NCBI RefSeq assembly: GCF_000425905.1
Contig: NZ_KE384473.1
Span: 312,693 to 376,692, forward strand
Direction: 5' to 3'
Length of the DNA stretch: 64,000 nt
From: Lactobacillus psittaci DSM 15354
GTDB lineage: Bacteria > Bacillota > Bacilli > Lactobacillales > Lactobacillaceae
In this document: positions 1 to 64,000 of the stretch, piece after piece
Numbering within the stretch: position 1 is the stretch's first letter
Layout: every line of letters starts with the position of its first letter
Notes under the pieces: generated by a model
What the model saw: the letters and a program-made list of their open reading frames with translations, nothing else
Told to the model about the DNA's origin: nothing
Database searches by the model: none
Made by a program: the position numbers and the translations under genes

Positions 1-468
1 ACTGTTCAAACTAAATATGGTCCAGTATCAACCGACCACATCCTCTTTATTGCAGCTGGAGCCTTTGCTGAAAGTAAACCAAGTGATTTAATTCCAGAAC
101 TTCAAGGACGTTTCCCAATTAGAGTTGAACTTAATGCCTTGACTAAGGACGACTTTATTTCAATCTTGAAAGATCCCGAAAATTCACTTTTGAAGCAGTA
201 CATTGCCTTACTAAAGGCTGATGGAGTTAAGCTTATCTTCACCCAAGAAGCAGTTGAAAAGATTGCTCAAATTGCATATGACGTTAACCAAGGAACAGAT
301 AATATTGGGGCTCGTCGCCTTGCTACAATTTTAGAAAAATTACTTGAAGATGTGCTTTATGAAGGCCCAGATATGGAAATGGGAGAAATTACGATTACTG
401 CAGCTTACGTTGAAGAAAAACTTAGTGATATAATTATGAATAAGGACTTAACTAAATTTATTCTATAA
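1..468 (+). CDS. hslU: ATP-dependent protease ATPase subunit HslU (3' part)
   Basis: The reading frame is open from base 1, so the 5' end lies outside the window and about 155 residues remain. HslU is the AAA+ unfoldase that feeds substrates to the HslV peptidase in the cytoplasm. The visible part holds the end of the AAA+ core, with the RFPIRVEL segment after the sensor-1 region, and the small C-terminal domain with the sensor-2 motif GARRL. The C-terminus ends in a hydrophobic tail (KFIL), which in this family docks into HslV. Walker motifs are off the edge. In many Firmicutes hslU follows hslV and a xerC-type recombinase gene; neither can be seen here. The family assignment is firm. Confidence 0.93.
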
Positions 469-494
469 TTATTTATCACTCTGAGGATTTCAAA

Positions 495-1379
495 ATGGAA
501 TATGAAATTAAAAATCAATTTTTAACAGTTAAAATTAATAGTCGTGGTGCTGAATTAACTTCGGTCAGAAGTGTTAACTCTGATACAGAATTTCTTTGGC
601 AAGCAGATCCTCAAATCTGGAATCGACACGCACCTGTACTATTTCCAATTGTCGGCCGTTTAAAAAATGACACCTACCAATATCAAGGTAAAAGCTACCA
701 ACTTAGTCAACATGGCTTCGCCCGGGACAAAGAATTTACCTTACTAAAGCAAGAAAATGATGCAATTAGTTTAGTTTTACGTGATGATGCAGATAGCTTA
801 AAAGAGTATCCATTTCATTTTGAATTAGTGATTACTTATCGCTTACTGAACAACTTATTAACTGAACAATTAAGCGTTAGAAATCCGGCAAATGAAGCAA
901 TGTACTTCTCAATTGGATGTCATCCAGGTTTTAATATTCCCGTTAACAACCAACTTAAGAAAAGTAACTATTATTTACAAATGCTTCCTTCGAAGGACCA
1001 TATTCGTATCCCTATTAGTAAAGAAACTGGATTACATGATTGGGCAAAAAGAACAATTGCAGCAACAGATACTCCAATTGAATTGAATGATGAGTTATTT
1101 AAAAATGATGCTTTAGTTTTTGAACTTAAAGAGGCAACTAAGCTATCTTTACGTAGTGAAAAGACTAGTTATCATATCAATGTTACAACCGAAAATAATC
1201 CATTTATTGGAGTTTGGTCACAATATCCTCAAACAGCAAATTATGTCTGCATTGAACCATGGTGGGGACTTTGCGATGATGTAAATGCTGATGGCGATAT
1301 TAGTAAAAAGCGAGGCATTATTAAGCTAGCTCCTAATGAAGAATGGTCTGGTAAGATTACCATTGCTTTGCATGATTAA
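495..1379 (+). CDS. Aldose 1-epimerase family protein (GalM/LacX-like)
   Basis: A 294-residue protein of the galactose-mutarotase-like fold. The SIGCHPGFNIPV segment carries the conserved His-Pro of the family, and the N-terminal half has the usual beta-strand pattern with RGAELTSV near residue 18. These enzymes interconvert alpha and beta anomers of hexoses or act on sugar phosphates. The LacX-type subgroup to which this looks closest has poorly defined substrates. It starts 26 nt after hslU with a GAGGA site at 483-487 before ATG 495, so it may be co-transcribed. It ends at a strong convergent hairpin. Exact substrate is unknown. Confidence 0.82.
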   Translation: MEYEIKNQFLTVKINSRGAELTSVRSVNSDTEFLWQADPQIWNRHAPVLFPIVGRLKNDTYQYQGKSYQLSQHGFARDKEFTLLKQENDAISLVLRDDADSLKEYPFHFELVITYRLLNNLLTEQLSVRNPANEAMYFSIGCHPGFNIPVNNQLKKSNYYLQMLPSKDHIRIPISKETGLHDWAKRTIAATDTPIELNDELFKNDALVFELKEATKLSLRSEKTSYHINVTTENNPFIGVWSQYPQTANYVCIEPWWGLCDDVNADGDISKKRGIIKLAPNEEWSGKITIALHD

Positions 1380-1408
1380 GTAAAATATTAAAAGCAAAAG
1401 AATAACAA

Positions 1409-1436
1409 AAAAGCGACTCTTGCTGGAGTCGCTTTT
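1409..1436. terminator. Bidirectional intrinsic terminator
   Basis: AAGCGACTC (1411-1419) pairs perfectly with GAGTCGCTT (1426-1434) around a 6-nt loop. A-runs on the left and T-runs on the right allow it to work in both directions. It separates the convergent epimerase and plsY genes. Confidence 0.88.
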
Positions 1437-1445
1437 ATCATGCAA

Positions 1446-2066
1446 TTATTTATTTTTTAACCAGTAATAAATACCAAAAGGAATAATGTTTTCAGTTCCA
1501 TTTTTTAAGCGAATAATGTTGGCCTTGTGCCGAATAAAAATCAAAATTAGTAAGGCAAACATCATGGCACTTAAGTATGGATCATGGAATAAAAAGCTAA
1601 AGACAAAGAATAAGGTGATGCAAAGCATGGCTGTTAAAGACATAATACTGGTGATAAAGAGCATTGGGAAGAATATCCCGGCGCAAACGCAGAAGAATGC
1701 TAGGTTATATCCTAAGATGAAGCCAGCTGTAGTTGCTACAGCTTTGCCACCCTTAAAGCCCAGAAAAATTGAAAAGGTATGTCCTAAAATGGCAACCATT
1801 CCAAAAATTATTCCTAACGGATGTGGTCCCAGGTGAAAGATTGCTGGTAAAAGTGTAGCTAAGGTCCCCTTTAAAACATCGACTAGCAAAACACTCATCC
1901 CTGCAACTGGTCCAAAAGTTCTGAAGGTATTAGTAGAGCCAGGGTTACCAGACCCAAGTTTTCGAATATCTTTATGAAAAAAAACTTTACCAACTATCAC
2001 ACCAGTAGGAAATGAACCCAAGAGATATGCTAAAATAAGTAATAGCGCAATTTTAATTGTTAACAT
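1446..2066 (-). CDS. plsY: Glycerol-3-phosphate acyltransferase PlsY
   Basis: Integral membrane acyltransferase that moves the acyl group from acyl-phosphate to glycerol-3-phosphate, the first step of phospholipid synthesis in Firmicutes. The N-terminal GSFPTG motif, the GSGNPGSTN motif around residues 40-50 and the GGKAVAT motif near residue 107 are the three PlsY signature blocks. Several hydrophobic membrane segments alternate with them. An in-frame TTG at 2072 exists, but a GAGG site at 2074-2077 leaves only 1 nt to it and 7 nt to ATG 2066, so ATG 2066 is preferred (206 residues). It is divergent from parE, a common arrangement in lactobacilli and bacilli. Confidence 0.93.
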   Translation of the reverse strand: MLTIKIALLLILAYLLGSFPTGVIVGKVFFHKDIRKLGSGNPGSTNTFRTFGPVAGMSVLLVDVLKGTLATLLPAIFHLGPHPLGIIFGMVAILGHTFSIFLGFKGGKAVATTAGFILGYNLAFFCVCAGIFFPMLFITSIMSLTAMLCITLFFVFSFLFHDPYLSAMMFALLILIFIRHKANIIRLKNGTENIIPFGIYYWLKNK

Positions 2067-2109
2067 TTTCAAACCTCACTTAAAGTCTATGTGTTATTGT
2101 AACAAAGAT

Positions 2110-2115
2110 TATAAT
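2110..2115 (+). promoter_or_regulatory. -10 element for parE-parC
   Basis: A perfect TATAAT lies 35 nt upstream of the parE start codon in the 84-bp gap between plsY and parE. No good -35 hexamer is seen at 16-18 bp, so only the -10 element is called. Confidence 0.55.
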
Positions 2116-2150
2116 AGTGTGGCAGAAAAAATTTATTGGAGGGAAAAAGC

Positions 2151-4094
2151 TTGGCAAAAGCAAATAGTTATGATGATTCCTCAATCCAGATTTTGCACGG
2201 ACTAGAAGCAGTTCGTAAAAGACCTGGGATGTATATTGGTTCTACTGACATCAAGGGTATTAACCAATTAGTTTATGAAATTGTCGATAACAGTGTCGAT
2301 GAAGCAATGGCTGGTTACGGTAAAGAAATTAACGTAACTATTCATGAAGATAACAGTGTGACTGTGCAAGACTTTGGTCGTGGGATGCCTACAGGGATGC
2401 ATGAATCAGGAATTCCAACTATTGAAGTTATCTTTACTGTTTTACACGCTGGTGGGAAGTTTACTGAAAAGAATTATAAGACATCTGGTGGTTTACACGG
2501 GGTTGGTTCAAGTGTTGTTAATGCCTTGTCTTCATACCTAAAAGTGCGAGTAGTGCGTGGCGGACAAGCTTATGAAGAAGAATTCCACGATGGTGGTAAG
2601 CCAATAGGAACTTTGAAGCACTTAGGCAAGACTAACGATAAAACAGGAACAACAATTACTTTTAAGCCAGATGAACGAGTATTTTCAACTACGAAGTATA
2701 AATACGAAACTATCGAAGAACGGATTCGTGAGTCTGCTTTCTTGCTTAAGGGCGTTAAGTTCACCTTAAAAGATGAACGGACACCAAATCACTATGAAGA
2801 ATTTCTTTATACTGATGGGATTAAGTCCTTTGTTTCATACCTGAATGAAGGAAAAGATACTTTTGGAGATGTCTTTTATTTTGAAGGCAAGCAAGATTCA
2901 ATTGAAATTGAATTTTCTGGCCAATATAATGACGGCTATTCCGAAAACTTTGTCTCTTTTGTAAATAATGTTCGGACGATTGATGGTGGTTCTCATGAAA
3001 TGGGCGCCCGTTCAGGCTTTACGCGAGCATTTAATGACTATGCAAAAAAGCAGGGTTTATTAAAAGAAAAAGAGAAGAATATCGAAGGTAGTGACTATCG
3101 TGAAGGTTTAAGTGCTGTTCTTTCAATTAAGGTTCCTGAAGAATTACTTGAATTTGAAGGCCAGACCAAGGGCAAGTTAGGTACACCCCAAGCTAGAAGT
3201 GCTGTTGACGCTCTAGTTTATGAGAAGATGAGCTATTATTTGCTAGAAAATGGTGAATTTGCCCAAACTTTAGTTAAAAAAGCGCAAAAAGCTCGCGATG
3301 CACGTGAAGCTGCCAAAAAGGCTAGAGATGAAAGCCGCAATGGTAAAAAACGCCGCAAGAAAGAACTTTTATCAGGTAAGTTAACGCCAGCCCAATCACG
3401 TAATCCTAAGAAGAATGAATTGTTCTTAGTCGAAGGGGATTCTGCCGGTGGTTCTGCAAAACAAGGACGTGATCGTAAGTTCCAAGCAATCCTGCCTTTA
3501 CGTGGTAAGGTGTTGAATACTCAAAAGGCAAAGCTACAAGATATCTTCAAGAATGAAGAAATCAATACCATGATTCACACGATTGGTGCAGGTGTCGGGG
3601 CGGAATTTAAGATTGAAGATGCCAATTATGACAAAATCATTATCATGACTGACGCCGACGACGATGGAGCTCACATTCAAATCTTGCTTTTAACCTTCTT
3701 CTATCGCTATATGCGTCCAATGGTTGAAGCAGGCCGAGTTTACATCGCCTTACCACCACTTTATCGTTTACAAAAAGGTAGCGGAGCTAAAGCTAAAATT
3801 GAATATGCCTGGACTGATGAAGAGCTAGAACGTGATGAAAAAGCTATGGGTAAAGGTTATAGCTTACAACGTTTCAAAGGTTTAGGGGAAATGAATGCTG
3901 ATCAGCTTTGGCAAACTACTATGAATCCTGATTCTAGAATGTTAATTCGAGTTAAGATTGATGATGCTGCACTTGCTGAAAGACGTGTTACCACATTAAT
4001 GGGTGACAAGGTTGAAGTCAGAAGAAAATGGATTGAACAAAATGTTAAATTCCGAATGGGAGAAGAAGGTTCAATTCTTGAAGCAGAAAACTAG
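2151..4094 (+). CDS. parE: DNA topoisomerase IV subunit B (ParE)
   Basis: ATPase subunit of topoisomerase IV, which decatenates sister chromosomes. The GHKL ATPase motifs NSVDEA (about residue 47), GRGMPTG and the lid segment GGLHGVGSSVVNALS are present. The TOPRIM part has EGDSAGGSAKQGRDR (about residue 427) and DADDDGAHI (about residue 500), followed by QRFKGLGEM. A longer frame begins at TTG 2136, but its bases overlap the Shine-Dalgarno GGAGGG at 2138-2143. TTG 2151, 7 nt after that site, gives the normal N-terminus MAKANSYDDSS. ParE rather than GyrB is called because parC follows after 12 nt and plsY sits upstream. Confidence 0.95.
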   Translation: MAKANSYDDSSIQILHGLEAVRKRPGMYIGSTDIKGINQLVYEIVDNSVDEAMAGYGKEINVTIHEDNSVTVQDFGRGMPTGMHESGIPTIEVIFTVLHAGGKFTEKNYKTSGGLHGVGSSVVNALSSYLKVRVVRGGQAYEEEFHDGGKPIGTLKHLGKTNDKTGTTITFKPDERVFSTTKYKYETIEERIRESAFLLKGVKFTLKDERTPNHYEEFLYTDGIKSFVSYLNEGKDTFGDVFYFEGKQDSIEIEFSGQYNDGYSENFVSFVNNVRTIDGGSHEMGARSGFTRAFNDYAKKQGLLKEKEKNIEGSDYREGLSAVLSIKVPEELLEFEGQTKGKLGTPQARSAVDALVYEKMSYYLLENGEFAQTLVKKAQKARDAREAAKKARDESRNGKKRRKKELLSGKLTPAQSRNPKKNELFLVEGDSAGGSAKQGRDRKFQAILPLRGKVLNTQKAKLQDIFKNEEINTMIHTIGAGVGAEFKIEDANYDKIIIMTDADDDGAHIQILLLTFFYRYMRPMVEAGRVYIALPPLYRLQKGSGAKAKIEYAWTDEELERDEKAMGKGYSLQRFKGLGEMNADQLWQTTMNPDSRMLIRVKIDDAALAERRVTTLMGDKVEVRRKWIEQNVKFRMGEEGSILEAEN

Positions 4095-4106
4095 GAGGAA
4101 TAATTA

Positions 4107-6587
4107 ATGGCGCAAAAGACCGAAAGAATTCGGGAAATGCCCTTGGAACAAGTCATGGGTGAACGGTTTGGTCGCTATTCTAAATACATTATTCAAGAGC
4201 GGGCCTTGCCAGATATTCGTGATGGTTTAAAACCAGTTCAAAGACGTATTTTGTACGCAATGTATTTAGATAATAATACCTATGATAAGCCATTTAAGAA
4301 GGCGGCTAAGGCTGTTGGTAATATCATGGGTAACTTCCACCCACATGGTGACAGTTCTATTTATGGGGCCTTAGTTCACCTGTCACAAGACTGGAAGATG
4401 CGGGAACCTTTGATTGAAATGCACGGTAATAATGGGTCAATGGATGGCGATAGCCCAGCTGCCATGCGTTATACTGAATCAAGATTAAGTAAGATTTCTA
4501 ATCACTTGTTAGCTGATATTGATAAAGATACAGTTAACATGGTGCTTAACTTTGACGATACTGAATATGAACCAACGGTTTTGCCGGCGCAATTTCCTAA
4601 CTTATTAGTTAATGGTGCAACTGGTATTTCAGCTGGGTATGCGACAGAAATTCCGCCTCATAATTTAGCTGAAGTAATTGATGCGACAATTTATTTATTA
4701 AAGCATCCTGATGCCAGCTTAGCTGATCTAATGCAGTTTGTTAAAGGTCCAGACTTTCCAACTGGTGCAATTGTCTTAGGTGATAAAGGCATCAAGGAAG
4801 CTTATGAAACTGGTCGTGGCCGCATACAAATTCGCTCTAAGACTAGTATTCAAGATATTAAAGCGGGTCGTCAGCAAATTGTGGTCACTGAAATTCCTTT
4901 TGGCGTTAACAAGGCCTTCTTAGTTAAGAAGATTGACGAAATTCGTTTGAACAAAGAAATCGACGGGATTAGTGAAGTTCGTGATGAAACTGACCGTCAT
5001 GGTTTATCAATCGTCATTGAACTGAAAAAAGGTGCAGACAGTCAAAATATTTTAAATTACTTGTTTAAATCAACTGACTTACAAGTATCTTATAGCTTTA
5101 ACATGGTCGCAATTGACCATATGACACCAGTTCAAGTTGGTTTGAAGCGGATTTTAAGTTCATATTTGGAACATGATGAAGCTGTCATTACCAAGAGAAC
5201 CCAATATGATTTGAAGAAGGCTAAGGCTAGACTTGAAATTATCGAAGGGTTGATTCATGCTTTAGATATTTTAGACGATGTAATCAAGACAATTCGAGCA
5301 AGTAAGAATAAGGCTGATGCTAAAAATAACATTATTGAAAAGTTTAGCTTTACTCCAAGACAAGCAGAAGCAATTGTTTCTTTGCAACTTTACCGTTTAA
5401 CTAATACTGACGTTAATGCCTTACAAGCTGAAAAGAGCGACTTAGAAGAAAAAATTGCTAACTACAACTTGCTTTTAACTGACCGTAAGGTTTTAGAAAA
5501 GCAAATTATCAAAGAACTTAATGCAGTTAAGAAAGAATTTGGTAGTGATCGTCGGACGAAGATTTCAAGTAAGACAGCTAAAATTGAAATTGACGAAAAG
5601 GCCTTAGTTGCTGAAGAAGATGTTCGTGTGCTTGTCTCACGTGATGGCTATCTTAAGCGGTCAAGCTTGCGATCATTCCAATCAACTGATGATAGTGAAA
5701 ATGGGTTGCCTGACTTTGACAAGGTTGTCTTTGAAAAGACGATGTCAACTTTGACCAACCTTTATCTCTTCACTAATAAAGGGAATGTAATTTTTAGACC
5801 AGTCCATGAACTGGTTGAAGCTAAGTGGAAAGAACCAGGCCAGCACTTATCACAAGAACTCGGTCTTGATACCGATGAACAAATTATTTCAGTCTTTGAA
5901 CTTGCTAAATTAGATGAAAAGCTCAACTTTGTTTTGGCAACTAATGATGGTTACATTAAGCAATTAGCCTTAGCTGATATTCAGCCAACAAGAACTTATA
6001 AATCACGGGCAATGATTGCTATGAAGCTTAAGCAGGACACTTCACGTATAATTCATGTAGAAAGTGTGACTCCAGATACTAAGAAAGAAATTACCCTCTT
6101 TACTAACCAAGCTTATGCAGTTCGCTATGATATTAATGAAATTCCAACAAGTGGTGCTCGAGCAGCTGGGGTTAAGAGTGTTAACTTGAAGGATGACGAC
6201 TATGTAGTTGATTATGTCACAATTGATCCTAAGTATCTTGATTTAATGAAATTAGGTATCATTACGCAAAGAGGTGCCTTCAAAGAGTTCAAGTATGAAC
6301 TAATTAACAAGGTTAGCCGGGCTAAGCGTGGAGTTTTAGTTTTACGTGAATTAAAGAAGAACCCACACCGCATTTCTGGAGTTGCCTTATTTGGACAAAA
6401 CCATGAATTGATAATTGAAACATCAAGTGCTAGAACTATGACAATTAAGACTAATGACTTCCCATTAGGTGATCGTTATTCAAATGGTTCATTTGTAATT
6501 GATCCAGTAGGGGATGGAGAACCAACTAGTTTAACTTTAGGTAAGCCAACTCATGCTGGTCGCGATGATGTTTCAGAATTATTTTAG
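4107..6587 (+). CDS. parC: DNA topoisomerase IV subunit A (ParC)
   Basis: DNA-cleaving subunit of topoisomerase IV (826 residues, normal length). The winged-helix core carries DIRDGLKPVQRR (residues 36-47) and the catalytic tyrosine Y122 in AAMRYTESR. The quinolone-interacting segment is HPHGDSSIYGAL at residues 78-89. The serine normally contacted by quinolones is present (S83), but the position four residues on, usually Asp or Glu, is Gly87. The C-terminal third has the repeated blade pattern of the DNA-wrapping beta-pinwheel domain. It is 12 nt downstream of parE with its own GGAGG site, clearly the same transcript. Confidence 0.95.
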   Translation: MAQKTERIREMPLEQVMGERFGRYSKYIIQERALPDIRDGLKPVQRRILYAMYLDNNTYDKPFKKAAKAVGNIMGNFHPHGDSSIYGALVHLSQDWKMREPLIEMHGNNGSMDGDSPAAMRYTESRLSKISNHLLADIDKDTVNMVLNFDDTEYEPTVLPAQFPNLLVNGATGISAGYATEIPPHNLAEVIDATIYLLKHPDASLADLMQFVKGPDFPTGAIVLGDKGIKEAYETGRGRIQIRSKTSIQDIKAGRQQIVVTEIPFGVNKAFLVKKIDEIRLNKEIDGISEVRDETDRHGLSIVIELKKGADSQNILNYLFKSTDLQVSYSFNMVAIDHMTPVQVGLKRILSSYLEHDEAVITKRTQYDLKKAKARLEIIEGLIHALDILDDVIKTIRASKNKADAKNNIIEKFSFTPRQAEAIVSLQLYRLTNTDVNALQAEKSDLEEKIANYNLLLTDRKVLEKQIIKELNAVKKEFGSDRRTKISSKTAKIEIDEKALVAEEDVRVLVSRDGYLKRSSLRSFQSTDDSENGLPDFDKVVFEKTMSTLTNLYLFTNKGNVIFRPVHELVEAKWKEPGQHLSQELGLDTDEQIISVFELAKLDEKLNFVLATNDGYIKQLALADIQPTRTYKSRAMIAMKLKQDTSRIIHVESVTPDTKKEITLFTNQAYAVRYDINEIPTSGARAAGVKSVNLKDDDYVVDYVTIDPKYLDLMKLGIITQRGAFKEFKYELINKVSRAKRGVLVLRELKKNPHRISGVALFGQNHELIIETSSARTMTIKTNDFPLGDRYSNGSFVIDPVGDGEPTSLTLGKPTHAGRDDVSELF

Positions 6588-6594
6588 TTAGGCT

Positions 6595-6640
6595 TTTACA
6601 AAGTTAAAAATTCTAGTAAACTAAAGCTAGTAAACTAAAG
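6595..6640 (+). promoter_or_regulatory. ppaC promoter with tandemly duplicated -10 region
   Basis: A -35-like TTTACA at 6595-6600 is followed by two perfect head-to-tail copies of the 14-mer CTAGTAAACTAAAG (6613-6626 and 6627-6640). Each copy carries a TAAACT that could act as a -10 hexamer. The first lies 16 bp after the -35, the second 14 bp further on. The copies are exact, which suggests a recent duplication. Promoter function is inferred from position only. Confidence 0.5.
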
Positions 6641-6667
6641 ATAGAAAATTTAAAAGAGGTAGATATA

Positions 6668-7603
6668 ATGGCAAAAGAATTAATTTTTGGACACCAAAAT
6701 CCAGATACTGATGCAATTGGTACTGCAATTGCTTATTCATACTTCCAAAACCACTTTGGTTTTGATACTGAAGCAGTTGCTTTAGGTGAACCTAATGATG
6801 AAACTGCATTCGCACTTAAGAAGTTTGGCTTTGAAGCACCACGTGTAATTAAGACTGCAGCAAACGAAGTAGATGCAGTTATGCTTGTTGATCACAACGA
6901 ACCACAACAATCTGTTTCAGATATTGACAAGGTTACTGTAACCCACGTTGTTGATCACCACAGAATTATGAACTTCAACACTGCTGCACCACTTTACTTC
7001 CGTGATGAACCAGTTGGCTGTACTTCAACTGTTTTATGGCAAATGTTTAACGAAAAAGGTTTAGAAATCCCACAAAACATTGCTGGTATTATGCTTAGTG
7101 CAATTATTTCTGATACTTTACTTTTGAAGAGCCCAACAACTACTGACAAGGATCACGAAGCTGTTGAAGCTTTAGCTAAGATTGCTGGTGTTGATTACGA
7201 GAGTTACGGTCTTGAAATGCTTAAAGCTGGTACTAACATTGCTGACAAGAGCGAAGAAGACTTAATTGATCTTGATGCTAAGAGCTTTGAATTAAACGGT
7301 CACACTGTAAGAATTGCTCAAGTTAACACCGTTGACTTGCCAGAAGCTATGGAAAGAAAAGCTGCATTTATCGGCGCAATGGAAGCTTCTTCTAAGGAAA
7401 ATGGTTACGACATGTTTGTTCTTGTCTTAACTGATATCTTGGAAAGTAACTCAGAAGGTATTGTTGTTGGTAGTGACGAAACTAAGTCATTATTTGAAAA
7501 GGCCTTTGACAAGAAGTTAGTTGACAGCGCTGTTGAATTACCAGGTGTTGTATCACGTAAGAAGCAAGTTGTTCCTCCATTAACTGAAGCATTTGAAGGT
7601 TAA
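6668..7603 (+). CDS. ppaC: Manganese-dependent inorganic pyrophosphatase
   Basis: Family II (DHH superfamily) pyrophosphatase, which hydrolyses PPi to two phosphates in the cytoplasm using Mn2+. The metal-binding motifs are visible in order: [10 protein letters not shown] at residues 8-17, VDHNEP near 78, and VDHHR near 97. The C-terminal DHHA2 part carries the [10 protein letters not shown] substrate-binding segment, with R and K contacting PPi. Length (311) is typical. An AGAGG site precedes ATG 6668. It is a single-gene unit between its own promoter and a weak hairpin. Use of the Mn enzyme fits the Mn-centred metabolism of lactobacilli. Confidence 0.95.
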
Positions 7604-7621
7604 TAGTAGGACTTAGTTTAA

Positions 7622-7650
7622 AATAAGGCTCGAGAGGGTCTTATTTTTTA
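7622..7650 (+). terminator. Probable terminator of ppaC
   Basis: AATAAG (7622-7627) pairs with CTTATT (7640-7645), extended inward by wobble pairs, and is followed by a T-rich run to 7650. The hairpin is weaker than others in the window. Confidence 0.5.
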
Positions 7651-7665
7651 TGGAAAGGAAAAATA

Positions 7666-8271
7666 ATGTCAGATAATAAGCAAAAAATGATTTTCCCTCA
7701 ATTAGATTTAGCTGCAGCAGAAGGCCCTACAGCTACTATGAAAACTAATAAGGGCGATATTAAGATTCAACTCTTTGAAATGCAAGCTCCAATGACAGTT
7801 GAAAATTTTGTTCGTTTAGCGGAAAAAGGCTACTATGATGGTGTAATTTTCCACCGAGTAATTAAGGACTTTATGATTCAAGGTGGTGACCCTAAGGGGG
7901 ATGGTACTGGCGGTGAAAGTATATGGGGACACCCATTTGAAGATGAATTTAGTTCACAATTATTTAACTTCCGTGGTGCATTGTCAATGGCAAATTCTGG
8001 CCCAAGTACAAATGGCAGTCAATTCTTCATTGTACAAAACCAAAATATGCCCAAACGCTACACTCGTGATATGAGAGAAGCTGGTTATCCGCAAGAAGTT
8101 ATTAAACGCTACAAGCAAGGTGGTACACCTTGGCTTGACTTCCATCATACTGTTTTTGGTCAAGTTGTTGATGGGATGGATATTGTTGATGCAATTGCTA
8201 AAGTTGCTACGAACAATATGGATAAGCCAAATGACGATGTAGTGATTGAAAAAATTACCATTGAAAAATAG
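7666..8271 (+). CDS. Peptidyl-prolyl cis-trans isomerase, cyclophilin type
   Basis: Cytoplasmic cyclophilin that accelerates proline isomerisation during protein folding (201 residues). The active-site segment [15 protein letters not shown] carries the catalytic Arg and the Phe-Met-Gln set, and [19 protein letters not shown] is the second signature block. No signal peptide or lipobox is visible, so it is not the secreted PrsA/foldase type. About 30 residues ([10 protein letters not shown] onward) form an insertion relative to the minimal E. coli PpiB; this is common in lactobacilli. GGAAAGG at 7652-7658 serves ATG 7666. A strong terminator follows immediately. Confidence 0.92.
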
Positions 8272-8279
8272 TTGATTTT

Positions 8280-8320
8280 TGCTGGTGCTAAAGGTTAAAA
8301 TTTAGCATCAGCATTTTTTA
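8280..8320 (+). terminator. Intrinsic terminator of the cyclophilin gene
   Basis: TGCTGGTGCTAAA (8280-8292) pairs with TTTAGCATCAGCA (8301-8313) with a single G-T wobble, followed by six Ts. Confidence 0.88.
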
Positions 8321-8365
8321 TTTGGATATAAATTAACATCCAGTTCTACTAGGAAGGGTGAGTAG

Positions 8366-9340
8366 ATGTTATTAAGTTTGCATTATCCAGCATTAAATAC
8401 CTGGTTTCCAAAAGAAGAGACGTTTATAGAGTTAAATCACGATTATATTAAGAAACTTCACTTTGTAGGTAATAGTGAAATCGTAGAAGTGATTTTAAGG
8501 ACTCCAATTACGTTGCCTGAAGCGCAGCAATGTCGTAATTTCTTTGATTTCGTTTTCTCACTTTTTGCTGGTAAAAAGATTGCCAGCGGACAACGCTTTA
8601 TTATTACAAGTGATGGAAAGTATTATTTCATCAATTCTGATAGTCCTTTAATTCATTATCAACGTGATTTAGTGGTCAACTATGCTAATTTATCTTTTGA
8701 GGTCTTTAAAAATCAAGCAAGTAATATTTTTGAACAAATTGATGCTAAGTTCAATTACTTGGATAGCTTGATTAAAAGTTATCTTGAAAAAGATGTAGAG
8801 CAGTATTTTTTATCTTTTACTACAAATTTAATTGCTTGTCATGAGGGTAAAATTGCACCATTACCGTATTTTCCTTTCTCTTTGCAAGATAGAGTAGAGC
8901 AGTTAGTTGAAGCTACTCCAGATTTTATTTTAGATAAGTTGAAGTTAGCTTTTGAGCAAAATCACCTTTATTTAGCAAAAAGAAAAAACAATGAGCATTT
9001 AGCAATTAAGTTTGAAAAAGAATCCTTTGATTCAGTTGAAAAATGGTTAGCGGCTACATTTTGGCTTCTTATCAATGATGAAGATGATGAATCACAGTCT
9101 GGCATTTTTGCAAATCAAACAATGGAACGGAAATCCCTGCAATTAGTCAATTTTTTGCAGGAACAGATAATTTTACAAATTTTAGGACTAGAAATTACTG
9201 ATAAGGCATATATTTCTAGTTGTCAGCAATTCCTAGATAATTTATTGTTTGACAAATTGAATGCGAACTTTGAAAAAGCAATTGCTGAATTTGAAAAAAT
9301 TGTTGAAGTAAAAGATAAGTTTTTACAATTTGAAGAGTAA
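8366..9340 (+). CDS. Hypothetical protein, 324 residues
   Basis: Not recognised. The protein is soluble by appearance: no signal peptide or membrane segment, and acidic with a hydrophobic helical character towards the C-terminus (residues 245-320 look mostly alpha-helical). No catalytic motif stands out. The start ATG 8366 is preceded by AGGAAGG at 8350-8356, a normal ribosome site. The frame is intact and AT content matches the neighbours, so it is a real gene. It is flanked by the cyclophilin terminator and a small membrane-peptide gene, and it is the last long + strand gene before the presumed terminus gap. Terminus-proximal genes are often lineage-specific, which would explain the lack of recognisable relatives. 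Confidence 0.6.
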   Translation: MLLSLHYPALNTWFPKEETFIELNHDYIKKLHFVGNSEIVEVILRTPITLPEAQQCRNFFDFVFSLFAGKKIASGQRFIITSDGKYYFINSDSPLIHYQRDLVVNYANLSFEVFKNQASNIFEQIDAKFNYLDSLIKSYLEKDVEQYFLSFTTNLIACHEGKIAPLPYFPFSLQDRVEQLVEATPDFILDKLKLAFEQNHLYLAKRKNNEHLAIKFEKESFDSVEKWLAATFWLLINDEDDESQSGIFANQTMERKSLQLVNFLQEQIILQILGLEITDKAYISSCQQFLDNLLFDKLNANFEKAIAEFEKIVEVKDKFLQFEE

Positions 9341-9397
9341 GAATTTTGCAGAAATTGAACAAATAGTTCATATAAAGTTCATAGCTTGCAGGCATAC

Positions 9398-9403
9398 TAT
9401 AAT
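9398..9403 (+). promoter_or_regulatory. -10 element upstream of the 50-residue membrane peptide
   Basis: A perfect TATAAT lies 26 nt before ATG 9429. Two copies of TTCATA (9367-9372 and 9378-9383) lie upstream, but neither is at ideal -35 spacing. Confidence 0.45.
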
Positions 9404-9428
9404 CAAATCAATAAAAGGAATGATAAAT

Positions 9429-9581
9429 ATGTCTAAAGTGAATGAAAATATCTTAAAAGATGCAGTTCCAATGGTTTCTAAGAAGAATCATCGTTTAGTT
9501 AAATCAGTTGGGATAACTTTAATCAGTTTGACTGGCTTAGTTGGATTAGGAATTCTTGGTAAGAAACGTAGATTGTTTTAA
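9429..9581 (+). CDS. Small single-pass membrane peptide, 50 residues
   Basis: Function unknown. The frame can be opened further upstream (9330 or 9420), but AAAAGGA at 9413-9419 is correctly spaced (9 nt) only for ATG 9429, and a TATAAT lies just before it. The peptide has a charged N-terminal half, one hydrophobic segment (about residues 27-44, rich in Gly, Leu and Ile) and a strongly basic tail ending KKRRLF. This matches an N-out/C-in or re-entrant single-span membrane peptide. The tail superficially resembles the end of a sortase substrate, but no LPXTG motif exists. It has its own promoter-like element and terminator, so it is likely expressed alone. Confidence 0.55.
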   Translation: MSKVNENILKDAVPMVSKKNHRLVKSVGITLISLTGLVGLGILGKKRRLF

Positions 9582-9589
9582 ACATAGTT

Positions 9590-9620
9590 AAAAAGGCACT
9601 CAATTGAGTGTCTTTTATTT
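9590..9620 (+). terminator. Intrinsic terminator after the small membrane peptide
   Basis: AAAAGGCACTC (9591-9601) pairs with GAGTGTCTTTT (9606-9616) with one G-T wobble, followed by a T-rich tail. Confidence 0.8.
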
Positions 9621-10373
9621 TGCACAAGTAAACCTTTTGCACTTTTTTTAAAAAGCTAAAAGGGTGTAAAGAATTGGTACATAATCATTCTTACACATAA
9701 CTACGTATAATCAATATTATGTAAAGTAATAATAAGATTTCAAAAGAGAGCAACTCCGATTAATTAGGGCTATCATTGAATCACGAGTATTCAGCAAGGT
9801 AATTTAATTCATTTCTTACTAGTTTTATCTCAAGTGTAATTTGAATTTTTTGCAGATAATTTTACCTCACACAGCATTTTGTTTCTTTATTTGATATCAA
9901 ATTTATGATTAATAATCCTTAATGATAATGATCCACTTCAAGAAGTGCTAACCTTTTTGGCCTTTGCTAGTTTATTTTTTTGTCATTAGTCTAAATAATA
10001 TTTGATGCTGAGAGCGCGATTCTGCTGCAGAAAAGACTTGTTGAACGATTAGTTATTAGTTATTAATTTGAGCATACTAGCTTGTTTTATGTTTTCTAAA
10101 CTTTGAATTTAAATCGAATCAGTTTTGCTACTACAGTACATATTTATAATTATTAACTATTGAATTTGCGATGATTCATTCTAATATCTAATATCTAATT
10201 TTGCTGTTTTTGGTTTAAAACAAAAGAGTCTTATTACTCACGAGTGAACGTTAGCAACAAAATATTGCAATTCCTTTATTGCATATTCAGTTTTAGGTTG
10301 AGATTTATTGCAGTTTTAAGCTAATAGCAGCTTTTGCTGAGAAGGTTGGTATAACAGTATTCTTTATCATAGC

Positions 10374-10401
10374 TAGCATTAAAACTATAATTTTAATGAC
10401 A
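10374..10401. other. Candidate dif site (XerS-type chromosome dimer resolution site)
   Basis: Left arm CATTAAAA (10377-10384) and right arm TTTTAATG (10391-10398) are perfect inverted repeats separated by the 6-bp spacer CTATAA. With 3 flanking bases on each side it has the 11-6-11 layout of Xer recombination sites. The central part contains ACTATAATTTT, which matches the core of the streptococcal/lactococcal difSL site as I remember it. It lies about 620 bp upstream of the XerS-like gene, and gene orientation flips around it. Site and recombinase were inferred together; neither has been tested. Confidence 0.68.
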
Positions 10402-10606
10402 GGTATAAACCAGCTACTCTAACAGTTATTCTAGCTGATCTTAGGTTTTTAAAATTTTTATTTAAATATACTTTTTATTTACAAATTATACTTTATTTGC
10501 CAATTCATATTATTTGTAAATTGACTTGTGATTTCGATTTTAAATTTAATTTCTAGTTAGTTGGTGTGTTAAATCTATTCATATTCAGATTGTTTTTCAG
10601 ATTGTT

Positions 10607-10656
10607 TAAGCTATTTAAAGTCTTAGAATATCTAATCAAATATCTTAAATAGCTTA
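10607..10656. repeat. 12-bp inverted repeat in the gene-free region
   Basis: TAAGCTATTTAA (10607-10618) and TTAAATAGCTTA (10645-10656) are perfect inverted copies with a 26-nt loop. Neither side has a T-run, so it is not a standard terminator. Function unknown. Confidence 0.45.
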
Positions 10657-10977
10657 CTTGCGATAATTAGAATACTCAATTACTTATTAATTATAAACTT
10701 TTCGTATCTCGTTTACTTTATTTTACTCATTTATCCTTTATAACATAACAATAAATCACAAATTTAGCTTCTTATTACATGCTTGATAATCTGCCTTAAC
10801 TTAGGATTTATACGTTTGAGTTTACCTACCTATACTTGTACTTGGAATCTAACTTTCCTATTATATCAAGTTTTTTTAGCTTCCCTCCTCCCCTGTTTAA
10901 GCGGGGATAGTGGAGTAGCATAGAAATATAAAACAAATACTTAAATCAAGCATCTTCTTGGCAAAAGCGAATGTACT

Positions 10978-10988
10978 TTTGGTATGAT
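10978..10988 (+). promoter_or_regulatory. Extended -10 promoter of the xerS-like gene
   Basis: TATGAT at 10983-10988 is preceded by TGG (10980-10982), an extended -10. A TTGGCA at 10958-10963 is 19 bp upstream and may act as a weak -35. The start codon is 36 nt downstream. Confidence 0.5.
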
Positions 10989-11024
10989 AGTTTACGTGCT
11001 TTAATTTAAACTAGGGAGTTGTAT

Positions 11025-12086
11025 ATGGAGACAAAGAAATATTTAAATCTAATAGAACAAGAACTGGCTAATTTGCCTGATTATGTTAGAGAATACAATT
11101 TAGGAACCAATCATTCATTGACTACAACCTATCAATATTTAACTGAGATTCGTCGCTTTTTTGATTGGTTAAGACAAGAAAAAATTTCAGATGCTGCTTC
11201 AAATAAAGAAGTAAAAATTGCTACTCTTGAAAATTTAAGTCGTAGTGATATGATGCTTTTTATTGATTTCTTGCGGCATATGAAGAACCAACAAGGAAGG
11301 TTAAACTCTCCTACTACTGTCAACCGCTCTATTAATGCTTTGAGGAGTTTGTTTAAGTTTCTGACGGTTACAGCTGACAATAATAATGGTGAATCATACT
11401 TTGATCGTAATGTAATGCTGAAGATTGATTCCCTGAATGATACTAAGACTTTAAATTATCGTGCTCATATGTTGGAATCGCATATGTATACTGGCGAATT
11501 AAAGTATCAATTTTTAGACTTTTTAGATAATGAATATCAAAATCATTGTAATAAGCAGGCCATAACTAGCTTCAAACTTAATAAAGAACGTGACCTAGCA
11601 ATCGTTGCTCTGATACTTGGTACTGGGGTTAGAGTTTCAGAATGTGCTAGTATAAATGTTAAAGATATAAATTTAAAAGAAGCGACCCTTGATGTAACCC
11701 GTAAAGGCGGACAAAGAGATAGTGTTCCGATTGCGCCATGGACTTTGCCATATTTAAAAGCTTATGCTCAAATTCGTAAAAATCGTTATCGTGTTGATGA
11801 TAAAGAGAAAGCCTTCTTTTTGAGTTTATATCACAAGAAAACAAGTAGGATTACTCCTAATGGTATTGAACGGCTTGTAAGTAAATATTCGAAAAGTTTT
11901 GGTCATCCATTAACTCCACATAAGTTGCGACATACCCTTGCTAGTGAGCTTTATGATGTGACTAAAGATCAAGTTTTAGTAGCTCAACAATTAGGTCAAA
12001 AAGGAACTAGTGCTACTGATTTATATACTCACGTTGACCAAACAAAACAAAAAGCTGCATTGAAGAAATTATCCCAACAGGAGTAA
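11025..12086 (+). CDS. xerS: Tyrosine recombinase XerS-like (chromosome dimer resolution)
   Basis: 353 residues, close to the usual XerS length (about 356) and longer than XerC/XerD (about 300). The N-terminal SAM-like DNA-binding domain contains TTTYQYLTEIRRFFDWL, typical of XerS. The catalytic domain shows R203 (GTGVRVSE), K227 (RKGG), H299 and R302 (HKLRHT) and nucleophile Y334 (DLYTH). The residue usually His/Trp in the LGH motif is Gln325. A TTG at 11019 touches the AGGGAG site (11013-11018), so ATG 11025, 6 nt after it, is preferred. XerS acts alone at a dif site usually close to its gene; a matching candidate lies at 10374-10401. Alternative: another integrase-family protein, less likely without mobile-element context. 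Confidence 0.82.
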   Translation: METKKYLNLIEQELANLPDYVREYNLGTNHSLTTTYQYLTEIRRFFDWLRQEKISDAASNKEVKIATLENLSRSDMMLFIDFLRHMKNQQGRLNSPTTVNRSINALRSLFKFLTVTADNNNGESYFDRNVMLKIDSLNDTKTLNYRAHMLESHMYTGELKYQFLDFLDNEYQNHCNKQAITSFKLNKERDLAIVALILGTGVRVSECASINVKDINLKEATLDVTRKGGQRDSVPIAPWTLPYLKAYAQIRKNRYRVDDKEKAFFLSLYHKKTSRITPNGIERLVSKYSKSFGHPLTPHKLRHTLASELYDVTKDQVLVAQQLGQKGTSATDLYTHVDQTKQKAALKKLSQQE

Positions 12087-12113
12087 ATAGCCTTTGATTA
12101 ATGGAGGTTACTT

Positions 12114-12512
12114 ATGAAAAATCATAATATTGGAGGTCTTATTAAACAACAACGAAATGCACATGGATTAACTCAAGAAAGATTGGCCGAATTATCAGGA
12201 GTTTCTGTTGCATATATTTCAAAACTTGAAAGTAATTCAACACAAAACGTTAGTCTTAAGGTTTTAGATAAACTTTTTACTACGCTAGGTATTGGCTGGA
12301 CCGAAGCTTTTATTTGGGAAGACAAAACTATCAGAAATCGTTCCAAAAATCCATATATGTTACAAATAATTGATTCAATTAGTCAATTGGAAGAAATAAA
12401 TACCCCTGAGGTAAATAATATGGCAAGAGTAGTCTTACAAGTTATAAAAACTTTTCTTAATGAGCAAGCTCGATATCAAAAATTATTAGAACAAGATAAA
12501 AAGGCGACGTAG
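12114..12512 (+). CDS. XRE-family transcriptional regulator
   Basis: 132 residues with an N-terminal lambda-repressor-like helix-turn-helix (residues 8-62, QRNAHGLTQERLAELSGVSVAYISKLE as two adjacent helices) and a helical C-terminal tail of about 70 residues that may dimerise. It starts 27 nt after the XerS-like gene with GGAGG upstream, so both are probably on one transcript. Target genes are unknown. The 3' end is unusual: its TAG stop codon forms the 3-nt loop of the terminator hairpin. It might regulate the recombinase or itself, but no operator was identified. Confidence 0.85.
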   Translation: MKNHNIGGLIKQQRNAHGLTQERLAELSGVSVAYISKLESNSTQNVSLKVLDKLFTTLGIGWTEAFIWEDKTIRNRSKNPYMLQIIDSISQLEEINTPEVNNMARVVLQVIKTFLNEQARYQKLLEQDKKAT

Positions 12513-12523
12513 CGTCGCCTTTT
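12499..12523. terminator. Bidirectional terminator embedded in the XRE gene end
   Basis: AAAAGGCGACG (12499-12509) pairs perfectly with CGTCGCCTTTT (12513-12523). The 3-nt loop is the TAG stop codon of the XRE gene, and the right arm touches the stop codon of the convergent gene at 12523-12525. Confidence 0.9.
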
Positions 12524-14052
12524 TAGTTGTTCTTTGTTTTATCTTTTGAGATTGAACCTTGTCCAGCGGTAATAAGTACGTACTGTTTTCCACTTTTAAC
12601 TACTTTACCATTAGTATAAGTTAAGACTTGAGTTCGAGTATCTTTTTTGTGTTTGAAAATATAAGTAACTTTATAATCAATTCGACTTGTCGCATTTCCA
12701 AGTGGTAAGATCCGATTAATTTTAACTTTCATCTTGTATGAACGAATTTTTGAATCTTTATCAAATCCTTGAATCATTTTCTTTAAATCTTGATAGCTTG
12801 AGTTATTTGAACCATTATTAAAATACTTAGTTTTAATTTTCTTGTTAAAGATGCGTTCTAATAAGTCTTGAGCATCATCTTCTTTAATAAGCCCAGCCCA
12901 ACTTGGCTCAAGAATGTATCTACCCTTTTTATAGTTTAACTGCTTCCCAAGTTGCTTATTTTTGGCAAATAATGCAAGGCTATTAGTTATGTCAGAAGTA
13001 ACGTTTTGATTATCTAAGTTGTATTTGACATATAAGAGCGTTTTTGAATTGATAGGATATGATTTTAGATGGCCAATTCCGTCTTTATTTAAATGGGCCA
13101 CCAATTTATCATTGATATAAACTTTCCCGTATGGGACAGACTTAATGGTAAAACTAAGGGTCTTAATGTCAAGATTACTTTGCTTGTTTTGATTTAAAGT
13201 CAAAACTTCACCTGTAGTTAAACTTCGACCTGCAACTTTAGTTTTAATCTTGGCCTGATATTGGCCAAAGAAAAGGCCCCTAATCGTCTTCGAATAGTTC
13301 GTATTTGACTTGGAAATTACCCCATAGTATCTGTCATTTAAGTAAAGTTTAGAGTTAGGATGGTTAGTTTTGGCGGTTAAATTGTAAGTTGGTACCAAGA
13401 GTTTATATTTGGGATATACTAGATAATATCCTTCTTGTATAAGCTTGATACCTTGGTAGCTTTTCCCTTGGGTCAAAGCTTTAATAAGTTGGTTCTTTTG
13501 CTTAGTTGAAGTTTTTAAATAAAGCTGAAAAGGCTTAATATTAGAGCTATTTATCTCTGCATTGCTTTTCCCAGTAGTAATATATTTAACTAGACCTGTT
13601 TGGTTGGGATTTTCTAAATATGCACTAATTCGGCTTAATTGATTACTTCGAGAATAATAACTCATACCAGCAAAAAAGCTAAAAAGTACGATTGCTCCAC
13701 CAATTCCCATAATTAGCCACACGCGACGCTTTTTTGGTGATAGTTTTGCGTGTTTTAATGGTTTAAATAGATTTTGATAATTAAACTTCTGATTGAATTT
13801 GATAAATTCGTGATGAATCGGCTCGTCAATTTCATCTTTGAATTCAATGAATTTACTGAAAAAGTTACCAGTTTTCTTTTGCTTTCTCAATTTCTCTACT
13901 TGTTTGAATTCTTGACGTGTTAAAGGTTGTGACTTTCTTTTAGAATTGTTTCCCGGTATAATTCTTGTTTTTTGGTTTGCACCACAGTTGGTACAATAGA
14001 TATCCCCTTTTTTCAGGCGATGTCCGCAGTAAAAACAATATCGTTCAGCCAA
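12523..14052 (-). CDS. Zinc-ribbon membrane protein, TcaA/YvbJ-like
   Basis: 509 residues. The N-terminus has a zinc ribbon with C6, C9, C20 and C23. A basic linker follows, then one membrane span (about 111-132) and a large C-terminal part predicted outside the cell. The layout matches the TcaA/YvbJ family, in which TcaA of Staphylococcus is linked to glycopeptide response. The distal 120 residues look like an NTF2-like domain. The start is TTG 14052, 7 nt after GAGGAGG at 14060-14066. It is a clear paralogue of the protein at 15111-16586, sharing a SYYS..NQ.SRIS motif just after the span. It is transcribed separately from that pair, because a terminator lies at 14147-14176. Role is inferred to be envelope-related. 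Confidence 0.72.
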   Translation of the reverse strand: MAERYCFYCGHRLKKGDIYCTNCGANQKTRIIPGNNSKRKSQPLTRQEFKQVEKLRKQKKTGNFFSKFIEFKDEIDEPIHHEFIKFNQKFNYQNLFKPLKHAKLSPKKRRVWLIMGIGGAIVLFSFFAGMSYYSRSNQLSRISAYLENPNQTGLVKYITTGKSNAEINSSNIKPFQLYLKTSTKQKNQLIKALTQGKSYQGIKLIQEGYYLVYPKYKLLVPTYNLTAKTNHPNSKLYLNDRYYGVISKSNTNYSKTIRGLFFGQYQAKIKTKVAGRSLTTGEVLTLNQNKQSNLDIKTLSFTIKSVPYGKVYINDKLVAHLNKDGIGHLKSYPINSKTLLYVKYNLDNQNVTSDITNSLALFAKNKQLGKQLNYKKGRYILEPSWAGLIKEDDAQDLLERIFNKKIKTKYFNNGSNNSSYQDLKKMIQGFDKDSKIRSYKMKVKINRILPLGNATSRIDYKVTYIFKHKKDTRTQVLTYTNGKVVKSGKQYVLITAGQGSISKDKTKNN

Positions 14053-14146
14053 AGAAAAACCTCCTCATGTAAAGTTGGCTATTTCATTATTATACTGAAA
14101 GATTGTGGCGGATTTACAAAGATTTCTTTAAATTATTGTTACATAA

Positions 14147-14176
14147 AAAAAGCACCTCGTAATTGAGATGCTTTTT
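14147..14176 (-). terminator. Terminator of the zinc-ribbon operon
   Basis: AAAAGCACCTC and GAGATGCTTTT form an 11-bp stem with one mismatch. The T-run is on the minus strand, 10 nt after the stop of the gene at 14186. Confidence 0.72.
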
Positions 14177-14185
14177 AAATATTTA

Positions 14186-15094
14186 TTATTTAGATGCAGA
14201 TGGCAAAAACATACAGATAATAAGAATATCTACTACTAATAAAACAATTGCGAACAACCATGCAACAATAATACGGTTCTTCTTTAAATTCCCTTCTGCT
14301 GTAAAAATTTCGTGGAAGCAGCTTACCAAAACAGCAATATCGCCAATAAACTTAGGAATTGCAATAAAAAAGCCAACACCTGTAGCAAAACCAATTATTG
14401 ATTGAATTGCTTCTGAAGGGTTAAAAATTGAAGAAATTAGATTTTGAGATGTAAGAAAATCAGATAATTTAGAACCTGTGAACAGAACTGTTGCAGAGAC
14501 TATAGCACAAGTTACTACACAAAGACCTGATTTATTCATAATCTTTGTTACATAATCCAAATAACTAATTCGTTTAGTATATTTCTCAGTGAAGAGCATA
14601 TTATTCATGTAGTATGAAATCAAAATTTCAATTAATTTAGTTGCAATACTAAAAATTAAAAGTCCAAAAATTATAGAACCTACTGTATCAGCTATTTGTG
14701 AACTAAAATTGCCAAATTTACTGATGGCAGAGTTAAGTGAGAAGTATAAAAGACCTAATGGAATTACCGCTTCTAATACAATTGTAAGTACACCATACCA
14801 TTTGCTATCAGCTTTTTGATCTGAACCTGGGTTCTTTAAACTAGTTACTAACCAATTCCAGTATGACTTAGAATTACTCTTAAGTTTTTCCATATTTTCG
14901 TTGTTTTGTTGTACCGGTTGTTGAGGTGCTTGTTGTTGTACCGGTTGAGTTTGTTGTTGTGCAGGTTGTACCGGTTGGTTTTCTTGAGCTGGTTGTTGTT
15001 GAGTTGCTACTTGTTCAGTGAACTTAAAACCACAGCTTGTACAGAACTTATCTCCTGCTTCGATCATTGCGTGACAATTTGGACATTCTTTCAT
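14186..15094 (-). CDS. Zinc-ribbon multi-pass membrane protein
   Basis: 302 residues. A zinc ribbon at the N-terminus (C4, C7, C18, C21) is followed by a Gln/Pro-rich linker (residues 31-66) built from QPVQ-like units. About five hydrophobic membrane segments then lie between residues 100 and 300. The last residues are SASK, with no extra domain. It starts 16 nt downstream of the TcaA-like gene at 15111, so they form an operon. The combination of a zinc ribbon on a multi-pass protein next to a zinc ribbon on a single-pass sensor-like protein suggests they work together in the membrane. The biochemical role is unknown. Confidence 0.68.
   Translation of the reverse strand: MKECPNCHAMIEAGDKFCTSCGFKFTEQVATQQQPAQENQPVQPAQQQTQPVQQQAPQQPVQQNNENMEKLKSNSKSYWNWLVTSLKNPGSDQKADSKWYGVLTIVLEAVIPLGLLYFSLNSAISKFGNFSSQIADTVGSIIFGLLIFSIATKLIEILISYYMNNMLFTEKYTKRISYLDYVTKIMNKSGLCVVTCAIVSATVLFTGSKLSDFLTSQNLISSIFNPSEAIQSIIGFATGVGFFIAIPKFIGDIAVLVSCFHEIFTAEGNLKKNRIIVAWLFAIVLLVVDILIICMFLPSASK
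14905..15010. repeat. Low-complexity Gln/Pro-coding repeat tract
   Basis: Within the gene at 14186-15094, three exact copies of GTACCGGTTG occur at 14911-14920, 14938-14947 and 14968-14977, embedded in TTG-rich DNA. The spacings (27 and 30 bp) are whole numbers of codons, so gain or loss of units would keep the frame. Confidence 0.7.
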
Positions 15095-15110
15095 TCTTTA
15101 ACTCCTATTA

Positions 15111-16586
15111 CTAATCATCATTATCGTTGTTGCTGCTAATTAACTTTCCGCCACCAATACTCTTGATTTGGTAGTCGCCTTCCCCATTCTTATGAATGAC
15201 TGCACCAGAATAATGCATTACTTGGTTTAAGTCACCATCATCACGAGTAAAGCTGTACTTAACTTCATAGACTACATTAGTGTCATCATTACCTGCTGGC
15301 GTGAGAGAGATAATCTTAACACTAGTTGAGTATGAAATATTTTTATCATTATCATCATATTGGTCAAACATCTTAGTTAATTCGTTGTAGCTACTGTTGT
15401 CTGATCCACTGATAAAGAGATCACTTGAGAGTTCATCTTTATCAAATGCTTTGCCTAGTAAATCTTCAGCATCAGATTTTGAAATTACGCCTTTCCAGCT
15501 TGGGGTTAAGACGTACTTGCCATCGTCGTGACTTAAAGCGCCACCAACTTCACCATCAGCTGCATAATCACCTAAGGCAGTAGTTACTTTAGAAGCAATA
15601 GTCTTACCGTTTGACTTAAATTTGACATATAATTCAGTATTCTTAGTAAGTGGGTATTCTTTGAAAGTCTTCTTACCATTATTGTCTAAAGTACCTACTT
15701 TTTTATCGTTAATATAAACTGTTGCATTTGGTACTGAACTAACAGTAAATGTTAAAGTCTTAATAGATAAATCTACATTCTTTGGTGAAAATAGATTAAC
15801 TTGTGAGCTAGCACTTAAATGTCTACCGGAAATAGTAGCTTTTGCATTTAAGTTATATTGACCAACAAATAAGTTGCTGAGCTTTTTACTATAATCACCA
15901 TCGGAACCAGACAATGTACCATAGTTCTTACCATTTACATAGACATTAGTTCCTTTATGATTGCTGTATAACTTAGCATCATAAGTTGGACATGATAATT
16001 TATATTTTGGAAATAGGAAAAAGTACTTCCCATCTTCTACCAAACTAATACCAGTATTTGAGCTAGCAATATTGCCATTTAAAGAGCTAATGAATTTGTT
16101 AGCTTCATTGGTATTATTATGGAAATATGTTTGCAAAGGCTTAAGCTTTGCGTCTGTTGGTTTTACATTAGAGTTACTTGCAATAACATATTGAGACAAA
16201 CCGCCCTTTTGAGGATTTCTAATTAATTCTGAAATCCGAGAGATTTGGTTTTCTTTACTGTAGTAACTCTTACCAAAGAAAAAGCCTCCAAGAACTGCGA
16301 CTGCAACTACTGCTGTTCCGGCATAAATTGCCTTAGTCTTCTTATCAAGCGGTTTGGCTTGATGAGTAGCTCGAACAGCTTCTCTAGTAACAGTTTGCTT
16401 TTTTTGAGGCTGAACTTTTGGTATTTGTACATGCTGCGGTTCAGACTTAGGTGTAGTGTTAACTACATTGTTTTTTGGCGATTGAGGCTTTTGATTATGC
16501 TTACTCAAATTAGTACCACAATTTGGACAAAAAACAGCGTCTGCTTTAACTTCTGTACCACAGTTAAAACAAAACTTTTTGTTCAT
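15111..16586 (-). CDS. Zinc-ribbon membrane protein, TcaA/YvbJ-like (paralogue)
   Basis: 491 residues with zinc-ribbon cysteines C6, C9, C20 and C23, then a basic, Pro/Gln-rich linker (residues 28-80), one membrane span (about 86-106) and a large extracellular part of about 380 residues. The middle carries repeated PEGA-like beta stretches (for example VPNATVYINDKKVGTL) and the C-terminus an NTF2-like region. It matches the 12523-14052 protein along its length, so the two arose by duplication. It is the first gene of an operon with the multi-pass zinc-ribbon protein. Members of this family sense or maintain the cell envelope in other Firmicutes; that role here is inference. Confidence 0.72.
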   Translation of the reverse strand: MNKKFCFNCGTEVKADAVFCPNCGTNLSKHNQKPQSPKNNVVNTTPKSEPQHVQIPKVQPQKKQTVTREAVRATHQAKPLDKKTKAIYAGTAVVAVAVLGGFFFGKSYYSKENQISRISELIRNPQKGGLSQYVIASNSNVKPTDAKLKPLQTYFHNNTNEANKFISSLNGNIASSNTGISLVEDGKYFFLFPKYKLSCPTYDAKLYSNHKGTNVYVNGKNYGTLSGSDGDYSKKLSNLFVGQYNLNAKATISGRHLSASSQVNLFSPKNVDLSIKTLTFTVSSVPNATVYINDKKVGTLDNNGKKTFKEYPLTKNTELYVKFKSNGKTIASKVTTALGDYAADGEVGGALSHDDGKYVLTPSWKGVISKSDAEDLLGKAFDKDELSSDLFISGSDNSSYNELTKMFDQYDDNDKNISYSTSVKIISLTPAGNDDTNVVYEVKYSFTRDDGDLNQVMHYSGAVIHKNGEGDYQIKSIGGGKLISSNNDNDD

Positions 16587-16676
16587 TCCCTTACCCTCCT
16601 ATATACTGTTGTGACTAAAAGTCAACTTCATTATTATATATCAATCTTTATAGTTTTTTAAGAAAAAATTGACATA

Positions 16677-16707
16677 AAAAAAGACGCTGACAGTTGTCAG
16701 CGTTTTT
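16677..16707 (-). terminator. Terminator of the dps gene
   Basis: ACGCTGACA (16684-16692) pairs with TGTCAGCGT (16695-16703). The T-run on the minus strand corresponds to the A-run at 16676-16682. Confidence 0.85.
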
Positions 16708-16718
16708 AAAAGATAATT

Positions 16719-17186
16719 TTAAGCATCAATTTCAGGTGCTTTGCCTAATTCAGCTTGTAACATCCAAATTCGCTTATCATTTGCTGCTTTAAAGCCAGTG
16801 AAGATGTCATTAGTTGCGGCATCTCCTTCTTTATCTGCAGTTTCCAACCCTTTTTCATATAAATCGTTTAAGTATCTGTAGTCTTTAACTAAAATTTCAA
16901 GACGTTCTTCCATTGTTCTGTCCCAACGTCCCTTTTCATCAGGAATCTTGGTGTTTTCAACGTATTCACCTAAGGTTGAATATGGTGCTCCGTCAATTGC
17001 AATTAAACGTTCTGAAATTACATCCATTTGTTCATTTAAGTCATCCATGAAGTCATCCATTAATGGGTGAAGCTTCATAAAGCCGCGTCCTCTCATGTAC
17101 CAGTGAGTTTGACGAACTACAGCAATCATTTGGTTTAAGTCAGCAACGGCTTGATTTAAAATTTTCTTTGTTTCTGGATATTTCAT
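16719..17186 (-). CDS. dps: Dps-family ferritin-like DNA-protection protein
   Basis: 155 residues of the Dps/miniferritin family: dodecamers that oxidise and store Fe2+ and so limit Fenton damage. The inter-subunit ferroxidase ligands are visible as H in QTHWYMRG, H in KLHPLMDD, and D and E in MDVISERL. The conserved helices with NDLYEKGLE follow. The N-terminus lacks the long basic tail linked to DNA binding in E. coli Dps, so iron storage or peroxide protection may be its main job. It is monocistronic, with a terminator right after the gene and GGAGG upstream of ATG 17186. Confidence 0.92.
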   Translation of the reverse strand: MKYPETKKILNQAVADLNQMIAVVRQTHWYMRGRGFMKLHPLMDDFMDDLNEQMDVISERLIAIDGAPYSTLGEYVENTKIPDEKGRWDRTMEERLEILVKDYRYLNDLYEKGLETADKEGDAATNDIFTGFKAANDKRIWMLQAELGKAPEIDA

Positions 17187-17270
17187 AAATAAAAAACCTC
17201 CTTAAAATATCTATTTTTATGATAGTCCTTTTTATTAAAAAATGTATACTAATTTGCCTAGTAAATATAC

Positions 17271-17300
17271 AAAAAAAGCACTAGTTTTTTAACTAGTGCT
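17271..17300 (-). terminator. Terminator of the DegV gene
   Basis: AGCACTAGTT (17277-17286) and AACTAGTGCT (17291-17300) form a perfect 10-bp stem with a 4-nt loop. The minus-strand T-run corresponds to 17271-17277. Confidence 0.88.
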
Positions 17301-17307
17301 GGCAGGT

Positions 17308-18192
17308 TTATTTTGTGAAATCTATTTTATTGATATCTTCAACATAAGTAATACCGATTGATTTTTCTCCTAAGTGAGTGGCAATAACCGGTCCAAATTC
17401 ATCAACTTCAACAGAGTTATTAGGATACTCTTCACTAAGCCAATCTTTAAGTTCTTCGGCTTGACTTTGGTCATTTGAATGAACCACTAAGAAGCGAAGC
17501 TTATCTGGGTTAGCAAATTTAGCAACATTTGCTTGAGTTAATTCTTTTGCCTTTTTAACTGCACGCTTCATTGATCTTACCTTATCAAAGGCCACGATTT
17601 TATGACTTTCATTGTCGAAGGTTAAGAGCGGTTTAATATGAAGCATAGTACCAATAAAGGCTCCAGCATTACTTAAACGACCACCACGACTTAAATTGTT
17701 CAAATCATCGACAATGAAAATTTCATCGATAGTTGAACGAATTTGGTCTAAACGCTTAATAATCTGATCAGGGGTGTAACCAGCTTTAATCATCTTAGCT
17801 GCAGCTAAAACTAAGTAACCCATTAAGCGAATAGTGATTTGAGAATCATATGGATATAAGTTATATTCTGGGTTATTGTGAGCAATATTCACTAATGTTT
17901 GATTAAACCCAGAAATGGTGCTTGCCAAAGTAATAGTAATTATTGCTTCATAACCTTCATCATGTAATTTGTTAAATAAGCTAATCATTTCACCCATGCT
18001 AGGCTGTGAAGTCTTAGGAAAAGCTGCTCCTTCATCTTGCATCTTAAATAATTGACTTGGAGTAATATCAATTCCTTCTTTAAATTCTTGATCTCCAACA
18101 ATAACTGGAATAGGAACGACAATAATATTGTTATCTTCTATTTCTTGCTTAGTTAAGTAGCTTGTACTATCGGTGATTAATGCTATTTTCAC
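17308..18192 (-). CDS. DegV family fatty-acid-binding protein (FakB-like)
   Basis: 294 residues of the DegV/FakB family. FakB proteins carry a fatty acid to the kinase FakA, which makes acyl-phosphate for PlsY/PlsX. The N-terminal ITDSTSYL motif and the TSQPS motif near residue 60, followed by an ITLAS(T)xSG-type block (TLASTISGFNQT), are the conserved lipid- and phosphate-site segments. RGGRLSNAGAFIG is the third family block. The start is GTG 18192 with AGAAGGG at 18202-18208. It has its own promoter (18230-18259) and terminator. The bound lipid cannot be told from sequence. Confidence 0.9.
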   Translation of the reverse strand: MKIALITDSTSYLTKQEIEDNNIIVVPIPVIVGDQEFKEGIDITPSQLFKMQDEGAAFPKTSQPSMGEMISLFNKLHDEGYEAIITITLASTISGFNQTLVNIAHNNPEYNLYPYDSQITIRLMGYLVLAAAKMIKAGYTPDQIIKRLDQIRSTIDEIFIVDDLNNLSRGGRLSNAGAFIGTMLHIKPLLTFDNESHKIVAFDKVRSMKRAVKKAKELTQANVAKFANPDKLRFLVVHSNDQSQAEELKDWLSEEYPNNSVEVDEFGPVIATHLGEKSIGITYVEDINKIDFTK

Positions 18193-18229
18193 GGTAAAAA
18201 GCCCTTCTATCTAGTAGTTTAATAAGCTA

Positions 18230-18259
18230 ATTATAGCATATTTTAATTAGGTGGTCGAA
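18230..18259 (-). promoter_or_regulatory. Promoter of the DegV gene
   Basis: On the minus strand a perfect TATAAT (complement of 18230-18235) lies 18 bp after TTCGAC (complement of 18254-18259), about 37 nt upstream of the GTG start. Confidence 0.6.
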
Positions 18260-18293
18260 GTAAATTTTGTATAGTAACTTTGCAAAGCAAAAT

Positions 18294-18320
18294 AAAAAAG
18301 CCGGTTAAACCAGCTAAAAA
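18294..18320 (-). terminator. Terminator overlapping the stop codon of the MarR gene
   Basis: A 7-bp stem with one mismatch (AGCCGGT with ACCAGCT) is followed on the minus strand by six Ts. The stem overlaps the stop codon of the MarR gene at 18314-18316. Confidence 0.65.
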
Positions 18321-18724
18321 GAAGAAACACCTAAATGATTGACGATATTTTGTAAATTGGCTTGAAAGTTTTTACTTTCTTGCTCTTTAAGTGAAGAAAA
18401 TAATTCATTATGAATTTGATCAAGAAGTTGGATTAATTCATGATACTTTTGAATACCTACTTCATTGAGTTTGACAGTTTTACTGGAATCAGTTTCCGAA
18501 CGAAGAACTTGAATTAAGGTCTTCGTTCTACCTTGCTGAAGTTGACGACTTAAGGTAGATAATGAAATGTTTAAGTTGCAAGCAAGTTTTCCCATAGTTA
18601 ATTCTTGATTACCATTTTGACCAAAATAAAGTAAAAGCCGTGTTTGTGAAAGATTCAATCCACAGTTATGCAAAATCCTTTTTTTAATAGATTCCGCAAT
18701 TTCATTGAAATGCAAAACGTCCAT
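18314..18724 (-). CDS. MarR-family transcriptional regulator
   Basis: 136 residues with the winged helix-turn-helix of the MarR family: LTMGKLACNLNISLSTLSRQLQ is the recognition part, followed by a wing with RSETDSSKTVKLNEVG, where a MarR D-x-R-x3-v-LT motif is degenerate. Terminal helices supply the dimer interface. No conserved cysteine sensor pair is apparent; one Cys lies in ILHNCGL and one in LACNL. The upstream 283-bp gap holds two sites of the form ATAAC-N6-GTTAT, which suggests autoregulation. It is divergent from the rqcH gene. The signal it responds to is unknown. Confidence 0.85.
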   Translation of the reverse strand: MDVLHFNEIAESIKKRILHNCGLNLSQTRLLLYFGQNGNQELTMGKLACNLNISLSTLSRQLQQGRTKTLIQVLRSETDSSKTVKLNEVGIQKYHELIQLLDQIHNELFSSLKEQESKNFQANLQNIVNHLGVSSF

Positions 18725-18735
18725 ATACCTCTCCT

Positions 18736-18751
18736 ATAACAAATTAGTTAT
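18736..18751. promoter_or_regulatory. Operator-like palindrome 1 (ATAAC-N6-GTTAT)
   Basis: ATAAC (18736-18740) and GTTAT (18747-18751) flank AAATTA. It lies 12 bp upstream of the MarR start codon and shares its half-sites with the second palindrome. Confidence 0.55.
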
Positions 18752-18782
18752 TAAAGCAATGACGAAAGGAATTAAGAAAGAT

Positions 18783-18808
18783 ATTCAATAACAAAAATGT
18801 TATTGAAT
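18783..18808. promoter_or_regulatory. Operator-like palindrome 2 (extended ATAAC-N6-GTTAT)
   Basis: ATTCAATAAC (18783-18792) and GTTATTGAAT (18799-18808) are perfect 10-bp arms around AAAAAT. The inner ATAAC/GTTAT half-sites match palindrome 1, and the centres are 52 bp apart, about five helical turns. Confidence 0.6.
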
Positions 18809-18909
18809 GTGTTTCGACTTGCACTATCTAGTTTAATACATCAAAAAAATTAATACAGTCTTGATTTTTTATAAAAAAGTGCTTTTTGCCGAGTACTCTT
18901 TTTACAGAT

Positions 18910-18939
18910 TTTACTAGACCAATTTTTTGGTCTAGTAAA
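18910..18939. repeat. Perfect 13-bp palindrome upstream of rqcH
   Basis: TTTACTAGACCAA (18910-18922) and TTGGTCTAGTAAA (18927-18939) flank TTTT. Neither strand has a following T-run, so it is an operator or structured RNA candidate rather than a plain terminator. It ends about 30 bp before the -10 of the downstream gene. Confidence 0.55.
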
Positions 18940-18966
18940 TCATATTTCTGATTTTCTTCAATTAAT

Positions 18967-18975
18967 TGGTATAAT
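18967..18975 (+). promoter_or_regulatory. Extended -10 promoter of rqcH
   Basis: TGGTATAAT: a perfect TATAAT (18970-18975) with the TGn extension, 33 nt upstream of ATG 19008. Confidence 0.6.
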
Positions 18976-19007
18976 AGTAAATAACATTATTTTTAAGAGG
19001 TGGTTTA

Positions 19008-20693
19008 ATGGCTTTTGATGGTTTATTTATTCATTCAATATTGACTAAGCTCTCCCCTATTCTTGAGACTGGTCGTCTTTCAAAAATTTATCAACCATTT
19101 GCACATGATTTAATCTTAGTTTTTCGAAAAAATCGCAAAAATTACCAATTATTATTGTCAATAAATCCTCAATATCCAAGATTTTATCTTACTAATCAAT
19201 CAATTAATAATCCGGACAAGGCACCAACTTTTGTTATGGTTTTAAGAAAGTACCTTGAAGGGTCAATTTTACAAAAAATTGAACAAGTTGGACAAGATAG
19301 AATTGTTAATTTCTTTTTCTCGAATCGAAATGAGCTTGGGGATGAAGTTGAATTAGTACTTTCATTAGAATTAATGGGTCGGCATAGTAACGTGATTTTA
19401 TATAATAAGCAAGATGGTAAAATTATTGACCTATTGAAGAGAGTTAATCCTGATGACAATAGAGCTAGATTGCTTTTACCTAAGGCAAAATATGAATTAC
19501 CCCCACTGAATCCAGGACTTAATGGTTTTAGTCTTTCTGAAAATGATTTTAATAAATTGGCTAAACAAATAGAGCCGATGGCTTTTGCACAAAAAGTTAG
19601 TGGACTCGATCGCGATGACCGTCTTGAGTTAACAGGTTATCTTGAAGATGATTATAGTTATGATAGCTTTAAGACTTTTATGGGGCACTTTGATAATCCA
19701 AAAGGCTATGTTTTTAGAAATGCTAAACGGAAAGAAAAGTTTTTTGTATATCTGCCATATCATTTAGGCTTAGAATTATATAATAAAAATGATGATGTTT
19801 TCGCCGCTTTAGATGAGTTTTATCATGAGATGGAGAATCGAGATTGGGTACGACAAAGAGCTCGAGTTATTTTGAATTTAGTTAATAATGAGCAAAAGAA
19901 ATTAAGTAAAAAGGTTATTAAACTACGTAGACAACTTGATTTAGCTGAAAATTCTGAAGATTACCGCATCAAAGGTGAAATTTTAAATGCATATCTGCAT
20001 GAGGTCAAAACTGGGATGACCAAGGTTAGTTTGCCAAATTATTATCAGGAAAATGCACCGATTGAGATTAAACTTGATCCTGCTCTCTCTCCTGCTAGAA
20101 ATGCACAAAAATATTTTACTAAGTATCAAAAATTAAGAAATTCAATCAAACACGTTCAAGAGCAGATTAAAATTGCAAATGATAACTTAGTTTATTTTGA
20201 CTCAATTGAAACTGCTATTAATAATGCCGAACCACAAGATATCGATGCTATTCGTGATGAATTGATAGCACAAGGATACTTACATAGCCAAGTAAAAGTC
20301 AGAAAAAAGAAGATTACTGAAAAGACCTTGAACCAGTTTAAGTTAAGCTCAGGCAAATTAGTCTTAGTTGGAAAAAATAACTATCAAAATGATTGGTTGA
20401 CTTTTAAAAAGGCTGATAAGTTCTATTATTGGTTCCACGTAAAAAACATTCCGGGCTCTCATTGTATTTTGTGTGATCAAAATCCAACTGATGAAGATAT
20501 TGCTGAAACTGCAGAAATTGCGGCCTACTTTTCTAAGGCTAGACTTTCAGGGCATGTGCAAGTTGATTATGTGCAAGTAAAACGAGTAAAAAAGCCTAAT
20601 GGTGCTAAGCCAGGTTTTGTAATTTATACTGGACAAAATTCAATTGAAACGACTCCTGTTGAAGAAGATGTTTTAAGAAAACGAATAAATTAA
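19008..20693 (+). CDS. rqcH: Ribosome quality control protein RqcH (NFACT family, also called FbpA)
   Basis: 561 residues. RqcH binds stalled 50S-peptidyl-tRNA complexes and recruits Ala-tRNA to add C-terminal alanine tails. Older annotations call it a fibronectin-binding protein. The NFACT-N domain begins MAFDGLFIHS and carries D97-R98 in QVGQDRIV, the pair needed for tailing. A central coiled-coil-like region spans about 280-420. The NFACT-R domain near the C-terminus shows WFHVKNIPGSH. The start ATG 19008 follows AGAGGTGG at 18996-19003. It is a single gene on the + strand, convergent with carB. Identification is firm; any surface-adhesin role is not visible in the sequence (no signal peptide). 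Confidence 0.93.
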   Translation: MAFDGLFIHSILTKLSPILETGRLSKIYQPFAHDLILVFRKNRKNYQLLLSINPQYPRFYLTNQSINNPDKAPTFVMVLRKYLEGSILQKIEQVGQDRIVNFFFSNRNELGDEVELVLSLELMGRHSNVILYNKQDGKIIDLLKRVNPDDNRARLLLPKAKYELPPLNPGLNGFSLSENDFNKLAKQIEPMAFAQKVSGLDRDDRLELTGYLEDDYSYDSFKTFMGHFDNPKGYVFRNAKRKEKFFVYLPYHLGLELYNKNDDVFAALDEFYHEMENRDWVRQRARVILNLVNNEQKKLSKKVIKLRRQLDLAENSEDYRIKGEILNAYLHEVKTGMTKVSLPNYYQENAPIEIKLDPALSPARNAQKYFTKYQKLRNSIKHVQEQIKIANDNLVYFDSIETAINNAEPQDIDAIRDELIAQGYLHSQVKVRKKKITEKTLNQFKLSSGKLVLVGKNNYQNDWLTFKKADKFYYWFHVKNIPGSHCILCDQNPTDEDIAETAEIAAYFSKARLSGHVQVDYVQVKRVKKPNGAKPGFVIYTGQNSIETTPVEEDVLRKRIN

Positions 20694-20706
20694 TGAATAT
20701 AAATAA

Positions 20707-20736
20707 AAAAGGCTGTTGTAATTCAACAGTCTTTTA
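20707..20736. terminator. Bidirectional terminator between rqcH and carB
   Basis: AAAAAGGCTGTTG pairs with CAACAGTCTTTT around a 5-nt loop, with one G-T wobble. A and T runs flank both sides. Confidence 0.85.
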
Positions 20737-20757
20737 GTTTACATAATTTTTGCGATG

Positions 20758-23700
20758 TTAAATTGGTTGCGTAGTTAAAGCAAGTGACTCTAGGACAGCT
20801 AAAATTAATTTAGCTGTTTGCAAACTACTGAAAACCGGGATGTGTGTACTTAAAGCTTGATCTCGAATTTGAATTGCGTCATGACTAGCGTTGTCAGACA
20901 AGTTGGTAATATTAATTACCATAACAATCTTGTGTGATGCAATCTTTTCGAGCAAGTTATGTTGATCTTCTTGCACCTTTTTAACGATACCAGTAGTAAT
21001 TCCAGCTTCAGCTAAGATTGTAGCAGTCCCTTCAGTGGCTACTAGTTTAAAGCCTAACCGATGGAATCGTTTGGCTAGAGCGATAGTATTTTGTTTATCT
21101 TCATCTCTAACTGAAATAAAAATCGTGCCATAACTTGGAATATTTAAATTACTACCTTCATATCCCTTGAACAAGGCCTTGGAAAGTTGGGTATCTCGAC
21201 CCATAACTGAACCTGAAGATTTCATTTTTGAATCAAAGGTATTGTCAGATTCATAACCTATGTAAGAAAATACCGGCATCTTAACGTGAATTAGGTTACT
21301 TACATTCCAAATGCCGGGTTCAATCCCCTGTTCTTTCAAACTTTGACCAAGTAAACATTTGGTTGTGATTGCAACTAAGTCTTTATTTAATGATTTAGAT
21401 AAAAATGCTAGGTTATGACCGGCGTATGTTTTAACTTGTAAAATAAAGAAACGTTTTTTTGCATATAAGAAGTGTAAATTAAACATTCCTGGCATCTCAA
21501 ATTTAGAGATTAATTCTTGTGATACCTTTACTAAGAGGCTCATTTGTTCAGAAGTTAAATTTTGAGGTTTAAAAACCGCAATTGAATCACTAGCATGAGA
21601 TCCAGTTTGTTCAAGGTGTTCAATAATTCCAGGAATAGTAACCTCTTTACCGTCTGAGATTGCAGTAACTTCGTATTTTCGTCCCTCAATAAAACTAGAA
21701 ATAGTAATTTCATCTAGGTTATTTTCATCAATGTATTTTTCAAGAGCAGGAATATCATAAACAACAGCACTCTTTAATTTTATTTTATTTGCTTTGCCTC
21801 CAATCAGTACTGGGAAGCCATGAGATTTGCTGAATTCAATTGCTTGTGCACGCTGACTAAGCTTAGCATGTGGGACAACAGCAATATTAGAATCATTAAT
21901 ATTCAATACTTGCCCCGCTATTTGTTGGCTGTAATCTCCCTGTCCCAGTATTTCTAATCCTGATTCGGCAAAGTCAGCCCGCATTTGATTGACTTCTTTA
22001 CCCGAAAATTGAGTTAAGACCTGCTTAATTCCTTCCCGGTTAACAATTTCACGAATATTGCTTATTGTAATTGGTTCAAAGTAAGTACGGTCTACTAACT
22101 CATAAGCCGTCGATACTGCTTCAGGGTTATTGCTAATCAAAATCGTTTTAATATTATTAGCTTTAAGAGTCTTAATTGCGTGATACAACATGTAATCATA
22201 TTCACTAGTTAAACTCACTTGAATGGGATGCATACCAATAATTAGAACTTTGTTTTCCCCATCTGTTATCGGACTAATCTCATTTCTACAGTCATAAGCG
22301 CTGTAGCAAACTGAATATTTAGCAGGATATAAACCACTACTACCATCTAATGATAAATACGCAGGTAAAATATTTTCTTCATGTCGAATTTTTTCAATTT
22401 CATGACCTGTTTTATTAGTAAAAAGACTAATCAATACATCCGAAAAGCCATATTTTTTAGCCATTTTAAGACTTTCAAGCGTGAAACTAGCTTGTAACTG
22501 TTTAATTATTTTGATAATATTGCTCAGTTTTTCAAAGAAAATAGGATGAATACGAGTAACTTCGTGGATTGCGACATAATCAATACCTTGATAAATTGCT
22601 GCTAAAGTAATAATTAGATGTTGTTCATTTGGCTCACTTAAATCAGCCAAAATTTCTTCATTAGATTTTTTTAGCTCACCAAAAAAGACCTTTTGAAATA
22701 GGTGTAAATCGAAACATGAATCAAGTGATTTTAAAAAGGCAGCTTCAAAATTGCGCCCAATATTAATACTCTCTCCGCTAGAGCGCATACGGTCACTTAA
22801 TTTATAATGATTTAGTCCAGATTCATTAAATGAAAAGTATGGAGCCTTGACTGCAACTACATCTAATACTGGTTCTATTGCTGCATTTAAGCCAGTAAGT
22901 GGTTGAACAATTTCATTAAGATTATAGCCTAAGGCAATTTTAGCTAAAACATAACCAACATCGTACATACCTACTCTTTTACTTAATAGACTTGATCTAG
23001 TTAAACGTTCCTTAATGGTTAAAATCTTAGCTTTGATACTAGTATCAGAGTGACTGACGGCAAAGTGAATACTTAGAAAGCCTTTAACATTTAAACTATT
23101 CATGACCTTTTTAGTTAGCTTTCGTAGTTGCCGGACATGATCATTATTTAAAGTTAATGCAGGAGCAACAATAAAGGAGTCGCCTGAATTAATTGAAACA
23201 CTTTCAATGCAAGATGCAATGTTCAAGAAATTGAAATTACCATTATTATCGCGAATCACGTCGACAATAATTTCTTCCCAATCAGATAAGTCTTCAGTCA
23301 GCCGGTAATTAGTTAATTTAAATTGTTCAATCATGCTTTCTTGCTTAAAGAAACTTTCTAATGACTTGACATCTTGGAATTTAAAGTGTTCATTTCGAAT
23401 GTATTGATGATATTTAGTAACTAATACTGGAAAGTTAACTTGGTTTAAATGATCCAAGATAGTTTCTTTATCTGCTTCAAGATGCCAAGATTCAGATGTA
23501 GGAAACTTATGTTTTTGTAAGAAAGCAATTTGGTCTTTGTGGGACAAAATATTCAAGAGTTTAGTATTAGTGGTCATGAGTTTAATGCCCATCTCTTGAA
23601 TTATGCCATCTTCAACTAATTCTTTAGCAACTTTTAAGCCATTTGTACTACCATAAGCGGTCACAATTGCATCTGGCTCTTCCATTCGTAAGATTCGTTT

Positions 23701-23922
23701 CATAAATGACAAGGTCATTGGCTCTAAGTAAACAGTGACTCCCTTTTGGCGGTCACCAGCAACTGTTGCTGGGTTAGGGTTGACTAAAACAACATGTACA
23801 TCTTCCTCTTGAAAGGCCCTGATTGCAGCTTCTGTATATACGTCCATTTCAGCTACGTTTCCAACAATATTAGGCCCACTACCAAGTACTAATACCTTGT
23901 TTAAATCATTTTCTAGTGGCAT
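20758..23922 (-). CDS. carB: Carbamoyl-phosphate synthase large subunit homologue, catalytically degenerate
   Basis: 1054 residues with the full CarB layout: two synthetase halves and a C-terminal MGS-like regulatory domain (about 925-1045). Fold-level identity is clear (GDSFIVAPALTL, SRSS-like segment, EGRKYEVTAI, ATEGTA). Catalytic positions are not. In the N half the E-x-N-P-R metal site reads T302-I-K304-E-R; in the C half E-V-N-P-R reads Q829-V-K831-T-Y. The GGQT motifs read GSTN and SGKE, and the glycine-rich ATP loop is gone. The regulatory domain is better kept. The start is ATG 23922, 7 nt after GGAG (23930-23933); it overlaps carA by 17 nt. It should not make carbamoyl phosphate. 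Either an exapted pseudoenzyme or a decaying gene; no frameshift or stop is present. Confidence 0.82.
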   Translation of the reverse strand: MPLENDLNKVLVLGSGPNIVGNVAEMDVYTEAAIRAFQEEDVHVVLVNPNPATVAGDRQKGVTVYLEPMTLSFMKRILRMEEPDAIVTAYGSTNGLKVAKELVEDGIIQEMGIKLMTTNTKLLNILSHKDQIAFLQKHKFPTSESWHLEADKETILDHLNQVNFPVLVTKYHQYIRNEHFKFQDVKSLESFFKQESMIEQFKLTNYRLTEDLSDWEEIIVDVIRDNNGNFNFLNIASCIESVSINSGDSFIVAPALTLNNDHVRQLRKLTKKVMNSLNVKGFLSIHFAVSHSDTSIKAKILTIKERLTRSSLLSKRVGMYDVGYVLAKIALGYNLNEIVQPLTGLNAAIEPVLDVVAVKAPYFSFNESGLNHYKLSDRMRSSGESINIGRNFEAAFLKSLDSCFDLHLFQKVFFGELKKSNEEILADLSEPNEQHLIITLAAIYQGIDYVAIHEVTRIHPIFFEKLSNIIKIIKQLQASFTLESLKMAKKYGFSDVLISLFTNKTGHEIEKIRHEENILPAYLSLDGSSGLYPAKYSVCYSAYDCRNEISPITDGENKVLIIGMHPIQVSLTSEYDYMLYHAIKTLKANNIKTILISNNPEAVSTAYELVDRTYFEPITISNIREIVNREGIKQVLTQFSGKEVNQMRADFAESGLEILGQGDYSQQIAGQVLNINDSNIAVVPHAKLSQRAQAIEFSKSHGFPVLIGGKANKIKLKSAVVYDIPALEKYIDENNLDEITISSFIEGRKYEVTAISDGKEVTIPGIIEHLEQTGSHASDSIAVFKPQNLTSEQMSLLVKVSQELISKFEMPGMFNLHFLYAKKRFFILQVKTYAGHNLAFLSKSLNKDLVAITTKCLLGQSLKEQGIEPGIWNVSNLIHVKMPVFSYIGYESDNTFDSKMKSSGSVMGRDTQLSKALFKGYEGSNLNIPSYGTIFISVRDEDKQNTIALAKRFHRLGFKLVATEGTATILAEAGITTGIVKKVQEDQHNLLEKIASHKIVMVINITNLSDNASHDAIQIRDQALSTHIPVFSSLQTAKLILAVLESLALTTQPI

Positions 23923-24982
23923 TATCAAGCTCCATTAAATTAATAAATTGATCAAAAATTGGTAAAGCATCAAAACTACCAGGTGCCCCCTCTGGATTGA
24001 AGGCAGTTGCTAATATCTTATCATCTTGAAGATAATATCCTGCAAGCAAATCTGTATATAAATCATAATAAGCTTCAGATAAGTTTAAATTACCATTTTC
24101 GCTAAGTACTAATTGATTTAAATTAACAGAAGTTTGCCAAATAACATTAGTATTTTGCTGAATAACCGGATAATTGGTCCCATTATAAGGTTTTGGTAAA
24201 TCAATTATTTCCAAATTTAAATAAGAAGAAATAACTAGAAAACCTAACCCGATAGCCAATATTGGCAACTTTTGATAGAAATGATCTAAAATTGGTGTCA
24301 AAGCTTTATAGACTTCATTAACAGTCCCTGGCCCATTGGAAATGACAATTCCATCGGGCTTTAAATTTTGAATATCTTGGGGATTAGAATTATAAGGAAC
24401 TACAACTACATTGGCCTTGTGTAAAGATAACTCTCTTAACATTGAATGCTTTAGGCCTAAATCAATTACGACGATTGTCTTACCGATATTAGGTGCGGCA
24501 TAAGAATTATTAGTTGATACTTGTGCTGTTTTATTTTTGGGTAAAACTAAGGCTCTAATTTGATCAAAGGCATGTTCATCGTTAGCATCCATAATAGATG
24601 CTTTTAATTTTTTGTGCTCAGCAAGTTTATGAGCTAAGGCTCTGGTGTCAACACCATAAATTGCTGGTATCTTTTTTTCTTTTAGAAAATAATTTAATTC
24701 CTGAAAATTAGGTGAATCGGAAATTTTATTAGCGATTTCGTTACAGATAATACCTCTAACTGTAGGATCAATTGCTTCATAGTCAATTGAATTGATACCA
24801 GTCGTCCCAATTACAGGAGTAGTAAAAACCAAAATTCGGCCGTTATTAGTAGGATCAGTTAAGGCCTCTTGATAGCCATAATTACTTGTTTGAATTGCTA
24901 GTTCACCTGTAGAAATTGTCTCAGCGCCAAAGCTTTGACCAGCAAAAGAACTACCATCTTCTAAAATTAAATATCTTTTCAT
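23906..24982 (-). CDS. carA: Carbamoyl-phosphate synthase small subunit homologue, inactive glutaminase
   Basis: 358 residues, normal CarA length, with the N-terminal CPSase small-subunit domain (LEDGSSFAG, GYQEALTDP, GVDTRAL) and a class I glutamine amidotransferase domain. The triad is broken. The nucleophile elbow G-x-C-L-G-H-Q reads A-I-G245-L-G-F-L, so Cys is Gly. The catalytic His is Asn329 in FNPEGAPG; only Glu331 remains. The QNHG segment is also lost. LSNGPGDP is partly kept as ISNGPGT. It begins 12 nt after rluD and has no PyrR-type leader of its own. With the equally degenerate carB it forms a pair that may still associate but cannot hydrolyse glutamine. Confidence 0.82.
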   Translation of the reverse strand: MKRYLILEDGSSFAGQSFGAETISTGELAIQTSNYGYQEALTDPTNNGRILVFTTPVIGTTGINSIDYEAIDPTVRGIICNEIANKISDSPNFQELNYFLKEKKIPAIYGVDTRALAHKLAEHKKLKASIMDANDEHAFDQIRALVLPKNKTAQVSTNNSYAAPNIGKTIVVIDLGLKHSMLRELSLHKANVVVVPYNSNPQDIQNLKPDGIVISNGPGTVNEVYKALTPILDHFYQKLPILAIGLGFLVISSYLNLEIIDLPKPYNGTNYPVIQQNTNVIWQTSVNLNQLVLSENGNLNLSEAYYDLYTDLLAGYYLQDDKILATAFNPEGAPGSFDALPIFDQFINLMELDNATRK

Positions 24983-24994
24983 TCTGTAACTTTT

Positions 24995-25906
24995 CTATTT
25001 TTTTAAACGTCTTAGCTTCGTAAGTGTGTCTTCAAAAATTTTAGGAACTGGTCGTGAAAATTCTAGCAGTTTTCCAGTTGTAGGTTGTTTAAAGCCTAAA
25101 ATTTCTGCATGAAGAAATTGACCATTACCTTTTAAAGTCTTTTTTGGTCCATATAAGGGATCTCCTGCTAAGGGATGTCCAATATATTTCATGTGAACTC
25201 TGATTTGATGAGTTCTGCCAGTTTCTAACCGACAACTAATCAAGCTATAACCAGGAAATTGTTCTAAAACTTTAAAATGGGTAACTGCATATTTCCCTCC
25301 TTCTACGACTGCCATCTTCTTTCGATCTTGGGGATTTCTGGCAATTGGTGCCGTGATGGTACCATTACTTTCTGTAAAATTACCATGGACAATTGCAAGA
25401 TAAACTCGTTTATTAGTCTTATGTGCAAGTTGGTCTTCAAGACTAGCTCGCGCTTTGGGATTTTTGGCAATCATTAATAAGCCAGAAGTATCCTTATCGA
25501 TTCTATGGACAATACCAGGACGAAAACCTTCAGGGCTTTGAGCTAATTCTTTTGTGTGAAATAGTAAAGCATTTACTAAAGTATGATCTGGATGCCCAGC
25601 AGAGGGATGCACAACCATTCCTTGAGGTTTATTAACTACAATTACATCTTGATCTTCATAAACAATATCTAAAGGAATATTTTCAGCTTCTAGGGATAAA
25701 GGTTTTAGTTTAGGTTCATGAACTATAATTTTATCGCCAGCATTGACCTTATAGGAAGATTTTTCGCTTTTTTCGTTGACTAAAACATTACCTTCAGTGA
25801 TTAATTCTTGAATGCGTGAACGAGAAAGATCAGTTAGTTCTTGAGCCAATACCTTGTCTAAACGACCTTTTTGATCTGAAATAACGATTTCATGATTAGT
25901 TGGCAT
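24995..25906 (-). CDS. rluD: RluD-family 23S rRNA/tRNA pseudouridine synthase
   Basis: 303 residues: an N-terminal S4 RNA-binding domain (about 10-65) and a pseudouridine synthase domain with the catalytic D137 in the HRIDKDTSG motif. Later family blocks VYLAIVHG and LETGRTHQIRVH are intact. It converts uridines in RNA; the exact sites are inferred from the RluD/YlyB family. Longer starts exist, but AAGGGG at 25914-25919 is correctly spaced (7 nt) only for ATG 25906. It overlaps the lspA end by 11 nt. lspA-rluD pairs are standard in Firmicutes. Confidence 0.92.
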   Translation of the reverse strand: MPTNHEIVISDQKGRLDKVLAQELTDLSRSRIQELITEGNVLVNEKSEKSSYKVNAGDKIIVHEPKLKPLSLEAENIPLDIVYEDQDVIVVNKPQGMVVHPSAGHPDHTLVNALLFHTKELAQSPEGFRPGIVHRIDKDTSGLLMIAKNPKARASLEDQLAHKTNKRVYLAIVHGNFTESNGTITAPIARNPQDRKKMAVVEGGKYAVTHFKVLEQFPGYSLISCRLETGRTHQIRVHMKYIGHPLAGDPLYGPKKTLKGNGQFLHAEILGFKQPTTGKLLEFSRPVPKIFEDTLTKLRRLKK

Positions 25907-26390
25907 TTTCATTCCCCTTTTTCTTTTGCTCTTGCTCACTATAAAAAATAAGATAAAGCATAATCAAGAAAATTCCAATTGAAATTGCGGAATCAGCAAT
26001 ATTAAAGATGTTGAAATTAATAAAGTCTAATTGAATCATGTCGATTACATATTTGAGGTGCAAACGATCGATAAAATTACCTAAAATACCACCAATCACG
26101 AAACTTAATCCTAGGTTAAAAATAATTTTCTTGTATTTTTTGTTAAAGAGATAATATAAGCAGGCTCCTAAAGCAAAGATACTAATCAAATAAAATAACC
26201 ACATTTGTCCTGTTAAAATATTCCAGGCTGCTCCATAATTGCGAACATAAGTTAATGAAACAATATGCTTAATAACTACAACTTGATTGTTAATAAGATC
26301 AGGACTAGAGAAGAGATTTACGACGTAATACTTTAAACTTTGATCACAGATAACGATTAAAAGCGAAATAAGTAAATAAAGTAATTGCAT
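25896..26390 (-). CDS. lspA: Lipoprotein signal peptidase (signal peptidase II)
   Basis: 164 residues with four membrane segments. It cleaves the signal peptide of prolipoproteins after lipid attachment. The aspartyl active-site pair is D117 in the block GNFIDR...VIDM and D133 in FNIADSA. The NYGAAWNI motif near residue 51 is the third signature. Its ATG overlaps the fhs stop by one base (TAATG), indicating translational coupling. Confidence 0.94.
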   Translation of the reverse strand: MQLLYLLISLLIVICDQSLKYYVVNLFSSPDLINNQVVVIKHIVSLTYVRNYGAAWNILTGQMWLFYLISIFALGACLYYLFNKKYKKIIFNLGLSFVIGGILGNFIDRLHLKYVIDMIQLDFINFNIFNIADSAISIGIFLIMLYLIFYSEQEQKKKGNENAN

Positions 26391-28063
26391 TAGAATAGAC
26401 CACTAATCTTTCCGTTGTCATCGATATCGATATCAAGAGCAGCCGGATGTTTTGGCAATCCTGGCATATCTAAAATAGAACCAGTGAAGACAACAATAAA
26501 GCCAGCACCATTTTTAAGGGCTAAATTTTTAACGTGTAAAATAAAGTCACTAGGAGCCCCTAAAACTTTCTTATCATCACTGAAACTGTATTGAGTTTTG
26601 GCAATAATTATTGGTAGCTTATCTTTTCCTAATTTAATTAGGTGCTGTAAAGCTCGCTCAGCTTGTTCACTATATTCAACATCTTTAGCATGGTAGATTT
26701 GTTGTGCGACTTTTTGAATTTTAATTTTTAAATCGTCTGTAGAGTTATAAACACGCTTAATTTCACTAGCTTGCTCAGTTAGGGCTACAACTTTTTCACT
26801 GGCTTTGATGCCACCTTGAGAACCCAGATTATGATATTGTACTACTTCACTGTCAATTCCTTGATCTTTGATTAAACGTTGTAAAAGTTCAAGTTCAGCA
26901 TCAGTGTCTGTATCAAATTTGTTAATTAGAACAATTACTGGAACGTTGTAATTGCGCATATTATTCATATGCCGTTCTAAGTTTTTAAATCCTGCTTTTA
27001 ATGCAGCTAAATTTTCCTGGTGTAGATTTTCAGTACTTTGTTCAGCTTGGTACTTTAATGCTCTAACCGTTGCTACTACTACTACGGCATCTGGAGCCTT
27101 TTCAAGTTTGGTTGAGACAAAGTCCATGAACTTTTGACCACCTAAATCACTACCAAAGCCGGCTTCAGTAATCACATAATCACTCATATGTAAGGCTAAA
27201 TTAGTTGCCATTACAGAATTGGCACCATGTGCAATATTGGCAAATGGGCCTCCGTGAACTAAAGCTGGAGTATGTTCAAGGGTTTGAACTAAGTTAGGTT
27301 CTAATGCTTTACCTAATAAAGCTGCGATTGCTCCTTCAAAGTGTAAGTCTTTGACAAAGATTGGATCTCCTGCTTTACTGTAGCCAACTAAAATTTCGCC
27401 GATACGGTGCTTTAAATCTTTAATTGAGGTAGCTAAACACAAGATTGCCATTAATTCATTTGCAACAGTAATTGCAAAGCTAGCATCATGTTCAACCCCA
27501 TTAAATTTACTACCCTTACCAATTGTAATTTTTCTTAAACTACGATCATTTACGTCGAGACCACGTTTAAGCAAAATTTTGTTAGGGTCTAAGTCTAAAC
27601 TATTGTCTTGATATAGATAATTGTCAACCAAAGCGGCTAAAGTATCAATTGCACTAGTTAATGCATGCATATCACCAGTGAAGTGTAAATTAATATCTTC
27701 CATTGGAATAACTTGTGCCATACCACCACCTGTTGCACCACCTTTTAAGCCAAATACAGGCCCCATTGAAGGTTCTCTTAGTGCGATGATGGTTTTCTTG
27801 TGAAGTTGATTATTAATAGCATCAGCTAAACCAATAGTCATGGTTGATTTCCCCTCACCTGCTGGGGTTGGACTGATTGAGGTAACTAGGACTAACTTGG
27901 CTAAGTGCTTTTCTGTCTTAATTCGGCGGATAGCTGACCATTTTACCTTAGCCTTATCGTTACCATATAACTCTAAATCTTCTTCTTTAAGTCCAATTTT
28001 ATTAGCAATTTCTTTGATTGGTAATGCTTTAGTTGCTTGAGCGATTTCGATATCTGATTTCAT
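26390..28063 (-). CDS. fhs: Formate-tetrahydrofolate ligase
   Basis: 557 residues, typical length. It uses ATP to attach formate to tetrahydrofolate, giving 10-formyl-THF for purine and formyl-Met synthesis. The P-loop TPAGEGKST lies near residue 67, and GGATGGG follows at about 110. It is preceded by a small membrane-protein gene (7-nt gap) and followed by lspA with a 1-nt overlap, so it belongs to the same operon. It supplies formyl groups when pyruvate-formate lyase is missing or formate is taken from outside; which applies here is not visible. Confidence 0.95.
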
Positions 28064-28069
28064 TGGCCT

Positions 28070-28417
28070 CTACCCTTTCTTGCTAAAAACCATAAAAGTT
28101 AGTATATCGTACTTAGAAATTTCAAGTCGATAAATTTTAAAAATCCACCATTGTTTAATATACTTCGGCTTTTGGGATAATTCTTTCTTTTTGCGATAAG
28201 GTAACTTTAGAAAACAGGCTTCTTTAGTTTCTTTAACATATGAGGTTAAAGAAGTATAAGTGGCAATTGCTATAAAAGCAAGGCACAAATATACCGCTGG
28301 CCAAACAATAACCTTGTTTCCTTCAAAAGCGATAATTAAGCCAATTAATAAAATTAAGGTAAGCCAGCTATAATAAATTAAACCTAATCTTCCTAAAAAT
28401 ATAATGTGTTTTTTCAT
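28070..28417 (-). CDS. Small membrane protein, 115 residues
   Basis: Unrecognised. Two hydrophobic segments (about residues 9-30 and 37-58) are followed by a basic, Lys/Tyr-rich tail of about 55 residues that probably faces the cytoplasm. The gene starts 29 nt after an extended -10 element, with GAGGTGG upstream, and ends 7 nt before fhs. It is therefore the first gene of the fhs-lspA-rluD-carAB operon. No enzyme motif is visible. Confidence 0.6.
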   Translation of the reverse strand: MKKHIIFLGRLGLIYYSWLTLILLIGLIIAFEGNKVIVWPAVYLCLAFIAIATYTSLTSYVKETKEACFLKLPYRKKKELSQKPKYIKQWWIFKIYRLEISKYDILTFMVFSKKG

Positions 28418-28446
28418 TTTCCACCTCTTATTACCTAACCTAACTA

Positions 28447-28455
28447 ATTATAGCA
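28447..28455 (-). promoter_or_regulatory. Extended -10 promoter of the fhs-lspA-rluD-carAB operon
   Basis: On the minus strand TGCTATAAT is formed: a perfect TATAAT (complement of 28447-28452) with the TGn extension. It lies 29 nt before the first gene, and no other promoter of similar quality is seen before carB. Confidence 0.6.
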
Positions 28456-28490
28456 AATCCTACAGCTTAAGGGTGAATCTTTAAGTAATT

Positions 28491-28529
28491 AAAATAGTCA
28501 GTTACCTTAAAAAGGTAACTGACTATTTT
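28491..28529. terminator. Long hairpin terminator after nth
   Basis: An 18-bp perfect stem (28491-28508 with 28512-28529) with a 3-nt loop, flanked by A and T runs. It overlaps the nth stop codon at 28528-28530 and also insulates the next operon's promoter. Confidence 0.88.
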
Positions 28530-29169
28530 AATCTAGATATGCATATGGATCAGGATTTTTAGCTCTTGCAGGCATAGTATAGCGTCCAAATAAAATCATC
28601 GCATGGTGAGTTTTTATCCACTTGTCTTGGGGTAAGATTTCTTCGAGTCTTTTTTCAATATCATGAGGTTTGGCAGTTTCTGGGACAATTTTAAATTTCT
28701 TAGAAATTCTAGCAACATGAGTATCAACAGCAATTGCTGGAATTCCAAATGCTTCTGCTAAAACGACGTTTGCTGTTTTTTCTCCAACACCAGGCAAAGT
28801 CATTAATAATTTTTTATCTTTTGGAACTTCACCATTAAAATTATCTACTAACATTTGGGCCATTTCCTTTAAGTGTTTGGCCTTAGAGCGAAAGAGACCG
28901 ATTTTACTAATGTCAGCTTCTAAGTCTTTGATATCAGCTTTTGCCATATCTTCTGGTGTGGGATAATCTGCAAATAATTTAGGAGTAACACGATTTACCA
29001 TCTTGTCCGTTGTTTGGGCACTAATTGCAACAGCACAAACTAAATGAAAAACTGAATCCCAATTTAGTTCTCCTTTAGCATCAGGATACATTTTTAAAAT
29101 GCGATTTAAGACAGTTAAAGCTTCTTGATCAGATAATAATTTTCCTTGCGCTTGTTTTGTTTTTGCCAT
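28528..29169 (-). CDS. nth: Endonuclease III, Fe-S cluster-less form
   Basis: 213 residues. A DNA glycosylase/AP lyase for oxidised pyrimidines. The helix-hairpin-helix LPGVGEKTA holds the catalytic K131, and D149 lies in AVDTHVARI. In E. coli and B. subtilis enzymes the C-terminus carries four cysteines binding a 4Fe-4S cluster. Here the protein ends RYTMPARAKNPDPYAYLD with no cysteine, so the cluster is absent. Its ATG overlaps the dnaD stop by 1 nt (TAATG), and asnS-dnaD-nth is a conserved Firmicutes order. Confidence 0.93.
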   Translation of the reverse strand: MAKTKQAQGKLLSDQEALTVLNRILKMYPDAKGELNWDSVFHLVCAVAISAQTTDKMVNRVTPKLFADYPTPEDMAKADIKDLEADISKIGLFRSKAKHLKEMAQMLVDNFNGEVPKDKKLLMTLPGVGEKTANVVLAEAFGIPAIAVDTHVARISKKFKIVPETAKPHDIEKRLEEILPQDKWIKTHHAMILFGRYTMPARAKNPDPYAYLD

Positions 29170-29804
29170 TATTTTTCTCCCAAGTAAGTTTGAACATCAG
29201 TTGGAGTTTTTAAGCCCATTTTTTGCCAATTTAATAAAATACGATCAACATATTTAAAATTATAGACTTGACTAAGAATTGACTCTTTTAAGGCTAATTC
29301 AATTACTGCTGGATCATAATGATCAATCTGGAGCCAAGAAGCTATTTCTTCTCTTTCGATTGGACTTAATAATCTACCAAATTCAATTTCAAATTGTCTA
29401 ACTAACTTATTGAGTGGATTAGTTTCTTCAGCAACAATCTTATCGCTTTTTTCTAAACTGCGTAAAGGATAATTCTTTTCTAGATATTCATCCATTTTAT
29501 GGTAAAGTCCATTTAAGGAATAGCTGTTACTTATCTTCCCTGTTTGATCGCGTCCCTGCTTTAATTCGAGCATGCCCTTTTCTATTAAGTTTTGTAATAA
29601 GGTGGAAATTGCCAAAGCTGACATGTTTGTTTGACTAGCTAAATAATCCTCACTTGGCAAATAATTTCCTGCTTGAGCAGCAGCTTCTAATAACATAATT
29701 AGGATAAATTCTTCGTCACTAATTCCTAAATTAACATAATTAGAAATTAAAGTATTACTAATGGTAGTAAAGCCAAACTGGCGGTAATTGTTGAAATTAA
29801 CCAT
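29169..29804 (-). CDS. dnaD: DNA replication protein DnaD
   Basis: 211 residues. DnaD helps load the replicative helicase during initiation and restart. The N-terminal winged-helix (DDBH1) part has LGISDEEFILIMLLEAAA. The C-terminal DDBH2 part ends with the YxxxDRILxNW motif (YVDRILLNW, about residues 183-191), needed for single-strand DNA binding. It is followed by nth with a 1-nt overlap and preceded by the asnS terminator 12 nt upstream, so some expression may come from read-through. Confidence 0.9.
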   Translation of the reverse strand: MVNFNNYRQFGFTTISNTLISNYVNLGISDEEFILIMLLEAAAQAGNYLPSEDYLASQTNMSALAISTLLQNLIEKGMLELKQGRDQTGKISNSYSLNGLYHKMDEYLEKNYPLRSLEKSDKIVAEETNPLNKLVRQFEIEFGRLLSPIEREEIASWLQIDHYDPAVIELALKESILSQVYNFKYVDRILLNWQKMGLKTPTDVQTYLGEK

Positions 29805-29816
29805 ATTTCCTCCGTT

Positions 29817-29850
29817 AAAAAAAGTTGAACCCGAAAGTTCAACTTTTTTA
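29817..29850 (-). terminator. Terminator or attenuating hairpin between asnS and dnaD
   Basis: AAAAAAAGTTGAAC (29817-29830) pairs with GTTCAACTTTTTTT (29837-29850) with a 6-nt loop. dnaD begins 12 nt beyond it, and no separate dnaD promoter is obvious, so partial read-through is likely. Confidence 0.75.
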
Positions 29851-29856
29851 CTTAAA

Positions 29857-31155
29857 TTAAGGTTCCATTCTGTTAATCATTCTTGGGAATGGAATAGCTT
29901 CACGTAAGTGATCTAAGTGACAAATCCAAGTGATGGCTCTTTCAAAACCTAAACCAAATCCAGAGTGAGGAACACTACCGTATCTACGTAAGTCTAAGTA
30001 CCATTCGTAATTATCAAGGTTTAAGCCGGCTTCTTCGATTTGAGCCTTAAGAACGTCAAAGTTTTCTTCACGTTCACTACCACCAACAATTTCACCATAA
30101 CCTTCTGGTGCAAGTAAGTCAGCACATAAGTATTCCTTAGGATTTTCAGGATCTTTTTTCATGTAGAATGGCTTAATTGAAGTTGGGTAATTCATGATAA
30201 AGACCGGACGATCATATTGTTCTGAAATGTAAGCTTCATCTGGAGCGCCGAAGTCGTCGCCCCACTTGAAGTCACGACCAGCATCTTGTAACATCTTAAC
30301 GGCATCATCATATTTAAGACGAGTGTAGTTACCTTCTGCAGCTGGACGTAATTTTTCAACATCACGACCCAAGATATTAAGTTCGTATTCGCAATTTTCA
30401 ATTACGCGCTTAACAAGGTATGAAATATATCTTTCTTGAACGTCTAATGATTCATCTTGGTGAGTCCAAGCCATTTCTGGTTCAATCATCCAAAATTCAG
30501 TTAAGTGACGACGAGTCTTTGATTTTTCAGCTCTGAAAGTTGGACCAAAAGTAAATACCTTACCGAATGCTTCAGCACCAACTTCAGCATATAATTGACC
30601 TGATTGTGAAAGATATGCGTCATTGTCGAAGTATTCAATATGGAATAATTCAGTAGTTCCTTCTGGAGCTGAATTCATTAAAATAGGTGCATCAAACTTA
30701 ATGAAGCCTTCCTTTTTGAAGAAGTCATAGGTAGCGTTAATCATTTCGTTACGGATTTGCATAATTGCAAATGGACGACGACTTCTTAACCATAAGTGAC
30801 GATGATCAAGTAAGAAATCAATTCCGTGTTCCTTGTTACCAATTGGGTAATCTTCAGTATTCGATACTAATTCAAGATCACTAATCTTGATTTCATAACC
30901 AAAGTGTGAACGTTCATCTTCATTAATCACACCGGTAATGTAAAAACTTGCTTCTTGACGTAATGACTTAGCTAAATCAAATTTTTCTTCGCTAACGTCT
31001 TTCTTTAAAAGTACGCCTTGGAAAAATGCAGTACCATCACGTAATTGCAAGAACATAATCTTACCGCTTGAACGTTTGTCAGTAAGCCAAACATGCATTC
31101 TGACTTCTTTACCAACGTATTCAGGCGCTTGTTTAATTGAAATTAAATCTGTCAT
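29857..31155 (-). CDS. asnS: Asparagine-tRNA ligase
   Basis: 432 residues, class IIb synthetase. The N-terminal OB-fold anticodon-binding domain covers about 1-110. The catalytic motif 2 lies around [19 protein letters not shown] (about residues 208-226), and motif 3 is [10 protein letters not shown] near the end. Choice over aspartyl-tRNA synthetase rests on the compact length and the asnS-dnaD-nth context. AAGGTGG lies upstream of ATG 31155. Confidence 0.94.
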
Positions 31156-31188
31156 AAATTAACCCCACCTTAGAAATGTACTATCTAA

Positions 31189-31197
31189 ATCATACCA
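31189..31197 (-). promoter_or_regulatory. Extended -10 promoter of asnS
   Basis: TGGTATGAT on the minus strand: a TATGAT hexamer (complement of 31189-31194) with the TGn extension, about 34 nt before ATG 31155. It indicates that asnS is transcribed independently of the ypmB-dinG unit upstream. Confidence 0.5.
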
Positions 31198-31214
31198 AAG
31201 CTTTAACAAATTAT

Positions 31215-31706
31215 CTAGAGATTATCAATATAGCTTAATTCTTTTCCTTTGTTAAAACTGTAGATGGCATAACCATATTTACCATTAGACTTGATATAAG
31301 TAACTTCCCAAACTGCTTCCCCTTTATACCAGCCCAAATTTACTTTATTTATTTTTTGTGCTGGATGCAGTTTAGAGAAATGTTGCAAGATTTTACTCTG
31401 AGAATAGCCTTTTTTGGCTAAGAGATAATATGCCTTTTTACTATTAGGCAAATAGATGAAATAACCTCTTTGTCCTTTTTGATTATTTCCAGCGACAGCG
31501 TAACTATTGACACCACGATTGAGATGATAATATGTATCAACTGTCTTTAAATTGGATTTGGTTAAAGCGATTTGACGAACTTGCTCTTTTCCAGCAGAAA
31601 TATTGTGAGCAGCTAGTCCGAAAACTAAATAATAACCCAAAATTACGATACCGATAGTAATAACAGCTCCAATAATCCATTTATAATAACTTCTACGTAC
31701 ATACAT
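31215..31706 (-). CDS. ypmB: YpmB-like membrane-anchored protein (DUF5590-like)
   Basis: 163 residues with one N-terminal membrane anchor (about 10-31) and an extracellular domain rich in Tyr and Gly, with two PepSY-like beta-strand units (VWEVTYIKSNGKYGYAIYSF near the end). It sits between dinG (2-nt gap) and asnS, where Bacillus has ypmB, and this context supports the name. Function is unknown in the family; a cell-wall or protease-modulating role is speculation. Confidence 0.72.
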   Translation of the reverse strand: MYVRRSYYKWIIGAVITIGIVILGYYLVFGLAAHNISAGKEQVRQIALTKSNLKTVDTYYHLNRGVNSYAVAGNNQKGQRGYFIYLPNSKKAYYLLAKKGYSQSKILQHFSKLHPAQKINKVNLGWYKGEAVWEVTYIKSNGKYGYAIYSFNKGKELSYIDNL

Positions 31707-31708
31707 GC

Positions 31709-34498
31709 TTATCTTTCATACCCTCTTTTAATTTTTTCAATTAACTCTGCCCGATTTTTTTGCTCTAGCTTAACGGGTAAAGCATTAATAAATTCTTGAC
31801 CGTAAGAACTGGACCAAATTCTTTGATCTAAAAGTACAAAAATACCACAATCATTTTCACCGCGGATTAGACGGCCAAGTCCTTGCTTTAATCTAATAAT
31901 TGCTCTTGGAAGAGCATCAGCTTTGAATATATCTACTCCCATATTCTGTAAACGAGTTTGTCTAAGCTTAACTTCAAGCTGATCTGGTGATTCAAATGGA
32001 AGTTTAGTTGCAATAACCAAGTCAATCTTAGTTTTACCGAAATCGACGCCTTCCCAGAAGCTATTTGCTCCAAGAATAATAGCTTGTGTTGCAACGGTGA
32101 ATCGCTTTGCAATTCGCTCATTTGAACCAGTGATTCCTTGAGCTAGGATTTCAAAATCCTTAAATTCAGGTCGATTAACGATAGCTGAATAAACATCTGA
32201 AATAGCATCGAGATTTGTAAATAAAATCAGGACTTTATTTTGAACTTTGATGGCCTTAAGTAAGAAAAGTGGAAGATTTTCTTGATAAGCTGATTCTGCC
32301 AAAAATTCAGGCTCTTTTGCATCTTTTAAGGCATAAGCTTGAATTTGTTTAGGCAAGTTAAAATTATAATTACTACAATATTCACTACAAGTGATTTGGT
32401 TTAGATTTAAGTTGTTTTTACTAAATGTAAAATCACCATTTGTAGCTAAAGTAGCACTAATAAAAACAATCTTATTAAAGACAGCGTAAATTTTGCTGAG
32501 TTGGGTTGCAGGATTTAGTAATAACCAGTTTAAGTTAGTAGATAAAGGATCTGTCGGATCAGTAATAATTAATACGAGTCCAATATTTTCAAATTGAGTT
32601 TGATCAGTTACTAAATCACTCAAAATATATGCTTGTTCGGAATAAAAATCCAATTCATCAATTTGTTCATTAAGTTCATTTAATTGAGCTTCTTCTTTAG
32701 GTAAAAAACTATCAACTCTTTGATATAAGGCATCAATTATTTGGTTAATAATATTTCGAACTTTTTCAATCTGAACTTGCATCCCTGATAAAAGCTCTAA
32801 GAATGTTTTACGATTATTAATAGCATCCTTAGTTAGGGCAATTTCTAACTTATTGTTAGCTAAAAGTTTCTTAGATAGAGCATGATGTCGCTGTTCATAT
32901 AAATAAGTTTGAATAGCATTGATTGAATGAACCATTTCGGTAATTTCTGGGTCGGCTTTATCAATTAAATCTTTAATTTGGCTGTCTTCTTTATAGTGAG
33001 AATAAAAATTATCTTCAGCATATAAAAGCATATTTCTTAAATGACTTAGCATGCCCCAGAAGGATTCAAACTGCAAACTATTATTGTACGAATTCATAAC
33101 AATATCACTGAAACGATGAGCTTCATCAATTATTAAATAAGGATTTTGTCCCCAAATTGAATCTTGATAGTGATTGGCTAAGTATGCCTGATTGGTGACT
33201 AAAATTTCCGCTTGTTCTTGACGAAAGCGGGCTAAGTTCCAAAAATCATATTCAGCAAATTCAGTCCCAACTCTTGCATCCCCTGGGTGTTGAATTTGAT
33301 CAAAGTATGGTGCAGCAAAGTTAGTTGTTTTTAGTTCATCTAAGTCTCCAGTTTCAGTTTCAGTCAGCCAGATTAATATTCCCATTTTTAGATTTAGGGT
33401 TTCTTGGTTATCTGTTTTTTGCATTAAACTATGATAAAACCCATCTAAGTCAAGATAATGTCGACTAGATTTAACTACTTGATATGGTAAATCTAGTCCG
33501 CTTACCTTCATAGCCTGCGGAATTTCTTGTTGAATAAGTTGTTCTTGTAAAATCGTTGTTGGCGTTGCAATAACTAATTTTCTGCCTGCAAACAATTCGT
33601 ATAATGAACTAAATAAGTAAGCAAAACTCTTCCCTGTTCCCCCCGGAGCTTCAGCTATCAAGGCACGTTTGTTAGATTTGAAAAATTGATGTAAATGATT
33701 GATTAAATCTACCTGTCCGACGCGATAAGCAATTTTATCTTTAAAGAGTTCTTTTTTCGCATTATTTGTTTCTGGAAAGACTAAGTCTTGGTAATTTTTA
33801 TTAGTTAAAAGCTTATTTTGCTTACGCAAGACTAAAGTTCTAACTTGAAGATATTCCTTACCTAATGGTCTTTTTTCTTGGCGAGCAACATCTGCAATTT
33901 CTTTAAAGACAAACTGGGTATCTCGTAATAACGATTTACTTAAAGCTGTTAAATTGTTCAAAGTTGACTGCGGCAATTGCTCCAATTTATTAAAAATTTT
34001 CAAAAGTAAACTTGCTGTAGCATATGCATCTGAATCAGCTTTATGTGGATTGGTATGCTCTAATTTCAAAGAGTTGGTTAAATCAGTTAAACGATATGAT
34101 GGCAAAGTTGGAAAAGTTATTTTAGCAAGTTCAACCGTATCAATTGCCCGATTCTTGAGTGGCTTAAAGCCATTGGCGACAAGTTCATTATTTAAAAAAG
34201 GCAAATCAAAGTTGATATTATGTGCCACAAAGATTGTGTCTTTTAGAATATCTTCAATTTGATTAGCAAACTCTTTAAATTCTGGCTGATTGTCAACCAT
34301 TTCGTTATTAATTCTAGTTAGATTTTGAACAGGTAACGGAATTTGTGTCTTAGGATTAATCAAAAAGGAGTATGTTTTTGTGATTTTTAGGTTTTTGATA
34401 ATGGCACATCCGAATTGAATGATATGATCTTGTCCTCTCTTGGTCCCGGTAGTTTCTAAATCAACTACCGCAAAGACCTGATCCGCAAATGCAGCCAT
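31709..34498 (-). CDS. dinG: DinG-family helicase with N-terminal DnaQ-like exonuclease
   Basis: 929 residues. The N-terminal DEDD exonuclease domain starts with VVDLETTGT (about residue 12), with the later H-x4-D signature in AHNINFDLPF and HKADSDA. The helicase part has Walker A APGGTGKS (about residue 285) and Walker B DEAH (about residue 457). The segment between these, where XPD/DinG helicases carry four cluster-binding cysteines, contains no cysteine, as in other Gram-positive DinG proteins. Likely a 3'-5' exonuclease for DNA or RNA ends. It is the first gene of a unit with ypmB. Confidence 0.92.
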   Translation of the reverse strand: MAAFADQVFAVVDLETTGTKRGQDHIIQFGCAIIKNLKITKTYSFLINPKTQIPLPVQNLTRINNEMVDNQPEFKEFANQIEDILKDTIFVAHNINFDLPFLNNELVANGFKPLKNRAIDTVELAKITFPTLPSYRLTDLTNSLKLEHTNPHKADSDAYATASLLLKIFNKLEQLPQSTLNNLTALSKSLLRDTQFVFKEIADVARQEKRPLGKEYLQVRTLVLRKQNKLLTNKNYQDLVFPETNNAKKELFKDKIAYRVGQVDLINHLHQFFKSNKRALIAEAPGGTGKSFAYLFSSLYELFAGRKLVIATPTTILQEQLIQQEIPQAMKVSGLDLPYQVVKSSRHYLDLDGFYHSLMQKTDNQETLNLKMGILIWLTETETGDLDELKTTNFAAPYFDQIQHPGDARVGTEFAEYDFWNLARFRQEQAEILVTNQAYLANHYQDSIWGQNPYLIIDEAHRFSDIVMNSYNNSLQFESFWGMLSHLRNMLLYAEDNFYSHYKEDSQIKDLIDKADPEITEMVHSINAIQTYLYEQRHHALSKKLLANNKLEIALTKDAINNRKTFLELLSGMQVQIEKVRNIINQIIDALYQRVDSFLPKEEAQLNELNEQIDELDFYSEQAYILSDLVTDQTQFENIGLVLIITDPTDPLSTNLNWLLLNPATQLSKIYAVFNKIVFISATLATNGDFTFSKNNLNLNQITCSEYCSNYNFNLPKQIQAYALKDAKEPEFLAESAYQENLPLFLLKAIKVQNKVLILFTNLDAISDVYSAIVNRPEFKDFEILAQGITGSNERIAKRFTVATQAIILGANSFWEGVDFGKTKIDLVIATKLPFESPDQLEVKLRQTRLQNMGVDIFKADALPRAIIRLKQGLGRLIRGENDCGIFVLLDQRIWSSSYGQEFINALPVKLEQKNRAELIEKIKRGYER

Positions 34499-34539
34499 AT
34501 AAAACTCCTTCCCTCTTATGATGATCTTGTTTTATTTAT

Positions 34540-37500
34540 CTATTCTATCTTAACAAGCTTTTTAGCATTTAGCAGTACTAAGTATTTTTCTTTTACTTTT
34601 TGACCGCCTAACTCATTTAATGCTCGTTCGTATAGTCGTAACTGGCCAGTGTATTTTTCTTTGATTTTGGCAATAGCTAAGTCTTGATTATTTGAATCAA
34701 CATAATCTGTTTTATAGTCAAATAAAATAATACCATCTTTATCAAGATAATAACCATCAATTGTCCCATGAACTAAGATTTTTGCATCAGGATCTGAGAA
34801 GTTCTTAAACAAAATATCAGCTTTTAACAGACTTGAAAAAGAAATTTCGCGCTTTAAGTTATTAGGCTTTTCCCAGAACTTTTTAGCAAAATCACTATGT
34901 ACGAACCATTCAATTTCAGCTAAATCCACTTCTTTTGCTAAATCTGCACTTAATCTTTGTTCTTGAATTAGTTGATCAATTTCTTTCTTTAAGCTTTCAC
35001 TGTCACCAGCGCCTTGATAATCATAATACTGCAATATTAAGTGAGTTGCCGTCCCGATTTCAGCCCCAGTATACTTACTCTTATATAAAAAGGTTGGACT
35101 GGTATCGATAGCCTGTAAGTATCGATTTGCTGACTTAATATAATGTGAATTTTCAAGTTCAGTTTCGTCTGGGTCTGGGTTATTAAAGGCCTTTTTTAAT
35201 TCGGATACAGCTTGATAAGCTGTGGTCTTAGTTGCATCTTCAAATGGGTATTTCCAGTCATATAGCTTTTTAATGCTTTCAGTTAAAAAGGTTGGATTGC
35301 TTTTTTCGATTGCATTTTCTTCTTCTGAAGCAAGATGCGGCAATTTCCCAGTAGCTGAAATTAAGATAAAATCACTAGCTTCATCAAGTTCTTGACTAAT
35401 ATCGGCAATCTTTTGCTTTGCAACTCTATCCAAATGTAAACTTGGTGCAATTAAATCTAAGGCATTGTTGGCATTAATCTTCGTATTTAAGGCTAATTTA
35501 CCGTTTATCATGCTAAGTTGCCACTTTTGTATGTCTTTATCCCAGTCTTTAATATTAGTAGTCATGATTAATTTTTGTCTTGCACGCGTTAAAGCCACAT
35601 ACATAATTCTGCTTTCTTCTTCAATCAAACTCCGTTTTTTCTGCACTTCCCCAAAGGCTCTAACTAAGGAGTCTGCACGGTATTTCCCCATATTGACTGT
35701 TAAACCACAATTATTGTTAAAGATAATGTAATTAGCAGATAGTTCACTCTTTTGAAAACGGTGCTCAAGACCAAAGTAAAAGACTATAGGAAATTCTAGC
35801 CCTTTAGAGGCATGAATTGTCATAAGTTGTACACTATTTTCTGCTTCATTACTAAGTAATGGCTGTGCTAAGTCTTTTTGATTCTTACGCATGCGGTTAA
35901 TAAAGTTGATGAATTGATACAAGCCCTTAAAGCCTGCACTTTCGTAAGAATTAGCTCTTTCATAGAGATTTTCCAAATTAACGCGTCGTTGCTGTCCATT
36001 TGGTAAACTCGTGACAATTTCTAATAAGCTTGTTTGTTCAAAAATACTCCAGATTAATTCAGATAAACGATGGTTTGTCGCAAATTCTCTAAGTTTTCCT
36101 AGCTGATTTAAAAATTTTTTGATTGATTTAGCTAAATCGTCGTTTAAGCTTAAGTAATTCAACAAAGCTTGATAGAAACTGGCATTAGGGCTATTGATGC
36201 GAATTTTAGCAAGATCAGGCTCTTTAAAATTAAATAAAGGTGAACGCAAAACCGCAACAAGAGGGATGTCTTGATCAGGATTATCAATTATTTTTAGAAA
36301 ATTCATAATTACAGTTAATTCGAAAGTTTGAAAATAATTGGCAACATCCCCAACAAATAATGGAATTTTGTTGTCACTAAAGGCCTTCAATAAATCTAAG
36401 TTCTGACTACGGCTTCTAGTTAAAATAACAATATCTGAATATTTAATTGGTCTCTTTTGTCCTAGTTTTACATCAAAAATTTCTGTTTTTGCCTTAATTA
36501 ATTGCTTGATTCGATCAATTACCACTTGAATTTGACTACTATCATCGTCGTTATCCAAGTGATAAATAAATTCAGTTGAGCTTGCTAAACTTTGCGGATA
36601 ATAACTTGCTCCAAATTTAAGCTGGGCTTGGTCCTGATAGTCAATTCCACCAAAATCAGTAGTCATTAATGGATTAAAGATTTGGTTAACAGTTTTTGTA
36701 ACTGCCTTAGTTGATCGGAAGTTATCTGCCAAAACAATCGATTGTGCACTGGGATTATGACTATATTCATAATATTTTTGTAAAAACAGACTTGGATCCG
36801 CTTGTCGGAAACCATAAATTGACTGTTTAACATCCCCCACCATAAATAGTGAATTTTGCCCTTTGGCTGAGATTTGTCCAATTAAGCTCTCTTGTAATGC
36901 ATTAGTATCTTGATATTCGTCGACTAAAATCTCTTTAAAATGATTTTGATAATATCTTTTGGCTAAATGACCAGCTGAAGTATCAGTTGTTAAAATCTGA
37001 TAGGCTAATTGCTCCATATCGCTATAGTCTAAAAGATTTTGAGCTCGTTTTAATTGATTGAACTGTTTGATAAATTCTAATTCAGCCGTTGCTGCTGCTT
37101 GCATCAATTTACCAGCTTTTTTCATAACCTGGGTTTGATCATCATTATCCAAAACGAAAAATTTAGCATAAAGATCAGCTATTTGTTCTTTAAGATTCTT
37201 TTTAACAGTTTGCGCAATTTGATAATTTTCAATCACATTTTCATCCCACTTGGATGATTTGCGATAACTACCGGTGAACTGCAAGTCATGCAGTGTAGCT
37301 CGTAATTGGTTGAAATTCGCTTCTTTTAGCTTCTGAATTGTTAGTCTAAGCTTTTGATCGAAAGCTTGAAAATCAGCTAGAACTTTTTCTAGTTCTGTTG
37401 CTTGTAATTCGTGGTCACAAAGTTGCTGAATTTGAACGTGCATTTCATTAAATACTTGTTCAAGATATGGAGTGATATATTGTCTAAAAAATGGGGTTTG

Positions 37501-38109
37501 TGTTAAATCAGAACTTGTTTCATAGTCTTGTGCTAAGTTTTTTAACCATTTATCGTATTCAGGACGGGCCATGGCATAATTATAAAGCTCAAAGATTAAT
37601 TCTCTGGCCCCTTGTGCATCGCGATCACCACTAAAATTATTATATAAATTAATCAAGTCTTGGTTAGATTCAGTAAAGGCAGTCTTTTCAACTTCTTTTA
37701 GGGCCTTTTCTTTTAAAAGCATGCTTTGAGTTTCATCTGTTAAAACACTAAAAGATGGGTCTAAACCAATAACATAGTAGAACCTTCTAACGACATCTAA
37801 GCAAAAAGAGTCAATTGTTGAAATGTTACTAGTTTCAACCTTAATTAATTCTTGCCGTAATGAAATGTTCTGGGGCTTTTTTTGAATTTCAGATCTTAAA
37901 ACCTTTTGAATTCGCTCCTTCATTTCTGTTGCTGCAGCTTTAGTAAATGTAATAACTAACAGTTCATCTAAACTAGTACCATTTTTGATAAGATTTAAAA
38001 CCCGTTCAACTAAAACCATCGTTTTCCCAGATCCAGCTGAAGCTGAGACTAGTAGGTTTTTGCCAACTTCGCTAATTGCTGCATTTTGCTCTTGGGTATA
38101 GTTAACCAT
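34540..38109 (-). CDS. addA: ATP-dependent helicase/nuclease subunit A (AddA/RexA)
   Basis: 1189 residues. UvrD-like helicase plus RecB-family nuclease that processes double-strand breaks with AddB, producing recombinogenic ends for RecA. Walker A SASAGSGKT is at residues 22-30. Walker B VDEYQDTN and the later helicase motif LMTIHASKGLEFP are intact. The C-terminal nuclease motif ILFDYKTDYV (about residue 1125) contains the catalytic Asp and Lys. It overlaps the addB end by 8 nt. In lactic acid bacteria the pair is called RexAB. Confidence 0.95.
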   Translation of the reverse strand: MVNYTQEQNAAISEVGKNLLVSASAGSGKTMVLVERVLNLIKNGTSLDELLVITFTKAAATEMKERIQKVLRSEIQKKPQNISLRQELIKVETSNISTIDSFCLDVVRRFYYVIGLDPSFSVLTDETQSMLLKEKALKEVEKTAFTESNQDLINLYNNFSGDRDAQGARELIFELYNYAMARPEYDKWLKNLAQDYETSSDLTQTPFFRQYITPYLEQVFNEMHVQIQQLCDHELQATELEKVLADFQAFDQKLRLTIQKLKEANFNQLRATLHDLQFTGSYRKSSKWDENVIENYQIAQTVKKNLKEQIADLYAKFFVLDNDDQTQVMKKAGKLMQAAATAELEFIKQFNQLKRAQNLLDYSDMEQLAYQILTTDTSAGHLAKRYYQNHFKEILVDEYQDTNALQESLIGQISAKGQNSLFMVGDVKQSIYGFRQADPSLFLQKYYEYSHNPSAQSIVLADNFRSTKAVTKTVNQIFNPLMTTDFGGIDYQDQAQLKFGASYYPQSLASSTEFIYHLDNDDDSSQIQVVIDRIKQLIKAKTEIFDVKLGQKRPIKYSDIVILTRSRSQNLDLLKAFSDNKIPLFVGDVANYFQTFELTVIMNFLKIIDNPDQDIPLVAVLRSPLFNFKEPDLAKIRINSPNASFYQALLNYLSLNDDLAKSIKKFLNQLGKLREFATNHRLSELIWSIFEQTSLLEIVTSLPNGQQRRVNLENLYERANSYESAGFKGLYQFINFINRMRKNQKDLAQPLLSNEAENSVQLMTIHASKGLEFPIVFYFGLEHRFQKSELSANYIIFNNNCGLTVNMGKYRADSLVRAFGEVQKKRSLIEEESRIMYVALTRARQKLIMTTNIKDWDKDIQKWQLSMINGKLALNTKINANNALDLIAPSLHLDRVAKQKIADISQELDEASDFILISATGKLPHLASEEENAIEKSNPTFLTESIKKLYDWKYPFEDATKTTAYQAVSELKKAFNNPDPDETELENSHYIKSANRYLQAIDTSPTFLYKSKYTGAEIGTATHLILQYYDYQGAGDSESLKKEIDQLIQEQRLSADLAKEVDLAEIEWFVHSDFAKKFWEKPNNLKREISFSSLLKADILFKNFSDPDAKILVHGTIDGYYLDKDGIILFDYKTDYVDSNNQDLAIAKIKEKYTGQLRLYERALNELGGQKVKEKYLVLLNAKKLVKIE

Positions 38110-41100
38110 TATTGTCTTCCTTTTCTAGAATAGATTTGATGTAATCAAGAAACTCTTTTTTGTTCATACTATCAATGAGTTTATATTGATTATTAATTAA
38201 CTTATTATCAAAGAAGAAGATATCTTGATAATCCGAATACTGTAGACCGGTTTGGTTTTCATACTTAAATGGATTTAAAGCAATTTGTCCCGAAAGGATT
38301 TCCTTCCCTGCCTTTTTGATTAGATATTCATTATATTTTAAAACAAGCTGCAATTCATCAAGGGTAAAAGCACTATTTTTAGGAAGTGACATGCTTAAAT
38401 CTTTTTTGGTTTTGACAGATTTATAAAGTTCGCTACTATTTTGATCTTCTAAAAGTGGCTCTGCTGTTTTTAGAAGAATATCATCGTTTACCATTAGGCC
38501 GTTGTACATAAGCTTAGGCTTAGCGTCTAATAAGTTAGTTTTTAATTTAAAATTTTTATCAATGGCTTTAGCTGAATTAATCCGTTCAACGTTTTTGGTA
38601 ATTGTTTGGTAAAAGGCCCCTAAAAGCTGTAATCTCGCTCCTTGAGTAAAGAATTGAGCATTTTTAGCTAAGACATCAAGGTAAGAAACCATTTGTAAGC
38701 TGATACCATTTGCAAATAAGGCCAAATCAAAACTCTTGCTTGAAGATTTATAGTCAATAACTTGACCAATTGTGCCAATTTCGGTCTTAGCAAGGTCAAC
38801 CCGGTCAATCTTGCCCCGTAAGTTTATTTCTTTACCATCCTTTAATTTAAAGTCTAAACCTTTTACTGGACTAGTAAGTCCGAAACTAAGTTCAGAATAC
38901 TTGGGCTTTAAAGGTGTCTTTTTGAGATTAGCTTGCCAGTTGAAAGCTACTTTATCAGTGGTCCTATCTAAACTCGTGAATAAATAGCGATTAAATGGAT
39001 CAGTTAGAAGTTGTTCATAATTCCCTTCATCCATCATTTGTTTCCGGACAGCTTTAAGATATGATTTTAATTCACTTTGATTAATTTCACCTAAGTCTAC
39101 TTGTTTTTGAGCTAAGAGCTTAACTAAATAATCAAAAGTTTGATGGAAGTAATTACCAGCTTGGATAACATCAAGTTCATTTTCATAACGTTTGCGTAAT
39201 TTTAAGCCATAAATTAAGAAATATTCTAATGAGTTTTGGTAGTAAGTTTCTAATTGCGAAACTGACGAATTTAAGTTGCTTCCATAAAGTTTTTCAGCTA
39301 ATGGGCTCCCTAATGAAATTGGATTATTATCGAAGTTTTGTCCCTCAAGTACTTGCTTTGCCTTATTAGGGATGCGCTCTTTTGTTAAACTGATTAGCTC
39401 TTTTTGGTTAGCCAAGTCTTGTGCAAAAGTTAAATAGCCTAAACTCGCACTTGGCGTCGTAATAAATGATAATAAGTTGTTACCATCAGCATTTGGTAGA
39501 TCATTTTGGATAAATTCATTTGCCCCAAATTCTAACAAACGTCTGTAATAATGGGATGGCTGAATCATTTCATTACTAGTATTTAAAACTGGATAAGTTA
39601 CATAAATATGATCACTAGCTAAAGCCAAAGCATTACCGAATTGGTAATCTTGATCTAGATTGGAGAGTATTTGATGGTCTTCTAGGTAGTGTTCCCCATC
39701 ACTTTTTGAGTTAATCTGGGCCAAATTTTCACTTGTTAAAAAGCCAGGTTGATTACTTATTTGAGGTAAATTAGAGCTAGTTGCACCGATAATAAATACT
39801 TGCTTGTAATTTGCCAGTTGTGCAATTCCCATTTCTGATAGGTTAACAGCGTCCAGTGTTGATGGAATTTGCGCAAAATTGGCTTCCTTAAAGCCAGTTG
39901 TCAAAATAGTAAAAAATTCGTCTAAATCAAAATTATCAGGATTTATTTGTAAGTAATCTTTCAAAAGCTTAAGTAAGGTATCCCAAACTTGCTTAGGTTC
40001 TTGACTAGCCTGCAAGTCACTATTATCAATAGCTTTTTGACGCCAAGCTTCTAAGACTTTGCTGACGCCATTTTTCACTAAGAAATCGAATAAGATTGTA
40101 ATTGCCTTTTGTGAATCAGTTTCACTTTTTAAAACTTTAAATAACTTTTCTAAACGATTGATGATATATGCTCTTAGTTTTTCTAAACGGGCGATAATTT
40201 CTTCTTTTTGGTCAATTCGAATTACTTTATTTTTGACAAAAGAAGTTAATGGCCGTTGCCAGAGACTATAATTAATTCCATGTGCTAAGGCAAAATTTTC
40301 TAAAAGATCAATATCATAACTAAAAGCAGATTCATCTGAATAAAAGTCAGGAATTAATAACTTAGTTTTTAAGATTGCAAATAAACCGGTAGTTTCTATC
40401 CCTGTTTTAGCAAAATCAGCTAAATTTTCGAGTAAGATGACTAGCGGATGATACTTCATTTCTTTTTGTAAGTCATTAAAAAATGGTATCTGATTTTGAC
40501 GCAAAATTGGGCCTAAATAAGTTTCATATTCATGTAAATTCGGTGCTAAGACTAAAAAGTCGCGATAACGATACTTCTTTAAAGCTACTTGTTGATATAT
40601 TGTTCTAGCAACAAAATAAGCTTCATCATAACGAGAGTCAGCCTTGACTAACTGGATAAAATCTTTAACTTTGTCATTGCTTTCAGCAGGCAATTCTTCT
40701 GTCCATAATGCATTAAGGTATGTTTTTTGCGTTTGAGGGCTAGGCAAAAGTTCATATTCACATTTTAATCCTGCTTTTTCAAAATAAGTTTTTAGATCAG
40801 AAATTGTTTTTTGAACGACATAGTCATAGTCCCCTGCTTGACTAGGACTGATTTGACCATTCTTGGTAGCAAAAGCCCATGTCACATTTCCTGCTCTCTT
40901 TGCTAAGAGCTTACAAGTAAGAATTTCTTGAATTGAAAAATGTGAGAAGTCAACAAAGAAGAAATTTTTCTGACTTAAATCAATTTCTGCTAGCTTTTCA
41001 TTAAGTTTTAGTTCTAAATCGTCTTTAGTCATAAAGTGATTTAAGATGGCTGCCTCATAAGCTGATTTGATAATGTCTAAGTCATGAACTTTGTTTTTAG

Positions 41101-41554
41101 TTTCTTCGTCTATATCTTCATCAATTTCTTCAAGATCGACACCAGATTTTCTTAGTTCAAGAATAGTTGTATAAATTTGCTTGATTAAACCAGAATTTTT
41201 ACCTAGATGCTTAAAAAGAATTAATTCATCACTTTTTTCTTTGACAATTTTTGCTAAAAGCATGGTACTAGCTGCATCATCAATTACCGGATTCATTAAT
41301 TCAAGCTCGTTTTGTAAAAAGTACCAAGCTAGACGTGAAAAAGAAAGGATGTGTAACTTTTCTACGGCAGTTTCTTGTTTCTGTCTTAATCTTGCTAAAC
41401 TATTTATAGATTCAACTTCTGTGGTAAACTTAATATGATTTGGAACAATAATAAATGTTTCTCTATCTGAGTTTTTGGCAAAAGCTTCTGTTGCCAACTT
41501 AATAATTTTTTCGTGTAATGGCGCTGGTTGACGCCCAGTAATAATTTTAATCAT
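38102..41554 (-). CDS. addB: ATP-dependent helicase/nuclease subunit B (AddB/RexB)
   Basis: 1150 residues. Partner of AddA. The N-terminus has a degenerate Walker A (GRQPAPLHEK) instead of GRAGSGKS, so it probably does not hydrolyse ATP. The C-terminal RecB-like nuclease motif GQVIDYKSS (about residue 935) is intact. Bacillus AddB has four cysteines around the nuclease domain that bind a 4Fe-4S cluster; here the terminal segment reads LQYSDYQDIFFFD without cysteines. These features define the RexB subtype. It is divergent from mvk across only 54 bp. Confidence 0.93.
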   Translation of the reverse strand: MIKIITGRQPAPLHEKIIKLATEAFAKNSDRETFIIVPNHIKFTTEVESINSLARLRQKQETAVEKLHILSFSRLAWYFLQNELELMNPVIDDAASTMLLAKIVKEKSDELILFKHLGKNSGLIKQIYTTILELRKSGVDLEEIDEDIDEETKNKVHDLDIIKSAYEAAILNHFMTKDDLELKLNEKLAEIDLSQKNFFFVDFSHFSIQEILTCKLLAKRAGNVTWAFATKNGQISPSQAGDYDYVVQKTISDLKTYFEKAGLKCEYELLPSPQTQKTYLNALWTEELPAESNDKVKDFIQLVKADSRYDEAYFVARTIYQQVALKKYRYRDFLVLAPNLHEYETYLGPILRQNQIPFFNDLQKEMKYHPLVILLENLADFAKTGIETTGLFAILKTKLLIPDFYSDESAFSYDIDLLENFALAHGINYSLWQRPLTSFVKNKVIRIDQKEEIIARLEKLRAYIINRLEKLFKVLKSETDSQKAITILFDFLVKNGVSKVLEAWRQKAIDNSDLQASQEPKQVWDTLLKLLKDYLQINPDNFDLDEFFTILTTGFKEANFAQIPSTLDAVNLSEMGIAQLANYKQVFIIGATSSNLPQISNQPGFLTSENLAQINSKSDGEHYLEDHQILSNLDQDYQFGNALALASDHIYVTYPVLNTSNEMIQPSHYYRRLLEFGANEFIQNDLPNADGNNLLSFITTPSASLGYLTFAQDLANQKELISLTKERIPNKAKQVLEGQNFDNNPISLGSPLAEKLYGSNLNSSVSQLETYYQNSLEYFLIYGLKLRKRYENELDVIQAGNYFHQTFDYLVKLLAQKQVDLGEINQSELKSYLKAVRKQMMDEGNYEQLLTDPFNRYLFTSLDRTTDKVAFNWQANLKKTPLKPKYSELSFGLTSPVKGLDFKLKDGKEINLRGKIDRVDLAKTEIGTIGQVIDYKSSSKSFDLALFANGISLQMVSYLDVLAKNAQFFTQGARLQLLGAFYQTITKNVERINSAKAIDKNFKLKTNLLDAKPKLMYNGLMVNDDILLKTAEPLLEDQNSSELYKSVKTKKDLSMSLPKNSAFTLDELQLVLKYNEYLIKKAGKEILSGQIALNPFKYENQTGLQYSDYQDIFFFDNKLINNQYKLIDSMNKKEFLDYIKSILEKEDNNG

Positions 41555-41608
41555 AAATGAACTCCTTATTTTTTTATTTTAGCATAGGAAGTTCTAGGAG
41601 GAATTAAT

Positions 41609-42523
41609 TTGCAGTCATCTTATCTAGCACATGGTAAAGTGATTTTAATTGGTGAACATTCTGTGGTTTATGGCTACAATGCCTTAAGTATGCCAATTCA
41701 ATCTTTAAATATCAAAACAACTGTATCTTTAAATCAAACCCCAGAATATTATATGGATACAGATCGTTACCACGGTGACTTTTTTGAAGCACCAGCTGAA
41801 TATAATGGCTTAAAGTATATCCTTAAACATTTTCTAAATTTGATTGCGAATCCCCCATATTTAAAGATAAAATACACTGGTTTAATTCCAATTGAACGTG
41901 GTCTGGGTTCAAGCGCAACCGTTTCTTTAGGTACAACTAAAGCATTAAACGATTTCTTCCAACTTAATTTGTCAGAAGAAGAAATAATGAACATTACTAA
42001 TTTTGCTGAAACTATTAACCATGGTAAAGCTAGCGGATTAGATAGTGCAACGGTCAATTCCGATGATTTAGTCTTTTTCAATAAAAATACTGGAATTGAA
42101 TATTTAAAACAAAAGCTTAATGCTTATCTTTTAATTATGGATACTGGAGATTTGGGCAATACTAAAGAAGCTGTTCAACTTGTTAAAGCTTTAATTGCTA
42201 GCTCAACTTTAGCTAAAGCTGCTATTGAACGTCTAGGTCTTTTAACTGATAATGTCAAAAATGCTTGGCTTAAAAATGACGCAGCTACTGTGGGAAAACT
42301 TATGACGCAAGCTCAGGCATGTTTGAAGACTTTGCAAGTGTCGACTCCTAAGATTGATCAACTAACAAAATTAGCGATTAATACTGGAGCTTATGGTGCA
42401 AAACTATCAGGTGGTGGCTTAGGTGGGATTGTCATTGCCCTATGCCCTGATCAGAAAACCGCTCAAAAAATAGCTCAAAATGCTGGAATTTTAATTAGTA
42501 ATTATTGGATTGAGGAAGTATGA
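41609..42523 (+). CDS. mvk: Mevalonate kinase
   Basis: 304 residues, GHMP kinase family. It phosphorylates mevalonate to 5-phosphomevalonate. Motif 1 GKVILIGEHSVVYG lies at residues 9-22, the ATP-binding motif 2 PIERGLGSSATVS at about 93-105, and motif 3 AKLSGGGLGG near 270. The start is TTG 41609, 7 nt after AGGAGG (41596-41601). It overlaps mvaD by 4 nt (ATGA). First gene of the isoprenoid operon. Confidence 0.95.
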   Translation: MQSSYLAHGKVILIGEHSVVYGYNALSMPIQSLNIKTTVSLNQTPEYYMDTDRYHGDFFEAPAEYNGLKYILKHFLNLIANPPYLKIKYTGLIPIERGLGSSATVSLGTTKALNDFFQLNLSEEEIMNITNFAETINHGKASGLDSATVNSDDLVFFNKNTGIEYLKQKLNAYLLIMDTGDLGNTKEAVQLVKALIASSTLAKAAIERLGLLTDNVKNAWLKNDAATVGKLMTQAQACLKTLQVSTPKIDQLTKLAINTGAYGAKLSGGGLGGIVIALCPDQKTAQKIAQNAGILISNYWIEEV

Positions 42524-43494
42524 TGAATAATACTGCACGTGCGCATACAAATATTGCTTTAATCAAGTATTGGGGTAAAAAAGACGCTGACTTACGTTTA
42601 CCGTTAATGTCTAGTATTTCTATGACGTTAGATGCTTTTTATACAGATACAAACTTGGTTTTAGATACTGAAGATAAAAGATTTTATCTTAATGGAGAGC
42701 TGGTTACTGGTAAAGCTAGTGAGCGAGTAATTAGTTATGTAGAGCGCTTGCAAAAGCTCTTCCATGTATCAGGTAATTTTCACGTAATTAGTCAAAATCA
42801 TGTCCCTACAAGTGCCGGGCTCGCTTCTTCTAGTTCAGCCTTTGCAGCTTTAGCTGCTAGTTTTGTTAAAGCTTATCAGCTTGATATTTCAAAAAAAGGC
42901 TTGTCCATTTTGGCACGTTTAGGTTCAGGTAGTGCTACCAGATCTATTTTTGGTGGTTTTGCTATTTGGCATCAAGGGCAAAATAGCGCTACCAGCTTTG
43001 GTGAAGCAATTGATGAAACTCCTGAAATGGATTTAAGGATGATTGCAGTTGAACTAAATACTAAACAAAAGAAGATATCTTCTACCCAAGGAATGGAAAT
43101 GGCAAAAACTAGCCCCTTCTTTATTCCTTGGATTCATGAGAATGAAGCGCAAATTATTGATATGAAGGCTGCAATTGAAAATAATGATTTTACTAGTTTA
43201 GGTGAATTAGCTGAGCAAAATGCTAGTCAAATGCATGCAGTTAATTTGGCCTGTGAGACTCCTTTTACCTACTTTGAACCTGAAACTGTTGCTTTAATTC
43301 ATTTGGTACAGGATTTACGTAAGCAAGGACTTGAATGTTACTACACAATTGATGCGGGTCCTAATGTTAAAATTTTGACAGAATTAAGAAACAGCAAAGA
43401 AATTCAAAAAGCTGTTAAGCAGTTATTGCCAACTGTTAAAATAGTCGAAAGTGGTTTTGGACCGGGTATTCAATACTTAAATGAACAGATTTAA
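42520..43494 (+). CDS. mvaD: Diphosphomevalonate decarboxylase
   Basis: 324 residues. It converts mevalonate diphosphate to isopentenyl diphosphate with ATP. The N-terminal block NIALIKYWGK (about residues 11-20) holds the catalytic lysine region. The GHMP motif PTSAGLASSSSAFAALA is near 98, and the catalytic Asp lies in the DAGPN motif near 285. The ATG overlaps the mvk TGA stop; a second ATG follows immediately. Middle of a tight four-gene mevalonate operon. Confidence 0.95.
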   Translation: MMNNTARAHTNIALIKYWGKKDADLRLPLMSSISMTLDAFYTDTNLVLDTEDKRFYLNGELVTGKASERVISYVERLQKLFHVSGNFHVISQNHVPTSAGLASSSSAFAALAASFVKAYQLDISKKGLSILARLGSGSATRSIFGGFAIWHQGQNSATSFGEAIDETPEMDLRMIAVELNTKQKKISSTQGMEMAKTSPFFIPWIHENEAQIIDMKAAIENNDFTSLGELAEQNASQMHAVNLACETPFTYFEPETVALIHLVQDLRKQGLECYYTIDAGPNVKILTELRNSKEIQKAVKQLLPTVKIVESGFGPGIQYLNEQI

Positions 43495-43514
43495 AAAGAT
43501 TAGAGGGTTTTAAA

Positions 43515-44591
43515 TTGATAATTGAAAAGGCACCTGGAAAATTATATATCGCAGGTGAATATGCAGTTTTAGAACAAAATTGTCCAGCAATAATTGTCGC
43601 CTTAGACCAATTTGTTACAGCTACTATCTTTCCGGCTCATGGAATGACAGGTGTTATCCATTCTAAGCAGTATTCTCAAAATTCAATCCACTGGCGCCGA
43701 AGTGGTAATAAAATGGTGATTGATAATCGCGATAATCCATTTGAATACATCATTTCTGCTATTAGGTTTACTGAACAATATTTAGTAGAAAATGGAATTA
43801 AACTAAAAATCTTTGATTTACATATTGATTCTGATTTAGATAGTAAAGATGGCAAAAAATATGGCCTAGGGTCTTCAGCAGCTGTCACTGTAGCAACTGT
43901 CAAAGCAATCCTATATTTCTATGGAATTGAATTAAATAAAGATTTAATTTTTAAATTGGCAGCTATCTCCCACTATAATGTTCAAGGGAATGGCTCAGCT
44001 GGTGATATTGCCGCAAGTGTCTATGGTGGGTGGCTTGCCTATCAAACTTTTGACAAGAAGTGGTTGAAGGCACAACTTTCACATCAGAAACTTTCAAAAA
44101 TTATTGAGCAAGCCTGGCCTGGTCTTTTGGTACAAGTTTTAACTCCACCAGCTGGCATGGATTTACTAATTGGCTGGAGTGGACAACCTGCTTCAACTTC
44201 TCAATTAGTTGATAAAACAGATGCCCATAAAGAGGACATAAAAAAAGAATATCAACATTTTTTAAATGATTCTCGTGCTTGCGTTTTAGCAATGATTAAA
44301 GGTTTTAAAGAAAACGATATTAACCAAATTCAAAATGAAATTCGGCGAAATCGTAAAATCTTAGCAAATTTTGCAAAGTTAAATCACATTGCAATTGAAA
44401 TTCCTCGGCTAACAAAATTAATTGAAATTGCAGAAAGCTTTGGCTTTGCAGCCAAAACTTCAGGAGCTGGAAATGGTGATTGTGGAATCGTCATTACTAA
44501 TCATGCACAAAGGGAATCACTGCTTAAAATGGAATGGCGCGAAGCTGGTATTATTCCACTAGATTTTCAAGTTCACACCCTATCTAATTAA
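43515..44591 (+). CDS. mvaK2: Phosphomevalonate kinase
   Basis: 358 residues, GHMP kinase family; it forms mevalonate diphosphate. Motifs: APGKLYIAGEYAVL at residues 5-18, YGLGSSAAVTVATVKA near 117, and the C-terminal TSGAGNGDCG. The start is TTG 43515, 7 nt after AGAGGG (43502-43507). With mvk and mvaD it completes the lower mevalonate pathway. Confidence 0.95.
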   Translation: MIIEKAPGKLYIAGEYAVLEQNCPAIIVALDQFVTATIFPAHGMTGVIHSKQYSQNSIHWRRSGNKMVIDNRDNPFEYIISAIRFTEQYLVENGIKLKIFDLHIDSDLDSKDGKKYGLGSSAAVTVATVKAILYFYGIELNKDLIFKLAAISHYNVQGNGSAGDIAASVYGGWLAYQTFDKKWLKAQLSHQKLSKIIEQAWPGLLVQVLTPPAGMDLLIGWSGQPASTSQLVDKTDAHKEDIKKEYQHFLNDSRACVLAMIKGFKENDINQIQNEIRRNRKILANFAKLNHIAIEIPRLTKLIEIAESFGFAAKTSGAGNGDCGIVITNHAQRESLLKMEWREAGIIPLDFQVHTLSN

Positions 44592-44601
44592 AGGAAAAAC
44601 T

Positions 44602-45618
44602 ATGTCACAACATTCTCAAAGAAAAGAAGAACACTTAGCATTAGCAAAAAAGTATTTTGAAATCAAGGCTAATGATTTCGATCGCGTGCAATTAATGCGC
44701 CCTGCTCTACCTGAAAGTTATGTTAACAAGAGTTCAATTACATATGAACTTTTGGGTAAAAAAGTTCATGCGCCATTTTATATAAATGCAATGACTGGTG
44801 GTTCAGCTAAATCAAAAGAAATTAATCGTGCAATTGGTAAGGCTAGCCGAATTGGTCAGATACCTTTTGCTACGGGTTCTAGCAGTATTTTAGCTAAAGA
44901 AAAAGAACAACTTGCGAGTTTTTATGTTGCTCGTCAGGAAAATCCTGATGGCTTATTTTTTGCTAATGTAAATCCTAATACACCTGCTAAAATAGCGAGA
45001 GAAATCGTCAAAGAATTAGATGCTGATGCCTTACAAATTCATATTAATGCTGTTCAAGAATTAGCTATGCCTGAAGGTGACCGTGATTTTAGATGGCTTG
45101 ATAAGTTAAAAGCAATTAGGGATATTGTAGATGTTCCGGTAATCATCAAAGAAGTTGGTTTTGGTTTTGATCAAGCAAGTATTAAATTATTAAAGAAAAA
45201 CGACTTCAATTTAATTGATCTTGGTGGTGCTGGTGGTACGAACTTTGCTCAAATTGAAAATGCCCGAGCAAAACATCCATTACCATATTTAGATGAACTG
45301 GGCTTGTCAACAGTAAAGTCTGCTATCTTCGCTAAGGATGCTGAGATTAACTTTTTTGCTTCAGGTGGTGTTAGAAATGCACTTGATATTTTAAAGTGCT
45401 TGGTCTTGGGAGCTAAATCAGTAGGTATTGCTAATTTGTTTTTGCAAGTTTATGAAAATTCGGGTGAAAATGGTTTGGTTGAGCAAGTTTTGCGTTTGGA
45501 AGCCGAACTTGCTGGCTTATTTGCACTTTTTGGAATTAACCATGTAGAAGAAGCAAAAAATATCAAATATGTCTTAACTAGTGGCTTATTACAAGAAGTT
45601 ATTTGTTTAGAAGATTAA
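44602..45618 (+). CDS. fni: Isopentenyl-diphosphate delta-isomerase, type 2
   Basis: 338 residues. FMN- and NADPH-dependent enzyme that interconverts IPP and DMAPP, unrelated to the type 1 enzyme. The early block NAMTGGS near 68 and the flavin-binding segments VIIKEVGFG and DLGGAGGTNFA near 210 are clear. It closes the mevalonate operon 10 nt after mvaK2, giving both C5 units needed for undecaprenyl lipid carriers. The upper pathway genes (HMG-CoA synthase and reductase) are not in the window. Confidence 0.95.
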   Translation: MSQHSQRKEEHLALAKKYFEIKANDFDRVQLMRPALPESYVNKSSITYELLGKKVHAPFYINAMTGGSAKSKEINRAIGKASRIGQIPFATGSSSILAKEKEQLASFYVARQENPDGLFFANVNPNTPAKIAREIVKELDADALQIHINAVQELAMPEGDRDFRWLDKLKAIRDIVDVPVIIKEVGFGFDQASIKLLKKNDFNLIDLGGAGGTNFAQIENARAKHPLPYLDELGLSTVKSAIFAKDAEINFFASGGVRNALDILKCLVLGAKSVGIANLFLQVYENSGENGLVEQVLRLEAELAGLFALFGINHVEEAKNIKYVLTSGLLQEVICLED

Positions 45619-45646
45619 AAAAGGACAGATTTTATCTGTCCTTTTT
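45619..45646. terminator. Bidirectional terminator after fni
   Basis: AAAAGGACAGAT (45619-45630) pairs perfectly with ATCTGTCCTTTT (45634-45645) over a 3-nt loop. It lies between convergent genes. Confidence 0.9.
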
Positions 45647-45653
45647 GCTTGCT

Positions 45654-47039
45654 CTAAATTCTTAATCCTTTTGGATAAAAATTTTTAACGGTTTGCTTGG
45701 TCTTTTTACCAAAACTGAATATTTTCCCTTGGTAGCTAATTAATACAAATCCAGATAGATTTTCTGCACTTGTGATAGTTTCACCGTGAAGATATGATTT
45801 AAATTCGTCAGCTGTCTTTAAATTGATAACCTTGTCTTGCAAAACTTGTGCCAGAACTAAAGCAAGTTGGTGACTGGGTTCAAAACGATTCTTTTTTAAT
45901 AAGCCAAGTTCTAGTCCATTATTAACTACTTTAATTCCAGCTGTATCTTCTATCACAGGAATAAAAACATGATTTTTACTTTTACTGAGCTTATCTAAGT
46001 TGTTTTGCACTGATTCAGGCAATTTAAAGTCATTTAAAAAATCTATTACAAGTTCACGTTCTGCTTTAGTGAATAATTCTTTAGTCTGATTTTTCCGTTT
46101 ACTCTTTTTTTTCTTAGCTTTATTTGGAAGACTAACTTGAGTATTTGGCTTTTCAAATAAAGCCATAAATTGGCCTTCACCTATTCCGGTTTGAGGCCAA
46201 AAACGCCGACTTGCAGTTACGTCAATCCCGTTAGCCCATTCATTTCTTCCTTTACTGCCTTCTTTAAAGCTAGTAATCGGAATTATTTGTAAATCTTCTT
46301 TGGTAATTAGATATTCGCAAATCCCTTCATCTTCTTCAGGTGCATAGGTGCAAGTTGAATACAAAAGCCTACCGCCAGGCTTTAGCATTTTAACAGCATT
46401 GTGTAAAATTTCTTCTTGGCGTTTTCGACATTCAAGGACATAGTCCTGACTCCAATAAGTAATCGCATCACTATTTTTTCGGAACATCCCTTCCCCACTA
46501 CATGGAGCATCAACTAAAATTGCGTCAAAAAATTGAGGGAATTTTTCAGCTAAACGAAAAGAGTCTTCATTTGTTACTAGACAGTTACTTGCTCCCCAGC
46601 GTTCAATATTCTCTCTTAAATTTTTACTTCTACTAGTAGAAATCTCATTAGCTACTAATAAACCAGTTTCTTTTAAATCAGCTAAGAGTGCGGTCGACTT
46701 CCCACCAGGAGCTGCACATAAATCAAGTACAGTTTCGCCAGGTTTAACAGCTAGTGCTCTTGCTGGAAACATTGCACTTGGTTCTTGCGAATAAGCATAA
46801 CCACTAACCCAATCTATCCCTTTGCCGTCAACTTGACCCAAATATGCATTAGCTTGACCAGAAACTGGCTTTGAGAGATTTAAAGAAACATTTTTGAAAT
46901 CACATTTTAAAGGATTAAGTCTAAAAGCTTTTTGCGTTTCCCCAGTTTCAATTGCTTTAAAAAACTGCTGTGCTTGATTGCCAAGTAATTTTTGATATTT
47001 ATTGATAAATTCTACTGGTAAGCTTATCTTATCTGACAC
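45654..47039 (-). CDS. RsmF-like rRNA cytosine-C5 methyltransferase (NOL1/NOP2/Sun family)
   Basis: 461 residues. SAM-dependent RNA m5C methyltransferase. The SAM motif is LDLCAAPGGKST (about residue 104). The two catalytic cysteines lie in DAPCSGEGMFRK (about residue 177) and YSTCTYAPEEDE (about residue 228). The C-terminal part ends with a PUA-like/RsmF-C domain (SGFVLISYQGKIFSFG). The start is GTG 47039 with AAAGGAAG upstream, overlapping the preceding gene by 11 nt. The target base in rRNA is inferred from the family. Confidence 0.88.
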   Translation of the reverse strand: MSDKISLPVEFINKYQKLLGNQAQQFFKAIETGETQKAFRLNPLKCDFKNVSLNLSKPVSGQANAYLGQVDGKGIDWVSGYAYSQEPSAMFPARALAVKPGETVLDLCAAPGGKSTALLADLKETGLLVANEISTSRSKNLRENIERWGASNCLVTNEDSFRLAEKFPQFFDAILVDAPCSGEGMFRKNSDAITYWSQDYVLECRKRQEEILHNAVKMLKPGGRLLYSTCTYAPEEDEGICEYLITKEDLQIIPITSFKEGSKGRNEWANGIDVTASRRFWPQTGIGEGQFMALFEKPNTQVSLPNKAKKKKSKRKNQTKELFTKAERELVIDFLNDFKLPESVQNNLDKLSKSKNHVFIPVIEDTAGIKVVNNGLELGLLKKNRFEPSHQLALVLAQVLQDKVINLKTADEFKSYLHGETITSAENLSGFVLISYQGKIFSFGKKTKQTVKNFYPKGLRI

Positions 47040-48003
47040 GCTGTTCTTCCTTTCTCTTTAAATATAGGATAGTAGCAAGGTAACCAATTAACATTAAGAC
47101 AATTGCAAATAAATCAAGATAAATCAGCATATTTTCGTTGGTAAAGAATGCATGATTGCATAAAACAATATAAGAAACTATAGCTGCGAAAATATTATAG
47201 AGATTAAATCTACTTATCCGTGCTCTTAAATAGAACTTATGTAATTCATATTTGATTTTATCCATTTGAGTTGTACGGTGATTAATAATTGCAACTAAAA
47301 AACTTGATAAAGCCATACTTAACATAATAAAAATTATGATAACGCTGTACGCAATTGCACGTCTTACATGAGTAGTTCGATGGCTTGAAACAATTGCTGG
47401 TGTTGAAACTTTACCATTTAAGTAAGAACTTAGTTCTTCTACCACACGATTGCTTGAGGTGTCGACAATTATTTTGAAATTTGAAAGATTAATTTTAGAG
47501 TTAGCTTGCTTAACCCCAGTTGTTATGAAATATTTGGTTTGTACACTATCATCAACAGATTTTAAATTACCGACAACTGAAATGTAGTTGTTATTGAGAA
47601 CAATATATTGATTGTCTTGGACTTTTAATGTTTTTACATTTGATGTAGGCGAAGTTAAGGCAAAGCTAACTCTTCCCTCAAATTGATCTGGAGTAAAATA
47701 TTTCCCTTTAGCTACAGGTAATAAAGTATTTTCATAATTAGACCAAATCAGTACTTGATCTGTATCATACTTGTTATAAAACTCGAAAGTAATTTTTTCT
47801 TTACTAAATTTCTTTTCAGTATATTGAAGTAAGGTCCTAAGTGAAATCTTCCGCTTAGTTGTTAGATTTCTAGAATTGGCAGATAAGCCATTAGCAGTTA
47901 AAACTTGGTCAGCGCTTAATGATTGTAGATTAGATACCATTAAGCCTATTAGTAAAAAGCAAATAAAGATGAAAGCTAATATACTATATTTTCTTATTTT
48001 CAT
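47029..48003 (-). CDS. Membrane protein with extracellular domain, function unknown
   Basis: 324 residues: an N-terminal membrane segment (about 8-26), an extracellular region of about 190 residues, then three hydrophobic segments between about 215 and 315 and a basic tail. The layout resembles ABC-type FtsX/MacB permeases in having one span, an outside domain and several spans, but no sequence signature confirms this, and no ATPase is next to it. It overlaps the rRNA methyltransferase gene by 11 nt and follows the 48013 gene by 9 nt, so all three are probably co-transcribed. Confidence 0.6.
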   Translation of the reverse strand: MKIRKYSILAFIFICFLLIGLMVSNLQSLSADQVLTANGLSANSRNLTTKRKISLRTLLQYTEKKFSKEKITFEFYNKYDTDQVLIWSNYENTLLPVAKGKYFTPDQFEGRVSFALTSPTSNVKTLKVQDNQYIVLNNNYISVVGNLKSVDDSVQTKYFITTGVKQANSKINLSNFKIIVDTSSNRVVEELSSYLNGKVSTPAIVSSHRTTHVRRAIAYSVIIIFIMLSMALSSFLVAIINHRTTQMDKIKYELHKFYLRARISRFNLYNIFAAIVSYIVLCNHAFFTNENMLIYLDLFAIVLMLIGYLATILYLKRKEEQRVR

Positions 48004-48012
48004 TATTCCCTT

Positions 48013-48717
48013 TTATCTCTCAATCTCAAAAATTTTTTCATTGATAAAATCAAAACTTGTGAAGCTTTGATTTATCTCTTTTAAATTTGCTGAAGTTGCA
48101 AAGGTTTCATTTAACCAAAAGGCCGCTGAATTAGTTGCTCCTAATTCTTCTCCCACAACCAATAGTTTGGCGTTAGAATGCTGACGCCAATATGAAGTTA
48201 ATTCAACATCGGCTTGACCAAAATTTGGAGCCCAAGAACAAATAATTAAATCACAGTTTTGATACTTACTTAAAGCAGCATTTGCGGTGAGGTTTTCAAC
48301 ATGAGTTAGCTGCTTTTGGCCAGTATTAGAAGATTTAGCCCACTCTAAATTGTCTGTTGCGATTACTTGTGCTCCGGCAAGCTGAAATGCCTTTGACCAT
48401 GCAGCGTTCCCAGCCATCACTTCCAATATTAAGTTGGGTTGATATCGGTTAATAATCAGTTTAGCTGTTGTGAGATTTGGCAGTGACCACAAACCATAAT
48501 GCATGGATAAATATTGTCGAAAATTATTAAGTAAGTTATTGGCTAATTTAGTCTTATTATCAATAACTTTAATTCCTAGTTTAGGTACTTGTTTAAGCGG
48601 TATCAACTTTTGGTCTAGCAAATTACAAGTATTGATAATTTGTTTAACTTGCTGATGCAATTCAGCTATATTTAGTTCATTATCTAGTTTAATCAATTTG
48701 GTTAAAAAATCCGTCAT
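48013..48717 (-). CDS. SAM-methyltransferase-like protein, degenerate motif
   Basis: 234 residues. The middle contains a Rossmann-type motif I, LILEVMAGNAAWSKAF, and motif II-like QVIATDNLEW about 20 residues later, as in class I SAM-dependent methyltransferases. Motif I has Met-Ala in place of the usual Gly/Ser-rich start, so cofactor binding is uncertain. A motif IV-like CDLIICSWAP segment follows near residue 155. The N-terminal 70 residues look helical. First gene of a - strand unit divergent from lepB. Substrate unknown. Confidence 0.6.
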   Translation of the reverse strand: MTDFLTKLIKLDNELNIAELHQQVKQIINTCNLLDQKLIPLKQVPKLGIKVIDNKTKLANNLLNNFRQYLSMHYGLWSLPNLTTAKLIINRYQPNLILEVMAGNAAWSKAFQLAGAQVIATDNLEWAKSSNTGQKQLTHVENLTANAALSKYQNCDLIICSWAPNFGQADVELTSYWRQHSNAKLLVVGEELGATNSAAFWLNETFATSANLKEINQSFTSFDFINEKIFEIER

Positions 48718-48767
48718 TTTTCACTTTCCTTAATAGGATTTTACCATTCATTCCTGCAAAAATCAGT

Positions 48768-48773
48768 TATAAT
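48768..48773 (+). promoter_or_regulatory. -10 element of lepB
   Basis: Perfect TATAAT 30 nt upstream of ATG 48804; no convincing -35 at 16-18 bp. Confidence 0.5.
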
Positions 48774-48803
48774 AATAGACAGTTAACAAAAAGGAGAGGT
48801 TTT

Positions 48804-49385
48804 ATGGCTTTTAAGAAAAAAGCAAAACGCGAAGAAGAAAACGAAAGTTTTGGTAAGTGGATTTTACAAGTAATTGTAATGGCTGCTGTTTTGCTTGGAA
48901 TTTATTATGTTGTCTTTACCTTTGTACTTTCAAATGATACAGTTTCAGGACCATCAATGCAGCCTACTTTTGAAAATGGTGATCGAATTATTGCCTTAAG
49001 ACATACCAGCTTAAAGCGAAATGATATCGTAATTCTAAATGCGCCTGATCAACCTGGTGCCCTTTACATCAAGCGAATAATTGGATTACCTGGTGATACA
49101 GTTCAATCTAAGAATGACACCTTATATATCAATGGTAAAAAAGTAAGTCAACCATATCTAAAGCAATATGAATCAAAACTTGCCAAAGGCCAATTATATA
49201 CTAATAATTTTACGCTTAAGCAATTATTTGGTGTAAGTAAAGTACCTGCAAATTCATACTTCGTAATGGGTGATCACCGTAATGTTTCTAAGGATTCTCG
49301 TTACTTTGGTTTTGTTAAGCGCAAGGCAATTGTTGGACGTGTAATATTCAGATATTGGCCTATTACCAAAGTGTCTGGCTTTTAA
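48804..49385 (+). CDS. lepB: Signal peptidase I
   Basis: 193 residues. Membrane-bound serine protease that removes Sec signal peptides. One N-terminal membrane segment (about 19-42) precedes the catalytic domain. The Ser-Lys dyad is S51 in SGPSMQPT and K90 in YIKRIIGLPGD. The later block GDHRNVSKDSRYFG is the box E signature. AAGGAGAGG lies upstream of ATG 48804. It has its own promoter-like element and precedes the small HTH gene by 69 nt. Confidence 0.95.
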   Translation: MAFKKKAKREEENESFGKWILQVIVMAAVLLGIYYVVFTFVLSNDTVSGPSMQPTFENGDRIIALRHTSLKRNDIVILNAPDQPGALYIKRIIGLPGDTVQSKNDTLYINGKKVSQPYLKQYESKLAKGQLYTNNFTLKQLFGVSKVPANSYFVMGDHRNVSKDSRYFGFVKRKAIVGRVIFRYWPITKVSGF

Positions 49386-49454
49386 ACTTCACTAAAATTG
49401 GCTACAATAGAATTATAGAAAGCGTTGTTTAATGAGCCTAAGGAGTTGATTACA

Positions 49455-49640
49455 ATGAGTTCAGATGAACTTTCAAATACTATTATTGATTTTCAAGTTG
49501 AGCATCATGTTAATGATACTGAATTAGCATTTGCTTGTCACCTCTCTGTTGAAAAGATTCATGCAATGAAAATTGGTGAAGGTGAATTTACTGGTGAAGA
49601 AATTAATCAGGTACTTGAATACATTCAAAGTAATAATTAG
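49455..49640 (+). CDS. Small HTH-like protein, 61 residues (LBP_cg2779-like)
   Basis: A longer frame opens at TTG 49425, but AGGAG at 49441-49445 points to ATG 49455. The peptide is acidic and looks like a minimal helix-turn-helix: FQVEHHVNDTELAFACHLSVEKIHAMKIGE reads as helix-turn-helix, without an obvious effector domain. It resembles a family of about 60 residues common in lactobacilli (LBP_cg2779-type, from memory). A -10-like TACAAT lies upstream near 49404, and a strong terminator follows. DNA binding is an inference. Confidence 0.65.
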   Translation: MSSDELSNTIIDFQVEHHVNDTELAFACHLSVEKIHAMKIGEGEFTGEEINQVLEYIQSNN

Positions 49641-49647
49641 TAATATG

Positions 49648-49684
49648 AAAAGCGATTAGCTATTGAAGCTAATCGCTTTTTTGT
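49648..49684. terminator. Bidirectional terminator
   Basis: AAAAGCGATTAGCT (49648-49661) pairs perfectly with AGCTAATCGCTTTT (49667-49680) over a 5-nt loop. It lies between the convergent small HTH gene and the permease gene. Confidence 0.9.
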
Positions 49685-49694
49685 ATCTAAAATC

Positions 49695-50462
49695 TTAATC
49701 TTTTTTACATTCATAGTAGTTAATAAACAAATAATATGCAATTGCCATACTAATCAAGAAGACAATCAAATATGAGATAAAGAAATTGAGGTTTAAAATT
49801 AATCCTCGTGCTAGTTGGTCATAAATATATAAAGTTATTACAAATAAGACAAGACCGATAATGAACACGATATTCTTTTGAAAACCATTTCGCAAGTTTG
49901 AACTAATTAAAAATTGTAAACAAACTACTGAAATAAGTGTAAATATAATTGTTAGTGTGATAAATGTTAAAAATAGTAGTAACATCCCAAAAGTAAAAGC
50001 AAATTGTGAATCTAATAAGTTGTTGAGATCTCTAGCTACAATATGGGGATGATTAATCATACTTGCACCAAATGCTAAAGTAATAAAAATCCATTGAATT
50101 GCAAAGAAATATGCACAGCCAATAAAGGCAGAACTGATATTATTACTTAAGATTTTCCATTTTGCCATTGGAATAAGATTCCAAGTCGTTGATTGTAAGA
50201 CTTTAACAACACTAATACAAAGAAAGATAAAGAAAATTAAGTCAAAAGTCATCATTGAATTATCAAAAGCACGGACAAGGTGCAATTGTCTTTCAGGATA
50301 TATTATGCCCCAACTCATGTCTAAATTGAAGTTAAAGAGTGTTGTTCCGGCTTCTGAAAAATTTCCAAAAAGGAAGTAAGCAATTGATACTATAAATTGA
50401 ATTGCCAACAAAATATTTGCTAGCTTTAATCTTCTTTTGGCTAGTTCATTAAATAAATTCAT
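49695..50462 (-). CDS. ABC-2-type membrane protein (YtrC/D-like permease)
   Basis: 255 residues with about six hydrophobic segments and few charged residues between them; no known catalytic motif. It starts 15 nt after another membrane protein gene, which follows an ABC ATPase and a GntR regulator. This matches the layout of ytr-type ABC exporters (GntR, ATPase, membrane subunits). It shares a motif near the second span with its neighbour (TWNLIPMAKWKI here, TWHLVPLSESKI there), so the two are paralogous subunits. Confidence 0.75.
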   Translation of the reverse strand: MNLFNELAKRRLKLANILLAIQFIVSIAYFLFGNFSEAGTTLFNFNLDMSWGIIYPERQLHLVRAFDNSMMTFDLIFFIFLCISVVKVLQSTTWNLIPMAKWKILSNNISSAFIGCAYFFAIQWIFITLAFGASMINHPHIVARDLNNLLDSQFAFTFGMLLLFLTFITLTIIFTLISVVCLQFLISSNLRNGFQKNIVFIIGLVLFVITLYIYDQLARGLILNLNFFISYLIVFLISMAIAYYLFINYYECKKD

Positions 50463-50477
50463 TGTAATCCTTCCCTT

Positions 50478-51281
50478 TTAATCAACTTTTGCTTGATCAA
50501 ATTTTTGGTAAATAAAGGCATCTAAGAGTAATAATCCAATAAAAGTAATAATTGAGGAAATTATTGTTAAGCCCAAATCGTCTTCAAATTTCAATCCATT
50601 AATATGAATCATGTCAAGTAAGTTAGCTAATTTACTGATTCCAATCCAAAGGATTACGTAAACAACGACCATAACTGTCTTACTGAGGGATTCTCCCTTT
50701 ATTCCAGGAATATTACGTAAGATAATACGAGTTAACATACTTACTAAGAATAAAAGTAAGCAAAGACTTAAAATAACTACAGCGACTAAAATAAAGATTT
50801 GACTGGATATTCTTAAAACTTCATTTAGTTTACCCACGAAAACCTTATCTGATAAATTTCTACTAAATTGTCTAAATAATTTCGAAAAGAAGTTATATTG
50901 AAGTAATAATGATAAAAATAAAGCGATACCTTGTAAAACAGCTGTATAAATGTATGCAACAATGTTTGTTAAAAATCCAGTAATGAAGATTTTACTTTCG
51001 CTAAGTGGTACTAGGTGCCAGGTTGCATGTCTCATATCATTAGCAAATCTGCCCATTAAAAAGATAAAAATAATAAAGTCAATTGGAAAACTAGTTGCCA
51101 TTACTTGCACAGTAAAAATTGAAAGGATTGAATTAGGCATCCCGGTAATTTTTTCTTTAGCGATAAAAAATAGATATAAAGTTAATAAAAGTGTTCCAGC
51201 AAGTTGGAAAAGTAAAAACTTGTTAATTAAACGAACTCTATCTTTTAGTCCTAGCTTAAAGACTTTTCTAATAGTCGTCAT
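50478..51281 (-). CDS. ABC-2-type membrane protein, second subunit
   Basis: 267 residues from ATG 51281. A longer frame begins inside the ATPase gene, but AAGGAG at 51291-51296 fixes the start just after the ATPase stop (1-nt gap). About six membrane segments. The segment ATWHLVPLSESKI matches the neighbouring permease. Together with the ATPase it should form an exporter of the YtrBCD kind; in Bacillus the operon responds to cell-wall antibiotics. The substrate is unknown. Confidence 0.75.
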   Translation of the reverse strand: MTTIRKVFKLGLKDRVRLINKFLLFQLAGTLLLTLYLFFIAKEKITGMPNSILSIFTVQVMATSFPIDFIIFIFLMGRFANDMRHATWHLVPLSESKIFITGFLTNIVAYIYTAVLQGIALFLSLLLQYNFFSKLFRQFSRNLSDKVFVGKLNEVLRISSQIFILVAVVILSLCLLLFLVSMLTRIILRNIPGIKGESLSKTVMVVVYVILWIGISKLANLLDMIHINGLKFEDDLGLTIISSIITFIGLLLLDAFIYQKFDQAKVD

Positions 51282-51282
51282 A

Positions 51283-51984
51283 TTACTCTTCTCCTTCATA
51301 TTGCTTTTCATAATAGTCTTCAATTGTTTGACCAGTAGCTCTAATTTCTTCTGCACTTTTATGTGTCAAAATTTGATGGTCTTTAATGATTACTACTTCA
51401 TCAAGTAAACTAGCAATTTCATTGACAAAGTGATCAGAAATTAAGATAGTTGACTTCTCACTCTTCCAAAGAATAATTGAATTGATGATTTTTCTTCGAG
51501 ACATTGAGTCAATTCCACTAAATGGTTCATCTAATAAATATAAATCTACCTGTCTAGAGAAGGCTAAAGCAATTATTAATTTCTCTTTCATCCCACGGGA
51601 TAGCTGACCCAATTTCATATTGTTATTTAACTTCATGAAATCTCTTAATTTGTTGAATTCTTCTACACTGAAATCTTGATAAATTGCTTCATAAAAATCA
51701 ACGATTTTTTGAATTTTTGTAGCATCACTAAAGCCAGTTAGTTTGTCAGTAAATGATAAACATGCTTTCTTTGCAGCTATATCAGTTTGACCTGCAACAA
51801 CAATTTGTCCCTTGTTTTGCTTTGCTAAACCACAAATTAATCGCATTAAGGTGGTTTTACCAGCACCATTTTCGCCTAGTAAAGCGACAATCTTTCCTTC
51901 TACTAGATTTAAGTTAATATCTTGTAAAATTGTCTTTCGATTCATTTTATAGCTTAAATCTTTAATTTCTAAAATATTACTCAT
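51283..51984 (-). CDS. ABC transporter ATP-binding protein (YtrB-like)
   Basis: 233 residues. Walker A GENGAGKTT (about residue 36), an ABC signature with an unusual form LSRGMKEK in place of LSGGQ, and Walker B LYLLDEPFSGID. The SRGM form is common in ATPases of YtrB/BcrA-type exporters. ATG 51984 is 8 nt after AAGGAG (51993-51998) and is preferred over ATG 51990. It overlaps the GntR gene end by 8 nt. Confidence 0.9.
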   Translation of the reverse strand: MSNILEIKDLSYKMNRKTILQDINLNLVEGKIVALLGENGAGKTTLMRLICGLAKQNKGQIVVAGQTDIAAKKACLSFTDKLTGFSDATKIQKIVDFYEAIYQDFSVEEFNKLRDFMKLNNNMKLGQLSRGMKEKLIIALAFSRQVDLYLLDEPFSGIDSMSRRKIINSIILWKSEKSTILISDHFVNEIASLLDEVVIIKDHQILTHKSAEEIRATGQTIEDYYEKQYEGEE

Positions 51985-52348
51985 TTCCATATCTCCTTTG
52001 TAAGTAATCTTGCAAGGTTGGGATTACTTGCTCTTTCGTAATTCCAAATGAATGCATATTTTCAACAAATTGATCTAATTCCTCATCTAAGAGCTTTTTC
52101 TTTGTTAAAGTGATTAATTCTGTATCCTCTGTTACAAAATTCCCTTCTCCTCTTTTGGTAAAAAGTATTCCTTGATTATTCATCTCTTGCAATGCCCGTT
52201 GTACAGTGTTGACATTAACAGTTAAATCAACAGCTAATTGTCTAACTGAAGGGATACGGTGTCCTGCCTCTAACTTTCCCAGCACAATTTGTCGGTATAA
52301 ATATTGTTCAATTTGGATGTAAATCGGTACATTATCTTTGAACTCCAT
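51977..52348 (-). CDS. GntR-family regulator, YtrA subfamily
   Basis: 123 residues: an N-terminal winged helix-turn-helix (residues 10-75, with IPSVRQLAVDLTVNVNTVQRALQ) and only a short helical tail of about 45 residues, the length that defines the YtrA subfamily. These repress their own operon with an ABC exporter. A matching palindrome covers the predicted -10 element (52365-52384). First gene of the GntR-ATPase-permease-permease operon. Inducer unknown, possibly an envelope-active compound. Confidence 0.88.
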   Translation of the reverse strand: MEFKDNVPIYIQIEQYLYRQIVLGKLEAGHRIPSVRQLAVDLTVNVNTVQRALQEMNNQGILFTKRGEGNFVTEDTELITLTKKKLLDEELDQFVENMHSFGITKEQVIPTLQDYLQRRYGNE

Positions 52349-52364
52349 TTACCTCACCTCTCAT

Positions 52365-52384
52365 TGTATTATATATCTATTACA
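52365..52384. promoter_or_regulatory. YtrA-type operator overlapping the operon promoter
   Basis: TGTATTATATATCTATTACA is a 20-bp imperfect palindrome with TGTA/TACA ends (16 of 20 positions symmetric). It contains the minus-strand -10 TATAAT (complement of 52368-52373). A regulator bound here would block transcription of the gntR operon. Confidence 0.55.
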
Positions 52385-52469
52385 CTGCTATAATAACGTA
52401 TTTATTTCAAGCTTGCAAGTAAAAAAATCAAAATTTAGTTTCACGTTTTGTGTTTTAGCTACATCGAAA

Positions 52470-52514
52470 AAATAAAAAGGTCATAAATGCCTCTATCAAA
52501 GCATTTATGACCTT
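52470..52514 (-). terminator. Terminator downstream of pepT
   Basis: AAGGTCATAAATGC (52477-52490) and GCATTTATGACCTT (52501-52514) form a perfect 14-bp stem with a 10-nt loop. The minus-strand T-rich tail corresponds to 52469-52476. It lies 129 nt past the pepT stop, leaving an unusually long 3' region. Confidence 0.82.
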
Positions 52515-52529
52515 ATATTTATCAAACTT

Positions 52530-52628
52530 ATAGTAAGTGAATAACAAACTTACTTATTAATAGTTTAGCAAAGCTTGCTATTTAAGGCTTCTCATCGATT
52601 AAATAACAGTAATCTTTGCTTTAAACTA
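52530..52628. other. Structured 3' region of pepT (nested inverted repeats)
   Basis: TAGTTTAGCAAAG (52561-52573) pairs with CTTTGC and TTAAACTA (52614-52628, one small bulge). Inside it TATTTAA and TTAAATA form a second stem. A 7-bp repeat AGTAAGT/ACTTACT lies beside it at about 52530-52555. The transcript end of pepT would be highly folded. Function unknown; no coding frame fits. Confidence 0.5.
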
Positions 52629-52642
52629 CTAAAATTGTTTCA

Positions 52643-53881
52643 CTACTTGCTTCTTTCTGCATGAAGTTGTGCCATTTTAATCATGACATCAACAGCTTTC
52701 CACATTGATTCAAGCACTGTGTATTCAAAACGACCATGCATGTTTTCTTCACCGGCAAACAAGTTTGGACATGGAAGGCCCATGTAAGTTAATTGTGAAC
52801 CATCTGTACCACCACGAACTGGATCTTCGTTAATTGTCAAACCTTCAGCCTTGTATGCGTCACGAGCCAAATCTACAACTTCCATGTGCTTTTTAAGTTC
52901 GTCGGCCATGTTGTAGTATTGGTCCCACATTTTAAGTTTAAGTCTTTCTTGACCGAATTCATCGTTCATCTTTTTAACGATTGATTTTACCAAGTTTTTA
53001 CGAGCTTCTAGGCCATCACGTTCAAAATCACGAATAATGTAGTCAAGGTGCGCATGATCAACTGTTCCTTGGAAGTTCATTAAGTGGTAGAAGCCTTCTC
53101 TGCCTTCAGTTTGTTCAGGAACTTCATTTTGTGGAAGAGCATTTTGGAAATTAATACCAACTTGAACTGCGTTAATCATTTGACCCTTGGCAACAGCTGG
53201 GTGAACGTTAACCCCTTGAATATCAAGGACAAATTGAGCAGCTGAGAAAGTTCCCCAGTCAAGCTTACCAGGAGCTTCACCATCAACAGTATAAGCAAAA
53301 TCAGCCCCAAAGTCTTCTACATCGAAATGTCCAGCACCAGTACCAATTTCTTCATCTGGAGTAAAGCCTAACCGAATACGGCCATGTTTAATTTCTGGAT
53401 GAGCTAGTAAGTATTCTGCAAAGGTTACTAATTCACTGACACCACACTTGTCATCCCCACCAAGTAAGGTATCACCTGAAGCAGAAATAATAGTTTGACC
53501 CTTATATTTCTTCATGTTAGGGAAAACAGCAGGATCTAAGTAAAATTCACTATCACCTAGTTGAATTTTACTTTCACCATCATAGTTTTCTACAATTTGT
53601 GGTTTAATATTTTCACTATTAAAGTCTGCAGTATCGCAGTGTGCTAAAAAGCCCATTACTGGCATGTCATAGTCAACATTTGATGGGATTTCAGCGATTA
53701 AAACACCAGCTTTTTCATTGTAGTGAATATCTGAAAGACCTAATTCTTCTAAGTCCTTCTTAATAACCATTTGGAAATCAACTTCACGTTGAGTAGATGG
53801 GAAACGATCAGCATGCTCATCAGAGCGTGAGTTAATTTTAACGTATTTCAAAAATCGAGGTAGTAAAGTTGGATATTCCAT
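52643..53881 (-). CDS. pepT: Tripeptide aminopeptidase PepT
   Basis: 412 residues, M20 metallopeptidase. It removes N-terminal residues from tripeptides in the cytoplasm, part of peptide nutrition in lactobacilli. Zinc ligands and catalytic residues sit in LAHCDTAD (about residue 79), GGDDKCG (about 141), TPDEEIGTG (about 174) and DGEAPG (about 198), with the last His in EENMHG near 380. It begins 16 nt after the Nif3-family gene, so it belongs to the trmK-nif3-pepT unit. Confidence 0.95.
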   Translation of the reverse strand: MEYPTLLPRFLKYVKINSRSDEHADRFPSTQREVDFQMVIKKDLEELGLSDIHYNEKAGVLIAEIPSNVDYDMPVMGFLAHCDTADFNSENIKPQIVENYDGESKIQLGDSEFYLDPAVFPNMKKYKGQTIISASGDTLLGGDDKCGVSELVTFAEYLLAHPEIKHGRIRLGFTPDEEIGTGAGHFDVEDFGADFAYTVDGEAPGKLDWGTFSAAQFVLDIQGVNVHPAVAKGQMINAVQVGINFQNALPQNEVPEQTEGREGFYHLMNFQGTVDHAHLDYIIRDFERDGLEARKNLVKSIVKKMNDEFGQERLKLKMWDQYYNMADELKKHMEVVDLARDAYKAEGLTINEDPVRGGTDGSQLTYMGLPCPNLFAGEENMHGRFEYTVLESMWKAVDVMIKMAQLHAERSK

Positions 53882-53897
53882 AACTCTATCTTCTTTC

Positions 53898-54695
53898 TTA
53901 CATTAAATCTTGGAATGGATCAGTTGATTCTTGTGAGATAATAATTTCAACTGGCCACTTTTCATCAGCCTTAAAATCATTTAAAACTTCAGCACATTTG
54001 GTCTTAAACAGACTCTCTGTATAATGGCCTGGATCTACAACAGTTAAGCCACTTGAAATCATATCATGGCCAACATGATAGTAAACATCTCCAGTAATAT
54101 ATGCATCCAAGTTATCCTTGAGTGCATCACGCCAGAACTTACCACCATCACCACACACAAAACCAACTGTTGATATCATTTTATCATTATTTGCTGTGAT
54201 TAAGCGAACAAAATCAACATTCATTTGCTTTTTGACGTAATAAGCAAAATCAATTGCCTTCAAAGGCTTGGGTAACTTACCCTTACGTCCAACAGCAATT
54301 CCGTCATCATCAATTGCAAATGGTTCAACATCAGTCAAGCCTAATTCTTCAGCTTGCCAGTCACTAGAACCATTTTCAGCTTTATCAGAATTGGTATGAA
54401 TTGAATAAACAGTAATTCCATTTGCAATAATTTTGCCATACATCGCATTTTGGGGGTCACTGAAGTCTAAATTTCTAGCAGGTCTGAACATTACTGGGTG
54501 GTGAGAAATGATTAAGTCAACACCCTTTTCAACTGCCTCATCTACTACATTTGGACGCACATCAAGTGTAGTCATAATTTTAGTAACTTCTGCATCAATT
54601 GAGCCAATTTGAAGCCCAACTGGGTCACCACTACTTGCAATATTTTCAGGAAAACGTTCATTCAATTTTGCAATAATGTCTTTAACTTTAGTCAT
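53898..54695 (-). CDS. Nif3-like dinuclear metal centre protein
   Basis: 265 residues of the NIF3/YqfO family, which forms toroidal hexamers with two metal ions per subunit. The conserved N-terminal metal ligands are HHP (ISHHPVMF, about residue 64) and the later H...E of the C-terminal half (DPGHYTES). The 265-residue form lacks the central PII-like insert of the longer Bacillus YqfO. trmK-nif3 order is conserved in Firmicutes. The enzymatic reaction is unknown. It overlaps trmK by 8 nt. Confidence 0.9.
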   Translation of the reverse strand: MTKVKDIIAKLNERFPENIASSGDPVGLQIGSIDAEVTKIMTTLDVRPNVVDEAVEKGVDLIISHHPVMFRPARNLDFSDPQNAMYGKIIANGITVYSIHTNSDKAENGSSDWQAEELGLTDVEPFAIDDDGIAVGRKGKLPKPLKAIDFAYYVKKQMNVDFVRLITANNDKMISTVGFVCGDGGKFWRDALKDNLDAYITGDVYYHVGHDMISSGLTVVDPGHYTESLFKTKCAEVLNDFKADEKWPVEIIISQESTDPFQDLM

Positions 54696-55377
54696 TTGTT
54701 AGCTCTCCTTCAATAAACTTAATTCTTTGCTCTACTTCAGAAATACGAGTCATATCTTTATTTTTAGCCTTATTAAGATTAACCAAAAGCTGCTTTTGGT
54801 AAGCAAGTTGGTTAGTCCACTTTTTGATAAAGACTGAATTCTTCTCTTTTAATAAAAATGGTCCAAATAAAATTTCTTTATCAGATAACTGATGCATCTT
54901 GTCAGTCAAAATAGCCTTAATTAGTTCATAAATATGACCAGCAGTATCAATAATTTCTTCTTGAATAATCTGATAATTATGCTCCATCAACCACTTTCTA
55001 ACGCCTGACTCGCCGATATTAGGTTCGAGGATTAAAGTAGGATAAAGTTCATCTTTTTCTTTAGCAGCTTCAAGTAAGTCGGTCATTAACTTACCACCCA
55101 TACCTGCAATTACAACTGTTTCAATTTTATCTTCAGGCTTAATTGTTTCTAAGCCACTACCAAGACGAGTTTGAATTTGGTTGCTTAATCCTGCTTCAAG
55201 AATGTCTGTTTTGGCATTGTCTAAAGGCCCTTTGGCAACATCTGAAGCAATCGCAAATTGGATCTTTCCTGATTTAACTAAATCAATTGGCAAATATGCA
55301 TGATCTGTACCAATATCAGCTAAACGTGTATTTTCGTCTACCATTGCCGCTAAATGGGCAAGTCTTGTTTCAAGCAT
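54688..55377 (-). CDS. trmK: tRNA (adenine22-N1)-methyltransferase TrmK
   Basis: 229 residues. SAM-dependent methyltransferase for A22 of tRNAs. Motif I is LADIGTDHAYLPI (about residue 19), followed by AIASDVAKGPL. The conserved VIAGMGGKLM block lies near 88, and a C-terminal coiled-coil-like tail (about 170-229) follows. AGGAGGG lies upstream of ATG 55377. It follows the rpoD terminator by about 30 nt; no clear promoter lies in that short gap, so read-through is likely. Confidence 0.93.
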   Translation of the reverse strand: MLETRLAHLAAMVDENTRLADIGTDHAYLPIDLVKSGKIQFAIASDVAKGPLDNAKTDILEAGLSNQIQTRLGSGLETIKPEDKIETVVIAGMGGKLMTDLLEAAKEKDELYPTLILEPNIGESGVRKWLMEHNYQIIQEEIIDTAGHIYELIKAILTDKMHQLSDKEILFGPFLLKEKNSVFIKKWTNQLAYQKQLLVNLNKAKNKDMTRISEVEQRIKFIEGELTND

Positions 55378-55406
55378 GGCATTCCCTCCTATTTATTGAT
55401 TGTATC

Positions 55407-55430
55407 AAAAAAGCCCCGATAAGGGGCTTT
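55407..55430 (-). terminator. Terminator of rpoD
   Basis: AAAAGCCCC (55409-55417) and GGGGCTTTT form a 9-bp GC-containing stem with a short loop, followed by a T-run on the minus strand. Confidence 0.85.
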
Positions 55431-55439
55431 TTATTTCGC

Positions 55440-56534
55440 TTAGTCTAAGAAATCTTTTAATTGGTTTGATCTACTTGGGTGACGTAGTTTACGTAAAGCT
55501 TTTGCTTCAATCTGACGAATACGTTCACGAGTAACACCAAATACTTTACCAACTTCTTCCAAAGTTCTAGTTCGACCATCATCAAGTCCAAAACGTAAAC
55601 GAAGCACATTTTCTTCACGATCAGTCAAAGTATCTAAAACTTCTTCAAGTTGTTCCTTAAGCATTTCATATGATGCATGTTGTTCAGGACTAGTAGCGTC
55701 TTTATCTTCGATAAAGTCACCTAAGTGTGAATCATCTTCTTCACCAATTGGTGTTTCAAGTGAGACAGGTTCTTGAGCAATCTTCAAGATGTCACGAACC
55801 TTATCAGTTCCCATATCCATTTCAGCACCAATTTCTTCTGGCGTTGGTTCACGTCCTAAATCTTGTAAAAGTTGACGTTGAATTCTAATTAACTTGTTGA
55901 TAGTTTCAACCATGTGAACTGGAATTCTGATTGTTCTTGCTTGGTCAGCAATTGCACGAGTAATTGCTTGACGAATCCACCAAGTTGCATAAGTAGAAAA
56001 CTTAAAACCAAGTTTATAGTTAAACTTATCAACGGCCTTCATCAACCCCATATTTCCTTCTTGAATCAAGTCAAGGAATTGCATTCCACGTCCAACATAA
56101 CGTTTTGCAATTGAAACAACCAATCTCAAGTTCGCTTCAGCAAGTTCTTGCTTAGCTTCTTCATCATCGTTTTGAATTCTTTTTGCTAAAGCAATTTCTT
56201 CATCAGCACTTAAAAGTGGTACACGCCCAATTTCCTTAAGATACATTCTAACTGGATCGTTCATACGAATGCTAGATGGAGCAGATAAGTCTTTTAATTC
56301 CTCTTTTTCAACATCTTTTTGTTTCTTTAAGGATAAGTTTGATGGATCGCCGTTTTCATCAACAATGCTGATACCATTATCTTCAAACTCTTGTACAAGC
56401 TGATCAACAGCTTTACCTTCAAGCTTGTAGGGCTTGATTAACTTTTCAGTAAAGTCGGTCTCCGTAATCTCTTTACTCTTTTTGACTTCTTTGACAAGTT
56501 CCTTAACTCGTTTATCTAAAGTCATTTCTGCCAT
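55440..56534 (-). CDS. rpoD: RNA polymerase primary sigma factor (SigA)
   Basis: 364 residues. It directs RNA polymerase to housekeeping promoters. Region 1.2 has [11 protein letters not shown] (about 92-102). Region 2 includes [29 protein letters not shown] and the -10-reading stretch [13 protein letters not shown]. Region 4.2 is [27 protein letters not shown] near the C-terminus. The compact length without a non-conserved insert is usual for Firmicutes. It is 14 nt downstream of dnaG. Confidence 0.96.
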
Positions 56535-56548
56535 TAATAAGCCTCCCC

Positions 56549-58339
56549 TTAATTATTATTACGTTTTGTCTTTAGGATTGCGTTAAGCGTCGATAAAATC
56601 AAGTCTTGATCATTTCTTCTTTCAGCATCCTTAAGTTGTTCTTGCAAGTTTACTAGGTTTTTGGATTGAGCTTGACGATTGAGTGAAGCTAGGATGTCAT
56701 CAATTTCTTGAGTTGTGTAACTCTTGGGCATCTCCTTCATTTCCATGCTATCTATTATACCCTTTAATTCAGTTGGAATAAAATCATAAAACTCACTAAT
56801 TTTAGCATTATCATGCGTTTGCTCATAATTTAGCCAAAGTTCAGCTAATTTTGCATATGATTCATCTGGAAAAAGAAATTTACGACTAAGTAAATATTCT
56901 CGAGCGAGTTCTGCATGTATAAAAAGATATAGAAGCCGCATTAAAGCGTTATTTTGTGGTTGATGGTGTTGCTGGGTGACATCGGTTTCTAAAACGGGTT
57001 CTTCACTTTCATATTGTTGCTTTCGCCTCTTAGCAGCTCGAAGTCTGCGACCTTCTCTTAATAATGAAACCTTTAAAGAATCCTGAGTAACCCCTGCTTG
57101 TCTTGCTAATTTGGCAATATATAAGTCTTTTTCAACCGGATCAGAAAGTGGAGCGATAACTTTAATCGCTTCATCAAGATAAGCTAATTTTTCACGATCA
57201 TTAGCTAAGTTATATTTTTGTTCTAAACGTTTTAAGAAAAAGTCGGTTGGTGTAATTGCCCCTTTAACTTCATCTTGGTAGCGCTGAACCCCGTATTTTT
57301 TGACATATTCATCCGGATCTAGATTTTCAGGTAAGGAAACAATCCCAATTCTAAAGCCACCAACCTGATTGAACATTTTGCTTGCACGTTCAATTGCATG
57401 TTGGCCTGGTTCATCACCATCATAATTAATGACGATATTATTAGTAACACGTTTAAGCATATAAACTTGTTCATCGGTTAAACTTGTACCCATTGAGGCG
57501 ATTCCTGACTTAATCCCAGCCTTATAGGCTGCAATTACATCCATGTAGCCTTCATATAGAATCAAGTGCTTTTCTGAACGTGCAGCTTTTTTAGCTTCAG
57601 GAAAGTGAAATAAAACCTTCGATTTATTGAAAATACTTGTTTCTGGACTATTTAAATACTTAGCTAATTCCTTGTTATTAGAAATTCTTCTGCCGGAAAA
57701 ACCTACAATATACCCAGTTTCATCGGTTAACGGAAACATTAATCGATCACGAAAACGATCATGTAGCTGACCAGATTCAGTCTGTGAAAAGAGCCCACTT
57801 TGAATGAGATCTGTATCACTATAACCTTTGCCTTGGAGATAACTTAGAAGTAGTTTCTCACTATTGGGAGCATATCCAATTTGAAAATGCTCGAGCAGCT
57901 CTTCTGACAATTCACGCTCACGGGCATATTTTAATGCACGTTCCCCAGCTTTAGTAGTAAATAAAACATGATGGAAAAAGTCACTGGCATCTTGCTGAAT
58001 TTTCTTTAACGGTGAAAGTGGCTTAATTTCTTTTTGGTAGCCAGAAGGCATTGAGATATTTGCATATTCAGCCACCTTCTCTACAGCTTCGGGAAAAGTT
58101 AGATTTTCCTTGTACATCATAAAGCTGAAGACATTTCCACCTTTGCCACACCCAAAACACTTAAAGAATTGCTTCTCTTCACTCACTGTAAAAGATGGAG
58201 TCTTTTCCTGATGAAAAGGGCAAAGGCCTACATAGTCTTTACCCTTTTTTTCCAGTGAGACATATTGACTTATGACATCAACAATATTGACATTACTTCT
58301 TACTTCATTAATAAAGTCTTCAGGTATTCTTCCAGCCAA
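56549..58339 (-). CDS. dnaG: DNA primase DnaG
   Basis: 596 residues from TTG 58339. A longer frame from GTG 58348 shares its bases with the GGAG site (58348-58351), which is 8 nt before the TTG; the TTG gives the usual [10 protein letters not shown] start. The CHC2 zinc site is C40, H43, C61, C64. The TOPRIM domain has LILYEGYMD (about residue 257). The C-terminal 150 residues should bind DnaB. It makes RNA primers at the fork. dnaG-rpoD order is the classic macromolecular synthesis layout. Confidence 0.95.
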
Positions 58340-58391
58340 TTGTCTCACTCCATTCTTTTTTACAAGCTATAATATTTTACCATCTATTTTT

Positions 58392-60458
58392 TTATTTGAT
58401 AACTAACATGTCCAAAGCACCTAATCTTGTAGCTAAATCATTAATTTGACTTAGTTGTGCAAGACGGTTATTCTTAACAGCTTCATCTTTTGCCATAATC
58501 ATATTAGCTTCAAAGTAACGGTCAATAATCTTTTGCATTTTAACAAAGGATTCATATAATTCAGTTAAGTTATTGATAGATTGTAAGTTTTCAGTAGCTA
58601 AATACAATTCATTTTCTGAAGCATCTTCAAATAAGTTACTGTTTACAGCTACTCCACCCTTAAACTTAGCCTTCTTTAAGATGTTTTGAATTCTGATTAA
58701 ACTTTCAACTACTGGTTTGAAATCCTCACTATCATGGTGAGCTTGCAATACTTTAGCAGCTTCTAAGATTCTACTTGGATCTTTTTGACTTGAGTGAAGA
58801 ACTGCGTCAATTACATCGTACTTGTAGTTGTTAGTTTGAAGGAATTGCTTAATTCTGTCACGAATGAAGAGTGAAATTTGTTCATCGTCTTCTTTGTTCA
58901 TTGGCATCTTAGCTGGGGTCTTTCCAGTTAAAATTTCCACCATTTCTGGCAAGGCTGCATCAATGTTTAATGACCAGTTTTCGTTAAGTAAGATTCTAAC
59001 AATACCATAAGCGTATCTTCTTAAAGCATATGGGTCATTTGATGATGAAGGAATCATACCAGCTGCAAAGAAAGTAATGATGGTATCAAATTTGTCTGCA
59101 ACAGATAATAATGCTCCTACTGTACTTGTTGGTAAATCACCTTCTGCGGTTACAGGCATGTAATGTTCTTTAATTGCTAAGCTGACTGCTTTGTTTTCAC
59201 CAGCAAGTTCAGCATAGTGCATCCCCATTACCCCTTGCAATTCAGCAAATTCACCGACCATTTGGGTTACCAAGTCAAATTTGTATAATTCACTAGCACG
59301 ATCAAAGTCTTTAACCACATCTTCGTCGAGGTTAAACTTCTTAGCCAAATAGTTACCAATTAACTTAACACGTTTCATTTTTTCAGACATTGAACCAATC
59401 TTATCGTGGAATGAAACGTTATCTAAGCGGGCAACAAAGTGACTAAGTGGGTACTTTTTATCTTCATCGTAGAAGAATTGAGCATCATCTAAACGTGCAA
59501 CCAATACCTTTTCGTTACCGCTAATTACATTTTCAAGGTATTCTTTGTTACCATTTCTAACTGAAATAAAGTGGTTAATTAACTTGCCATCTTGGTCATA
59601 AACCTCAAAGTATCTTTGATTATCCTTCATTGAAGTAATTAATACTTCATCTGGGATGTTTAAGTAACTTTCATCGAAGCTTCCAGCAAAAACAGTTGGA
59701 TATTCAACTAAGTTAGTAACTTCTTCAAGTAATCCCTTATCAAGTTTAACTTGCCAATTGTTCTTCTTAGCCAAAGCTTCAATTTGGTTAACAATCATTG
59801 TCTTTCTTTCAGCAGCGTCAGCAATGACAAATTGGTTTTTTAAGGCTTCTTCATAATCATCGCTATTAGCTAAAATTACGCTGTCGCCTAAGAAACGGTG
59901 TCCCATAGTCTTGCGGCCAGCAGTAATATCTAAGATCTTAACTGGAACAACTTCACTACCGAATAATGAAACTAACCAGTGAATTGGACGAACAAATTCA
60001 AAGTCATTGCTGCCCCAGCGCATCTTAGTAGGGAAAGTCATAGCTTTAATAATGTCGCTCATTCCTAATAAAATGTCGCTAGCAAGCTTACCAGCTTTTT
60101 GAACATGAACATATGCGTATTCAGTGCCCTTTAATTCTTCAAAGTAGATATCATCAGTAGTCATACCTTGACCGCGAACAAATCCTTGTGCAGCCTTGGT
60201 AAAGTTACCATCGCTATCTAAGGCAATCTTCTTTGCAGGACCCTTTTTAACTTCGTCAATGTCAGCTTGTTTTTCGGCTAGATCTTGAACTAAAATCGTC
60301 AAACGACGTGGGGTTGAGAAAGTCTTAATTGCCTTGAATTCCAAACCGTTTTCTTTTAAGAATTTGCTAGTTCGGTCAGCTAATTGCTTTACACTTCTAG
60401 CAACAACATGAGCTGGCATTTCTTCAGTGCCAATTTCAAATAAATAGTCTTTAGTCAT
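58392..60458 (-). CDS. glyS: Glycine-tRNA ligase beta subunit
   Basis: 688 residues. Beta subunit of the alpha2beta2 glycyl-tRNA synthetase, which binds tRNA and carries HD-like and anticodon-binding regions. The conserved N-terminal block [10 protein letters not shown] (residues 5-14) and the later SNDPYALRR segment (about 500) are typical. GGAG at 60466-60469 is 7 nt before ATG 60458, which is preferred over GTG 60464. It overlaps glyQ by 8 nt. The expression is governed by the glyQ T-box. Confidence 0.95.
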
Positions 60459-61368
60459 TTTCACTCTCCGCCTTTTCTACTTCTGCACTCTTAAGTAATG
60501 GAAAGCCGCGCTTTTCACGTTCTTCAACGAAACATTGAGCAACTTCATGAGCCATATTTCTAATTCTCGCTAAGTAGCCTGCTCTTTCAGTAACAGAAAC
60601 AGCACCACGAGCATCAAGTAAGTTGAAAGTGTGGCTACACTTTAAGATATAGTCGTATGCTGGGTGAACTAAGTTCTTACCAAGTAATTCTTTAGCAGTA
60701 GCTTCATAAGTATCAAAGAATTTAAGTAATTCTTCTTGATTACTTTCTTCAAAGGCATACTTAGAGTGTTCGTATTCAGGTTCTTTGAAGATATCACGGT
60801 AAAGAATGCCATTTCCCCATTCAAGGTCAAAGACACTGTTAACGTCTTGAATGTATGAAGCTAATCTTTCAACCCCATAAGTGATTTCGCTCATTGTTGG
60901 TTTAACGTCTAATTCACCAACAACTTGGAAGTAAGTAAATTGTGAGACTTCCATCCCATCAAGCCATACTTCCCAACCAACACCAGCACAACCCATTGAA
61001 GGATTTTCCCAGTTATCTTCAACGAAACGAATATCGTGTTCAAGTGGTTCAATACCTAAAACGCGAAGACTGTCTAAGTAATATTGTTGAATATCAATTG
61101 GAGCAGGCTTAATAACTACTTGGAATTGGTGGTGTTGGAATAACCGGTTAGGGTTATCACCATACCGACCATCTGCTGGTCTTCTTGAAGGTTCAACATA
61201 ACATGCTGCCCAAGGTTCTGGGCCAACTGCTCGTAAAAAGGTGTAAGGGCTCATTGTTCCCGCACCTTTTTCTACATCATAAGAAGGCATAATCATACAG
61301 CCTTTAGAAGCCCAAAATTGTTCTAGTTTGAAGATCATATTTTGAACATTTAATTTCTTCTCTGACAT
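60451..61368 (-). CDS. glyQ: Glycine-tRNA ligase alpha subunit
   Basis: 305 residues. Catalytic alpha subunit with class II motifs; FYQ-like start block and [13 protein letters not shown] near residue 37, plus [26 protein letters not shown] near 60. A longer frame reaches 61446, but that part overlaps the T-box terminator. AGGAGG (61375-61380) points to ATG 61368, giving the usual MSEKKLNVQ start. First gene of the glyQS unit. Confidence 0.95.
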
Positions 61369-61384
61369 TATTTTTCCTCCTGTG

Positions 61385-61590
61385 CAAAGGCATAAAAAAA
61401 GCCTATGCAAAAATATTGCATAGGGACGATTATCTCGCGGTTCCACCCTAATTCAGGAAGCTATTTGTTTCCTGCTCTTAATTAAGTCGACTAGAGGTGC
61501 CTTTTCCTAGGTGCTCTCCCATCAAACAGCACTCGCTTTACTAGTACTTTTCTTATCCTCATCTTCGTCAATGTACTTTAATATTTTACC
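61385..61590 (-). promoter_or_regulatory. T-box leader of glyQS (glycine)
   Basis: On the minus strand the leader shows the conserved T-box AGGGTGGAACCGCG (complement of 61436-61449), an AGTACTAG stem I motif, and an AAAAGGCACC segment whose GGC (61499-61501) is the likely glycine specifier codon. A terminator stem CCTATGCAA/TTGCATAGG (61402-61424) with seven Ts follows. Uncharged tRNA-Gly should favour the antiterminator and allow glyQS transcription. Confidence 0.9.
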
Positions 61591-61612
61591 ATATTTTCAC
61601 TAAAAGTGAGCA

Positions 61613-62368
61613 TTAAATCTTTAGTCGACGCATCTCTTCTAAAAACTTTTTAGTTTTTAAATTTAGGTCAACTGTTTGAATATAAATTCGATCAATTGCC
61701 TTTCTTAAAGCAGCTTTTGATGATGATGAAACTGCAATATTTCCTAATCGCTGTAATTGAATTAATCCTAAAGTTCTAAGCAAGGCGACCTGTTTAGAAG
61801 TTAAATGAAGACGTGTTACTTGATTAAAATGTTTTTGGCAAATAATACCACCTGTGCTAATTGAATAATCAAAACTACCTTCTGTTGTGCCACAAATTGC
61901 ACATTTTTTGAGTTCTGGTTTAACACCAAAAGCCTTTAACATTTGCAGTTCAACTAATTGGCAAATTACTTCTGGATCAATCCCTTGATCAATTTTAGTG
62001 AGGGCTGTTTCAATTAGGTTGTAATAAGGTCCAATATCTTGATATTCAATAAAGGCATGGTCAAACAAATCACACAAATAGCATGCGTAACTGTTTAGAG
62101 TTAAATCACTGTATAAGTTAGTAAATTGCTTAACATCTTTATACGTTTTTAAAGTACTAAGCCCCTTTTGACTAGTTAAGACTTGATATTTTCCAAAAGA
62201 AAAAGCTAAAACACTCGCACTTAGTTTTGACTTTGGCCGCAAAGCCCCTCTAACCAGCATAGTAAAAATGCCCATGTCTTTACTAATAATTTTAGCTAAG
62301 ACATCGGCTTCTTTATATCTTTGACGTTTAAAAACAATCCCCGTTATTTCAACGACTTCTTTAGCCAT
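61613..62368 (-). CDS. recO: DNA repair protein RecO
   Basis: 251 residues. RecO helps load RecA on SSB-coated DNA in the RecFOR pathway. The N-terminal OB fold (GIVFKRQRYKEADVLAKI, FTMLVRGALRPKS) and a zinc-site pattern CAICG...GGIICQKH near residues 156-181 are visible. It overlaps era by 1 nt (TAATG), suggesting coupling. era-recO pairing is conserved in Firmicutes. Confidence 0.93.
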   Translation of the reverse strand: MAKEVVEITGIVFKRQRYKEADVLAKIISKDMGIFTMLVRGALRPKSKLSASVLAFSFGKYQVLTSQKGLSTLKTYKDVKQFTNLYSDLTLNSYACYLCDLFDHAFIEYQDIGPYYNLIETALTKIDQGIDPEVICQLVELQMLKAFGVKPELKKCAICGTTEGSFDYSISTGGIICQKHFNQVTRLHLTSKQVALLRTLGLIQLQRLGNIAVSSSSKAALRKAIDRIYIQTVDLNLKTKKFLEEMRRLKI

Positions 62369-63276
62369 TAAAACAAGTCCTTACTGTCGTATCCAATTTG
62401 CTTTAAAAAGCTTGGGTCAGTACGCCAATTCTTTTGAACTTTAACCCAAAGTCGCAAGTTAATCTTTTCACCTAACAGAGTTTCAATTTGTTTACGAGAC
62501 TGAATGCCAATCTTTTTCAGCATACTTCCGCCTTTACCAATGATAATCTTCTTTTGACCATCACGTTCAACGTAAATGGTAGCTTCAACTTGTAACTTAC
62601 CATTAACTCTTTGATTCATTCGATCAACTACAACTGCTGTTGCATGTGGAATTTCTTGTTGGGTTAAGCGTAAAATCTGTTCACGAATTAATTCAGCAAC
62701 AACGAAGTATTCTGGACGATCAGTAACTTCATCACTACCATAAAATTGTGGCCCTTCTGGTAAATATTTATATAAAGTAGAAATCAAATCTTCCATATTA
62801 TTACCATTAGTTGCTGAAATAGGAACAATTTCAGCAAATTTACCTAATTTTTGGTATGACTCAATCACTGGAAGTAAGGCATCGGGATGAACTTGGTCAA
62901 TTTTATTGATTAATAAAAATACTGGAACTGTAACTTTTGACAATAAATCAGCAATATATTCATCGCCCTTACCAACTTTTTCTGGTTCAACCATAAAAAA
63001 TACTAGGTCAACATCATTTAATGATGAAAGACTAGCCTTATCCATATAGTCATCTAACTTGTTTTTAGGTTTGTGGATTCCTGGTGTATCGACAAATACA
63101 GCTTGTAAGTTATCAGTCGTAAAAATACCAGAAATTTTATTCCGAGTTGTTTGAGGCTTATTTGAGGTAATAACTACTTTTTGACCAATTAAATGGTTCA
63201 TCAAAGTTGATTTACCAACATTTGGACGACCAATTAAAGCAACAAAACCTGACTTAAATTTATTTGTTTCTGCCAT
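62368..63276 (-). CDS. era: GTPase Era
   Basis: 302 residues. Small-subunit assembly GTPase that binds the 3' end of 16S rRNA. G motifs: GRPNVGKST (G1, about residue 16), DTPGIHK (G3) and NKID (G4). A C-terminal KH domain with [13 protein letters not shown] follows. It overlaps the cdd end by 17 nt. Confidence 0.96.
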
Positions 63277-63682
63277 CTGCTAAATCTCCATCTGTAAAGT
63301 AATAAGGTAAAATATCAGCAAGAGTCGCTTCTTTATAATCACCTTTTGCATTGGTTAATATAATTTTTGTGCCAGCTTGCATAAATTCTGCCATTACTTG
63401 ACGACATGAGCCACATGGTGAAATAGGCCGGCTAGTATTTCCAGTAATTAGCAAACACTTAATTGGATCACTAGTTAAGCCTTGATTGACATAATTGAAA
63501 ATTGCCACACGTTCAGCACAAATAGTTGATCCATAAGCAGCATTTTCAATATTAACTCCAGTAGTAATTTTTCCAGATTCAGTTAACAATGCAGCTGAAA
63601 CATGAAATTTAGAATATGGTGCGTAAGCTGTATCTAAATGCTTAACGGCAAGATCATATAGCTTTCTTTCTTCAGAATTCAT
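63260..63682 (-). CDS. cdd: Cytidine deaminase
   Basis: 140 residues. Homotetrameric zinc enzyme that turns cytidine and deoxycytidine into uridine forms for pyrimidine salvage. The catalytic Glu and zinc Cys lie in [11 protein letters not shown], and the other two zinc cysteines in PCGSCRQV. The ATG overlaps the ybeY stop by 1 nt (TAATG). It is a salvage route; the de novo route is represented in this window only by the degenerate carAB pair. Confidence 0.94.
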
Positions 63683-63999
63683 TATTTTCCACGTCCTTCG
63701 TCTAATTGATCTGGGTAAAGGGGCAAACCATATTCTTCTAAAACTTTACCTTGGATGCCAAACATTTCTTTGGCTTCAGCTGGTTCAATATGGTCATAAC
63801 CATTTAAGTGTAAAAATCCATGAACTAAAGTATAACCAAATTCGCGATCAAATCCGGTTCCATATTCTTCGGCGTGACGTTTAATTACGCTGATGCACAT
63901 GAATAAGTCACCAATATCTTCGGTAAAATCAGGGTCTTCAATAAAGCTAGAAAGATCTACGCCTTCTTCTCCGTCTTCAATCGCAAAAGAAATTACATC
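63682..63999 (-). CDS. ybeY: Endoribonuclease YbeY (3' part, cut by window edge)
   Basis: The frame is open to the window end, so the N-terminus lies outside; about 105 residues are visible. YbeY is a zinc-dependent protein that matures the 3' end of 16S rRNA with Era. The H-x3-H-x5-H zinc motif is seen as HGFLHLNGYDH, with the preceding DVISFAIEDGEEG and GDLFMCISV blocks of the family. The order ybeY-cdd-era-recO is typical of lactobacilli. Confidence 0.92.
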   Translation of the reverse strand, partial: DVISFAIEDGEEGVDLSSFIEDPDFTEDIGDLFMCISVIKRHAEEYGTGFDREFGYTLVHGFLHLNGYDHIEPAEAKEMFGIQGKVLEEYGLPLYPDQLDEGRGK

Positions 64000-64000
64000 G

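Follow-up and report, generated by a model that had tools for sequence, protein, structure and literature searches.

The sequences strongly support the view that CarA' and CarB', two adjoining relatives of the subunits of carbamoyl-phosphate synthase in Lactobacillus psittaci DSM 15354, form a conserved dead complex. Both proteins have lost catalytic residues while being conserved under selection, the combination that marks a pseudoenzyme. They are encoded in the window (the whole stretch of 64,000 nucleotides that was analysed) by two genes on the minus strand, whose relevant features and neighbours are as follows:

20758..23928, minus strand: carB', CarB-like large subunit, 1,056 amino acids, both ATP-grasp halves without catalytic residues
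23906..24982, minus strand: carA', CarA-like small subunit, 358 amino acids, glutaminase Cys and His lost
24248..24250, minus strand: CarA' G245, at the position of E. coli Cys269
23996..23998, minus strand: CarA' N329, at the position of E. coli His353
23011..23019, minus strand: CarB' T302-K304, at the position of E. coli E299-N301 (N half)
21430..21438, minus strand: CarB' Q829-K831, at the position of E. coli E841-N843 (C half)
20830..21084, minus strand: MGS-like domain (Pfam PF02142), UMP/IMP pocket residues retained
24995..25939, minus strand: rluD-like RNA pseudouridine synthase, ancestral neighbour, 12 nt upstream of carA'
25896..26390, minus strand: lspA (signal peptidase II), ancestral neighbour
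19008..20693, plus strand: rqcH/FbpA-like NFACT protein, convergent, boundary marker on the far side of the ancestral pyr locus

The carB' frame is uninterrupted from either of two starts, TTG at 23928 (1,056 codons) or ATG at 23922 (1,054 codons), and the 3' part of carA' overlaps the start of carB'. Downstream of carB' a hairpin followed by a T run, identified by eye, resembles a terminator. Given this element, the overlap and the gap of only 12 nt between rluD and carA', the pair is probably co-transcribed with lspA-rluD. Pfam finds the domains of both subunits in standard order, with PF02142 at CarB' residues 949-1033 (numbered from the TTG), and residues 3-1030 can be aligned to E. coli CarB structures; the protein has thus kept the size and domain order of a carbamoyl-phosphate synthase large subunit, as an earlier note on this DNA had proposed. 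The pair passes the NCBI models NF003671 and NF009475 but falls below the cut-offs of TIGR01369 (640.8 vs 1027) and TIGR01368 (259.1 vs 307.35).

The same note had described the replacement of both metal-ligand pairs, and the residues are exactly as it gave them: numbered from the ATG, T302, K304, Q829 and K831 of CarB' align with E. coli E299, N301, E841 and N843. In E. coli numbering the window protein also lacks R129, R169, Q285, the G175/G176 loop, R715, D753, E761, Q829, R845 and R848, with the qualification that the alignment is loose near R129, R169, R675 and R715, where single letters vary between alignments. In the working enzyme these large-subunit residues belong to the catalytic sites. 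In the window CarA', Cys269 is replaced by Gly, His353 by Asn, His272 by Phe and Gln273 by Leu; a review states catalytic roles for Cys269 and His353 (PMC6245113). With key residues missing from the CarA' glutaminase and from both ATP-grasp halves of CarB', the catalytic residues of all three sites are gone.

These losses are shared across orthologs. A residue table set 75 CarB' and 75 CarA' sequences (72 pairs from Lactobacillus, the window included, two from the group g28 and one from g40; G039 and G062 were left out) against 28 catalytic pairs, and carA' adjoins carB' in all 75 pairs read. In the C half of CarB', D753S, E761K, S789A, E841Q, N843K and R848H are each found in 75/75, and Q829H and R845Y each in 73/75. 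That the catalytic Glu and Asn might be shifted rather than lost is rejected by this alignment with E. coli CarB, position 841 being Gln and 843 Lys in every ortholog. The N half is dead yet variable: position 285 is His in 73/75, Glu at 299 occurs in none of the 75 and Asn at 301 in one. In CarA', C269G, Q273L and H353N are each universal (75/75) and H272F is present in 73/75. Comparing the two families, we found 18 sites in the C-half ATP-grasp domain that are at least 95% fixed in both CarB' and catalytic CarB, to differing residues; there are 11 such sites in the N-half ATP-grasp domain and two in the MGS domain. The state of the adjacent CarA', and the spread of the pair through the genus, had escaped the earlier note.

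A CarB' ortholog was found in 74 of 75 Lactobacillus genomes at an identity of at least 49%, the sole genome without a match (G045) being 59% complete. Beyond the genus, orthologs occur in g28 (two genomes) and g40 (one) among 151 genomes. Of the 74 genus matches, 71 are full-length open frames, two are ended by contig edges (G039, G062) and one is frameshifted, within the MGS part (G016). Identity between CarB' and the catalytic CarB found in Lactobacillus is about 31%; a full-length copy of the latter is also present in 51/75 genomes. Among the 60 good genomes (completeness at least 90%, contamination at most 5%; tallied by eye), CarB' is present in all 60, whereas only 45 have a full-length catalytic CarB, two (G008, G055) having a broken copy and 13 no match. 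L. psittaci belongs to these 13: a search of its genome (99.86% complete) for a second, catalytic CarB found none, and a hidden copy is thereby rejected. Eight of the 60 good genomes have no match to the carbamoyltransferase N domain. L. psittaci has one, at 158 bits, unlike the matches beside catalytic pyr operons (112-130 bits), so that the protein is probably not PyrB, to judge from the score; its sole match to a PyrR query is weak (6.9e-8, 26% identity). At the level of gene content, these genomes show CarA'-CarB' outliving both the catalytic enzyme and the users of carbamoyl phosphate. Supply of carbamoyl phosphate cannot be the reason for the retention of the pair.

Substitution rates show strong purifying selection on both carA' and carB'. 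For CarB', dN/dS (NG86; 26 pairs, not mutually independent, with dS of 0.1-1) has a median of 0.058, far below 1, and a maximum of 0.082, which bears out the suggestion that more than 3 kb of uninterrupted frame reflects selection. Pooled values are 0.057 overall, 0.043 for the C-half ATP-grasp domain, 0.040 for the MGS domain and 0.123 for the oligomerisation domain, compared with 0.035 for catalytic CarB (35 pairs). CarA' has a median of 0.027 and a maximum of 0.078 (45 pairs, likewise not independent). G040/G056, the single close pair in which both species are without catalytic CarB, gives 0.073 for CarB'. Mean identity was compared in the 45 species fetched out of the 51 with both copies full-length. 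In the N-half ATP-grasp domain it is 0.575 for CarB' and 0.912 for catalytic CarB, while in the MGS domain, the best-kept part of CarB', it is 0.744, close to the 0.751 of the catalytic enzyme and in agreement with the view that this domain is the better preserved.

The MGS domain also retains its nucleotide pocket. K954, T974 and N1015 belong to the UMP/IMP pocket; together with T977 and K993 they make up a set of which the window CarB' has five of five, and among the orthologs K954 is present in 74/75 and T974, T977, K993 and N1015 each in 73/75. The review cited above reports that in the E. coli enzyme inhibition by UMP and its binding depend critically on T977 and K993 (PMC6245113). Some catalytic pyr-type CarB proteins (e.g. 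L158, L160-L162) have an eroded pocket, so that the pocket is no clean tracker of UMP control.

The neighbourhood of the pair indicates where it came from. In 73 loci both rluD and carA' are readable, and in 70 of these rluD is the immediate upstream neighbour of carA' (the exceptions are L108, L134 and L135); most loci have lspA before rluD and a convergent rqcH-like gene after the pair. In four other genera the same site holds lspA-rluD-pyrR-pyrP-pyrB-pyrC-carA-carB-...-rqcH (L193, L197, L201, L203) with catalytic residues intact, pyrP being the uracil-permease gene; L255 likewise has a catalytic pyr arrangement, in a readable stretch that starts at rluD. Since lspA, rluD and rqcH also flank a full catalytic pyr operon in other genera, the position is inherited, and the CarA'-CarB' locus is the ancestral pyr-operon site. 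The dead pair stands in lspA-rluD-pyrR-pyrP-carA'-carB' in g40 and in lspA-rluD-pyrP-carA'-carB' in g28, and both groups have an upstream PyrR leader (RF00515). In Lactobacillus proper, pyrR, pyrP and the leader have been lost from the locus. The window has none of the three there, and is in this respect no PyrR-controlled pyr operon; scanning nine other Lactobacillus loci likewise gave no PyrR leader at the gathering score.

Dead pairs at this site are not confined to Lactobacillus and its sister genera g28 and g40. Four further groups of Lactobacillaceae have a dead carA-carB that lies, unaccompanied by pyrB, pyrC or pyrD, between the rluD side and rqcH: g15 (eight genomes among 378, 8/8 read), g22 (three found, 3/3 read), g11 (G084) and g34 (G107, whose contig ends inside pyrP). 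CarA carries C269G in g15, g22 and g11, where His353 has become D, Y and D, respectively; G107 CarA retains Cys269 and has H353L and E355N. In g22 CarB all examined N-half residues are intact and the C half is lost, while in g15, g11 and G107 both halves are altered. Some replacements recur, E761K in Lactobacillus, g15 and G107 and N843K with R845Y in Lactobacillus and G107; Gln829 has become Arg in g15 and Lys in g11. The MGS pocket is changed at K954/K993 in g15 and at K993/N1015 in g22. In most g15 and g22 pairs synonymous sites are saturated. No second CarB was found, at the cut-offs used, in 4/8 g15 genomes and in G107. pyrP is present at the locus in 4/8 g15 genomes, 3/3 g22 genomes, g11 and G107; the four g15 loci without it, and the Lactobacillus locus without pyrR, pyrP or leader, mean that the link to the uracil permease is not universal. 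A PyrR leader lies upstream in g11, and two loci, one of g15 and one of g22, have a match at the expected place that stays below the gathering score (41.8 and 40.0 bits, respectively); at the gathering score none was found at a second g15 locus (L256) or on the cut G107 contig.

The dead CarAB lineages may have one origin or several. The dead rows cluster with SH-aLRT support of 95 for CarB (97 with G107) and 94/92 for CarA, values that come with a program warning of long branches meeting. Placed singly, the CarB of g11, of g15 and of g22 joins the CarB of pyr loci (L197, L201, L203) and G107 joins its own genus, while the Lactobacillus CarB' group, placed alone, lies outside the whole set of 16 catalytic rows supplied from the family. 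For CarA, an AU test did not reject one clade including G107 (p 0.517). Outside the family, 24/24 CarB proteins read (order-level matches) have catalytic residues. Within it, where residues were read for part of the CarB proteins, there may be further dead lineages.

What might such a pair do? Among the non-catalytic roles that the earlier note had proposed (sensor, scaffold or nucleotide-binding regulator), we favour that of a nucleotide sensor, towards which the kept pocket and the PyrR/uracil-permease context of the relatives point. Specifically, we give an even chance to a model whereby CarA'-CarB', descended from the carbamoyl-phosphate synthase of the pyrimidine operon, would be a pseudoenzyme complex with two tasks, sensing pyrimidine nucleotides and regulating a partner. 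UMP (or IMP) would bind at the MGS domain of CarB', and, as happens in the working enzyme, the C-half ATP-grasp domain would receive the signal. There the metal ligands have given way to a fixed set of residues including Lys761 and Lys843, so that a nucleotide or another anion may be bound in the pocket with neither Mg2+ nor turnover. Through its shape or oligomeric state, as set by the ligand, the complex could then control a partner that takes part in the uptake or salvage of pyrimidines or in nucleotide balance. The arginine-type CarB of the family, in which catalysis is kept and the pocket lost, counts in favour of this model; the partly changed pockets of g15, g22 and some catalytic pyr-type CarB count against it, as do the loci that lack pyrP. 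A bolder version, which we regard as possible though doubtful, is that the pyr-locus carbamoyl-phosphate synthase has a second, regulatory role separable from catalysis, and that the copy at this locus lost its active sites and survived purely as a sensor. The pyrimidine-nucleotide signal would start at the MGS domain and reach, by way of the CarA-CarB complex, a partner that perhaps serves the uptake or salvage of uracil. The loss would have happened, perhaps several times independently, in lineages that had a catalytic carAB at another place or no longer needed one, and the recurrent gains of Lys and Arg near the former Mg-ATP site would create a ligand pocket free of metal.

The main rival to a sensor is a new enzymatic activity, in which the C-half pocket has been remodelled to carry out another reaction, perhaps one that needs no metal, while CarA' and the N half serve as structure. 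The fixation of C-half replacements in 75/75 orthologs while the N half varies would fit this, but both acidic metal ligands are absent, and C-half residues differ in the remaining dead lineages of this locus, which does not suggest one new chemistry; we think it unlikely. Slightly less credible is a scaffolding or regulatory role that has nothing to do with nucleotides and concerns, for instance, the translation-linked neighbours rluD or rqcH. Although rluD is directly upstream in 70/73 loci and co-transcription of the window pair with lspA-rluD is probable, these neighbours are inherited, since they flank the catalytic pyr operon in other genera, and the MGS pocket is retained.

It has also to be asked whether CarA'-CarB' acts on the catalytic enzyme itself, as a structural partner or decoy whose mixed oligomers tune its activity. 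E. coli carbamoyl-phosphate synthase forms dimers and tetramers in response to effectors, according to the review (PMC6245113), and 51/75 genus genomes do have a full-length catalytic CarB beside CarB'. Yet CarB' persists in 13/60 good genomes without one, L. psittaci included, and dN/dS is low (0.073) in G040/G056, both of which lack it, making this role very improbable. Slow decay of a pseudogene, finally, has hardly any chance of being correct. The drift of the N half (0.575 against 0.912) and the frameshift in the MGS part of G016 are what decay would produce, but that frameshift is the only one among 74 genus matches, 71 of which are full-length open frames; with dN/dS about 0.06, replacements that are fixed, and catalytic CarB lost more often than CarB', we reject it. 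A structure prediction made from four rows (mean pLDDT 43.9, pTM 0.31) was not used for conclusions.

Carbamoyl-phosphate synthase is a textbook enzyme, and in the titles and abstract openings of the open-licence PubMed Central literature we found no report of a whole CarAB pair retained as a pseudoenzyme. Both subunits pass an NCBI equivalog cut-off and are therefore likely to be annotated as carbamoyl-phosphate synthase, so metabolic models of lactobacilli may credit a carbamoyl-phosphate synthesis that is absent. One transcriptome paper on L. acidophilus assigns both carAB pairs of that species to carbamoyl-phosphate synthase (PMC10609339). Should the sensor model hold, the pair isolates an unrecognised regulatory role of the enzyme.

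Several known systems help to place CarA'-CarB'. With E. coli CarA-CarB (PDB 1bxr, 1jdb and others) it has in common the two subunits, domain order, length and MGS pocket, and it differs in lacking catalytic residues in all three active sites. Mitochondrial carbamoyl-phosphate synthase I has a glutaminase-like domain without the catalytic Cys that is retained for a structural role, while both of its ATP-grasp sites are active, unlike those of CarB'; it too came up as a homologue (PDB 5dot, 6uel). The dead CarAB pairs of g11, g15, g22 and G107 have the same neighbours as in Lactobacillus, open frames and both subunits without catalytic residues, but differ in the replacement residues. Arginine-type CarAB (L143-L150, L254) is a second pair in the genome with, by sequence, the same fold; the four flanks checked (Pfam) contain a semialdehyde dehydrogenase (argC-like) or a carbamoyltransferase. 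The window pair is not of this type, having no arg neighbours, no catalytic residues and a UMP pocket. Arginine-type CarB (L143-L146, L148-L150, L254) keeps the catalytic residues, two proteins with Asp for Glu841, and has lost the MGS pocket, and is thus the mirror image of CarB'.

A fifth lineage with dead CarAB was found in genus g34, at a locus (L248; G107:C41:55000-67748) where the genes run pyrP-carA-carB and are followed by rqcH. Its CarA has kept Cys269 and lost His353 and Glu355 (E. coli numbering); the same place holds a catalytic operon in two of the other g34 members read (L193 and L255).

Among the CarB' hits in Lactobacillus, a single copy (1 of 74; L131, G016:C72) carries an apparent frameshift, which falls inside the MGS domain. 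The host genome is one without a catalytic CarB.

Three further features were noted:

L108 (G009:C5) 9971-11842, minus strand: sulfatase-family gene, 624 aa, PF00884
L256 13652-13794, minus strand: match to SpF66, a Streptococcus sRNA (Rfam RF02442; 44 bits, gathering 42)
Window 28070-28417, minus strand: 115-aa protein adjoining fhs

In one species the sulfatase-family gene separates rluD from carA' as an insertion. The SpF66 match comes from a g15 genome, where carB' and rqcH flank it. The 115-aa protein had no Pfam match; BLAST matches to it recur close to this position across many Lactobacillus loci.

The dead CarB of g22 (L155, L156, L253, L259 and L260) has an intact N-half carboxyphosphate site and a destroyed C half. 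Binding of bicarbonate and ATP may thus have survived in this protein, in which case it could act as a carbon sensor or as a futile ATPase.
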